Below are positions 1 to 38,108 of a stretch of DNA of 38,108 nucleotides, piece by piece (position 1 is the stretch's first letter; each line of letters opens with the position of its first letter). The stretch spans positions 1 through 38,108 of the IMG/VR virus record IMGVR_UViG_3300032287_002679. The stretch is one strand, 5' to 3'. Under the pieces are notes generated by a model. That model did no database searches. It had not been told where the DNA came from and saw nothing but the letters and a program-made list of their open reading frames with translations. The stretch is from a virus. Both the position numbers and the translations under genes were made by a program.

Positions 1-441
1 ATTGACGATGCGCTCCAAGCAACTAAAGCTGCACTCGAAGAAGGTATCTTACCAGGAGCTGGTATTGCTTTATTGCATGCTAGAACAGCTATTAGTCAAG
101 CTAAAGTTGATGGAGTTGATTTTAATAAAGGTAAACAAATAATTTTAAAAGCATGTTCGGCTCCATTTAAACAAATACTTAAAAATGCTGGTGTTGATCA
201 TAATGAAGTATTAATGGGTCTTAAAAATGCTTCTAATATCATGGTTCCAAATATTGCTGATGAAACATTAGTAGATGCTTTTGAATCAGGTATTATTGAT
301 CCAACTAAAGTAGTACGTTGTGCTCTTGAAAATGCCGCTGCTGCTGCAGTTACATTGTTGATGACAGAAGCAGTAATACATGATAAACCATCTGAGAAGA
401 AAAAGACAGATGATTTTGGGATGGCAAATTTAGAAATGTAA
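1..441 (+). CDS. groEL: GroEL chaperonin, C-terminal part (5' end outside window)
   Basis: The frame is open from the first base, so this is the last 146 residues of what is normally a protein of about 540. The visible start, DALQATKAALEEGILPGAG, matches the conserved GroEL equatorial-domain segment (DAL.ATRAAVEEGIVPGGG), and ALENAAAAAVTLLMTEAV matches the helix near the GroEL C-terminus. GroEL forms double rings that fold proteins in an ATP-driven cycle; some large phages encode their own, thought to fold capsid proteins. The tail ends in DDFGMANLEM and lacks the Gly-Gly-Met repeats of many bacterial GroELs. The clamp loader gene follows after 20 bases, which argues for a phage rather than a host chromosomal locus. 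No groES is visible. Confidence 0.93.
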   Translation: MDDALQATKAALEEGILPGAGIALLHARTAISQAKVDGVDFNKGKQIILKACSAPFKQILKNAGVDHNEVLMGLKNASNIMVPNIADETLVDAFESGIIDPTKVVRCALENAAAAAVTLLMTEAVIHDKPSEKKKTDDFGMANLEM

Positions 442-461
442 ATTTAATTAAATAAGTAGTT

Positions 462-1382
462 ATGAAACAGCATTCTCTTTGGATTGAGAAATATCGTAGT
501 AAAACATTAGATGAATATATAGGTAACGATGCGGTTAAAAACCGCATCGCTACTTGTATTGCTTCAAATGATATACCTCATTTTATATTTAGTGGAACAG
601 CAGGAACAGGTAAAACAACACTTGCTAAACTAATTGTTAAAAATATAAAATGTGATTATCTCTATATTAATGCTAGTGATGAGAATGGTATTGATATGAT
701 TAGAGATAAAGTTAAAACATTTGCTTCTACATCTACATTTAAACCACTTAAAGTAGTTATTTTAGATGAAGCTGATTTCTTAACCCAACCAGCGCAAGCT
801 GCACTTAGAAATTTAGTTGAAGAATATTCAATTACTACTCGTTTTATTCTTACTTGTAATTATATTGAGCGTTTAATTGAACCTCTTCAATCACGCTGTG
901 AAGTTCATAAATTAACACCTCCATCTAAAGGTGATGTTGCAAGACATGTTTGTACTAATATTCTTGATGTTGAAGGTGTTGAATATGATATTCAAAATGT
1001 AGCTATGCTTATTAAAGAATATTATCCAGATATTCGTTCTGTTATTAAAAATTTACAAGCAGGTGTTACAGATGGAAAATATCAATGGATTTCATTGAAT
1101 GTTAATTGGATGAGAAAATTAGTAGAAATACTTAAACAACGAGATAATAAAGCTTGGTATGATGTTCGTCAACTTGTAGCTGATGAACAAGTAGACGATT
1201 TTCAAGTAGTTTTTAGATATATGTTTGATAATCTAAGTGAATTTAGTTATGGAAACGATGCTCAAATATCAGTTATATTAGATGAATATAGCTGGAGAGC
1301 AAATGTAGTACCTGATAAAGAAATAAATTTTATGGCTTCAATAAGTAGAATATTAGATACAATTAAAAAACAAGTAATATAA
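462..1382 (+). CDS. Sliding-clamp loader ATPase subunit (T4 gp44-like)
   Basis: AAA+ ATPase that, with a small subunit, opens the sliding clamp and loads it on primer-template DNA for the phage polymerase. Visible motifs: Walker A GTAGTGKT (residues 45-52), Walker B VVILDEAD (98-105), sensor-1 asparagine in ILTCN (about 133) and the clamp-loader SRC motif (144-146). The N-terminal LWIEKYRSKTLDEYIG is typical of RFC small subunits and T4 gp44. Its 306 residues fit gp44 (about 319). The stop codon overlaps the next start (TAATG). The probable small subunit lies 1.3 kb downstream, separated by three genes including a homing endonuclease. Confidence 0.94.
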   Translation: MKQHSLWIEKYRSKTLDEYIGNDAVKNRIATCIASNDIPHFIFSGTAGTGKTTLAKLIVKNIKCDYLYINASDENGIDMIRDKVKTFASTSTFKPLKVVILDEADFLTQPAQAALRNLVEEYSITTRFILTCNYIERLIEPLQSRCEVHKLTPPSKGDVARHVCTNILDVEGVEYDIQNVAMLIKEYYPDIRSVIKNLQAGVTDGKYQWISLNVNWMRKLVEILKQRDNKAWYDVRQLVADEQVDDFQVVFRYMFDNLSEFSYGNDAQISVILDEYSWRANVVPDKEINFMASISRILDTIKKQVI

Positions 1383-1615
1383 TGGAACAACAAATTAATT
1401 TAAATATCACATTAGATAAAACTACAGCTGTAGTGTGCGGAAAATGTGAGAATGAAGTGTTTATTGAAGGAGTAATGCTCCGAAAAGCGTCTCGTTTCGT
1501 AACAGGTACCGCACAAGATGCAATGATACCAATCTCAGTATTTACTTGTAGTAAATGCGGTTATGTAAATGAAGAATTTCTTCCAATACAGTTAAGAAAT
1601 CAAGATAATGTTTAA
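1382..1615 (+). CDS. Small zinc-ribbon protein
   Basis: A 77-residue protein with two CxxC knuckles, Cys19/Cys22 (CGKC) and Cys55/Cys58 (CSKC), which should bind one zinc. Between them is LRKASRFVTGTAQDAMIP, which resembles a small conserved protein I recall from T4-like cyanophages near replication genes. Molecular role unknown. The start overlaps the clamp loader stop by one base and the end overlaps the next gene by 8 bases, so it is probably translated from the same transcript. Confidence 0.75.
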   Translation: MEQQINLNITLDKTTAVVCGKCENEVFIEGVMLRKASRFVTGTAQDAMIPISVFTCSKCGYVNEEFLPIQLRNQDNV

Positions 1616-1862
1616 TATATTTAAAAAAAATAAAATGAAAAAAGAACAAGTAGAACAGATGGAACAAGAAATTGTTCAACTTAGACAATATGTAGTTAAT
1701 TTAAATGAAGATAAAAAAGCATTAGTTGCACAACTTAATTCTGCTGCTGAGCGAATGCAAGCACTAAGCGGAATGGTTACTAGTTTAGAAGAAGAACTAA
1801 ATTATCGTAGAGCACAAGAACAAGCTAAAAATAAGTATAACGATAATTCAAGAAATTATTAA
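1608..1862 (+). CDS. Small coiled-coil protein
   Basis: An 84-residue, highly charged protein. After a basic N-terminus (MFNIFKKNKMKKEQ), residues about 12-70 read as a heptad-like coiled coil (VEQMEQEIVQLRQYVVNL and EERMQALSG-type spacing). There is no catalytic motif or membrane segment. It overlaps the zinc-ribbon gene by 8 bases and may be translationally coupled to it. Function not recognised. Confidence 0.65.
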   Translation: MFNIFKKNKMKKEQVEQMEQEIVQLRQYVVNLNEDKKALVAQLNSAAERMQALSGMVTSLEEELNYRRAQEQAKNKYNDNSRNY

Positions 1863-1911
1863 TGACTAATGATAAATAGTGTTTTTTCTATGATTCTATA
1901 TATTTATTGAT

Positions 1912-2652
1912 ATGATAGGAATATATAAAATAATAAATCCAAATAACAAAATTTATATTGGTCAATCTAAAAATATAAAGAGACGATGGGAAGAATACAA
2001 TAAATTAAAAAGATGTAAAAAACAAATTAAATTATATAATTCTTTAATAAAATATAATCCTATTAATCATATATTTGAAGTAATAGAAGAATGTACTATT
2101 GAACAACTGAATGATAGAGAAATATATTGGGGTTTATTTTATAATGTATTAGGATTAAATGGTTTAAATTTAAAATTAGGTAATGGTAGAGGTAAAGTAA
2201 GTAATGAAACTAAATTAAAAATTAGTAACTCTAATAAAGGAAAAGCAGGTAAATATAAAAGAACAAATCATATAAAATCAATAACTAGTAAATCCAATTC
2301 TGTTAAAATATACCAGTTTGATATAAATGGTAACTTTATACAAGAGTGGGAATCAATAGTTAAAGCTGAATTAAAATATGGTAAAGGAATAAAAGATAAT
2401 TTATCTGGTAAAAATAAAACTTCTCAAGGATTTGTTTGGAGTTATACTAATGTATTTCCCGGGTATAATAATAAACATGGTAATAATATAACTGTTATTC
2501 AAAAATCAAAAAATGGAAACTTTATACAAGAATGGGATAGTTTTACTGAAATAGAAAGAGTATTAAAATATCCTACTTCTAATATATCGACTTGTTGTAA
2601 AGGTAAACAAAAAACAGCCTATGGTTATATTTGGGAATATAAAAAAAATTAA
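1912..2652 (+). CDS. GIY-YIG homing endonuclease with NUMOD-type DNA-binding repeats
   Basis: The N-terminus has the GIY-YIG nuclease signature: GIY at residues 3-5, YIG at 15-17, an arginine pair at 24-25 and the helix NDREIYW carrying the conserved acidic residue. A lysine-rich NUMOD3-like segment follows (VSNETKLKISNSNKGKAG). Two related C-terminal repeats come next, each with the pattern NGNFIQEW...G(F/Y)(V/I)W(S/E)Y, as in NUMOD1 modules that bind DNA. No split gene flanks it, so it is a free-standing mobile endonuclease sitting between two genes. It is more AT-rich than its neighbours. An AT-rich TATATATTTATT stretch lies 3 bases before the ATG. Confidence 0.92.
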   Translation: MIGIYKIINPNNKIYIGQSKNIKRRWEEYNKLKRCKKQIKLYNSLIKYNPINHIFEVIEECTIEQLNDREIYWGLFYNVLGLNGLNLKLGNGRGKVSNETKLKISNSNKGKAGKYKRTNHIKSITSKSNSVKIYQFDINGNFIQEWESIVKAELKYGKGIKDNLSGKNKTSQGFVWSYTNVFPGYNNKHGNNITVIQKSKNGNFIQEWDSFTEIERVLKYPTSNISTCCKGKQKTAYGYIWEYKKN

Positions 2653-2665
2653 TTAAATTTAATAA

Positions 2666-3058
2666 ATGGCTGCTACTATTTTTAATATAATAAAAAGAAT
2701 AACTACCACTAAAGATAATTGGTGTGATATTCCTGAGGAAGAAAAAAATACATTTAATAATTGGATGTGTAATAGAATACTTTCAATGGATCCTGATTAT
2801 TGTGAAGTGGTTAATGTAGTACAAAAGAATACATTTATAATGAAAGGAGAGTATCTTTATAATCTATATAAGGATCTTATTCCTAAACAATATAAGTATC
2901 TTAAGTATATTAAAGCAACCAATAAAAAGGAATATAAAGTAGATCAAGTAGAAGCAGTAGCTACTTATTTTGAAATTAGTAAAAAAGAAGCTAAAGAATA
3001 TATTGATATGCTTTCTAAAGAAGAGCTAGAAAATATAATATTACAAATAAATGGATAA
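2666..3058 (+). CDS. Clamp loader small subunit (T4 gp62-like)
   Basis: A 130-residue protein resembling T4 gp62 along its length. The resemblance includes an N-terminal Trp-containing segment, the motif NRILSMDPDYCEVVN, then LYKDLIPKQYKYLKYIKA and a C-terminal FEISKKEAKEYIDML helix. gp62 is the non-ATPase subunit that completes the gp44 pentamer. It is shorter than T4 gp62 (187 residues). It sits 13 bases after the endonuclease and overlaps the next gene by 8 bases. The identification is by remembered sequence pattern and by the nearby gp44-like gene. Confidence 0.78.
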   Translation: MAATIFNIIKRITTTKDNWCDIPEEEKNTFNNWMCNRILSMDPDYCEVVNVVQKNTFIMKGEYLYNLYKDLIPKQYKYLKYIKATNKKEYKVDQVEAVATYFEISKKEAKEYIDMLSKEELENIILQING

Positions 3059-3266
3059 ATTAGATTCAATTGTCACTTCAATTATAACACAGTTTAAAGA
3101 AAGATCAGTTAAAGGTAAAGCAAAATATGGTGTTGATTTAGATCGTAATGATTTGTCTTTACTAGAATGGATTGAACATGCAAAACAAGAGCATATGGAT
3201 GCTATCTTGTATTTGGAAAAAATTAAACAAGAATATATAAGTGGCGCCCAAAAAAAAGTTATCTGA
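3051..3266 (+). CDS. MazG-like / all-alpha NTP pyrophosphohydrolase-related small protein
   Basis: A 71-residue helical protein. The pattern KYGVDLDRNDLSLLEWIEHAKQEHMDAILYLEKI resembles short phage proteins related to MazG-type all-alpha NTP pyrophosphatases, in which an ExxxD-like helix binds Mg. Only one metal-binding helix is evident, so activity is uncertain. It overlaps the upstream gene by 8 bases and the downstream nuclease gene by 26 bases, consistent with co-translation. Confidence 0.6.
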   Translation: MDKLDSIVTSIITQFKERSVKGKAKYGVDLDRNDLSLLEWIEHAKQEHMDAILYLEKIKQEYISGAQKKVI

Positions 3267-4176
3267 AATAGAGTTAAAGATTAAAAATCACCAACTTCCA
3301 GAAATAAATTATCAATACAGTCGTACTGTATCTTATTCTCAATACTCGATGTGGGCTAAATGCCCACATCAGTGGTATCTTACTTATGTAGAGAATAAAC
3401 AACCATATCAAGCATCTATCCATACTGTGTTTGGAACCGCGTTTCATGAAACACTTCAAGAATATATTACTGTAATGTATAATATTAGTGGAGCAGCAGC
3501 TGATAAGATGGATTTAGAAGCTTTATTTCAAGAACGCTTTAGAAAAATATACGCTGAAGAATATAAAGCAGCGGGTAATCATTTTACTACTGCTAAAGAA
3601 ATGGGTGAATTTTTTGATGATGCTGCTGCTATATTAAATTTTATAAAAAAGAATCGTAATAAGTTATTTACTATACGTAAAGTAAAACTATTAGGTATAG
3701 AATTGCCTTTAATTTTAAAAATAACAAACAATATCTACTACAAGGCGTTTATTGATTTTGCTTTATATGATGAAGATTTAAATAAAATATACATTTATGA
3801 CATCAAAACATCTACGCGTGGTTGGTCAGACAAAGAAAAAAAGGATGAGGACAAAGTTGCACAAATCCTCTTATACAAAGAATACTTCGCTGAACAATTT
3901 GGCATTGAAGTGGATGATATTGAAGTTGAGTTCTTTATCGTCAAACGTAAAATTTGGGAAGAATCAGAATACCCAATTCCCCGGGTCCAAAGTTTTAAAC
4001 CAGCTAGTGGAAAAAATAAAAGAACACAAGCCACAAAACGATTTAGAGAATTTGTTGAAGACTGCTTTGATGAAAGTGGTAAACCAAAAATAAAGTCGTA
4101 CATTAAAAATATAGGTGAAGATAGTTGTAAATGGTGTCCTTATAATAATACCACATTATGTAATAAAACTAATTAA
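3241..4176 (+). CDS. PD-(D/E)XK nuclease, RecB/Cas4-like with probable Fe-S cluster
   Basis: A 311-residue nuclease. The core is IDFALYDEDLNKIYIYDIKT, giving the D...DxK catalytic arrangement of RecB-family nucleases, followed by a QILLYKEYF helix (the QxxxY motif). One cysteine near the N-terminus (Cys41 in WAKCPHQWY) and three at the C-terminus (Cys296, Cys299, Cys307) match the 4Fe-4S layout of Cas4 and AddB. A GTG start was chosen because the first in-frame ATG (residue 37) would remove the conserved SYSQYSMWAKC region. It may process DNA ends in recombination or replication. Context is a phage replication block, not CRISPR. Confidence 0.88.
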   Translation: MAPKKKLSEIELKIKNHQLPEINYQYSRTVSYSQYSMWAKCPHQWYLTYVENKQPYQASIHTVFGTAFHETLQEYITVMYNISGAAADKMDLEALFQERFRKIYAEEYKAAGNHFTTAKEMGEFFDDAAAILNFIKKNRNKLFTIRKVKLLGIELPLILKITNNIYYKAFIDFALYDEDLNKIYIYDIKTSTRGWSDKEKKDEDKVAQILLYKEYFAEQFGIEVDDIEVEFFIVKRKIWEESEYPIPRVQSFKPASGKNKRTQATKRFREFVEDCFDESGKPKIKSYIKNIGEDSCKWCPYNNTTLCNKTN

Positions 4177-4190
4177 AATGTAGTTTTTTT
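4165..4190 (+). terminator. Weak AT-rich terminator candidate
   Basis: AAAACTA pairs with TAGTTTT across a 9-base loop and is followed by a T run, just after the nuclease stop. The stem has only one G-C pair, so it would be weak. It lies just before the short intergenic gap ahead of the RHH gene. Confidence 0.3.
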
Positions 4191-4223
4191 TATCTTATAT
4201 ATATTTATATCTAAAATATATAT

Positions 4224-4421
4224 ATGGGACAGAAAATGCAATTAACAAGTGTAAAAGTTCCTGAAGATTTATTTGAACAATTCAAAATAGCATGCGTAAA
4301 ACACAAATTTAGTATTCAAAAATTAACTGAACGATGTATGTATCTTTATTTGACAAATGAAGAATTCAGAAAACAAATTCACAATCAATTAGACACAATA
4401 ATTCAACAAGAAACTGAATAA
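4224..4421 (+). CDS. Ribbon-helix-helix-like small DNA-binding protein
   Basis: A 65-residue protein. A short strand (LTSVKVPEDLFEQFK) followed by two helices (FKIACVKHKFSIQKLTERCMYLYL) matches the ribbon-helix-helix fold of small dimeric repressors. The alternative start at the second ATG (MQLTSVKV) is also plausible. It follows the only sizeable gap in this block, which contains TATATATTTATA, and ends 3 bases before the first glycosyltransferase. It could regulate that block, but no operator is evident. Confidence 0.65.
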   Translation: MGQKMQLTSVKVPEDLFEQFKIACVKHKFSIQKLTERCMYLYLTNEEFRKQIHNQLDTIIQQETE

Positions 4422-4424
4422 ATT

Positions 4425-5888
4425 ATGGTTAAAGAAGGTTATATTCCAAAAGATCAACGTAAAAAAATACTTCTTTTATGTGATGATATTAGAATGACAA
4501 GCGGTATCTCAACTATGGCAAGAGAGATTGTTATAGGTACCGCTCACCATTTTAATTGGATAAACGTAGGTGGAGCTATTTCACATCCTGATAAGGGTAA
4601 ACGTTTTGATTTAAGTGCAGATACAAATACAAATGCTAATATTGAAGACTCAAATGTGTTTCTCTATCCAACAGATGGGTATGGCAATCCTGAACTAATA
4701 AGACAACTTATTCAGATTGAAAAACCAGACGCACTAATGATGTTTACTGATCCAAGATATTGGGTTTGGTTATTTCAAATTGAGCATGAAATAAGAAAAC
4801 AAATACCTATTATTTATCTTAATATTTGGGATGATTTACCTTATCCAATGTATAATAAGTCATTTTATGAATCATGTGATGCATTATTTGCTATTTCAAA
4901 ACAAACAGAAAATATTAATCACTGTGTACTAGGACCTGAAATAGCAGCTGAGAAAGTAATTAAATATGTTCCTCACGGTATTAATGAGAAATTCTTCTTT
5001 CCTATTAATACTGAACATCCTGAGTATTTAGCATTACAAGAATTTAAAAAGCAATTATATAGTGATAAACAATATGATTTTAATCTACTATATAATGCTA
5101 GAAATATTCGCCGCAAATCAGTAGCTGATTTAATGTTGGCTTGGAAATTATTTATTGATACTTTACCAATAGAACAAGCTAAAAAATGTGTATTTACACT
5201 TCATACTCAGCCTATAGATGAAAACGGAACTGATTTATTTGCTGTAAAAGATATGCTGTTTGGAAGATATCCTCAGTATAATATTGTATTTTCAAATAAT
5301 AAGTATCCAAGTAATGTAATGAATCTACTCTATAACTCAGCAGATGTAGTAGCATTAGTTAGTAGTAATGAAGGATGGGGATTATCACTTACAGAAGCAA
5401 TGATATGTGGTAAACCAATTATAGCAACTGTAACTGGTGGTATGCAAGACCAAATGCGATTTGAAGATGAAGAGGGTAATTGGGTTAAATTCACAGAAGA
5501 ATTTGGTTCTAATCATAAAGGAAAATATAAAAAACATGGTAAATGGGCCTATCCAGTATTCCCATCTAATCATAGTCTTGTAGGTTCAATTCCAACACCT
5601 TATATATTTGATGATAGAGCTCAACCTGAAGATATAGCTGAACAAATATCTAGAGCATATTTTTGTAAGGAATATCATCCTGAAACTTATAAAGAAATAT
5701 GTAAAGTCGCTCACGAATGGGTCCATTCCGATGAATCAATGATGACAGCAGCTAATATGTGTAAGAACGTAATTGATGGAATTGAAGAGACATTTAAGAA
5801 ATGGGAACCAAGATATGCGTTTGAAATGATTAAAGTAGAACCATTAGAACAACCAAAACATTTTGTAAAACACGTTATCGCTAAATAA
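4425..5888 (+). CDS. GT-B glycosyltransferase (GT4-like)
   Basis: A 487-residue protein with a GT-B layout. The N-terminal Rossmann half begins KILLLCDDIRMTSGISTMAREI, with the glycine-containing acceptor-side loop. The C-terminal half has NARNIRRKSVADLMLAW and the donor-binding segment SSNEGWGLSLTEAMICGKPIIATVTGG, which corresponds to the GT4 E-x7-E region. It should transfer a sugar from a nucleotide donor; donor and acceptor are unknown. It begins a block of 13 genes, most of them sugar-related, and ends one base before a second GT-B gene. Confidence 0.88.
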   Translation: MVKEGYIPKDQRKKILLLCDDIRMTSGISTMAREIVIGTAHHFNWINVGGAISHPDKGKRFDLSADTNTNANIEDSNVFLYPTDGYGNPELIRQLIQIEKPDALMMFTDPRYWVWLFQIEHEIRKQIPIIYLNIWDDLPYPMYNKSFYESCDALFAISKQTENINHCVLGPEIAAEKVIKYVPHGINEKFFFPINTEHPEYLALQEFKKQLYSDKQYDFNLLYNARNIRRKSVADLMLAWKLFIDTLPIEQAKKCVFTLHTQPIDENGTDLFAVKDMLFGRYPQYNIVFSNNKYPSNVMNLLYNSADVVALVSSNEGWGLSLTEAMICGKPIIATVTGGMQDQMRFEDEEGNWVKFTEEFGSNHKGKYKKHGKWAYPVFPSNHSLVGSIPTPYIFDDRAQPEDIAEQISRAYFCKEYHPETYKEICKVAHEWVHSDESMMTAANMCKNVIDGIEETFKKWEPRYAFEMIKVEPLEQPKHFVKHVIAK

Positions 5889-5889
5889 T

Positions 5890-7185
5890 ATGAAACCTTT
5901 AATTTTTATAAGCTGCCCAATCGACACATACAGTGGTTATGGTGCTCGTTCAAGAGATATTGCTTTAGCAATTATCAAATCAGAAAAATATGATGTTAAA
6001 ATATTACCTCAAAGATGGGGAGCAACACCATTCGGTTTTTTGAAATCAAATAATCCTGATCATAAATTAATGATGGATTGTATTTGGAATAGTCCTCAAC
6101 TTCCAAAACAACCTGATTGTTGGATTCAAATTACTGTACCAAATGAATTTCAACCAATAGGTAAATTCAATATTGGTATAACAGCCGGTATCGAAACTAC
6201 AGTCTGTGCTCCACAATGGATTGAAGGTATTAACAGAATGAATTTAACATTAGTATCTTCAGCTCACGCTAAATTAGTATTTGAAAATAGTAAATTTGAA
6301 AGACGTAACTCACAAACACAACAAGTAGAAGGAGTAATTGAATTACAAACTCCTGTAGAAGTACTATTTGAAGGAGCAAATACAGAAATATATAAAAAAT
6401 TAGATAACGTTGAAGGTGAATTAAATGATATACTAAATGATATATCTGAAGAATTTAACTTCTTATTTGTAGGGCATTGGCTGCAGGGTGAGATAGGTCA
6501 AGATAGAAAAGATGTTGGTATGTTAATCAAAACATTTCTTGAAACATTTAAAGATAAAAAACCTAAACCAGGTCTTATACTTAAAGTATCTAGTGGGAAT
6601 TATTCTATAATGGATAGAGATGAAATACTAGATAAAATTAGAAAAATTGAAGAAGCAGTAGGTGGTAATTTACCAAGTATCTATTTAATTCATGGTGAAT
6701 TAAGTGATGAAGAAATGAATGAATTATATAATCATCCAAAAGTAAAAGCATCTGTTTCATTTACTAAAGGTGAAGGATATGGTCGTCCATTACTTGAAGC
6801 ATCAATAATAGGTAAACCTATTATTGCTTCTAATTATAGTGGTCATTTAGATTTTTTAGACCCAGAAATGTCAATTCTACTTCCAGGACAAATTACTCAA
6901 ATACATCCTTCAGCAGTAGTACAAGATATGCTTATAGCTGAGAGTGGGTGGTTTACTGTAGACTATGATAAGGCATCAAAAACACTTGAAGATGTTTATA
7001 AAAACTATAAAAAGTATATTGATGGGGCGAAAAAACAATCTTATCTTTCACGCACAGAATTTAGTTTAGAAAAAATGAGTGAAAAAATAGTTTCTATTTT
7101 AGAAGAAAAAGTACCTAAACCAGTACAACTTAAACTTCCTCAACTTAAAAAAATTGAATTACCTAAACTTAAAAAGGTAGAATAA
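5890..7185 (+). CDS. GT-B glycosyltransferase (GT4-like) with lysine/proline-rich tail
   Basis: A 431-residue protein. The N-terminus FISCPIDTYSGYGARSRDIALAI is a typical GT-B glycine-rich entry. The C-terminal donor domain has FTKGEGYGRPLLEASIIGKPIIASNYSGHLDFL, with the E-x7-E pair of GT4 enzymes. The last 30 residues carry an imperfect LPxLKK repeat (LKLPQLKKIELPKLKKVE), probably disordered and possibly a partner-binding tail. It abuts the previous gene by one base and overlaps the next by one base. Confidence 0.87.
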   Translation: MKPLIFISCPIDTYSGYGARSRDIALAIIKSEKYDVKILPQRWGATPFGFLKSNNPDHKLMMDCIWNSPQLPKQPDCWIQITVPNEFQPIGKFNIGITAGIETTVCAPQWIEGINRMNLTLVSSAHAKLVFENSKFERRNSQTQQVEGVIELQTPVEVLFEGANTEIYKKLDNVEGELNDILNDISEEFNFLFVGHWLQGEIGQDRKDVGMLIKTFLETFKDKKPKPGLILKVSSGNYSIMDRDEILDKIRKIEEAVGGNLPSIYLIHGELSDEEMNELYNHPKVKASVSFTKGEGYGRPLLEASIIGKPIIASNYSGHLDFLDPEMSILLPGQITQIHPSAVVQDMLIAESGWFTVDYDKASKTLEDVYKNYKKYIDGAKKQSYLSRTEFSLEKMSEKIVSILEEKVPKPVQLKLPQLKKIELPKLKKVE

Positions 7186-7580
7186 TGAAAGAACAACTTA
7201 CTATATGTCCTCGATGTAAAGGAAATGCATGCCATGCAGCGTCTAATGATAAAATAACTGTTTGGAGTTGTTTTGGATGTGGTTTCACATCCAATTCAAC
7301 CCTAACAGAAGATAAACTAGAAGTAACTGAATCTGTAATGCCTCAACTTTATATTGATCTTAAATTTAAAGACGAAAATGGTTATCATTGGTACCCATCA
7401 ACAGTAATTCTTGAAGACAGATCAATGGTATTTGCTGATGGTAGATCAACTGAAGATTGGAAATGGGCAGCTGTCCAATCTAAAGAAGGAAAAGCAGATA
7501 TGACTACATTACAGCAATTCGATGAAAAAGATTTTATGGAAGCTCTTGATTATATAGGATTCTTCCAAAAACAAAAATAA
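7185..7580 (+). CDS. Zinc-ribbon protein of unknown function
   Basis: A 131-residue protein with an N-terminal zinc ribbon, Cys8/Cys11 (CPRC) and Cys29/Cys32 (CFGC), then an unrecognised domain with YHWYPSTVILEDRSMVFADG. It sits between glycosyltransferase genes with 1- and 4-base junctions, so it is in the same operon, but nothing in it suggests a sugar enzyme. Similar short zinc-ribbon proteins are common in T4-like phages. Confidence 0.6.
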   Translation: MKEQLTICPRCKGNACHAASNDKITVWSCFGCGFTSNSTLTEDKLEVTESVMPQLYIDLKFKDENGYHWYPSTVILEDRSMVFADGRSTEDWKWAAVQSKEGKADMTTLQQFDEKDFMEALDYIGFFQKQK

Positions 7581-7584
7581 CGTT

Positions 7585-8196
7585 ATGTTAAGAATTAGTT
7601 ATGCTATCACTGTTCATAATGAACATGAAGAATTAGAACGTTTACTGAATCAGCTAGTAAATAATATTCGTTCTGAAGATGAAATAATAGTACAAATGGA
7701 TACTACTGCTACAGACAAAGTAGTATCTGTAATTAATAAGTATAATTTAACAAAGTATTACTATCCATTAAATAAAGATTTTGCAGCATTTAAAAATAAT
7801 CTAAGCAAACATTGTACTAAAGAATTCATATTCCAAATAGATGCAGATGAATATCCTCACCCACATTTACTAGAATCACTTCCTGAAATATTAGAATACA
7901 ACTATAATATAGATGTATTTCTAACTCCTAGAATAAACACAGTAGAAGGATTAACTGAACAGCATATTAAACAATGGGGTTGGGATGTTAATGAAAAAGG
8001 ATGGGTTAACTTTCCTGATTATCAATGGCGTATATGGAAAAATAATAGAAAAATTCAATGGATAAATAAAGTGCATGAGCGTTTAGATGGATTTAATGAA
8101 TATTCTGCTTTACCTCAAATGGAAGAATATTGTTTAATTCATCCTAAATCAATTGAAAGACAAGAAAAACAAAATAAATTTTATAATACATTATGA
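7585..8196 (+). CDS. GT-A glycosyltransferase (GT2-like), short
   Basis: A 203-residue protein starting LRISYAITVHNEHEELERLLNQL, the N-terminal nucleotide-binding fold of GT2 enzymes. FQIDADEYP supplies the DxD metal-binding motif, and a later WRIWKN...WINKVHERLDG segment resembles the acceptor end of small GT2 proteins such as those related to SPBc2-type sugar transferases. No membrane segment. It overlaps the downstream methyltransferase by 4 bases. Confidence 0.85.
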   Translation: MLRISYAITVHNEHEELERLLNQLVNNIRSEDEIIVQMDTTATDKVVSVINKYNLTKYYYPLNKDFAAFKNNLSKHCTKEFIFQIDADEYPHPHLLESLPEILEYNYNIDVFLTPRINTVEGLTEQHIKQWGWDVNEKGWVNFPDYQWRIWKNNRKIQWINKVHERLDGFNEYSALPQMEEYCLIHPKSIERQEKQNKFYNTL

Positions 8197-8711
8197 AGTT
8201 ACATTTAGGCTGTGGAACCAAACATATTAATGGATTTCAAAATATCGATATTCGCTACTTACCAGGGGTTGATGAAGTAAACAATATTAGATTTTTACGG
8301 AACTATAAAGAAAATTCAGTTGATGAAATATATGCTTGTCATGTTTTAGAACATTTTGGAAGATGGGAGTATAAAGAAGTATTAAAAAGATGGTTTGAAA
8401 TTCTAAAACCAGAAGGTAAATTACGGTTAGCTGTTCCTAATTTTAGCGCTATTTGTAGTTACTATATTAAAACAGGTAATTTAGAACCAATTATGGGTTT
8501 ATTATATGGAGGTCAAGATTATGATGAGAACTACCATTATGTTACTTTTGACTTTAATTCATTATCAAATGATTTAAGAAGTATAGGTTATAAAACAATA
8601 TTAGAATGGAATACCGAAGATTATTTAGGGGATGATTTTAGTAAATCATATCTACCACATATGGATAAAAACGGAATATTAATGAGTTTAAATATAGAAG
8701 CAATAAAATAA
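8193..8711 (+). CDS. SAM-dependent methyltransferase, class I
   Basis: A 172-residue protein with motif I KLHLGCGTKHINGFQNIDI at the very N-terminus, VDEIYACHVLEHF (motif IV region) and LKPEGKLRLAVPNF (post-motif). This is the predicted-SAM-dependent methyltransferase pattern common in capsule and LPS clusters, which probably methylates a sugar or glycan terminus. It overlaps both neighbours by 1-4 bases. Confidence 0.87.
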   Translation: MKLHLGCGTKHINGFQNIDIRYLPGVDEVNNIRFLRNYKENSVDEIYACHVLEHFGRWEYKEVLKRWFEILKPEGKLRLAVPNFSAICSYYIKTGNLEPIMGLLYGGQDYDENYHYVTFDFNSLSNDLRSIGYKTILEWNTEDYLGDDFSKSYLPHMDKNGILMSLNIEAIK

Positions 8712-9556
8712 TGTATATAAAATGTCATTATATGCCCGCAGAAATGTTTGATCACCATATGAATGGAGACAAATATCTAAAAAATAAATCTATTAGTTTA
8801 TTTAATGACTATCCTTGTTCACAAGATGATATAAACAAAAATCCATATAATTTTTTAATCCTATCAGAACCAAATGAATTATTTGGATTACACGATTGGG
8901 CTAAAATGAACTATCAAGTTTTTAGTTGTATATTGACCTGGAATGAAGATATTTTAAATTCATGTCCTAATTCAGTTTTATTACCATATGGTATGTCTAA
9001 TAGATATTGTAGATTTTGGGATGAAAAAGCTGTAATACCTAAGTTTAGATATCCTGAACCTATAAATGATAAAAAATTTAATGTATCATTTTTATGTGGT
9101 AAAAAACATTTAGTTGAAGGTCATTTTTTAAGACATAATATTTTTAATAACAACAGTAAAATTACTATACCTACTAACTTTATATACTCCACAGAAGATA
9201 AACACCCATGGAATAATGGTAAAGATGTATGTTGGGAGAGTATGTTCCATATTGGAGTCGAAAATACTAAACATAATAATTTCTTTACAGAAAAAATAAC
9301 AGATGCATTTTTAACTAAAACCTTTCCCATATACTGGGGTTGCCCTAACTTAGGAAATTATTTTAATATGGATGGTGTTCTTACATTTGAGACTGTAGAT
9401 GAATTGGTGTCAATTATTAATAATTTAACTCCTGAGTTTTATGAATCTAAAAAAGAAGTTATGGAAGAAAATTTTCAATTAGCATTACATTACGGGAATT
9501 ATCTTCCAAGAGTAGTAGATATAATAAAAGAAATATGTCAATTAAATAATATATGA
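8711..9556 (+). CDS. GT10-like (fucosyltransferase-type) glycosyltransferase
   Basis: A 281-residue protein. The C-terminal half has the GT10 donor-site signature: FHIGVENTKHNNFFTEK followed by ITDAFLTKTFPIYWGCPN, at about residues 178-215. This matches the FxxxxEN...TEK..DA....PIYWG pattern of alpha-1,3-fucosyltransferases. The N-terminal half is divergent. GT10 enzymes use GDP-fucose or related donors, though the actual donor here is unproved. Overlaps: 1 base upstream, 4 bases downstream. Confidence 0.82.
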   Translation: MYIKCHYMPAEMFDHHMNGDKYLKNKSISLFNDYPCSQDDINKNPYNFLILSEPNELFGLHDWAKMNYQVFSCILTWNEDILNSCPNSVLLPYGMSNRYCRFWDEKAVIPKFRYPEPINDKKFNVSFLCGKKHLVEGHFLRHNIFNNNSKITIPTNFIYSTEDKHPWNNGKDVCWESMFHIGVENTKHNNFFTEKITDAFLTKTFPIYWGCPNLGNYFNMDGVLTFETVDELVSIINNLTPEFYESKKEVMEENFQLALHYGNYLPRVVDIIKEICQLNNI

Positions 9557-10905
9557 TAAAATTAGTTATATTTGATTTAGATGGAGTGTTAGTAGAAGCA
9601 AAACAAATACACTATGATGCTTTGAATAAAGCATTAGGTAAAAAATATGCTATATCTTGGGATGAACATTTGTCTACATATGATGGTTTAAAAACAAATC
9701 AAAAATTAAATATGTTAACTGAACAAAAAGGATTACCTAGAGAAAATCATAATCAAGTATGGAATGATAAACAAAAATATACTTTAGAAGCTCTTCAACA
9801 ACTACAACCAAATCTAACTTTACAATCAACATTTAGTACTTTAGTAAAAGAAAGATATAAAATTGCAGTATGTTCAAATAGTATCCGTAGAACAGTATTA
9901 ATAGTATTATCTAAATTAGGTATTATTGAATTCATTGATCTTATATTATCAAATGAAGATGTAAAACATAGTAAACCTCACCCAGAAATGTATTGGAGTA
10001 CAATGAGTACAATAGGTGTATTACCTGAAGAAACTTTAATAGTTGAAGATAGTCCTTATGGGTTATTAGCTGCTAGTAGAAGTAGAGCTCATATAATGAG
10101 AGTTGGGTCTCCAAAAGAAGTTTCTTATATTAATATATCTAAACATTTAATTAAAGAAAAAATGAATAACATTCCTAAATGGAAAGATGAGAAACTAAAT
10201 GTACTAATACCAATGGCAGGGGCTGGAAGTAGATTTGAACAAGCTGGGTATACATTTCCTAAACCCTTGATTGATGTTAGAAATAAACCTATGATTCAAG
10301 TTGTCGTAGAAAATTTAAACATTGATGCTAACTTTATCTATATAGTCCAGAAAAAACATAGAGAAAAATATAATTTAGATACACTTTTAAATCTTATTAC
10401 TCCTGGGTGTAAAGTAGTGGAAGTAGACGAAGTAACTGAAGGAGCAGCATGTACTGCTTTATTAGCTAAAGAATATATTAATACAGACTCTCCATTATTC
10501 TTTGCCAATTCAGATCAATTTGTAGAATGGGATTCAAATGAATTCATGTATAAAATGAATGAGACAAATGCTGATGGAGGTATAGTCACATTTACAGCTA
10601 CACATCCAAAATGGTCATTTGCTAAAATAGATGAAAAAGGATTAGTGACTGAAGTAGCTGAAAAGAATCCAATTTCAGATATAGCAACTGTAGGCTATTA
10701 TTATTGGAAACACGGTTCTGATTTTATTAAATATGCAGAACAAATGATTGATAAAAATATTCGTGTAAATAATGAATTTTACGTTTGTCCTGTATTTAAT
10801 CAAGCAATTGAAGATAACAAACAAATCAGAACATTTAATGTTAAAGGAATGTGGGGGTTAGGAACTCCTGAAGATTTAAAAAACTATTTAGAAAATTATA
10901 AATAA
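9553..10905 (+). CDS. HAD phosphatase fused to sugar/polyol-phosphate nucleotidyltransferase
   Basis: A 450-residue two-domain enzyme. Residues 1 to about 200 are a HAD phosphatase: FDLDGVL with Asp8 and Asp10, CSNS (motif II), KPHPEMY (motif III lysine) and VEDSPYGLLAA (motif IV). Residues from about 214 are a nucleotidyltransferase: LIPMAGAGSRF (GxGxR-type NTP loop), FPKPLIDV, then FFANSDQFV (acidic metal site). Such an enzyme could prepare an activated sugar or polyol donor and remove a phosphate in the same pathway. It sits in the glycan block and probably feeds its glycosyltransferases; the substrate cannot be told. Confidence 0.88.
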   Translation: MIKLVIFDLDGVLVEAKQIHYDALNKALGKKYAISWDEHLSTYDGLKTNQKLNMLTEQKGLPRENHNQVWNDKQKYTLEALQQLQPNLTLQSTFSTLVKERYKIAVCSNSIRRTVLIVLSKLGIIEFIDLILSNEDVKHSKPHPEMYWSTMSTIGVLPEETLIVEDSPYGLLAASRSRAHIMRVGSPKEVSYINISKHLIKEKMNNIPKWKDEKLNVLIPMAGAGSRFEQAGYTFPKPLIDVRNKPMIQVVVENLNIDANFIYIVQKKHREKYNLDTLLNLITPGCKVVEVDEVTEGAACTALLAKEYINTDSPLFFANSDQFVEWDSNEFMYKMNETNADGGIVTFTATHPKWSFAKIDEKGLVTEVAEKNPISDIATVGYYYWKHGSDFIKYAEQMIDKNIRVNNEFYVCPVFNQAIEDNKQIRTFNVKGMWGLGTPEDLKNYLENYK

Positions 10906-10908
10906 ATT

Positions 10909-11595
10909 ATGGAAAATTTAAATTCATACCTACATATGCTGGATGCATCATATGCTATAGGAACAGGAAACCACCCAGAACACAATCCAAATCCTAAATA
11001 TTGGGATTTACTTTTAGGTGATATTAAAATTGCCCCTGAAAAGTGGGAAGGAAAAAAAGCTTTAGACTTCGGTTGTGGTCAAGGAAGAAATGTTACTAAT
11101 TTACTATCATTATCAAACTGGGAGAGAGTAGATGGTATAGATATAAGCGCAAGAAACATTGAATCATGTAAAAAGGAGTATGCAGATTTAAACTCAAATT
11201 TTTATAAAAACAATGGAAAAGATTTATCAGATCTAAATAATAATGAATATGATTTTGTTATGAGTACTATTGTATTTCAACATATATGTGTTCATGAATT
11301 AAGATATAAATTAAAAGAAGAAATATATCGAGTGTTAAAACCTAATGGATTATTTTCATTTCAAATGGGTTACGGTGATATCTCTTTTACAGGACATACT
11401 AAACCTAGAGATTATTTTGAGAATGGATATGATGCTGAAAATTCTAATGGAAGTAATGATGTTAGAGTGACTAACGCTGATTATCTAGTTCAAGATTTAA
11501 ATAAAATAGGATTTAAAGATGTAACATATTCGATAGAAGAACCATGGGAAGATACTGGTCATCCTAATTGGATATATGTTAAATGTTACAAATAA
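10909..11595 (+). CDS. SAM-dependent methyltransferase, class I
   Basis: A 228-residue protein. Motif I is ALDFGCGQGRN, followed by VDGIDIS (acidic end of strand 2), YDFVMSTIVFQHI (motif IV) and EIYRVLKPNGLFSFQMG. These are standard class I methyltransferase motifs of the Methyltransf_11/25 type. It is not closely similar to the smaller methyltransferase upstream in this block, so the two may modify different positions. It starts 3 bases after the HAD-nucleotidyltransferase. Confidence 0.87.
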   Translation: MENLNSYLHMLDASYAIGTGNHPEHNPNPKYWDLLLGDIKIAPEKWEGKKALDFGCGQGRNVTNLLSLSNWERVDGIDISARNIESCKKEYADLNSNFYKNNGKDLSDLNNNEYDFVMSTIVFQHICVHELRYKLKEEIYRVLKPNGLFSFQMGYGDISFTGHTKPRDYFENGYDAENSNGSNDVRVTNADYLVQDLNKIGFKDVTYSIEEPWEDTGHPNWIYVKCYK

Positions 11596-11603
11596 AAGTA
11601 TAA

Positions 11604-12464
11604 ATGAATACTTGTATATTTACTACTCACACTACTTTAGATTTAAAACACGCTGATTATAGTTTAAAAGCGTTATTGGCACTTCAAACTAATAATATAA
11701 TATGGGATAATTTTATTATTTATAACACTCATGGACATGAATTATCTAATAGTAATATTATTGATTTAATTGAAAAACATGATATTAAAAACTATGTTAA
11801 AGACATTTTAATATTTCCTTATGATCCTGAAACCAATAAAAAGAATTTACTACAGGATATAAGAAATTGGTTTGATATAGGATTATCTCTTAAACTACAA
11901 AATACACCAGGTAAAATACTTTGGCTAAAATCAGATTATTGTGTCTCAAATAATTTTAACAAAATATTTTTGGAACATAATATTCCTAATTGTATGTGGT
12001 CACTCCCAACATTAGGAGCAAAACAAAAAATTAGTTATGATCAAATTTTAACTAAATTAAATTTGTCTGAATTTACTCCATCTGATTTTGAAACATATTA
12101 TAGAGGAGGAGATAATTATAATAATGATTTACCTAATGGAGAAGTATCTCCTAATGGAGAAATGGATTATCATTCATCTATAAATTATGTCTCTCATAAT
12201 TACATTCATGATTTTAATTTACATGTTATATCTAATGATATTTTAGAGTTAGGTAGAGAAATAGCTTACCATCCTCAAGTATTTGATATGAACTCAACTT
12301 GGGGTGGACCTCATAATTTATTTTATGGATTGAAGCAAAATAGAGTACACTTTAGTGGTGAATATAGAGCTTATGGTATCCATATGTTTCACGAAATAAT
12401 TTCTGAAAATAGATTGGAAGATCGAGGAGATAATCGTAAATTACATATAGGGGAAAAATATTAA
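11604..12464 (+). CDS. Putative GT-A-like glycosyltransferase
   Basis: A 286-residue protein I cannot place in a named family. ILWLKSDYCVS, at about residues 109-119, looks like a GT-A DxD-type site (here SDY). The N-terminus (CIFTTHTTLDLKHADYSLKALLAL) resembles the start of GT-A sugar transferases. It contains the short repeat PNGEVSPNGEM. Context in the glycan block supports a sugar-transfer role, but this is inference. Confidence 0.55.
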   Translation: MNTCIFTTHTTLDLKHADYSLKALLALQTNNIIWDNFIIYNTHGHELSNSNIIDLIEKHDIKNYVKDILIFPYDPETNKKNLLQDIRNWFDIGLSLKLQNTPGKILWLKSDYCVSNNFNKIFLEHNIPNCMWSLPTLGAKQKISYDQILTKLNLSEFTPSDFETYYRGGDNYNNDLPNGEVSPNGEMDYHSSINYVSHNYIHDFNLHVISNDILELGREIAYHPQVFDMNSTWGGPHNLFYGLKQNRVHFSGEYRAYGIHMFHEIISENRLEDRGDNRKLHIGEKY

Positions 12465-12465
12465 A

Positions 12466-12900
12466 ATGATATATATTTCACATAGAGGAAACATAAATGG
12501 TAGGTTTGAATCGTATGAAAACGAGCCAAATTATATTGATAAAGCAATTGATGAGAGATTTGATGTTGAAGTTGATGTGTGGTACGTTGGTGGTGTATTT
12601 TATTTAGGGCATGATGCACCTATGTACGGATTAGACTTTGATTGGTTGAACAAAAGACGTTATCATTTGTGGATTCATTGTAAAAATACAGAAGCTCTTT
12701 CTTTTTTCAATTCAACAAAGTTTCATTACTTTTGGCATGAGAATGATACTGCTACTTTAACATCACAAGGATTTATATGGGCTTTTCCAGGAAAACAACC
12801 CATTAATGATAGTATAGCTGTGATGCCGGAAATACACAATGATGATGTTTCTAAATGTTTAGGAATTTGTAGTGATTATATTCAAAATTATAAAAAATGA
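12466..12900 (+). CDS. Glycerophosphodiester phosphodiesterase/PI-PLC-like protein
   Basis: A 144-residue protein. ISHRGNINGR followed by YIDKAIDERFDVEVDVWYVGGVFYLGHD matches the first catalytic strands of GDPD enzymes: the HRG motif, the ExD metal pair and a later GHD. Full GDPD barrels are about 240 residues, so this is a half-length version of a type I recall from capsule and LPS loci. It may cut or remodel a phosphodiester linkage in a glycan. It overlaps the next gene by 4 bases. Confidence 0.72.
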   Translation: MIYISHRGNINGRFESYENEPNYIDKAIDERFDVEVDVWYVGGVFYLGHDAPMYGLDFDWLNKRRYHLWIHCKNTEALSFFNSTKFHYFWHENDTATLTSQGFIWAFPGKQPINDSIAVMPEIHNDDVSKCLGICSDYIQNYKK

Positions 12901-13610
12901 AAATTGCTATTTGTATAAGTGGACAAGCTAGAAATTTTAAACAAAGCTATTTAGGTTTAAAAGAATATTTTTTAGATAAATATAATTGTGATGTATATTT
13001 TCATACTTGGAATTCTACTTATTTTGAATCAACTAATTTTGGATTTGGGAATACTAAATATTCTTTAACAGATAATGATTATAACAATCTTATTCAACTG
13101 TATCAACCTAAAAAATATGATATAGAAAAACCGATATTATTTGATGCTAGTGGTTATAAATGTCCTATTTGGAGACAACCACTAAATAATACTTTAAGTA
13201 TGTTTTACTCAATTTATAAGTCAATTCAATTGATTGAAGAAACATATGACTATGTTGTTAGAACAAGATTTGATATAGATTATTCTAAATTTAATTTGGA
13301 ATTTCCTCAAGAAGGTATTATATTACCTGAGTGGAATACAGATATTAGAGTTAAAAATAGAGGATATTATGATGTATTTGCTATAGGTAAACAACATGAT
13401 ATGAACATATACTCAGAAGTATTTTCAAATATTATATCTTACGTCACAAATGATGAACAATTTCTTAATTCCTTATCAGGAGGATGGCCAGGACAAGATT
13501 CACCATTAAGAAATGAATACTTATTAAAATGGCAACTAATAAAAAATAATACTAAAGTTAAAATAATACCTACATTAGAAGAAAAATCAGATGTTGGTTT
13601 AATTAGATAA
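12897..13610 (+). CDS. Putative glycosyltransferase (GT-A-like)
   Basis: A 237-residue protein beginning KIAICISGQARNFKQSYLGL and VYFHTWNST, a pattern seen in a family of uncharacterised LPS/capsule proteins. YVVRTRFDIDYS contains a DxD-type motif (DID) in a typical GT-A position. No membrane segment. Same operon as its neighbours. Confidence 0.62.
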   Translation: MKIAICISGQARNFKQSYLGLKEYFLDKYNCDVYFHTWNSTYFESTNFGFGNTKYSLTDNDYNNLIQLYQPKKYDIEKPILFDASGYKCPIWRQPLNNTLSMFYSIYKSIQLIEETYDYVVRTRFDIDYSKFNLEFPQEGIILPEWNTDIRVKNRGYYDVFAIGKQHDMNIYSEVFSNIISYVTNDEQFLNSLSGGWPGQDSPLRNEYLLKWQLIKNNTKVKIIPTLEEKSDVGLIR

Positions 13611-13611
13611 T

Positions 13612-14523
13612 ATGAAAGGAGTTATAACTATATTTGCTTTACCTCAAGAATTAGAAGATTTAGCTTTAACACTATATAATCTAAAAAGAAATTCTATTTA
13701 CTTAGATAATTCAATTAAATATAAAGTAGATATCACTATGTGTTTATCTGATGAATTAACTAATTGGAATGAAACTAAATTGCCCAAAGAATATATTAAA
13801 GAAAGAACTGAGGAATTAGTGACTAAATTCTTAGACTGGTGTGAATGGAAATTAATGTGGAGTGAAGAAAATATATTGGGGTGTGTATCCCAAAGAAGAT
13901 ATAGTCTAAATAATAACCCAGATGTTGATTTTTTTATATGGTTAGATTGTGATTTTATATTTAAAGACACTACTTTAAGTTACATGATATCCGCTTACCA
14001 AACAATAAAAGAATCAAATATTGATATGTTTATACTTACTCCTCAATTTGTAAGACAATGGGATACATCATGGGATATATTAGTCAATAAAAACTTTTTA
14101 AATCACCCATTATATTACCATGAATCATCAGATGTTTATATTGATACTCTTCATCAAATAGATGAAATCAAACTTAAACAAATTAATGATATTAAATTTG
14201 CAGGAGGATGGTTTACATTAATATCAAGTAAATTACTTCAAAAAACAACTATTCCGGAGTCATTAGGACACTATGGGTTAGAAGATAATTTTGTTATAGA
14301 ATGTTCTAAAATATTAAAACATAAAGGAGAAAACATATCTCAATTTATATTAGAAGAACTTGTTATTGGTGAAAGTTATATTCATAGACCAAATGAGACT
14401 ATTAAAAAATACATATCCAATATAAATAAAAAAGATGAGTTTACTAAAATAGCTCATAGTAATTTTCCAATAGAAATTAAAAAATTTTATGAAAGAAGTA
14501 ACAGTAGTACTTACAGCTTGTAA
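13612..14523 (+). CDS. Putative GT2-like glycosyltransferase
   Basis: A 303-residue protein. FFIWLDCDFIF gives a clear DxD motif after a GT-A-like N-terminal half, and GGWFTLISSKLL followed by HYGLEDNFVIECS resembles the acceptor-side GG...ED motif of GT2 enzymes. Its 3' end overlaps the next gene by 35 bases, the longest overlap in this block. Confidence 0.7.
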   Translation: MKGVITIFALPQELEDLALTLYNLKRNSIYLDNSIKYKVDITMCLSDELTNWNETKLPKEYIKERTEELVTKFLDWCEWKLMWSEENILGCVSQRRYSLNNNPDVDFFIWLDCDFIFKDTTLSYMISAYQTIKESNIDMFILTPQFVRQWDTSWDILVNKNFLNHPLYYHESSDVYIDTLHQIDEIKLKQINDIKFAGGWFTLISSKLLQKTTIPESLGHYGLEDNFVIECSKILKHKGENISQFILEELVIGESYIHRPNETIKKYISNINKKDEFTKIAHSNFPIEIKKFYERSNSSTYSL

Positions 14524-15178
14524 TAGAGCAGATTTATTAGAAAAAACATTGGATAGCTTTTTTAAAATGAATACATATCCAATTAAAAGATTTATTATTA
14601 TAGATGATGGAATGAATTTTGGTTGTAATGATTTTGTAAAAATAAAATATGAATTTCCAATAGAATTAATATATAATAATCCTAAATTATTTCAAATAAA
14701 ATCTATAGATAAAGCATACTCTCTAGTAGATACTGAATATATATTTCACATGGAAGAAGATTGGGAATTTATCAAACCAGAATTTATTGAAGATTCTTTA
14801 GCTGTATTAGAAGCTGATCCAAATATATTACAAATATGGCTAAGAGGAATAGATGATACAACATTACCCCACCCCTGGTATCCTGACGTGTATGAAGTTA
14901 ATCAGAAACAACTAGTAATGAATCATCAAACAGAAATGTGGGGAGGAATTAGCTTTAATCCAGGGTTAAATAGATTAAATGATTGGAAATCATTTCCTGA
15001 AGGATATAATGGATGTGAAAGAATAACACCTGCTGAACAAAGTGGTGGAGTAACACTTGAATGTGATGTGTCAGTCGAATATATAAAAAGAGGAAGAATA
15101 ACTATGAGATTCATTGAATCTTATGTAAGACATATAGGATGGGGAAGACATATAGTTGATGGAATTAATGGTAAATAA
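14489..15178 (+). CDS. GT2-like glycosyltransferase
   Basis: A 229-residue protein starting TVVLTACNRADLLEKTLDSFF, the classical GT2 opening, with FIIIDDG (nucleotide-binding acidic pair) and FHMEEDWEF (metal-binding acidic cluster in place of a simple DxD). The chosen ATG lies inside the previous gene, because the GT2 fold needs the residues from the start. The C-terminus includes FIESYVRHIGWGRH. Confidence 0.8.
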   Translation: MKEVTVVLTACNRADLLEKTLDSFFKMNTYPIKRFIIIDDGMNFGCNDFVKIKYEFPIELIYNNPKLFQIKSIDKAYSLVDTEYIFHMEEDWEFIKPEFIEDSLAVLEADPNILQIWLRGIDDTTLPHPWYPDVYEVNQKQLVMNHQTEMWGGISFNPGLNRLNDWKSFPEGYNGCERITPAEQSGGVTLECDVSVEYIKRGRITMRFIESYVRHIGWGRHIVDGINGK

Positions 15179-15183
15179 AAAAT

Positions 15184-16335
15184 ATGTATAAATTATCTGA
15201 TATATCAATTGTAATACCAAGTTATAATAATTTGGAATATTTAAAACTAGTTTATAAATCAATTAGAGACATATCTGAAGATATTGAATTGATTTTGTAT
15301 GATGATAGTAGTAGTGATGGTACTAAAGAATGGCTTCTAAGATTGAAAAATAAAGAAAATGATATAATTAAAATTTTTGATAGTAAAGTTGGTCATCCTG
15401 TCTTATATGATATGGGATTTAATCTAACTAAAAGAAAAATTATAGGAATCATGCATGCTGATATGATTGCACATAAAGATTTCTTTACTAATATATTAAA
15501 ACATATTAATTCTAATACTATTGTGTGTGGAATCTGTGCTGAACCTCCAATTCATCCTCCTGGAAATGAAAAATATATCTTGGATGCTGGTTTTTATCCT
15601 GAAGAATTTAACTTATCTATTTTTAATAATTTTTATGAAACTTTAAATAAAAATGAAATTAATAATGGAATATTTGCTCCTTGGTTTTTATTAAAAGAAG
15701 ATTATATTAAACTTTTGGGAAAACATGATACTTCATTTTTTTACTGTGAAGATGTTGATATATTTAATAGAATAGTAGTAGCAGGTTTAAATATAATACA
15801 AAGTAGGGATGCACTAGTATATCATTTTACTCAACGAGGTCATAAATTTGAAAAAGGAATTATAGGAAATATCCAACATGATTATCAAGATAGAGTTAAT
15901 AAAGATACAAGAAATTACATAAGAAAGTGGGGAAGTTTATATAAATTTAATACAGACCATCGCCCTATCCCTTCAGTAAAATATAATATTGGTTTTGTAG
16001 TGAATAATTGTAATATACAATTACTTGAAATATTAGAACCATGGTGTGATAATATTTACGTTGGTTGCGAAGTAGATTCATATATTGTTAAGGAACAATC
16101 TAATACTAAATTTAATTTAAAAGATAGAATTAGAATGGTTAGTGATAAAGATAAACCAAATGATATAATAATTGAATTTGACGCTACTAAATTAAACCAA
16201 AATAATTTTCAACTATTACAACAATTTCCTGAAATTATATCAGAATCGGGAGAAATAGGTGAATTTGAATTAGATATTTTTAATATTAAAATTAATAATA
16301 TTAAAACATATGAGCATAATTTAATATATTTATAA
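15184..16335 (+). CDS. GT2 glycosyltransferase with extra C-terminal domain
   Basis: A 383-residue protein. Residues 1 to about 240 are a GT2 domain: SIVIPSYNNLEYLKLVYKSI, YDDSSSDGT, IGIMHADMIAH (DxD equivalent HAD) and FFYCEDVDIFNR (ED catalytic-base motif). The last 120 residues (from about SVKYNIGFVV) are a separate alpha/beta region I do not recognise. It is the last gene of the glycan block; ClpP follows after 11 bases. Confidence 0.85.
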   Translation: MYKLSDISIVIPSYNNLEYLKLVYKSIRDISEDIELILYDDSSSDGTKEWLLRLKNKENDIIKIFDSKVGHPVLYDMGFNLTKRKIIGIMHADMIAHKDFFTNILKHINSNTIVCGICAEPPIHPPGNEKYILDAGFYPEEFNLSIFNNFYETLNKNEINNGIFAPWFLLKEDYIKLLGKHDTSFFYCEDVDIFNRIVVAGLNIIQSRDALVYHFTQRGHKFEKGIIGNIQHDYQDRVNKDTRNYIRKWGSLYKFNTDHRPIPSVKYNIGFVVNNCNIQLLEILEPWCDNIYVGCEVDSYIVKEQSNTKFNLKDRIRMVSDKDKPNDIIIEFDATKLNQNNFQLLQQFPEIISESGEIGEFELDIFNIKINNIKTYEHNLIYL

Positions 16336-16346
16336 GAAACTAGTTT

Positions 16347-16886
16347 ATGTCTTATTCTCGTCGTTCTAAACTTGATCCACTTAGCAGAATTATTACTTTA
16401 GGAGACATTAATGGAGATTATATTAATGATATTATTCAATTAATATATGAAATTAATGAAGAAGATATTAAAAAAACACAAACAGAACCAATAAAACTAA
16501 TAGTTAATTCATTTGGAGGAGAATTATATAGTGGACTTGCCTTAATAGATATAATTGATAACTCAAAAACTCCAATTTATACTATATGTCACGGCTCAGC
16601 TATGTCGATGGGATTAATAGTATATGTTGCGGGTCATTATAGAACAGCAAGTAAATATTCAACATTTATGTATCATGAAGCCTCGTATTCTATAGAAGGA
16701 AAAGTAGTATACCATAAACAAGAATTAAATGAGACAGAACGAATTGATAGTATATGTGATGATTATTTAATATCTAAAACTAAATTATCTAAAAAACAAT
16801 TAAATAAAATTAAAAACAACCAGTCTGATTGGTATTTTGATGCTAAAACAGCATTAGAATATGGGATAATAGACAAAATTGTGTAA
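16347..16886 (+). CDS. clpP: ClpP-family serine protease
   Basis: A 179-residue ClpP-like peptidase. The catalytic serine is Ser87 in GSAMSMG, the histidine is His110 in MYHEAS, and the aspartate is Asp161 in SDWYFDAKTALEYGIID, which aligns with the Asp of the E. coli triad. The oxyanion-side motif reads NSFGG instead of NSPGG. ClpP forms 14-subunit barrels fed by ClpX or ClpA. T4 and other phages use ClpP-like folds as prohead proteases, but the complete triad and position among non-structural genes favour a Clp-type peptidase. No ClpX is visible, so host ClpX is the likely partner. Confidence 0.9.
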   Translation: MSYSRRSKLDPLSRIITLGDINGDYINDIIQLIYEINEEDIKKTQTEPIKLIVNSFGGELYSGLALIDIIDNSKTPIYTICHGSAMSMGLIVYVAGHYRTASKYSTFMYHEASYSIEGKVVYHKQELNETERIDSICDDYLISKTKLSKKQLNKIKNNQSDWYFDAKTALEYGIIDKIV

Positions 16887-16908
16887 TATTTATACATAAA
16901 CATATACA

Positions 16909-17220
16909 ATGGCCGAAGTTAAACCTAAATTAAAAATATCAGTTAATAAAAACCCAACAAAAGAAGGTATAAAAGTACAATTTGTAATGCCTGAAGCAAT
17001 TGCTGGTGATTCAAAAGCAACTGTAACTCAAAAATTACAATCTAAATTAAATGCCGGCTTAAGCCAGTATGGTTTAACTATTAATCAAGATACAGATGTA
17101 CCTTATGCTAATGTTATTGGTTTTTTAATACCAATAGCCGACATTAAATTATTCATTAAAAAAGCAATTACCGAATCTACAGCTCAGCCTCCATCAAATG
17201 ATGAAACCCCTAAAGCATGA
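16909..17220 (+). CDS. Hypothetical protein
   Basis: A 103-residue protein with no recognised motif: a basic N-terminus (KPKLKISVNKNPTKEG), a middle with several short strands, and a Pro/Ser/Glu-rich tail. It is preceded by AATATTTATA, with AGACAAAAT 13-14 bases upstream, a weaker version of the repeated promoter motif seen elsewhere here. It overlaps the next gene by 4 bases (ATGA). Confidence 0.6.
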   Translation: MAEVKPKLKISVNKNPTKEGIKVQFVMPEAIAGDSKATVTQKLQSKLNAGLSQYGLTINQDTDVPYANVIGFLIPIADIKLFIKKAITESTAQPPSNDETPKA

Positions 17221-17516
17221 AACGCAAAATTCCAAAATTTAAAGCAGTATTATCAGAAGGAGAATCGTATGAAATGATGTTAAAAATTCCTGAATTAAAG
17301 AAAATTGTTCTTGAAGAAACATTATTTGCTATTAAAGAAGGAGTAGACAAAAAGAAAAAATCAACGTTATTGTTTGAATTAGTAGATTTAAATTATTATA
17401 TTGAATTAAAAAAAGATAATTGGAAATCATCTCTTGAAAATGTTTTAGAGTTTTATGTTGAAAGAGAAGATTATGATAAATGTGTTGAATGTAGAGATTT
17501 AATAAATAAATTGTAG
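17217..17516 (+). CDS. Hypothetical protein with C-terminal UVR-like helix pair
   Basis: A 99-residue helical protein. The last 30 residues, LEFYVEREDYDKCVECRDLINKL, resemble a UVR motif (the hydrophobic-E-Y-E-K-A-A-x-x-R-D-x-I helix of UvrB, UvrC and McsA). Here it probably acts as a small protein-interaction helix. A similar C-terminal pattern occurs in another small protein of this window, just before the tmRNA. Function unknown. Confidence 0.6.
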   Translation: MKRKIPKFKAVLSEGESYEMMLKIPELKKIVLEETLFAIKEGVDKKKKSTLLFELVDLNYYIELKKDNWKSSLENVLEFYVEREDYDKCVECRDLINKL

Positions 17517-17518
17517 TT

Positions 17519-17929
17519 ATGGAAAAAAATGAACAAGCTGATGGAATTAAAAAATCTATTGAAACTATTATAGGTACAAATACTATTCTAAAGCGTAAGA
17601 AAAAATCAGAAGAAGATATTCAAAGAGAACATTTTCTTAAAGTAATCCAATTAATGGATGAATTACAGGTTCGCTCAAATATTTTAAATGTTGATTTAAA
17701 GTTAAACTTTTATGATTATGACTCAAAATTCTATGAAATAATTGATAGAATGTTTATACTTCAATATGGTGAAGATATATGTGAGATTATTTTCTTTTAC
17801 GTTTATGAACGTTTAAATCCAGATGGTACAATAAATTCACTACAAGATCAAGAAGAGAATGAAATTATTCTTAATAATCCTTTTGAATTGTGGGATTTAA
17901 TAGATAAAATTAAAAAGAATAGAAAATAA
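17519..17929 (+). CDS. Conserved phage protein of unknown function
   Basis: A 136-residue acidic, helical protein. LMDELQVRSNILNVDLKLNFYDYDSKFYEIIDRMF and IIFFYVYERLNPDGTINSLQD resemble a conserved protein of T4-like cyanophages that I recall only as hypothetical. It is closely packed with its neighbours (2-base gaps). No catalytic residues can be assigned. Confidence 0.65.
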   Translation: MEKNEQADGIKKSIETIIGTNTILKRKKKSEEDIQREHFLKVIQLMDELQVRSNILNVDLKLNFYDYDSKFYEIIDRMFILQYGEDICEIIFFYVYERLNPDGTINSLQDQEENEIILNNPFELWDLIDKIKKNRK

Positions 17930-17931
17930 TT

Positions 17932-18531
17932 ATGCTCGCTAAAGTATATAGTCGAGAAGACATTTTACGGGCTATGCGTTTCACTAAATCTAATCGTGCT
18001 GCTGCACGTTATTTAGGATGTTCATATCAACATTATAAACCATACGCTAAATTATTTAGAGTAGATGAATCTGACCCTAACTCTCCTACTTTATTTGAAG
18101 TACATAAGAATCAAAGTGGAAAAGGAATACCTAAATTCTTACCTAATAAAAGAAAAGAACCAAATGTTAAATTAATATTTGAAACAGGTACAGGATGGGA
18201 ATCATTTACTCCTGAAAAAATAAAAGCAAGAGGTGTAGCTGAGGGATATTTAAAAGAGGAATGTTATCATTGTGGATTCTGTGAACGTAGAGTAACAGAC
18301 TATAAAATGCCATTATTATTGAACTTTAAAGATGGAAATAAAAACAATTATCTTATTGATAATCTCGAGTTATTATGTTATAATGACTATTTTCTTCTTA
18401 TTGCCGATCCGCTTACCCCTGACCAAGTACGTCATATTGAAGACAATACTGAAGTTAAAGCGGTGGCTCACGAATGGGATTTAGATGAAGCTCATCTAGA
18501 AAATATGAAAGCTTTAGGACTTTTGGATTAG
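17932..18531 (+). CDS. HTH plus HNH-like zinc-binding phage protein (catalytic His lost)
   Basis: A 199-residue protein. Residues about 8-30 (EDILRAMRFTKSNRAAARYLGCSYQHYKPY) look like a helix-turn-helix. Around residues 110-150, CYHCGFCERR followed by LLLNFKDGNKNNYLIDNLELLCYNDYF has the outline of an HNH/Zn fold (CxxC ... DG..NN...NL..LC..C). The HNH histidines are replaced by Asn and Phe, and the last CxxC reads CYND. I infer a non-catalytic DNA-binding or structural descendant of an HNH domain. Confidence 0.65.
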   Translation: MLAKVYSREDILRAMRFTKSNRAAARYLGCSYQHYKPYAKLFRVDESDPNSPTLFEVHKNQSGKGIPKFLPNKRKEPNVKLIFETGTGWESFTPEKIKARGVAEGYLKEECYHCGFCERRVTDYKMPLLLNFKDGNKNNYLIDNLELLCYNDYFLLIADPLTPDQVRHIEDNTEVKAVAHEWDLDEAHLENMKALGLLD

Positions 18532-18554
18532 TCAAAATTTTTTCATACATTTAA
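18528..18554 (+). promoter_or_regulatory. Two-part promoter candidate ahead of 96-aa gene
   Basis: TTAGTCAAAAT is followed, 15 bases from its central G, by TACATTTAA. It matches the motif pair TAGGCAAAAT / TATATTTA found at five other places here, with two substitutions. The next ATG lies 17 bases downstream. Confidence 0.45.
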
Positions 18555-18570
18555 CTTATAATTAAAAAAT

Positions 18571-18861
18571 ATGCGTTACGAATTAGCACAGCAGTTTGCT
18601 GAATTTGAATTACCTAAAGATGTAAAACAAGCATGGAAAACAGGAACATCATTAATTGGTTCACTTGGGTTTACTAAAATGATGTTATTTGCAAATAAAG
18701 TTGAATTAACTAATGATGACATTGATTATTTTATGGCTATGAAGCCTAAACAAAATGAAGATGAAACTCCTGAATCATTTAGAATTCGCTCTAAATTTGC
18801 AAAAGCACTTCTAAAATATAGAACTCATCTTTACGATTATTCAGTTTATTATCAACAATAA
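18571..18861 (+). CDS. Hypothetical protein
   Basis: A 96-residue mostly helical protein (FELPKDVKQAWKTGTSLIGSLGFTKMMLF...). No membrane segment strong enough to call and no known motif. Preceded by a promoter candidate of the repeated class, so it probably opens a new transcription unit with the DUF4494-like gene. Confidence 0.6.
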   Translation: MRYELAQQFAEFELPKDVKQAWKTGTSLIGSLGFTKMMLFANKVELTNDDIDYFMAMKPKQNEDETPESFRIRSKFAKALLKYRTHLYDYSVYYQQ

Positions 18862-18873
18862 AATTAATGTTAT

Positions 18874-19074
18874 ATGAAATATTTTCAAGTTAAAGTTGAA
18901 TTTACAGTAGAAGAAAATGGTAAAATTAAAAAACAAAAAGTAAATTACCTTGTAGATTCAATGACTGTGACTGAAGCAGAACAAAGAATGGTTAAATATC
19001 TCCAAGAACAAGGAGAAAATGAATTCCAAATTAAATCAGCAGTTGAATCTTCTATCTCAGCTGTAATTAATTAA
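18874..19074 (+). CDS. DUF4494-like small protein
   Basis: A 66-residue protein. It starts MKYFQVKVEFTVEENGKIKK, followed by VNYLVDSMTVTEAEQRMVKYL. This matches the pattern of DUF4494 (W/YFxxKVRY...ENG...K.....YLVDA.SFTEAE.R), a family I know from Bacteroidetes and their phages. It supports a Bacteroidota host. Function unknown. tRNA-Pro begins 14 bases after its stop. Confidence 0.65.
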   Translation: MKYFQVKVEFTVEENGKIKKQKVNYLVDSMTVTEAEQRMVKYLQEQGENEFQIKSAVESSISAVIN

Positions 19075-19088
19075 AATAAAACTAAGAT

Positions 19089-19164
19089 CGAGTAGTTCGG
19101 GAGTCCGGTACCCGGCTTGGTTTGGGACCAAGACAATTCGCAAGTTCGAATCTTGCCTACTCGA
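19089..19164 (+). tRNA. tRNA-Pro (anticodon TGG)
   Basis: A full cloverleaf can be drawn: acceptor CGAGTAG/CTACTCG with C1-G72 as in bacterial tRNA-Pro, D stem CGGG/CCCG, anticodon stem CTTGG/CCAAG around loop TTTGGGA, T stem GCAAG/CTTGC with loop TTCGAAT, discriminator A. Anticodon UGG reads CCA, and by wobble other CCN codons. CCA is not encoded. Confidence 0.95.
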
Positions 19165-19242
19165 CATAGAAATATTTCTTTAAAAATTTAAGTTATTAGT
19201 CTTTAAGACGTTTGTGAATATTTATTAATATAAATTAATAAT

Positions 19243-19683
19243 ATGAAACGAACAAATATTAAAGACAATATGAGTAAAATTTTAAATGGAGAAATGAAGA
19301 TAACTTTTGTTCCTGCATTTAGAAATAGAATTAAAAAAGATAAATTATTAGGTGATCCAAAGTGTGGAGAGTGTGGAATTGGAGAAGAATGGAGAGGAAA
19401 AAAGTTATCTTTAGAATTAGATCATATTGATGGAGATAAACATAATAATAAAAAAGATAATTTAAGATATCTTTGTCCTAATTGTCATTCTCAAACCCAT
19501 ACTTTTAGAATAAAAAATTATAATAAATCTAAAAATAAAAGACAATGGGTAGATGAGTCTAAACTTATAGAGTCTATACAACTAGGAGGATCAATAGCTG
19601 ATATTTTAAGACGAGCTGGGCTTAAACCGGTTGGTGATAATTATAATAGAATTCATCGTCTTAAAATAAAATATGAACTATAA
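19243..19683 (+). CDS. HNH endonuclease, probably homing
   Basis: A 146-residue protein with the complete HNH zinc-finger nuclease: Cys41/Cys44 (CGEC), LDHIDGD with the catalytic His61, Asn69/Asn73 and CPNCH at 78-82. The C-terminus SIADILRRAGLKPVGDNYNRIHRL looks like a small helix-turn-helix DNA-binding element. It lies between tRNA-Pro and tRNA-Ser, and its stop is 1 base before tRNA-Ser. This suggests a free-standing mobile endonuclease that targets the tRNA array. TATTTATTAATATA lies just upstream. Confidence 0.92.
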   Translation: MKRTNIKDNMSKILNGEMKITFVPAFRNRIKKDKLLGDPKCGECGIGEEWRGKKLSLELDHIDGDKHNNKKDNLRYLCPNCHSQTHTFRIKNYNKSKNKRQWVDESKLIESIQLGGSIADILRRAGLKPVGDNYNRIHRLKIKYEL

Positions 19684-19684
19684 T

Positions 19685-19772
19685 GGAGGCTTGGCAGAGA
19701 GGTTGATTGTACCGCTCTTGAAAAGCGGCATACGTGATAAGCGTATCTGGGGTTCGAATCCCTAAGCCTCCG
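19685..19772 (+). tRNA. tRNA-Ser (anticodon TGA)
   Basis: Class II tRNA of 88 bases. Acceptor GGAGGCT/AGCCTCC, anticodon stem CCGCT/AGCGG around CTTGAAA (anticodon TGA), long variable arm containing ATACG/CGTAT, T loop TTCGAAT, and discriminator G as in serine tRNAs. It reads UCA. It begins right after the HNH gene, and its 3' end is 2 bases from the stop codon of the convergent endolysin. Confidence 0.95.
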
Positions 19773-19773
19773 C

Positions 19774-20610
19774 TTAAGATAGTAATTTATAATATTCTTT
19801 AAAGTGTTTTAAACGATCAGGTAAACCAATTGTACCTCCGTTAACACATTTGGTTACATTCACAACAGTAGTATCACTAGCGTCAACACATCTACCTAAA
19901 CAATTTTTACTAAAAAACCAAGCAGCTGATAATAACGGATATTGAGTAGCCACTAAATCTGGGTTAGATACAACATCAACTCCAATAGAATCACTAAAAG
20001 CCTTATAATTATTCTTTCCAGTTAATTGAATATACCCACGACCGCGATACTTATAGCCATCCCAAGTAGATTCAGGACCATTACCCATTCTGTTTCCATA
20101 AACACGGCTTGCTATTTTTTGAGGGTTACGGGCATAAGATTCAGGAGATACATCTTTAAAATATTTAGGAAATATTCTTCTCAAACCATCAGCTGAATAA
20201 TTTAAATTTTCAGTAATAGCTTTAAATCCAGCAGATTCATGTCCACATTGGGCTAAAAAATGAGCTAATTTAATAGGATTATTAATTCCAAACTTTGAAA
20301 TAACTTCAGGTATTTGAGATATAACAGAATCAGGTATGTGTCCTTTTAATCGTTCAATATTTAATCCTGAAACAGTAAGTATAGGAGAAGTAGTAGGAGG
20401 AGTTACAGTTGAAGTAAATTGCTGAGTAGCCATTAATTTACTCCAAACTAAATCACCAACTACTCCATCAACAACAATATTATGGTTTATTTGAAATCTC
20501 TTAATAGCTTCTTCAGTATTTTTTCCAAAAATACCATCTGCGGTTAAACCTAATTTCTGTTGAACTTTTTTAACATCGTCACTTTTGGATCCAACTTTAA
20601 GTAAAGGCAT
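19774..20610 (-). CDS. Endolysin: peptidoglycan-binding domain plus GH19 chitinase-like lysozyme
   Basis: A 278-residue protein, the only confident reverse-strand gene. Residues 3-60 form a PG_binding_1 domain (VGSKSDDVKKVQQKLGLTADGIFG...AIKRFQ). After a Ser/Thr/Pro linker, residues about 90-278 are GH19-like: LAQCGHESAGF (catalytic Glu region), YRGRGYIQLTGKNNY (the hallmark of phage GH19 endolysins), PDLVATQYPLLSAAWFF and VTKCVNGG. It should cleave peptidoglycan during lysis. There is no signal peptide, so it would need a holin or pinholin. Its upstream region reads TAATATTTATAAATAAATATATTT on its own strand, a possible promoter. Confidence 0.93.
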   Translation of the reverse strand: MPLLKVGSKSDDVKKVQQKLGLTADGIFGKNTEEAIKRFQINHNIVVDGVVGDLVWSKLMATQQFTSTVTPPTTSPILTVSGLNIERLKGHIPDSVISQIPEVISKFGINNPIKLAHFLAQCGHESAGFKAITENLNYSADGLRRIFPKYFKDVSPESYARNPQKIASRVYGNRMGNGPESTWDGYKYRGRGYIQLTGKNNYKAFSDSIGVDVVSNPDLVATQYPLLSAAWFFSKNCLGRCVDASDTTVVNVTKCVNGGTIGLPDRLKHFKEYYKLLS

Positions 20611-20637
20611 AAATATATTTATTTATAAATATTAGGG

Positions 20638-20664
20638 TAGGCAAAATATATTTTATATATTTAA
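20638..20664 (+). promoter_or_regulatory. Two-part promoter candidate for the tRNA array
   Basis: TAGGCAAAAT, then TATATTTAA beginning 16 bases after its central G. Same spacing as copies upstream of other units. It lies 21 bases before the first tRNA of the array and points along it. A divergent AT-rich element for the endolysin gene lies next to it. Confidence 0.55.
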
Positions 20665-20684
20665 TTTAATAAAGTAGATAATTA

Positions 20685-20759
20685 GGACTCTTAGCTCAGT
20701 TGGTTAGTAGCAAATGACTCATAATCATTAGGTCCACGGTTCGAGTCCGTGAGAGTCCA
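20685..20759 (+). tRNA. tRNA with anticodon CAT (Met elongator or Ile2)
   Basis: Acceptor GGACTCT/AGAGTCC, anticodon stem AATGA/TCATT around CTCATAA, T stem CACGG/CCGTG with loop TTCGAGT, discriminator A. The D arm (GCTCAGTTGGTTAGTAGC) has one extra base compared with the usual GCTC...GAGC pairing. CAT could be elongator Met, or Ile2 if C34 is modified to lysidine; initiator is unlikely because the anticodon stem lacks the three G-C pairs. Confidence 0.9.
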
Positions 20760-20762
20760 CAC

Positions 20763-20834
20763 GGCTGGTTAGTTTAATAGGGAAAATACATCACTTGTAC
20801 CGATGGGTTAATGGTTCGATTCCGTTACTGGCCT
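20763..20834 (+). tRNA. tRNA-Thr (anticodon TGT)
   Basis: Acceptor GGCTGGT/ACTGGCC with two G-T pairs, anticodon stem CATCA/CGATG with one A-C mismatch next to the loop CTTGTAC, T stem AATGG/CCGTT with loop TTCGATT, discriminator T. Anticodon UGU reads ACA. It starts 3 bases after the preceding tRNA. Confidence 0.82.
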
Positions 20835-20842
20835 CAAATAAT

Positions 20843-20914
20843 GGTCCTATAGTTAAATGGATATAACAGTCGCCTTCTAAGCAACTATTTCAAGTTCGAT
20901 TCTTGATAGGACTA
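20843..20914 (+). tRNA. tRNA-Arg (anticodon TCT)
   Basis: Acceptor GGTCCTA/TAGGACT (first pair G-T), D stem GTTA/TAAC, anticodon stem GTCGC/GCAAC with one mismatch around loop CTTCTAA, T stem TCAAG/CTTGA with loop TTCGATT, discriminator A. It reads AGA, a common arginine codon in AT-rich phages. Confidence 0.88.
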
Positions 20915-20950
20915 CTAAAATATAATAATAACAAAAAAAAAACAAAACTT

Positions 20951-21118
20951 ATGAAGTATCAAGTAGAAAACTCAAAATTCAAAGTGGTATTTGAAAGTAA
21001 TTTAACCCTCGAGGAAGCGCAAAATTTTATTGAGAAATCAGAAAAAGAAGAATTGCAAGAGTTTGAAAACAATAAAAACGTTTTCAGAATTGTTCCAATG
21101 CCGGAGGAGGAAAAATAA
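20951..21118 (+). CDS. Small hypothetical protein within tRNA array
   Basis: A 55-residue acidic protein (MKYQVENSKFKVVFESNLTLEEAQNFIEKSEKEELQEFE...). The ATG after the A-rich leader is preferred; an upstream in-frame ATG would start inside tRNA-Arg. The N-terminal strand plus LTLEEAQNFIE helix looks like a small alpha/beta fold. Not recognised. Confidence 0.55.
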   Translation: MKYQVENSKFKVVFESNLTLEEAQNFIEKSEKEELQEFENNKNVFRIVPMPEEEK

Positions 21119-21125
21119 ATAGGTC

Positions 21126-21199
21126 AGTCAGGTGGTGCAATTAGTTAGCACGGGTGGGTTAATAACTGCTAGACACAGGTTCGATTCCTGTCCTGACTA
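21126..21199 (+). tRNA. tRNA with irregular anticodon arm (identity unclear)
   Basis: Acceptor AGTCAGG/CCTGACT is perfect, D stem GTGC/GCAC is perfect, T stem ACAGG/CCTGT with loop TTCGATT is perfect, discriminator A. The middle does not give a normal anticodon arm. The best pairing is GGTGG with CTGCT (G-T, G-C, T-G, G-T, G-C), leaving an 8-base loop GTTAATAA. A 7-base-loop drawing would put TAA as anticodon but leaves three mismatches, and leucine tRNAs need a long variable arm. Asn (GTT) with a degraded stem is another reading. It may be a decayed or frameshifting tRNA. Confidence 0.65.
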
Positions 21200-21212
21200 C
21201 TAAAATAAAATC

Positions 21213-21440
21213 ATGAAAACAAAAGAATCTATAACAAACTATATAGTTTCGACTATTGAAAATAGTGAGGTTGCAAATGGCCAAATGCCAACACCTGATG
21301 AATTTTTAAGTATGTGTTCAGATATTATCTGCCAATTCGACACTGACATTGCTATTAATGTAATGAACAAGCTAACTAAACGATTTGGTGAAGAAGCAAA
21401 ACAACAATCTTTATCAATCAAAGTGAATTACGGATATTAA
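21213..21440 (+). CDS. Small hypothetical protein within tRNA array
   Basis: A 75-residue helical protein (MKTKESITNYIVSTIENSEVAN...DEFLSMCSDIICQFDTDIAI). No recognised motif. It sits between two tRNA-like genes that share acceptor and T-arm sequence, so it may be cargo carried into the array between duplicated tRNA copies. Confidence 0.55.
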   Translation: MKTKESITNYIVSTIENSEVANGQMPTPDEFLSMCSDIICQFDTDIAINVMNKLTKRFGEEAKQQSLSIKVNYGY

Positions 21441-21442
21441 AT

Positions 21443-21554
21443 AGTCAGGTGGCGGAATGGTAGACGCACATCGGCAGGTGATTCAGGTTGAGGGTACAGC
21501 GGCAGTTGAGGCCACAACCATATATGAATACAGGTTCGAATCCTGCCCTGACTA
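21443..21554 (+). tRNA. Oversized Leu-type tRNA-like RNA (112 nt), anticodon not assignable
   Basis: Acceptor AGTCAGG/CCTGACT is perfect and identical to that of the irregular tRNA upstream. The D arm GGCGGAATGGTAGACGC is typical of tRNA-Leu, and the T loop is TTCGAAT. Between the D and T arms are 62 bases instead of about 32. They contain a long imperfect helix: ATTCA and GGTTG pair with CAACC and TGAAT across a 5-base bulge. A CAG triplet sits in a 7-base loop closed by only three pairs and without U33, so Leu (CAG) is only a weak guess. It could be a tRNA with an insertion or a tRNA-derived RNA. Confidence 0.6.
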
Positions 21555-21645
21555 CTAATAGAGATAGACCCGCGCTTCCCATCTCGAAGGATAATGAAGA
21601 GAATAATACGTCTCCTAAGGTTTGTCTTTATTTAAAACCTAAATT
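21555..21645 (+). other. Short intergenic stretch with hairpin potential
   Basis: It contains GAGAT...ATCTC around a GC-rich loop, and AGGTTT...AAACCT just before the next ATG. This could be an end-of-array processing or terminator structure or a leader for the next gene. No ORF and no tRNA cloverleaf could be drawn. Confidence 0.3.
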
Positions 21646-21852
21646 ATGAATAAAGTTCTTTACGAAGTATCAGAAACAATATCGTTTAGATATAAAGGAG
21701 GTAGAAAAGTAAAAGGTGAAGTGCTAAGAATAGACTCTAAAGGTATATTGCTTAAACTGATTACTGACTACATAGGTAAAAATGAAGAATGGTTTTCTGG
21801 TGAAGACAAGTATTTCAATAAAGCTGAGATGAAGAGGGTTAGTAAATATTAA
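21646..21852 (+). CDS. Small hypothetical protein, possible SH3-like
   Basis: A 68-residue protein rich in beta-strand patterns (ISFRYKGGRKVKGEVLRIDSKGILLKLITDY), which suggests a small SH3-like or Tudor-like barrel. Function unknown. It is the first of a run of small, closely spaced genes after the tRNA array. Confidence 0.55.
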   Translation: MNKVLYEVSETISFRYKGGRKVKGEVLRIDSKGILLKLITDYIGKNEEWFSGEDKYFNKAEMKRVSKY

Positions 21853-21862
21853 ACAAAGTAAC

Positions 21863-22075
21863 ATGGAAAATCAAGAAAAATACTATACAAGCGAATATAT
21901 TCAGAATCAATTTGATAAACTGACCAAGGATAAGAAAATAGATGTTCTTCTTAGTGCACTTGGTTACATGCAGCAATACAATGGTAGAAGTGAGCTTAGA
22001 TGTATAGCTCTAGCAATGGGATATAAAAACGAGGAAGGAGGTATAAACACTTATACAAAAGTAAAATATAGTTAG
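21863..22075 (+). CDS. Small hypothetical protein
   Basis: A 70-residue protein (YYTSEYIQNQFDKLTKDKKIDVLLSALGYMQQYNG). Helical and charged, with no motif recognised. It is 10 bases after the previous gene and 7 bases before the next. Confidence 0.55.
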   Translation: MENQEKYYTSEYIQNQFDKLTKDKKIDVLLSALGYMQQYNGRSELRCIALAMGYKNEEGGINTYTKVKYS

Positions 22076-22082
22076 ACGGCAT

Positions 22083-22247
22083 ATGAAAAGCCCAGAAGTG
22101 AAAAAATTAGAACATGAGTTTATTTGCCTAATAAATTCATGGAGACCTGATAAAAAAAGAATAAGAGAAATAAAAAAACAACTAAAACAGTTAAACAAGA
22201 ATAGTCAAGTGGCATATGAGAAGCAAAAAAGTACAAGAGATACTTGA
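22083..22247 (+). CDS. Very small basic protein
   Basis: A 54-residue ORF (MKSPEVKKLEHEFICLINSW...IREIKKQLKQLNKNSQ). Lysine-rich and helical. It fills the gap between flanking small genes and overlaps the next start, which fits the packing of this region. Not recognised. Confidence 0.45.
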   Translation: MKSPEVKKLEHEFICLINSWRPDKKRIREIKKQLKQLNKNSQVAYEKQKSTRDT

Positions 22248-22389
22248 CCGAATGGAAAAAGATCCTTGGTATGTCAAGCTAAGACGTTGGTGGAATGTAA
22301 AAATATGGACATACAAATGTCTATCAAGGAAGTATTGGGATAAGACACACAGTGGGTATATTTTTAGAAAAACAAAAACCAGTATATGA
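22216..22389 (+). CDS. Very small tryptophan-rich basic protein
   Basis: A 57-residue ORF (MRSKKVQEILDRMEKDPWYVKLRRWWNVKIWTYKCL...). It contains five tryptophans and many Arg/Lys residues in the middle, which suggests a membrane-interface or amphipathic peptide. It overlaps the preceding ORF by 32 bases and the next by 4 (ATGA). Confidence 0.5.
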   Translation: MRSKKVQEILDRMEKDPWYVKLRRWWNVKIWTYKCLSRKYWDKTHSGYIFRKTKTSI

Positions 22390-22673
22390 ATAATTTAAAT
22401 GGACCAGAAGTAATGCAAGCAGAAATAGGACCTCAAGAAATTGGGCATAAAGAATGGAAAGGAGATAGGATTATGCTGTTGAGAGAATTTGAAATCAACA
22501 TTAAGTTCTTTAATGTAGGATGTGTAGTGAATGTAGGATGTCAATCATTTGCTTTTGAGAGCATAGACAAAATGATGACAGAGCTTCAATTCTATGTTGA
22601 GCATCCTTATGAAGCTAGAGAGAAATGGAATAAAATAATAGAAGAACAGAAACAACATGTGGACATTCATTAA
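22386..22673 (+). CDS. Hypothetical protein
   Basis: A 95-residue protein (MNNLNGPEVMQAEIGPQEIGHKEW..., then FNVGCVVNVGCQSFAFESIDKMMTEL). The second half looks alpha/beta. The start overlaps the upstream stop (ATGA), and the end overlaps the next gene by 17 bases. Function unknown. Confidence 0.6.
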   Translation: MNNLNGPEVMQAEIGPQEIGHKEWKGDRIMLLREFEINIKFFNVGCVVNVGCQSFAFESIDKMMTELQFYVEHPYEAREKWNKIIEEQKQHVDIH

Positions 22674-22938
22674 AAAGCTTATTCCTGCGAGAATAATAAT
22701 CAGGAGTTGGTATTGGGTGGAGATTGAATATGAGATGGAAGAAGAGCTGAAAGACATATTTTTTATGCTAGACATAGAAGATTATGAAACGGCTAAAGTG
22801 TTCATTTCGGATTTTCATAAGAAGTACGACCCTATGAAAAAACCTTACTGGCTATATGAAATGCATTCTCAGATCTCAAGAGCTGAAGCAATGTTAGCAA
22901 TGTTATCAGAACCTTTAATAGAAGAAGATGGAAAATAA
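22657..22938 (+). CDS. Hypothetical protein
   Basis: A 93-residue protein with a basic N-terminus (MWTFIKKLIPARIIIRSWYWVEIEYEME), an acidic middle and a helical C-terminus (EMHSQISRAEAMLAMLSEPL). No known domain. It overlaps the next gene by 11 bases. Confidence 0.6.
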   Translation: MWTFIKKLIPARIIIRSWYWVEIEYEMEEELKDIFFMLDIEDYETAKVFISDFHKKYDPMKKPYWLYEMHSQISRAEAMLAMLSEPLIEEDGK

Positions 22939-23347
22939 AAAATGGATTTATTTAGACGATGTACGTACACCTACAGTCCCTGGAGACTGGGTAGTAGTTA
23001 GATCTTATGATGAGTTTGTAGAAACGGTAGAGCGTATCGGGTTTGAGAACATAGCGTTGATCTCTCTTGATCACGATCTTGGTCCTTCTGCTATGAAAGA
23101 ATGGCAAGATAATGTCTATCATAACTACACTCTCGACTACAACAACATTACAGAGAAGACAGGGTATGATTGTGCTAAGTGGTTGATTGAGCAATGGACA
23201 AACGGAAAACCCTTTATTAGAACTGTTACTCACTCAGCTAACGCAATAGGAGCAGGAAATATTATAGGTATTATAAATAACTACTGCCATATATATTTCT
23301 TACCTCAAATTAGTGAAAGAGTACAAATAAAACACACAGTAAGTTAA
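22928..23347 (+). CDS. Cyclic-phosphate processing receiver-domain-like protein
   Basis: A 139-residue protein. It begins KKWIYLDDVRTP with an acidic pair (Asp10/Asp11), has RSYDEFVETVERIGFENIALISLDHDLG in the middle, then GYDCAKWLIEQW and HSANAIGAGNIIGIINNY. This matches the receiver-like cREC family predicted to handle cyclic phosphates at RNA ends. In phages such proteins have been linked to RNA repair or nucleotide signalling, but that is prediction. The stop lies 11 bases before a DUF458-like gene. Confidence 0.78.
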   Translation: MENKKWIYLDDVRTPTVPGDWVVVRSYDEFVETVERIGFENIALISLDHDLGPSAMKEWQDNVYHNYTLDYNNITEKTGYDCAKWLIEQWTNGKPFIRTVTHSANAIGAGNIIGIINNYCHIYFLPQISERVQIKHTVS

Positions 23348-23358
23348 TAATATAATTT

Positions 23359-23820
23359 ATGGAAAGAATATTTAAAACTTTAAATAGTAGTCAACAAATA
23401 GACATAATAAGTTATATTAGTGAATATTTATTGACGTACTCAAATATTGAGATATTAATTGGATGTGATTCACAAAATCAAAATCTAATATCTACAACTT
23501 ACGCAATTGTAGTTGGGTTATACAAACCCGGTAAAGGTGCTCATGTATTATACGCTAAATGGAGTACTAATTTTGAAAAAGAAAGTACCGTTCGTCTACT
23601 AAATGAAGTTTGGTATTCGGTTGAAGTAGCAGAATATATTAAAAATAAACTTAATATAAAAGCTACTTGGATAGATATTGATTTAAACCCTGATCCAAAA
23701 TATAAATCAAATCAGGTATTGGCTAGTGCTATAGGTATAGTAACCGGAATGGGATATAAAGTACGACATAAAGGAAATAATCCTGTGATGATTTATGCTG
23801 CTGATCATATTGTAAAATAA
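23359..23820 (+). CDS. DUF458 (YkuK-like) RNase H-fold protein
   Basis: A 153-residue protein. IEILIGCDSQNQN (first acidic residue), then ESTVRLLNEVWYSVEVAEYI, TWIDIDLNPDPKYKSNQVLASAIGIVTGMGY and AADHIV fit the DUF458/YkuK pattern of a predicted RNase H-like fold. Function unknown; several acidic residues could bind metal. It is followed by a promoter candidate and the endolysin gene. Confidence 0.78.
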   Translation: MERIFKTLNSSQQIDIISYISEYLLTYSNIEILIGCDSQNQNLISTTYAIVVGLYKPGKGAHVLYAKWSTNFEKESTVRLLNEVWYSVEVAEYIKNKLNIKATWIDIDLNPDPKYKSNQVLASAIGIVTGMGYKVRHKGNNPVMIYAADHIVK

Positions 23821-23823
23821 ATT

Positions 23824-23850
23824 TTGGCAGGATTTTTTATTATATTTATA
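23824..23850 (+). promoter_or_regulatory. Two-part promoter candidate for the glucosaminidase gene
   Basis: TTGGCAGGAT, then TTATATTTATA; the TATATTTA part begins 15 bases after the central G. It ends 17 bases before the ATG of the secreted glucosaminidase. Confidence 0.55.
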
Positions 23851-23867
23851 AAATAAAATTAAATAAT

Positions 23868-24347
23868 ATGAAAAAAACATTTTTAATTTTTATTTTACTA
23901 TTATCTTTTATTTTTAATTCTTATTCAGCTAACCCTAAATTTAATAAGGATTATGATACTATTAGTAAAGAGAATTTATGGAAAACAATCAAAGAGATGA
24001 ATATCGAGCATCCTGAGATTGTATTTGCTCAGGCTATCCTTGAGACAGGAACTTTTTCAAGTAATGTATTTAAGACTTGTAATAATCTGTTTGGAATGAG
24101 AATGCCTAGTAAAAGACTCACTGTGGCTAAAAAACCAAAGAAAAAAGGAGGTTATGCCCAATATGATAGTTGGATACAATCAGTAGAAGACTATAAATTA
24201 TTTCAAGATTATGTTTTTGAAAGAAAAGGAAAACTTGGAAAAGCAAAATATTTTGGCTATCTTGATAGGGTATATTGCGAAAGTACAGGTTATAGTCAAA
24301 AACTTAAAAAGATAATAGAAAAAAATAAGCGAATATTTAACAGTTAA
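23868..24347 (+). CDS. Secreted N-acetylglucosaminidase (peptidoglycan hydrolase)
   Basis: A 159-residue protein. Residues 1-21 are a signal peptide (MKKTFLIFILLLSFIFNSYSA, cleavage likely after YSA). The rest is a glucosaminidase/lysozyme-like domain: HPEIVFAQAILETGTFSSNVF (catalytic Glu in the LETG-type motif), NNLFGMR and YDSWIQSVEDYKLFQDYV. It should cut glycan strands of peptidoglycan in the periplasm, so it could act in lysis without a large-pore holin or as a structural or host-related hydrolase. It is distinct from the reverse-strand GH19 endolysin. Confidence 0.88.
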   Translation: MKKTFLIFILLLSFIFNSYSANPKFNKDYDTISKENLWKTIKEMNIEHPEIVFAQAILETGTFSSNVFKTCNNLFGMRMPSKRLTVAKKPKKKGGYAQYDSWIQSVEDYKLFQDYVFERKGKLGKAKYFGYLDRVYCESTGYSQKLKKIIEKNKRIFNS

Positions 24348-24354
24348 TTTAAAT

Positions 24355-24510
24355 TGTCAGATGGTGAAAAGCGTTACGCATGGCATACACACCCACTCGT
24401 CTAGTGGGCGCAGATAACGAGACAGATAAGTAATATGGGTTGACCACAAAGCCGGCTTATTTTGTTACTTATTGAATCGCTGCTTAGAGGTTCGAATCCT
24501 TTTCTGACAG
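24355..24510 (+). tRNA. Oversized tRNA-like RNA (156 nt) with long insertion
   Basis: Acceptor TGTCAGA/TCTGACA is a perfect 7-pair stem, T stem AGAGG/CCTTT with loop TTCGAAT is canonical, discriminator G as in tRNA-Ser. The 5' part (TGGTGAAAAGCGTTACGC) looks like a D arm. The middle is far too long. It contains a hairpin CCCACT/AGTGGG (24392-24408) whose 7-base-loop reading gives GTC without U33, and an 8-pair stem ATAAGTAA/TTACTTAT (24426-24472) enclosing the palindrome AAGCCGGCTT. GCAG/CTGC may close this region. It may be a tRNA with an insertion or a tRNA-derived structured RNA. Confidence 0.6.
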
Positions 24511-24536
24511 CAGGTATTTATATTAAACAATAATTA

Positions 24537-24851
24537 ATGGCGTGTCACTGTTTATCCTTAAAAGACCAAAATGAATTTTATAGTTTACTCAAAACCCGAG
24601 ATTCAGATTTGATTGTAAAAATGGTAAGATGTGTTATCAGTGCTGCTAAACGTAATAAATCAAGTATTGATATATTTGATATAACGTTTAAAAACTTAGA
24701 TTCATTAGTGTTTACTATTGAAAAAAGCCAATATAAAGAATTACTTTCTAATTGTTTAGATGATCTTATAGCAATAGAAGAATATGAATTATGTGCTGAG
24801 ATTAAAAAAATATTAGAAAGTAAAAGTAAAAAGAAAAAAGAAGCTCTTTGA
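24537..24851 (+). CDS. Hypothetical helical protein upstream of tmRNA
   Basis: A 104-residue helical protein. The C-terminus LDDLIAIEEYELCAEIKKILESK resembles a UVR-like helix (EEYELCAEIK), similar to the tail of the 99-residue protein downstream of ClpP. It ends in a lysine-rich tail (KSKKKKEAL). It starts 26 bases after the oversized tRNA-like RNA and stops 5 bases before the tmRNA, so all three may share one transcript. Confidence 0.6.
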   Translation: MACHCLSLKDQNEFYSLLKTRDSDLIVKMVRCVISAAKRNKSSIDIFDITFKNLDSLVFTIEKSQYKELLSNCLDDLIAIEEYELCAEIKKILESKSKKKKEAL

Positions 24852-24856
24852 AATAT

Positions 24857-25231
24857 GGGGCATACCGGTATTGATTCGGAAATGAAGGTAATACTACATG
24901 CAGACAAAGTGAGAATGTCTTAAAATACTTACAAAACAATAAACGCTGAAGAATTATCTTCATTCACCTTCGAAGATGCTATGGCTTTCGTTGGTGCTGA
25001 TTACGCAGTAGCTGCCTAATCACTCCCGCACACATCGTGGGATTTAAAAAGAATGTGAAATTGGGCGGTGTTTTTGGTTCAAGCCTACTTAATAGGAACC
25101 GACCGTAGTTGAGAGTGATAATGGAAAAATAGAAACTCTATATTTACTTATTGTGAATAATAAGATAAGCATGTGAGACGTTAGTATTATTGTTCTTTGC
25201 GAAGACCTGGGTTCGAATCCCAGATGCTCCA
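24857..25231 (+). ncRNA. ssrA: tmRNA (transfer-messenger RNA) with long tag frame
   Basis: The RNA rescues stalled ribosomes by acting first as tRNA-Ala and then as mRNA for a degradation tag. Acceptor GGGGCAT/ATGCTCC includes the G3-U70 pair required by alanyl-tRNA synthetase; discriminator A; T arm CTGGG-TTCGAAT-CCCAG. ACATGC near the 5' end (24896-24901) pairs with GCATGT (25169-25174) in TAAGCATGT, a segment shared with E. coli tmRNA (helix 2). The tag frame most likely resumes at GCT (24945), preceded by A at -4, and ends at TAA (25017-25019). It encodes 24 residues starting AEELSSF and ending ADYAVAA, close to the usual YALAA degron. Flanking pseudoknot-like pairings follow the tag. Confidence 0.93.
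24945..25019 (+). other. tmRNA tag reading frame, 24 codons plus stop
   Basis: It reads AEELSSFTFEDAM, then AFVGADYAVAA, then TAA. The in-frame stop upstream is at 24921-24923, so up to 31 codons are open. GCT is the best resume codon by analogy with GCN resume codons and the conserved A four bases before. Typical bacterial tags are 8-15 residues, so this one is unusually long. The acidic, hydrophobic start differs from the E. coli ANDENYALAA tag, but the last residues are degron-like. Confidence 0.82.
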
Positions 25232-25281
25232 CTAAATCTTTTATATTTATTGGTAGTTTATCACCATTAAAAATAAAAGAT

Positions 25282-25554
25282 ATGAATTTGTTTAAAGACA
25301 ATAATGACATTAATGAAAAATCAGTTGCTGGGTTTATTTCTCTCATAATGATGATTGTATTTGCTGGAGCAGATATAGTTACTGGTTATATGGGTAAAGA
25401 TTTAGTTGTAAATGAATTTATATTTAATGCTTTTCTAACATTAACTTTAGGTTCTTTAGGAATAGCATCTGTTGATAAATTTATTAATTCTAAAAAAGAA
25501 AGAAATAATAACAGTGAAAATAATAGTGAAAAAAGAGAAGACGAATTAATATAA
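25282..25554 (+). CDS. Small two-span membrane protein (holin candidate)
   Basis: A 90-residue protein with two hydrophobic segments, AGFISLIMMIVFAGADIVTGYM and FIFNAFLTLTLGSLGIASV, and a charged, Asn/Glu-rich C-terminus. This size and topology are typical of class II holins. It lies 50 bases after the tmRNA, in a run of four small membrane proteins and a lipoprotein, which together look like a lysis cassette. A TTATATTTATT element lies 31 bases upstream. Holin activity is inferred. Confidence 0.62.
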   Translation: MNLFKDNNDINEKSVAGFISLIMMIVFAGADIVTGYMGKDLVVNEFIFNAFLTLTLGSLGIASVDKFINSKKERNNNSENNSEKREDELI

Positions 25555-25575
25555 AAACCATTAAATTATAAAAGT

Positions 25576-25767
25576 ATGAGTAATAGAATTTTAGATTTTA
25601 TAGGATCCCTACTTATAGTAGCGGTTGCTATTGGTATTTTCTTTATGTTGATGGAAAAAGAAATGCCTCAATCAAATAGAGAATTATTAATCGCATTTGT
25701 GTCAGTTTTGTTTGGTGCTATGGCTACATCAATTAAAAAAATAACTGGCGATGGAAGTGAAAAATAA
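25576..25767 (+). CDS. Small two-span membrane protein (holin or antiholin candidate)
   Basis: A 63-residue protein with hydrophobic segments FIGSLLIVAVAIGIFFMLM and LLIAFVSVLFGAMATSI. It resembles the preceding holin candidate in architecture but not closely in sequence; paired small membrane proteins are often holin and antiholin. It overlaps the next gene by 17 bases. Confidence 0.55.
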   Translation: MSNRILDFIGSLLIVAVAIGIFFMLMEKEMPQSNRELLIAFVSVLFGAMATSIKKITGDGSEK

Positions 25768-26047
25768 TAAGGATAATACTACTATTATATTTGGTACTAT
25801 ATTATTATTTTCTTTTATTGTATTCTTATTTTATGGGTCATATAAAAGAGATAAAACTAATCTTATTCGTGAAGATTTAGTTAATGATTCAATTATTTTT
25901 AAACAAAACTATAATCTTCAATTTAAAGATAGTGTTATTTTAAAAAATAATGATATTTTAAGAAAAACTATCATCTTACATGAAAAAAGAATACAATCTT
26001 TAGAAAAAGCTAAACACTTTCATCCATTAGATACTTCTAAGTTATGA
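25751..26047 (+). CDS. Single-span membrane protein with coiled coil (inner-membrane spanin candidate)
   Basis: A 98-residue protein. N-terminal segment TIIFGTILLFSFIVFLFYGSY is one membrane span, followed by about 70 residues of charged, coiled-coil-like sequence ending in LHEKRIQSLEKAKHF. The layout (short cytoplasmic end, one span, periplasmic coiled coil) fits an i-spanin like Rz. The small lipoprotein gene two genes downstream would be the partner. There is no overlap or nesting like lambda Rz/Rz1. Confidence 0.5.
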   Translation: MEVKNNKDNTTIIFGTILLFSFIVFLFYGSYKRDKTNLIREDLVNDSIIFKQNYNLQFKDSVILKNNDILRKTIILHEKRIQSLEKAKHFHPLDTSKL

Positions 26048-26271
26048 AAGAACAAAGTCCATCTTCTTTTTCTGACACATTCTTTTCAAAACTAAAAGAA
26101 CAATCATTTACTATCATTTTATTAGTAGGTATAATGTACTACCAAAATACAGTTTTTACTCAACAAATGGATGAATATAAGAAGATGATTGATCAAAAAG
26201 AAATTCTTATTCTAAAACTCACTGAAGAGGAAAGATTACGTCTTATTGAAAGAGAAAAATATCTTATTTAA
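26044..26271 (+). CDS. Single-span membrane protein with coiled coil
   Basis: A 75-residue protein: membrane segment FTIILLVGIMYYQNTVF, then a charged coiled coil (MIDQKEILILKLTEEERLRLIEREKYLI). It resembles the preceding protein in layout and may be its partner or a second spanin-like part. Immediately after the TAA stop, the frame stays open for 16 more codons (QRDDFIEDLKEMALSKK) to another TAA. So the present stop may be a mutation, or the longer product may arise by read-through. Confidence 0.55.
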   Translation: MKEQSPSSFSDTFFSKLKEQSFTIILLVGIMYYQNTVFTQQMDEYKKMIDQKEILILKLTEEERLRLIEREKYLI

Positions 26272-26328
26272 CAAAGAGATGATTTTATAGAAGATTTAAA
26301 AGAAATGGCTTTATCTAAAAAATAAAAA

Positions 26329-26356
26329 TAGGCAAAATAAAAATCTTATATTTAAA
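26329..26356 (+). promoter_or_regulatory. Two-part promoter candidate for the lipoprotein gene
   Basis: TAGGCAAAAT, then TTATATTTAAA, with TATATTTA beginning 16 bases after the central G. The lipoprotein ATG lies 14 bases downstream. Confidence 0.55.
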
Positions 26357-26370
26357 ACAAAAATACATTT

Positions 26371-26547
26371 ATGAAAAAAGTAATGTTTGTTATTGCAAGT
26401 GCTATGATTATGACTGCATGTGGTAGTCAAGAAACTACTACTGAAGTAGAACAAGTTGATTCTTTATCTGTTGATTCTACATTTATTGACTCTGCATCTG
26501 TAGCGCCAATAAGTGATTCAGTAGCTTCATTAGATCATACTCTTTAA
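26371..26547 (+). CDS. Small lipoprotein (outer-membrane spanin candidate)
   Basis: A 58-residue protein with an N-terminal signal and lipobox MIMTAC (lipidated Cys17), then GSQETTTEVEQ and a Ser/Asp/Val-rich tail. It fits the size of an o-spanin. It follows holin- and i-spanin-like genes but has its own promoter candidate and a strong terminator 6 bases after the stop, so it is transcribed as a single-gene unit. It might equally be a superinfection-exclusion lipoprotein. Confidence 0.72.
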   Translation: MKKVMFVIASAMIMTACGSQETTTEVEQVDSLSVDSTFIDSASVAPISDSVASLDHTL

Positions 26548-26553
26548 AAATTT

Positions 26554-26586
26554 AAGGTCCGGTTGAAAAACCGGACCTTTTTTTTT
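26554..26586 (+). terminator. Strong intrinsic terminator
   Basis: Perfect 11-pair stem AAGGTCCGGTT/AACCGGACCTT with a GAAA tetraloop, followed by a 7-base T tract. It is the clearest Rho-independent terminator in the window and ends the lipoprotein unit. Confidence 0.95.
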
Positions 26587-26597
26587 AATTTTAAATT

Positions 26598-26798
26598 ATG
26601 ATTGAAAATATTATCAAAAAAATTAATAGTAATAATACTGATAGTATTATGCTTGATAATGAAGAGCTTATAACTCTCATTTTAAAATCTATAAATGATA
26701 CGTTCGCCTATAAAAAAGTAGAATCGGCGAAATTATTTCATTATATTGATACAGCAGATCAAAGTGAAAAAATAGGTGTTCGTATTAAGTTCAATTAA
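26598..26798 (+). CDS. Small hypothetical protein
   Basis: A 66-residue protein (MIENIIKKINSNNTDSIMLDNEELITLILKSIND...). Helical first half, then a short strand (KLFHYIDTADQ, KIGVRIKF). Not recognised. First gene after the strong terminator, so it needs its own promoter; none was clear in the 11-base gap. Confidence 0.5.
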   Translation: MIENIIKKINSNNTDSIMLDNEELITLILKSINDTFAYKKVESAKLFHYIDTADQSEKIGVRIKFN

Positions 26799-26802
26799 TA
26801 TT

Positions 26803-26958
26803 ATGTTAGGTTTTATTATTTTAGCAATTTCATTTGTTATTACTATTATTTGGTTATGGGCAGGTGGTATTGATTATATGAGAGAAAATCACCCTGATTA
26901 TAAAGGAGAGGATTTATTTGGAGAAGATAAACAAACTAAAGATGAAAGCAACACTTGA
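26803..26958 (+). CDS. Small single-span membrane protein
   Basis: A 51-residue protein. Residues 1-22 (MLGFIILAISFVITIIWLWAGG) form one membrane span, and the rest is acidic and soluble (ENHPDYKGEDLFGEDKQTKDE). The ATG just before the hydrophobic stretch was chosen over an upstream GTG. It overlaps the next gene by 17 bases. Confidence 0.55.
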   Translation: MLGFIILAISFVITIIWLWAGGIDYMRENHPDYKGEDLFGEDKQTKDESNT

Positions 26959-27166
26959 ATTCAATCTACCAGACGAAGCACTGGAGTTCGAAACTGCAGT
27001 AAACGCAGCCAAGATGTACTCCGTACTATGGGACTTAGATCAATGGCTCAGATCAAATACTAAATACGCTCCTGATGATATGAGCGATGATACATATAAA
27101 GCATTTGAACAGTGTAGAGAGAAGCTGAGAGAGTTGATGACAGAAAGTGGTATAGGTTTTAACTAA
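26942..27166 (+). CDS. Conserved phage protein of unknown function
   Basis: A 74-residue protein beginning MKATLEFNLPDEALEFETAV, then YSVLWDLDQWLRSNTKY and a C-terminal helix FEQCREKLRELM. This pattern is widespread as an uncharacterised protein in Bacteroidota phages and prophages, by my recollection. An upstream in-frame ATG would add 8 residues, but the chosen start fits the family. Base composition from here on is less AT-rich. Confidence 0.65.
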   Translation: MKATLEFNLPDEALEFETAVNAAKMYSVLWDLDQWLRSNTKYAPDDMSDDTYKAFEQCREKLRELMTESGIGFN

Positions 27167-27184
27167 GATAAAAAATAGAAGTTT

Positions 27185-27631
27185 ATGAATAAAGAAAGAT
27201 ACAACCAAATCATTGATGAGGTTTATCATAGAGGATATTTGAGTCATGTAGTTACAGGAGTGCAAGCAGGTTTAGATAAAATTAAGGGGTACATGGATAA
27301 ATGTTTAATTGAGTTTGATGGGTTCTACGAATATTTTACTAACAATCCGTCATTTGCGTATGGTTTCAGACCACTCACAAAAGAAGAATTAATCAACAAA
27401 TGTAAAACCGACCAAGAGTTCTCCGAAACGTGGGGATTAAAGATTGAAGAACAAATGTTAAGTGAAGAAAGAAGATATAACATTTGGTTCAACAATAACT
27501 ATGAAACGGGTATGGAAAGATTTTTCAATCCCGAACAATTGCCATATTATGATAACCCATACTACCAACCAACACCAACAAAGGAAATCACTATAAGTTA
27601 TAACGGAGAAAAAATTAGTTTTTATGAATAA
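27185..27631 (+). CDS. Hypothetical protein sharing a segment with thymidylate synthase insert
   Basis: A 148-residue protein. LTKEELINKCKTDQEFSETWGLKIEE is followed by ERRYNIWFNNNYETG. The first part closely matches a segment of the thymidylate synthase encoded just downstream (FTKEEFIDKIKTNDEFAKTWG). I do not recognise the rest. Function unknown, but the shared segment suggests a common small module. Confidence 0.6.
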   Translation: MNKERYNQIIDEVYHRGYLSHVVTGVQAGLDKIKGYMDKCLIEFDGFYEYFTNNPSFAYGFRPLTKEELINKCKTDQEFSETWGLKIEEQMLSEERRYNIWFNNNYETGMERFFNPEQLPYYDNPYYQPTPTKEITISYNGEKISFYE

Positions 27632-27788
27632 CAAAAAAATCATTAAAGTAGAAATACCAAAAGAAATATGGGACGCACATATGTCAATATTTAATTTCCG
27701 TGATATCATTGGTGCATGGATGAAAAGTATTGATGACGTTGTAAATCAAATGTCAAAACAGAATGAAAATGAACAACGAGGAATTTAA
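27624..27788 (+). CDS. Very small hypothetical protein
   Basis: A 54-residue ORF (MNNKKIIKVEIPKEIWDAHMSIFNFRDIIGAWMKSIDDVV...), overlapping both neighbours (8 and 26 bases). The strand-helix pattern KVEIPKEIWDAH looks like a real small fold. Not recognised. Confidence 0.5.
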   Translation: MNNKKIIKVEIPKEIWDAHMSIFNFRDIIGAWMKSIDDVVNQMSKQNENEQRGI

Positions 27789-27981
27789 ACCAAGAAGACC
27801 AGTATCTCAAAGATACTCTCTAACCGAAGAACAAAAGAAACACGTAGAAGAAATAAACAAAGTAAAACAGGAGTTAATTCAAAAATACCTTAATCAAGGA
27901 CATACAGAAGAACAGGCAGAAAGAATGACGATGATGGCAATGTACATGCCAGGATTTGTAGGACCAACATTTAGAGATTAA
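27763..27981 (+). CDS. Small hypothetical protein
   Basis: A 72-residue helical protein (EEQKKHVEEINKVKQELIQKYL, EEQAERMTMMAMYMPG). It may start at the second ATG two codons later. Acts in an unknown role, 12 bases upstream of thyA. Confidence 0.55.
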   Translation: MKMNNEEFKPRRPVSQRYSLTEEQKKHVEEINKVKQELIQKYLNQGHTEEQAERMTMMAMYMPGFVGPTFRD

Positions 27982-27993
27982 AACAAAACGAAA

Positions 27994-29190
27994 ATGAATA
28001 ACATCGACAAACAATACTTAGACTTAGTCAAAGACATATTAGAAAACGGTCACACAAAAAGTGATAGGACAAAAACGGGAACTAAATCCGTATTTGGAAG
28101 AACCATTCGTCATTCTATGAAGGACGGATTTCCGCTTCTCACTACAAAGAAGATGTCGTTCAAGACGATGGTGACCGAACTTCTGTGGTTCTTAAAGGGC
28201 ATGACAAACATTAAGTATCTTGTGGATAATGGGTGTCATATTTGGGATGGTGATGCTTATAAGCGATACGTCACTTATTGGGGCAATCCTATTGACCCGA
28301 TTAACTATGAGTTATATGGTAGACTTGATTTTCATTCTGATAAGAGACTTTTTACAAAAGAAGAGTTCATCGACAAAATCAAAACTAATGATGAGTTTGC
28401 AAAAACGTGGGGGCAACTCGGACCCGTGTATGGGAAGCAATGGAGGAGTTGGGGTGAAGATTTCAAACAAATTCCAAATGAATCTGGTGATAAAGTTTAC
28501 CACATTACAACAACCGGTATAGACCAAATCGCAAACACAATTCACCTACTGAAGACAGACCCTGATAGCAGAAGGATACTTGTGAATGCTTGGAACGTTG
28601 GAGAACTTGACCAGATGGTTTTGCCACCTTGTCACTACTCGTTTCAATTTTATACGAGAGAGTTAGACGAAACAGAGAGAGTGAAGTTGATGGATAAGCA
28701 TTTAGGAGTAATTGATAAAGATAAGCTACCTCAACATTACAGGTTATACTACACAGAAAAACAATTATCAGAACATAATATTCCAACCAGAGCAATCTCT
28801 TTACTTTGGAATCAACGTTCGGTGGACGTAGGACTGGGCCTTCCCTTTAACATCGCATCCTATGCACTTCTATTAGAAATCATCGCCAAACAAGTCAATA
28901 TGATTCCTGAAGAAGTGATTGGTAATTTGGGAGATTGTCATATCTATCTCAATCACATAGATGGATTGAAAGAGCAATTGACAAGAACACCGTATGAATT
29001 ACCTAAGTTAAATATTAACACCGAGTTTTGGCCAACAGAAAGTGGTGAATGTGGTGTAGGATTGATAGACGCTAAAGCTGTTCTTGATTCATTCAATAGA
29101 GATAGTTTTTGTAAGTGCTTATTAGAAGAAGATATTCAATTGTATAAGTATCAATACCACCCAGCAATCAAACTTCAATTATCAAATTAA
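27994..29190 (+). CDS. thyA: Thymidylate synthase ThyA with insertions
   Basis: Makes dTMP from dUMP with methylene-tetrahydrofolate, supplying thymidine for phage DNA. Conserved parts: TKTGTKSVFGRTIRHSM at the N-terminus, PLLTTKKM, WDGDAYKRY, GPVYGKQWRSWG, the catalytic site LPPCHYSFQF with Cys213, then LLWNQRSVDVGLGLPFNIASY and GNLGDCHIYLNH. At 398 residues it is about 130 longer than E. coli ThyA (264). The extra sequence includes about 50 residues after CHIWDG (with FTKEEFIDKIKTNDEFAKTWG) and a segment after the cysteine. All active-site motifs are intact. Confidence 0.95.
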   Translation: MNNIDKQYLDLVKDILENGHTKSDRTKTGTKSVFGRTIRHSMKDGFPLLTTKKMSFKTMVTELLWFLKGMTNIKYLVDNGCHIWDGDAYKRYVTYWGNPIDPINYELYGRLDFHSDKRLFTKEEFIDKIKTNDEFAKTWGQLGPVYGKQWRSWGEDFKQIPNESGDKVYHITTTGIDQIANTIHLLKTDPDSRRILVNAWNVGELDQMVLPPCHYSFQFYTRELDETERVKLMDKHLGVIDKDKLPQHYRLYYTEKQLSEHNIPTRAISLLWNQRSVDVGLGLPFNIASYALLLEIIAKQVNMIPEEVIGNLGDCHIYLNHIDGLKEQLTRTPYELPKLNINTEFWPTESGECGVGLIDAKAVLDSFNRDSFCKCLLEEDIQLYKYQYHPAIKLQLSN

Positions 29191-29205
29191 TTATAAACAA
29201 TTTGT

Positions 29206-29775
29206 ATGAAAGACATAGTAATTTTCAAAGGCTATAGACACAAAGGAGGAATAGTTCATTTTAGGAATATAACTCTTGATGACCTTAGAGCTATCTTCTT
29301 TCCAAAGAACTTCTATGAGACTTACTCGTATCTGGGGTCTGTTCCTTATAGGGAAAATGGTGACGTATTTGAAGCAATAGAACCTCTTATCATATTCATG
29401 GACTACAAGGCAAAACCAAAGTATTGTCCAAGATGGGTACTTCGGTTCTTACATGTATTTGGGCAAGATAAGTCTATAGTCAGAGTTAGAAACATAAAGT
29501 TAAGTAATCTACTCTACAAGCTAACAAAAGGATTTCGTATGATAGATTATAAAACTAAATGGACTCACTATGATCTAAGACTGTCTGTAATAGGAACTGT
29601 ACAAGTACATGAACTAAGTGAAGCAATAGAGAGTGCGTTCTACAAGAGAGGTAAAACTCAAGAATTGTATGAACAGATAAAAAAACTTGACCCGGAAACG
29701 AAAGTAAGTCCTGGACATAGTATAAGTTATCTTGAAGAAGAATTGGATAGGTTACTTGAAAAACAAAAGCTATGA
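29206..29775 (+). CDS. Hypothetical protein, paralogue of a second gene in this window
   Basis: A 189-residue protein. PLIIFMDYKAKPKYCPRWVLRFLHVF and a later KLTKGFRMIDYKTKWTHYDLRLSVIG match a 128-residue protein encoded at about 32552-32938 (DEAARPKWCPKWFLRLLEL, KITKDIRITNMST...YHSYDIIIYG). The C-terminus is helical and charged. Family unknown. Genes downstream overlap by 4 bases. Confidence 0.65.
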   Translation: MKDIVIFKGYRHKGGIVHFRNITLDDLRAIFFPKNFYETYSYLGSVPYRENGDVFEAIEPLIIFMDYKAKPKYCPRWVLRFLHVFGQDKSIVRVRNIKLSNLLYKLTKGFRMIDYKTKWTHYDLRLSVIGTVQVHELSEAIESAFYKRGKTQELYEQIKKLDPETKVSPGHSISYLEEELDRLLEKQKL

Positions 29776-30053
29776 AATACAGAATAAACGAGATCAAGTT
29801 CAAAGACAAGACAGTATACGAACCTCAAGTCTGCAAAAAAGTAAAGACTAAAATACCAACAGGGGAGTGGGAATTAGTGGATACGTGGGATAGGATTGTA
29901 GGAAAATATAGTATTATCACTCATGAAACTTACTACGAGATGCTTCCAGTAACTATGGAAGAAGCAGAAGTGATAGTAGAGATCTACCATAAAGAGTTAC
30001 AGCGACTACTTAAAGAACCCACCATCAAGACAATAAAAGAATACGAGCTATGA
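29772..30053 (+). CDS. Hypothetical protein
   Basis: A 93-residue protein (KYRINEIKFKDKTVYEPQVCKKVKTKIPTGEWELVDTWDRI...), strand-rich first half and helical second half. Overlaps both neighbours by 4 bases. Not recognised. Confidence 0.6.
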   Translation: MKYRINEIKFKDKTVYEPQVCKKVKTKIPTGEWELVDTWDRIVGKYSIITHETYYEMLPVTMEEAEVIVEIYHKELQRLLKEPTIKTIKEYEL

Positions 30054-30571
30054 AAATAACATTTAGTGAAAGTTTTTTTGAGTCATTAGAAAGAATGAGA
30101 AGGCACCAGACATGGTGGTATAAGACATATGAATTCTTTAAGAGAGACTTGTGGATGTTCTTCAAAAACATATGGAACTTTAGAAGAGAGCTATACCAGT
30201 TTAGAACCTGGGATCATCAGTTCAATCAAGATCTATTTGCACGTTCTTTAGAACTTACAGCTAATGGAATAGAAAAATATGGAATAGAAGAAGATGAGAG
30301 TAGGCTGAAGAAGGTGGCTATGATGAGAAGAGCTGCTGCACTTTTAAGAAATCGGGAAGATGAAATATATGAAATAGTAGATAAGGAAATGGGTCCTTTG
30401 AATCTAGATTATATGTTTGAAAGAGAAGACACTCCCGAAGAAGCAGCACACAAAAGGAAGTATTATGATAGAGTAAAGGAGATATTTGATGCTGAAAGAG
30501 AAGAGCTCTGGACTATTCTCAAAGGTACTGGAGAACTTGATGGTACAGACATTAGACGTTGGTGGGATTAA
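30050..30571 (+). CDS. Hypothetical helical protein
   Basis: A 173-residue, helix-rich protein. The N-terminal half is rich in Trp, Phe and Tyr (TWWYKTYEFFKRDLWMFFKNIWNF) and may be membrane-associated; the C-terminal half is charged (ESRLKKVAMMRRAAALLRN). Not recognised. Confidence 0.6.
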   Translation: MKITFSESFFESLERMRRHQTWWYKTYEFFKRDLWMFFKNIWNFRRELYQFRTWDHQFNQDLFARSLELTANGIEKYGIEEDESRLKKVAMMRRAAALLRNREDEIYEIVDKEMGPLNLDYMFEREDTPEEAAHKRKYYDRVKEIFDAEREELWTILKGTGELDGTDIRRWWD

Positions 30572-30580
30572 AAATTAGAT

Positions 30581-30608
30581 TTAGCAAAATCTTTTTATTA
30601 TATTTATA
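30581..30608 (+). promoter_or_regulatory. Two-part promoter candidate for the 251-aa gene
   Basis: TTAGCAAAAT, then TTATATTTATA, with TATATTTA beginning 16 bases after the third base of the first element. The next ATG is 12 bases downstream. Confidence 0.55.
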
Positions 30609-30620
30609 CAAAAATAGTTT

Positions 30621-31376
30621 ATGTATCTAGAATGTATTACAGTTTGTGTCAATTATGGTGATTTTCTAGCTCAAACTTTACCTCAAAATAAACAGCATTT
30701 TAATCATATGGTTGTTGTCACTACACCTAGTGATAAACTTACCCAAAAAGTATGTGATTATCACAATGTTGAATATATAGTTACAAATGAATTCACTAGT
30801 GGAGGCGCTCCATTCAATAAAGCTAAAGGTATAAACATTGGTTTAGAATATCTATCTCGAAAAGATTGGGTACTACATCTAGATGCTGATATATATCTTC
30901 CTCCTCTTACTAGAGGTATTTTAGATCGTATTTCTTTAAATAAAGAAAATATTTACGGTGTTGATAGAATGATGTGTCCTAATTTTGAAGAATGGTCCAA
31001 ATTTCTTCTCAATCCAGATCCACTCCATACAGGTTGGGTATTTATACATCCTACTCGTTTTCCAATGGGTGTCCGTATAGGTGAATATATGAGTGAAGGA
31101 TATGAACCAATAGGTTATTTTCAATTATGGAATCCAAATGAATCAGGAATAAAATTATACCCGGAAGAGCACGGAGCTGCTGATAGAACAGATGTTATAT
31201 TTGCTAAAAAATGGCCTAGAGCTAAGCGAGTATTAATTCCTGAAATTATAAGTATTCATTTAGATTCTGAAAATGCTACTTTAGAACAAATGGGGATGAA
31301 TTGGAAAGGAAGAAAATCAAAACCTTTTGGTTATGATGAAAATAAATCCTCTAAAAAAAGTTGGTGGAATCTCTAA
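30621..31376 (+). CDS. GT-A glycosyltransferase-like protein
   Basis: A 251-residue protein. WVLHLDADIYLPPLTR provides a DxD motif after a GT-A-like half (YLECITVCVNYGDFLAQTL, FNHMVVVTTPSDKL). The later part has HTGWVFIHPTRFPMG and a C-terminal SIHLDSENATLEQMGMNWKGRKS. It is away from the main glycan block and behind its own promoter candidate. The function, probably sugar transfer, is inferred. Confidence 0.72.
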   Translation: MYLECITVCVNYGDFLAQTLPQNKQHFNHMVVVTTPSDKLTQKVCDYHNVEYIVTNEFTSGGAPFNKAKGINIGLEYLSRKDWVLHLDADIYLPPLTRGILDRISLNKENIYGVDRMMCPNFEEWSKFLLNPDPLHTGWVFIHPTRFPMGVRIGEYMSEGYEPIGYFQLWNPNESGIKLYPEEHGAADRTDVIFAKKWPRAKRVLIPEIISIHLDSENATLEQMGMNWKGRKSKPFGYDENKSSKKSWWNL

Positions 31377-31409
31377 ATAAGATGTTATATTTATAAAAAA
31401 TAATTAATT

Positions 31410-31835
31410 ATGAGTAATTATAAACCTAATCAAGAAATATTATCAGCGTGGAAAAATCAAATTGAAATGAGTCCTTCCTCTATCTTTAGTAAGCAAGACG
31501 TTTTAAATGTATTAGATAGTATATTTAAAGCTCTTAGTCTTGTTGAAGGTGAAGAAGAAATTACAGGTAATGGAGAATCGTTTGCTAGTATCACTAATGA
31601 AGCTATGAATAATTTTAAAGTTGAAACAATAAAAGGTTTAGCTGAATTAATAGATAAAGGTAAATACCATGATGAGTTAATGGATTTTTCTCAGATTGTA
31701 TATAGTATTGAACCAGGTAGTGTTATAACTGTGAAAGATGGAGTTATAATAGACTTAGAAAAATTTGATGGATTTTTAGAAACAATTAAAACTCACTGTC
31801 TTAATCCTACTGTTTCTCCTACTGATAATGAATAA
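31410..31835 (+). CDS. Hypothetical protein
   Basis: A 141-residue protein (MSNYKPNQEILSAWKNQIEMSPSSIFSKQDVLNVLDSIF...). Mostly helical with an acidic C-terminus. A TTATATTTATA element lies 14 bases before the ATG, without the upstream TAGGCAAAAT part. Not recognised. Confidence 0.6.
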   Translation: MSNYKPNQEILSAWKNQIEMSPSSIFSKQDVLNVLDSIFKALSLVEGEEEITGNGESFASITNEAMNNFKVETIKGLAELIDKGKYHDELMDFSQIVYSIEPGSVITVKDGVIIDLEKFDGFLETIKTHCLNPTVSPTDNE

Positions 31836-31845
31836 AATGTTTTAA

Positions 31846-32568
31846 ATGAAAATTATTGCTATTAGTGATACACACGGTATGCATAATCGCGTAAATTTAC
31901 CGGATGGTGATTTATTAATACATGCTGGTGATTTAACTAATGTTGGGAGAGAAGTAGAAGTAGAAGAAGTAATTAATTGGTTTTATCAACAAGCAAATCG
32001 TTATACTTATGGTGTAGTGTTTATAGCAGGTAATCATGATCGTTCATTTGATCCTAAATTTAACTTAAATGATGGGAAAACTAAAAAACCAAAATGGTTA
32101 CTTGATATTTTATCTAATGTTAAATCTACTAACCATATACACTATTTGGAAAACAACTCTGTTGAAATAAACGGAATTAAAATATGGGGATCACCTATCA
32201 CACCTTGGTTTGGAGGTGATTATTGGGCGTTTAATGCTCATAGAGGTCCTGATATAATAAAATATTGGGAACAAATTTCATCTAATGTTGATATAATAAT
32301 CACTCATGGCCCCGTAATGTATAAATTAGACTATACAATATATGATAAAAAATATGTTGGTTGTGAACAGCTAAGATATCAAATAGAAAAAATAAAACCA
32401 CTACTTCATATATCAGGTCATATTCATGAAGGATATGGGTATGAATATAGTTCTGATACTCATTATTTTAATGCTTCAATTTGCAATATTAATTATAATC
32501 CAATAAATGAACCTTGGAGTATAGATGTTGATTTTGAAAATAAAAACATTAATGGTGAATTTTTTTAA
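31846..32568 (+). CDS. Calcineurin-like metallophosphoesterase
   Basis: A 240-residue protein with all the metallophosphatase motifs: ISDTHG (Asp8, His10), HAGD (Asp29), AGNHD (residues 61-65), ITHGP and SGHIHEGYG. It binds two metals and hydrolyses a phosphomonoester or diester; the substrate is unknown. The size fits the short MPP_239FB-type family. Its end overlaps the following ORF. Confidence 0.93.
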   Translation: MKIIAISDTHGMHNRVNLPDGDLLIHAGDLTNVGREVEVEEVINWFYQQANRYTYGVVFIAGNHDRSFDPKFNLNDGKTKKPKWLLDILSNVKSTNHIHYLENNSVEINGIKIWGSPITPWFGGDYWAFNAHRGPDIIKYWEQISSNVDIIITHGPVMYKLDYTIYDKKYVGCEQLRYQIEKIKPLLHISGHIHEGYGYEYSSDTHYFNASICNINYNPINEPWSIDVDFENKNINGEFF

Positions 32569-32938
32569 AAATATTATTATCTGTTTTTTTCCTAATGAAC
32601 ATACTGAGTTTATTTATCTAGGAAATATTGATTATTTATTTGAAAAAAATACAGAAGAATATAATATAATAAAAGATTTTATTTTAATTGTTGATGAAGC
32701 TGCTAGACCAAAATGGTGTCCTAAATGGTTTTTACGTTTATTAGAATTATATAAAAACGATTATTTAACAATAAATAAGTTACATAATAAAATAACTAAA
32801 GATATTCGTATCACAAATATGTCAACTATATATCATAGTTATGATATTATTATATATGGTTATTTTAATCCTGAAATTAAATATTGTATAGAAAATCTGA
32901 AAGAAAAATTATTATATGAAACCGATACACAAATTTAA
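32552..32938 (+). CDS. Hypothetical protein, paralogue of the 189-aa protein at 29206
   Basis: A 128-residue protein from the ATG beginning MVNFFKNIIICFFPNEHTEFIYL; an earlier in-frame ATG adds 9 residues. DEAARPKWCPKWFLRLLEL and ITKDIRITNMSTIYHSYDIIIYGYF match segments of the earlier 189-residue protein. It overlaps the phosphatase gene by 17 bases and the next gene by 23. Confidence 0.62.
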   Translation: MVNFFKNIIICFFPNEHTEFIYLGNIDYLFEKNTEEYNIIKDFILIVDEAARPKWCPKWFLRLLELYKNDYLTINKLHNKITKDIRITNMSTIYHSYDIIIYGYFNPEIKYCIENLKEKLLYETDTQI

Positions 32939-33296
32939 TGGTGGTAGAGGAGCGACATTATGTCATAAATGTAGCAAAATAATAAATGAAAGTCTTACCC
33001 AAGATTTATATTGTGAAGAATGTGGAGGTATTAAATACAAATATAAATTAGTTAGAGAAAGAGATGGACTAATAAAAAAAGGAAATACAGTTATGTGGAT
33101 AGAATGGAATGAAGATAATTTCTACTCAAAGTCTCATCAAGAAATAAATACAGGTTATAGTTTGATATTAGACCCATCTATTAATTACACATGGTTAACA
33201 ACAACTGTTGATGAAATTTTGATTAGGCAAGATAATTATATTAAATTTAAAACAAAAAATAGTATTTACGAATTATTTACAAATGAGAATAAGTAA
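32916..33296 (+). CDS. Zinc-ribbon protein
   Basis: A 126-residue protein. LCHKC and YCEEC form a four-cysteine zinc ribbon in residues 15-37 after a FNGGRGATL motif. The C-terminal part (GYSLILDPSINYTWLTTTVDEIL, IKFKTKNSIYEL) is strand-rich and separate. It resembles small zinc-ribbon proteins of Bacteroidota phages. Role unknown. Confidence 0.65.
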   Translation: MKPIHKFNGGRGATLCHKCSKIINESLTQDLYCEECGGIKYKYKLVRERDGLIKKGNTVMWIEWNEDNFYSKSHQEINTGYSLILDPSINYTWLTTTVDEILIRQDNYIKFKTKNSIYELFTNENK

Positions 33297-33483
33297 AGAA
33301 AAGCGTAATTGGTTTATAGTTATGAATTCTAAATGTGAGTATTTTTGTGGTTTAGTTTATGGAGGTGAAACAGTTTGGTTAGATGATTATAATGAAGCTA
33401 AACCGCTTGATGATGAGAACAAATTTAGAATGTTACAATCACTATGTTATGGTGAAGAGTTAGTAATGGATTATATTAATTAA
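33283..33483 (+). CDS. Small hypothetical protein
   Basis: A 66-residue protein (MRISKEKRNWFIVMNSKCEYFCGLVYGGETVWLDDYNEAKPL). Strand-rich. It overlaps the previous gene by 14 bases. Not recognised. Confidence 0.55.
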   Translation: MRISKEKRNWFIVMNSKCEYFCGLVYGGETVWLDDYNEAKPLDDENKFRMLQSLCYGEELVMDYIN

Positions 33484-33496
33484 TAAAAACAAAACA

Positions 33497-33697
33497 ATGA
33501 AAATTATTAAGGAAAATTACACAATGAAGTGGTTTGAGTTTATTGATGAAAAACTTATCCATCATGAAGTAACTAATGAGTATTCAATTGCTTTAACTGA
33601 TGATGGTAAGATAAAAAATATCACTAATGAACTTGGATCTTCAATAAATGAAGGTAGTGAAGTATTTGAGTATTTCTCAAATAAATACAATGGTTAA
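33497..33697 (+). CDS. Small hypothetical protein
   Basis: A 66-residue protein with strands (YTMKWFEFIDEKLIHHEVTNEYSIALTDDGKI). The end overlaps the next ATG by 8 bases. Not recognised. Confidence 0.5.
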   Translation: MKIIKENYTMKWFEFIDEKLIHHEVTNEYSIALTDDGKIKNITNELGSSINEGSEVFEYFSNKYNG

Positions 33698-33887
33698 TCT
33701 TACTGAAGATAAAGACGAGTCATATATTCGTCGGCGTGATCATCTTTTAGAAAAAATAAAAAAAGAAAAGTGGGAGGTAGATGATAAACCACAAAGTAAA
33801 AAACGTGGTCGTAAAACTAAAGAAGCTTCTAAACCAAATGTTGATTTAGAAAAACCAAGAAATAAATACTATAGTTGGTTAAAATAA
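33690..33887 (+). CDS. Small basic, disordered-looking protein
   Basis: A 65-residue protein with Arg/Lys-rich stretches (RRRDHLLEKIKKEKW, SKKRGRKTKEASK), including an AT-hook-like RGRK. The ATG overlapping the upstream stop was chosen over an earlier start inside the neighbour. It may bind nucleic acid. Confidence 0.5.
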   Translation: MVNLTEDKDESYIRRRDHLLEKIKKEKWEVDDKPQSKKRGRKTKEASKPNVDLEKPRNKYYSWLK

Positions 33888-33893
33888 ATAAAA

Positions 33894-33921
33894 TAGGCGA
33901 AATAAAGTTTTTATATTTATA
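33894..33921 (+). promoter_or_regulatory. Two-part promoter candidate for the 62-aa gene
   Basis: TAGGCGAAAT, then TTATATTTATA, with TATATTTA beginning 16 bases after the central G. The next ATG lies 17 bases downstream. Confidence 0.55.
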
Positions 33922-33938
33922 CATACAATAATTAAAGA

Positions 33939-34127
33939 ATGCCTATCATCACAAAAGATCAATCCCAAGACAAAGCTAGCGCTCGTTTAGACAGAAACTT
34001 AAACAAAAAGAAAAAACAAAAACCACTAAGTGAAGAAGAATGGGGTGATTTAGTTCAAAGAGGTGCTAATTTAGCTGAGCAACTTGAATGGCTTAAAATT
34101 AAAAAGCGAAATAATGATTATAAATAA
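33939..34127 (+). CDS. Small basic hypothetical protein
   Basis: A 62-residue protein (MPIITKDQSQDKASARLDRNLNKKKKQKPLSEEEWGDLVQRG). Lys-rich N-terminus and an acidic helix. It overlaps the next gene by 14 bases. Not recognised. Confidence 0.5.
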   Translation: MPIITKDQSQDKASARLDRNLNKKKKQKPLSEEEWGDLVQRGANLAEQLEWLKIKKRNNDYK

Positions 34128-34311
34128 TGCTGAGTTAATGTATAAGGCGTTTTTGATTGAATCTACAACTAAGCTTCTTGTGTTAGAAGGAGTTACTAAT
34201 TGGGAGATACTAGTTAAAGAAATTAATAACCAATATCAACCAACTACAGTAGATGAAATGGAAATATTTAGTGACGCTATTATATATGCTAGATGTGCTG
34301 TACTTAATTAA
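34114..34311 (+). CDS. Small hypothetical protein
   Basis: A 65-residue protein from the ATG beginning MIINNAELMYKAFLIESTTKLLVLEGVTNWEILVKEI; an upstream in-frame ATG adds 10 residues inside the previous gene. Helical. Not recognised. Confidence 0.5.
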   Translation: MIINNAELMYKAFLIESTTKLLVLEGVTNWEILVKEINNQYQPTTVDEMEIFSDAIIYARCAVLN

Positions 34312-34332
34312 TTACAATAAAGCAAAACAGTT

Positions 34333-34950
34333 ATGAAACACAATCTGATTAAAACAGACAACTACCTATTGGTGGTAGACGATTCAAAGATTATATTGGG
34401 TGATTATTATATTGATGATTATCTTCTACTGAGAAAATGTGTTGTCGATGATAGTGAATATTGGTCTAATAGAAAAGACTATAAAAAAATAATATCTCAC
34501 GCTCCACTTAACGGAGCACCATATCTTGATGGTGTAGACAGACTCCCGCCAAATTGGCGAGCTGGTGGCGAGGATGTTTATAAGTTAGTAAAAGAAAGAG
34601 TTCTTGAAACTGTGGGAAACCATAACATAAATAGTTCTACTGCAAAAGATATGATTCAAATAGGGATTGATTGCTACAACAAAGCCCGTGAGAAGTACAA
34701 GTTTACGGAGGAGGACATACTGGACGCTTGGGAGCTGGGTGCAAAAGAAGGTCTACCTCTAACAAGAAAAAAGAAAGAAGATCTTTTTGACTCTTTGCAC
34801 CAACCCAAACTACCTATTGCGTTTTACAGTGAGGATGAGTATGTACATGATGACACAGTGCCATACCCTAAAACACTTGGAACACAACTCAAGACTGTAG
34901 TCAACTCTGAAGGAAGAATAGAATGGGTGGGAAAATACATTTACGAATAA
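34333..34950 (+). CDS. Conserved phage accessory protein
   Basis: A 205-residue protein. The N-terminus YLLVVDDSKIILGDYYI, then KKIISHAPLNGAPYLDGVDRLPP, and a C-terminal FTEEDILDAWELGAKEG resemble a modular phage family I recall from Bacteroidota phages; the function is not known to me. Base composition is less AT-rich than the early part of the window. The GGEDVYKLV helix and IEWVGKYIYE tail are distinctive. Confidence 0.68.
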   Translation: MKHNLIKTDNYLLVVDDSKIILGDYYIDDYLLLRKCVVDDSEYWSNRKDYKKIISHAPLNGAPYLDGVDRLPPNWRAGGEDVYKLVKERVLETVGNHNINSSTAKDMIQIGIDCYNKAREKYKFTEEDILDAWELGAKEGLPLTRKKKEDLFDSLHQPKLPIAFYSEDEYVHDDTVPYPKTLGTQLKTVVNSEGRIEWVGKYIYE

Positions 34951-34959
34951 ACAAACGTT

Positions 34960-35223
34960 ATGAAAGGAATATACCTAACAAAAGAAGGAAAGAAAGCTAT
35001 TGAGAATAAGATAGCTGAACTTGAAGTGAAAAGAGATAAGGCAGCAGAAGATAATGATGAAATTTATGCTAACAGTTGTATAGGACAAATATTTGCATAT
35101 TATGAAATCCTATCCTCAGCAACAATTCTTCCTGTTGAAGAAAGTTGGGAAGATGTAGAATTATATCCTCTTGATAACGAATTGGAGGTTATGCTCCAGG
35201 TTATTATGGAGGTACTTGTGTAA
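34960..35223 (+). CDS. Accessory protein, C-terminus possibly out of frame
   Basis: An 87-residue protein. YLTKEGKKAIENKIAELE and AYYEILSSATILPVEESWEDVE match a common phage accessory family. The last 12 residues (VMLQVIMEVLV) look unlike the family. The same bases in another frame read GGYAPGYYGGTCVTCKTEF, a good zinc-binding motif that continues into the next ORF. The junction is therefore probably a deletion, or a frameshift of -1. Confidence 0.6.
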   Translation: MKGIYLTKEGKKAIENKIAELEVKRDKAAEDNDEIYANSCIGQIFAYYEILSSATILPVEESWEDVELYPLDNELEVMLQVIMEVLV

Positions 35224-35240
35224 CTTGTAAAACAGAATTT

Positions 35241-35951
35241 ATGGGAGATAAAAGAGCAGTACAATGTGAACCTTGTGCTATTAAAATGATACAAGAAGAA
35301 CCTAAACAAGAAATTGTAGGATATAAATTAAAACCTTCTATTGATAGAATGATGGTTGATAGTATATTAAAAAATTCAATGCCTATATGGAATGATGAAG
35401 ATAAGTCTGTTTATTTCATTAGAGGTCATGTTGCAGGTTCTTTAGTAGCTAAAATGAAAGAGTTACAGGTTCTTGATTTATGGTTTACTCCTATCTATGA
35501 AGATGAAGAAATTAAATCTGATTGGGTAAAAGAAAATCATTTGGATTACTACTATAAAGAAGGAGTAATGGCTAATAAACCTAAACAAGAAACACTTGAA
35601 GAATTTCCTGTACACAATTTTATGTCTATTGAACCTAGTAATAAAAAACAGCAAAAAGAATTAGAAAATAATAGGGCTAGATTAGGTGTTAAAAATAAAG
35701 AGGAAGATTTTGTTTTAAAATGTTTACTTAGTTTTGATTGGAAAAGAGAAGTAATTCTTTATGAAGTTGAAAAAGTATCTTTTACAGGTAATATGATAGA
35801 TTTTAGAGTTAGAGTAAAAGCTCCTCATAAAACAGTAGATTATTGTTGTTCCAATCCTTTTAAAGAAACAGGTTGGAGTTTAGAACGGCCTGATTTTAAT
35901 AGTAGAGCTTGGGAAGTATGGTCACAATTAAATAGGTACATAAAAAGATAG
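35241..35951 (+). CDS. Accessory protein with zinc motif, probably with a displaced start
   Basis: From its ATG this is a 236-residue protein, but the frame is open upstream to 35178. That stretch encodes TCVTC, which with VQCEPC inside the gene makes a four-cysteine zinc site. No ATG lies upstream in this frame. The middle (YKLKPSIDRMMVDSILKNS) and the C-terminus (FDWKREVILYEVEKVSF) are unrecognised. It may start at a non-AUG codon, by frameshift from the previous gene, or may have lost its 5' end. Confidence 0.6.
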   Translation: MGDKRAVQCEPCAIKMIQEEPKQEIVGYKLKPSIDRMMVDSILKNSMPIWNDEDKSVYFIRGHVAGSLVAKMKELQVLDLWFTPIYEDEEIKSDWVKENHLDYYYKEGVMANKPKQETLEEFPVHNFMSIEPSNKKQQKELENNRARLGVKNKEEDFVLKCLLSFDWKREVILYEVEKVSFTGNMIDFRVRVKAPHKTVDYCCSNPFKETGWSLERPDFNSRAWEVWSQLNRYIKR

Positions 35952-35953
35952 AT

Positions 35954-36169
35954 ATGAATAAACAAGAAACTACTCTTGAAGAAGCTGCTGAAAGATTATA
36001 TTCAGGAGTAGACAGACAAGTAGATAGGATGTTATTTATAAATGGTGCTAAATGGCAAGCTGAAAGAATGTATAGTGAAGAAGAAGTGATTGCAATAGTT
36101 GAAAAAAGTAGAGAAACAGGATTAACTGCTGAATACTTACTTTTAACTGATAAATTTAAAAAGAAGTAA
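35954..36169 (+). CDS. Small accessory protein
   Basis: A 71-residue helical protein. LFINGAKWQAERMYSEEEVIAIV is a motif recurring in accessory proteins of Bacteroidota phages, and TAEYLLLTDKFKKK is a typical ending. Role unknown. 2 bases after the previous gene. Confidence 0.62.
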   Translation: MNKQETTLEEAAERLYSGVDRQVDRMLFINGAKWQAERMYSEEEVIAIVEKSRETGLTAEYLLLTDKFKKK

Positions 36170-36170
36170 C

Positions 36171-36566
36171 ATGAAACTAATAAACAAAGATGTACATGAA
36201 CATTATTGTTCATTAGAACTGTTGCAACTGCTCTATGATAAAGGTATGAGATATCGTGAATGGACAGATGGTGTATTTACACATAACTCATTGGCTGAAA
36301 AGAGATTCAACGAAGGTGATGTATCCTATTTAAAGGACACAGTCACACATCAAATTGTTGTTGAGTGGTTGAGGGTTAATCACAGTATATGGATTTATAC
36401 TTCTTCTCATGAGGTAGATAAGTGGTGTTACCACATAGGAAAAACAATAGCAGGTAAAATTAGTCCAAAAGTTTGCGAAAATGGTTTTTTCGGTTTAGAT
36501 GATTATGACACTCCACAAGAAGCAACAGAAGCTGGAATCCTTTACGTTTTAAATAATTTGATATGA
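36171..36566 (+). CDS. Accessory protein, unknown function
   Basis: A 131-residue protein. It begins KLINKDVHEHYCSLELLQLLYDKGMRY and ends YDTPQEATEAGILYVLNNLI, a pattern common in small accessory proteins of Bacteroidota phages. It overlaps the next gene by 4 bases. Confidence 0.65.
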   Translation: MKLINKDVHEHYCSLELLQLLYDKGMRYREWTDGVFTHNSLAEKRFNEGDVSYLKDTVTHQIVVEWLRVNHSIWIYTSSHEVDKWCYHIGKTIAGKISPKVCENGFFGLDDYDTPQEATEAGILYVLNNLI

Positions 36567-36760
36567 TGATTAATCCTGAAGACTATTCCTTAATCAGCAA
36601 TAAATGGATAGACGATAAGATAGAAGAGCTACAACGCATAGCTAACACAAGAATAGAGCCATTTGTTGAAGGTAAGTATGTAGGACGAGTTAAAATGCTT
36701 ATGGAACTAAAAAAGCAGCTTATTCCATTAGTGAAACTTTATAATCAAGAAGAATTATGA
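36563..36760 (+). CDS. Small hypothetical helical protein
   Basis: A 65-residue protein (WIDDKIEELQRIANTRIEPFVEGKYVGRVKMLMELKKQL). Long helices; possibly starts one codon later at the second ATG. It overlaps the next ORF by 4 bases. Confidence 0.55.
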   Translation: MMINPEDYSLISNKWIDDKIEELQRIANTRIEPFVEGKYVGRVKMLMELKKQLIPLVKLYNQEEL

Positions 36761-36861
36761 CAAAAGAGGAAAAACAACAACATTTAATATTTTGGATGCT
36801 AATGAGAATACCATTCTCAGCTTTAGTTTATGCTTTATTAACAAACCTTCAGGTATGTTAA
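36757..36861 (+). CDS. Very small membrane-like peptide
   Basis: A 34-residue ORF (MTKEEKQQHLIFWMLMRIPFSALVYALLTNLQVC): a short charged start and one hydrophobic stretch. It overlaps the previous gene by 4 bases and would otherwise leave a gap in the tightly packed region. Existence is uncertain. Confidence 0.35.
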   Translation: MTKEEKQQHLIFWMLMRIPFSALVYALLTNLQVC

Positions 36862-36875
36862 AAAACAAACAAAAT

Positions 36876-37241
36876 ATGACACAAGAAGAAACACAAGAAC
36901 GCAACAAGCAGATTGCTTTGATGCTTGGGTGGAAAGAAGCTACATTAGAATACAAACTAAAATGGTGTGCAGTTCCAACAGAAGAAAGATTGAATAGAAT
37001 AAACCCAGAATATGTTCCAATCTTAACGAAGGAAAACGAAGAGCCTCTTTTTGAAAGTTTTTTAAGTTGGCATTCAGATTGGAATTGGCTTATGATGGCA
37101 ATTAAATTTTTACATAAACACTTTGAAAGCAAAGAAAGGAGTTGGACTTCGATTGAGAGGTATCCTCTTTATACAGATATTGAAACTGTTTTTGTTTTAG
37201 TATCTGATTTTGCTAAACATTATAACGAAGGAAAATTATGA
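36876..37241 (+). CDS. Accessory protein, unknown function
   Basis: A 121-residue protein starting MTQEETQERNKQIALMLGWK, with SFLSWHSDWNWLMMAIKFL in the middle. This pattern recurs in small accessory proteins of Bacteroidota phages. Two earlier in-frame ATGs exist; the chosen one fits the family start and comes after the preceding peptide's stop. Confidence 0.62.
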   Translation: MTQEETQERNKQIALMLGWKEATLEYKLKWCAVPTEERLNRINPEYVPILTKENEEPLFESFLSWHSDWNWLMMAIKFLHKHFESKERSWTSIERYPLYTDIETVFVLVSDFAKHYNEGKL

Positions 37242-37528
37242 CACAACAAGAATTCAACGAAAAGTACAAACAGTACATACCTGAAAATTGGCATGGATTA
37301 GAATTCGACATCCCAGAGGTGACAATCTATCTTGATAGTGTGATGCAAGACCTCATCACCATGCCTGAGTTTGAGCTGAATCAGATTAAACTGAAGTTCA
37401 ATATGGCAAGGTTCTATTTTAATACTAGTTGGGAACAGAAGCATTTGGAAGTTGCTTTGCAAGCTCGTATTGAATATAAAATTAACGAAATAGTAAAAAA
37501 GATAGACGAGGAAAAACAAAAGCTATGA
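37238..37528 (+). CDS. Hypothetical protein
   Basis: A 96-residue protein (EFNEKYKQYIPENWHGLEFDIPEVTIYLDSVMQDL...). The N-terminus is compact and the rest helical. Not recognised. It overlaps both neighbours by 4 bases. Confidence 0.6.
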   Translation: MTQQEFNEKYKQYIPENWHGLEFDIPEVTIYLDSVMQDLITMPEFELNQIKLKFNMARFYFNTSWEQKHLEVALQARIEYKINEIVKKIDEEKQKL

Positions 37529-37680
37529 AATTCACACTATTAGAAATCAGTTGGTATGGATGGAATGGTATTTCTATTTGTTCTTTTGAAACAGATTGGC
37601 ATTGTAGAAGTTTATTGCATGTAGAAAGAACAGAAGGAACGTGGAAGTTTGGTTTACTATTCAGAAACTTTTTTATATGA
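37525..37680 (+). CDS. Very small hypothetical protein
   Basis: A 51-residue ORF (MKFTLLEISWYGWNGISICSFETDWHCRSLLHVERTEGTWKF...). Strand-rich with several Trp and Cys residues. Starts and ends in 4-base overlaps with its neighbours, which supports it being real. Confidence 0.55.
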   Translation: MKFTLLEISWYGWNGISICSFETDWHCRSLLHVERTEGTWKFGLLFRNFFI

Positions 37681-38069
37681 AAGATTTTATACCATACGAA
37701 GAAGCGCTAGAGTTAAAGCAACTTAGGTTTGATGAACCTTGTTTCACTTGGTATTGGGATGATATTGGAATGTATAACGGTTTAGAGTTGGGCAATCATA
37801 ACAAACATATTAATTATGTTTCAGCACCAACATTCTCACAAGCATTTAGATTCTTTCGTGAGAAGTATAATTTGGTTCATGAAATTTGTGAGCATCCCAA
37901 GGAAATGATTGATTATGTTGCAAGTAAAGGAGAAAGGTATTTACCAACATATAGTTATGGATATTCATCTAATGGTCGTTATCACCCAATTAGTAATACA
38001 TACATCTACGAAGAAGGGGAAATTGGGTGTCTGAAAAAATTTATTGAAATAGTAAAACAAAAACAATGA
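37677..38069 (+). CDS. Accessory protein, unknown function
   Basis: A 130-residue protein beginning MKDFIPYEEALELKQLRFDEPCFTWYWDD, with APTFSQAFRFFREKYNL. This is a family I recall as common in Bacteroidota phages and prophages, function unknown. The ATG in the ATGA overlap with the previous gene is chosen over an upstream GTG. Confidence 0.65.
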   Translation: MKDFIPYEEALELKQLRFDEPCFTWYWDDIGMYNGLELGNHNKHINYVSAPTFSQAFRFFREKYNLVHEICEHPKEMIDYVASKGERYLPTYSYGYSSNGRYHPISNTYIYEEGEIGCLKKFIEIVKQKQ

Positions 38070-38108
38070 ACTTATACAGATATAGAGTGGTGGAGAGAAC
38101 CACTACCA
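38066..38108 (+). CDS. Start of a gene running past the window end
   Basis: An ATG in a 4-base overlap with the previous stop, reading MNLYRYRVVERTTT up to the window edge. Nothing can be said about the product. Confidence 0.5.
   Translation, partial: MNLYRYRVVERTTT

Follow-up and report, generated by a model that had tools for sequence, protein, structure and literature searches.

Why should a phage encode a tmRNA whose tag is so much longer than the tags of its likely hosts? This question is raised by a stretch of viral DNA of 38,108 bases (the window), a fragment of a T4-like phage with 29.6% G+C, a T4-type clamp loader and a run of tRNA genes. An earlier note had proposed a tmRNA at 24857-25231, and the covariance model bears out this identity: Rfam RF00023 matches positions 24857-25234 over the full length of the model (1-374), with a score of 73.1 bits (E 9.7e-27), the gathering threshold being 47, and ARAGORN concurs in calling a one-piece tmRNA (ssrA) of standard form at 24857..25232 on the plus strand. 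The proposed start stands, and the end is shifted slightly (25231/25232). The G3-U70 acceptor and the T arm of the earlier note are both present, on the same strand. First, the 5′ strand of the acceptor stem, GGGGCAT (24857..24863), which carries G3 of the G3-U70 alanine identity pair, pairs at 7/7 positions with the 3′ strand, ATGCTCC (25224..25230), which carries U70. Second, the T arm CTGGG-TTCGAAT-CCCAG (25207..25223), recognized from the sequence, from Rfam and from family comparison, is paired at 5/5 positions. The encoded 3′ end reads A-C-T-A, and CCA is absent from it. Inspection places the pseudoknot 1 region directly 5′ of the resume codon (24900..24932, plus strand), with GACA/TGTC and GTGAG/CTTAC as its probable stems.

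The length of the tag depends on where translation resumes. The open frame that follows pseudoknot 1, AEELSSFTFEDAMAFVGADYAVAA, occupies 24945..25019 on the plus strand according to both ARAGORN and frame inspection, and runs from a GCT resume codon at 24945 through 24 codons (24945-25016) to a TAA stop (25017-25019). Because the choice of resume codon determines this length, we compared host tmRNAs. In Bacteroidota chromosomal tmRNAs the resume context is, for example, GAACAATAACT before GGC, and the contexts in the phage family are CAAACAATAACT before GAC, GAAACAATAACT before GTA, or AAAACAATAAAC before GCT; the last is that of the window, with AAC as its -1 triplet (24942..24944, plus strand), a context that the host tmRNAs share. 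As this re-entry context is common to host and phage tmRNAs, the start of the tag is well fixed. The claim of a 24-residue tag that begins at GCT and ends in ADYAVAA is thus upheld on independent grounds, and frame inspection agrees that up to 31 codons are open. We found neither a resume codon elsewhere giving a short tag nor a failure of the covariance search, the two outcomes that the earlier note had named as counting against it.

The hosts are likely to be Bacteroidota. Among the 80 best cellular matches of the smpB gene of a related phage (G009, described below), almost all are from Bacteroidota; a few carry the label Chlorobiota, and a single contig carries that of Rokubacteria. Shine-Dalgarno sequences are scarce in the phage genes (11 of 178 in the related genome G001 and 1 of 44 in the window), which fits such hosts; counts of Bacteroidota-type promoters in the window and G001 were not above those in shuffled sequences. 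In two dozen tmRNAs of Bacteroidota and Chlorobiota the tags have 9-10 residues (GENNYALAA, GNTSYAMAA and similar), and beside these the tag of 24 residues is indeed long, as the earlier note had held for bacterial tags in general. A tag of 26 residues called by ARAGORN in a Lentimicrobiaceae bacterium (L289) is a miscall, the true frame being an ordinary GNNSDYALAA.

Is the long tag peculiar to this phage? Relatives were fetched through the gene immediately upstream (24537-24851), with no reference to the tag, and nearly all of those retrieved carry a tmRNA just 3′ of that gene. Comparison of their tags by pN/pS and by pattern search delimits a conserved, phage-specific module of 14 codons, SSFTFEDAMAFVGA (24957..24998, plus strand), with the family consensus STMTF(E/D)DxM(A/S)FVGA. 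A peptide-level search pattern, FxDxM(A/S/T)FVGA, matches 99 viral stretches, 74 of them inside tmRNAs called by ARAGORN, and in essentially all of these stretches the frame continues to a tag-like ending. In a genome collection that spans 84,980 species of bacteria and archaea no contig fits this pattern, and neither does any of 296 Bacteroidota genomes. The family comprises 72 distinct tag DNA sequences encoding 48 peptides, all of 23-26 residues save two of 20. On sequence grounds, the window tag is a member of a phage-specific tag family spread across dozens of related uncultured phages, a kinship that the earlier note had not recognized. A search for a paralogue of the tag among the phage proteins gave nothing above the level of shuffled tags, the tag has no match in Pfam or PHROGs, and a tblastn search covering 50,697 phage records as well as 72,556 plasmids returned nothing, a query of 24 residues being at the edge of the sensitivity of that search.

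The module appears to be kept for the peptide that it encodes. The set retrieved through the neighbouring gene, and not through the tag, contains 23 unique cores of 14 codons; their pN/pS is 0.26 when they are read in the tag frame versus 1.77 in the +2 frame, and variation is highest at the third codon position. When 21 tmRNAs are aligned, the mean pairwise identity of the module (0.79) is close to that of the T arm and acceptor (0.80), with 0.49 in PK1 and 0.23 in the region of PK2-4. This pattern of substitution indicates that the module is evolving as protein, under purifying selection, and because the extra segment is so selected, some sequence-specific function for it is likely; the earlier note had suggested that a long tag could alter the choice of protease or carry a function of its own. 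One could suppose instead that this is an ordinary phage tmRNA in which only rescue and the YAVAA end matter, the added length being a spacer or a neutral variant. Such a view would accommodate the match between the tail of the window tag and host tails, the long tags of unrelated phages (25 residues in mycobacteriophage ET08) and the variation of tag length among bacteria (PMC11915505). A spacer should drift, however, and the module is instead constrained as protein and better conserved than the greater part of the RNA; we therefore regard this explanation as unlikely.

The tail behaves differently from the module. In the window it is DYAVAA (24999..25016, plus strand), a host-like degron by comparison with host tags (which end in NYALAA or SYAMAA), and across the family it varies among DYAVAA, DYALAA, NEYALAA, DEYAYAA, DEATFA and DLALAA with the module in front of it kept. 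The tags that end in DEATFA (L097, L122, L125, L126) have an unchanged module and no YA(L/V)AA; in the L017/L162 tmRNA (near 5320-5710 of L017), which scores above the Rfam cut-off, the module is kept and the tag ends in DYE and a stop, with no ALAA degron. These two endings, like the persistence of the module beside a varying degron, could be taken as signs of a module that diverts tagged proteins or protects them, by reducing their capture by host proteases, by acting as a Clp inhibitor or decoy, or by serving as a bioactive peptide in host takeover. Most members, though, retain a host-type YA(L/V)AA end, for which a tag meant to escape degradation would have no use, and we consider diversion improbable.

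Two further explanations can be dealt with briefly. That translation resumes downstream and adds only the seven residues ADYAVAA, the upstream frame being non-coding RNA, is very improbable: ARAGORN does call tags of 7-8 residues in L003, L007, L012 and others, but we rejected these calls, as the same loci keep an open VELSTMTF... or DEMSTMTF... frame directly after a host-like resume context, and the in-frame pN/pS given above is that of a coding sequence under constraint. That the gene is a captured relic without function is scarcely credible, since a few damaged copies do exist (L006, otherwise near-identical to L005, is without the tag tail and the following segment, through a genuine deletion or an error of assembly) but all 64 family members checked that have both tmRNA ends keep every acceptor and T-arm pair through many compensatory changes.

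In those 64 members the acceptor is paired at 7/7 positions through 11 different stems, with G3-U70 in all, and the T arm at 5/5 positions through 16 different stems. Judged by this covariation, the tRNA-like domain is clearly maintained across the family, which argues for a working tmRNA. We favour, with confidence that is evenly balanced, the reading in which this working phage tmRNA combines a host-type degradation ending with a second, phage-specific and probably helical signal. Following the known tmRNA pathway, the RNA would be charged with alanine by the host AlaRS through G3-U70, would be bound by host SmpB and would enter ribosomes stalled during infection; translation would resume at GCT 24945, adding Ala and AEELSSFTFEDAMAFVGADYAVAA to the unfinished protein, and the DYAVAA tail would keep the host-type ending read by Clp-family unfoldases. 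Host SmpB is presumed because no SmpB gene was found in the records of 11 of 12 relatives. The conserved module (ELSTMTFEDLMAFVGA in the family consensus) might then act as a second element for recognition, specific to the phages and with a predicted helix that begins after the invariant Thr, and it could make tagged proteins better or differently handled substrates. A single-sequence AlphaFold model of 31 residues predicted, with limited confidence, a helix over the tag residues FEDAMAFVGADYAVA, and the invariant Thr, which is followed three positions later by an acidic residue, resembles a helix cap. The module might be read by ClpXP of the host, by an adaptor of the phage, or by a Clp protease that has the phage ClpP as a component, and the likely benefit would be ribosome recycling and the recovery of amino acids during infection.

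This two-signal reading is favoured because the module is selected as protein and kept while the tail varies, and because 26 of 31 full-length neighbour loci have a ClpP-like gene, 3-5 kb before the tmRNA, although these phages possess a gp21 head protease besides (the distance is 3-8 kb across most close relatives). In the window this gene, which the earlier note had not mentioned, lies about 8 kb 5′ of the tmRNA (16347..16886, plus strand) and matches PF00574 with 94 bits against a cut-off of 20.2 and PDB ClpP chains at E 1.6e-14; Ser, His and Asp align at the catalytic positions, which places it in the Clp family. As it falls far below the NCBIfam cut-offs for true ClpP equivalogs, however, we describe it only as a divergent ClpP-like serine protease. 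Ser and His are conserved in the phage ClpP family, and the third position is Asp in the window copy and Glu in most relatives. A role in head maturation is unlikely for it, most of these genomes having a separate protease of the T4 gp21 type. Of the 17 records searched, 8 contain the gene, every one of G000-G006 among them; the co-occurrence of tag and ClpP is, however, inflated by the shared ancestry of the loci. Moreover, ClpP is not required for the tag, since G007 (181 kb) and G344 (174 kb) have the tag and no ClpP was found in them; G344 was the sole long record tested with a tag of the DEATFA type. The two-signal reading is weakened by the divergence of the phage ClpP, with its score below the equivalog cut-offs and mostly Glu at the third catalytic position, and by the L017/L162 tag, in which the module is followed by an ending without ALAA. 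A more specific proposal sees in the module a phage-specific signal for docking, by which tagged proteins are delivered to a phage-remodelled Clp protease containing the phage ClpP; it is offered tentatively, as a possibility that we doubt.

The conserved gene of 104 aa that directly precedes the tmRNA in almost every close relative (24537..24851, plus strand) yields a confident predicted model (pLDDT 91); a search of the PDB with it gave nothing at E 0.001 or better, the best VIA-align Z being a middling 5.5; its best BFVD matches are uncharacterised phage proteins, and a UVR motif suggested by eye receives no support from Pfam. An RNase H-like gene (PF04308; 23359..23820, plus strand) lies in the same block, and a relative of it abuts smpB in phage G009. 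Elsewhere in the window we observed a tRNA-like gene with an irregular anticodon loop (21126-21200; a two-base anticodon according to ARAGORN, 48 bits in Rfam), glycosyltransferase-like, nucleotidyltransferase/HAD and methyltransferase-like genes beside replication genes (4425-16335), and a GIY-YIG homing-type endonuclease with NUMOD domains (1912-2652).

A sister lineage of T4-like phages has a different tag of 20 residues, GNVYNNMEVAGLLATSKVAA. Its representative G009 (loci L053, L077, L196 and L327) carries, together with this tmRNA, its own SmpB, which lies at L077 1492-1932 and scores 164 bits against the SmpB equivalog, as well as an AAA+ ATPase of ClpC-like type that is apparently split over two frames (L327 1198-3215); no ClpP was found in the records of this lineage that were searched. 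Components of the trans-translation and Clp route seem to recur among the phages of this group. The docking proposal would count the SmpB and ClpC-like ATPase of G009 as parts of one system, which is again possible but doubtful; if true, it would amount to a viral takeover of the whole route of trans-translation and proteolysis. Also in these phages, CTA-anticodon tRNA genes that ARAGORN labels Pyl occur at L053 7060-7134 and L059 6596-6668; they are possibly amber suppressors, and TAG may be reassigned in that lineage.

In these phages the tag itself, and not only the rescue function, has been under selection. As the tag is selected across a widespread phage family, the gain to a phage from its own tmRNA should be testable by changing 14 codons, and if the module recruits a protease or an adaptor, it would provide a new portable degron for Bacteroidota.

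How does this tmRNA compare with those already known? By every feature tested the gene is a tmRNA, and as far as sequence comparison reaches, its conserved tag module is new. The chromosomal tmRNA of Bacteroidota shares with it the one-piece form, G3-U70, the resume context and the type of tail, whereas the host tag has 9-10 residues, mostly with a Gly start, and is without the ELSTMTF(E/D)DxMxFVGA module. A long tag extended for protease recognition has a precedent in Mesoplasma florum, where the ssrA tag, of the long mycoplasma type, has about 27 residues and is recognized by Lon; that tag is bacterial and of different sequence. Tags of other viral tmRNAs range in length, with 13 residues in Bacillus phage G and 31 (ANMQVVHNILNGIDELSVKSDTVIGELELAA) in a tmRNA called by ARAGORN on an unrelated viral contig (L070 4160-4540). 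The earlier note had cited Bxz1 as a phage with a tag of about 25 residues and a different end, and the tag of mycobacteriophage ET08 (species Bixzunavirus Bxz1), ATDTDATVTDAEIEAFFAEEAAALV, does have 25 residues and ends in ALV. This tmRNA is likewise phage-encoded, lies in a tRNA cluster and has a tag of similar length, but it belongs to another host phylum, is another RNA and differs in its tag end; the two tags show no significant similarity (p 0.06-0.48 on shuffling, 0.11 for the mean score). No paper describing the window tag family was found in a partial coverage of the literature. Tags of 10 residues are the commonest in a database that covers 97,179 tmRNAs (PMC11915505); because its viruses come from RefSeq, it is unlikely to include uncultured phages such as these. 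Phage tmRNAs as such are already known (PMC4131195), with 402 phages in one report, which also describes a two-piece tmRNA in the marine phages Melnitz (PMC9004378), and huge phages carry tmRNA together with SmpB (PMC7162821). Like the phages studied here, these bear parts of trans-translation; the Melnitz tmRNA is, however, permuted, the huge phages are another group, and the available portions of those reports do not describe long conserved tags such as the one that characterizes this family.
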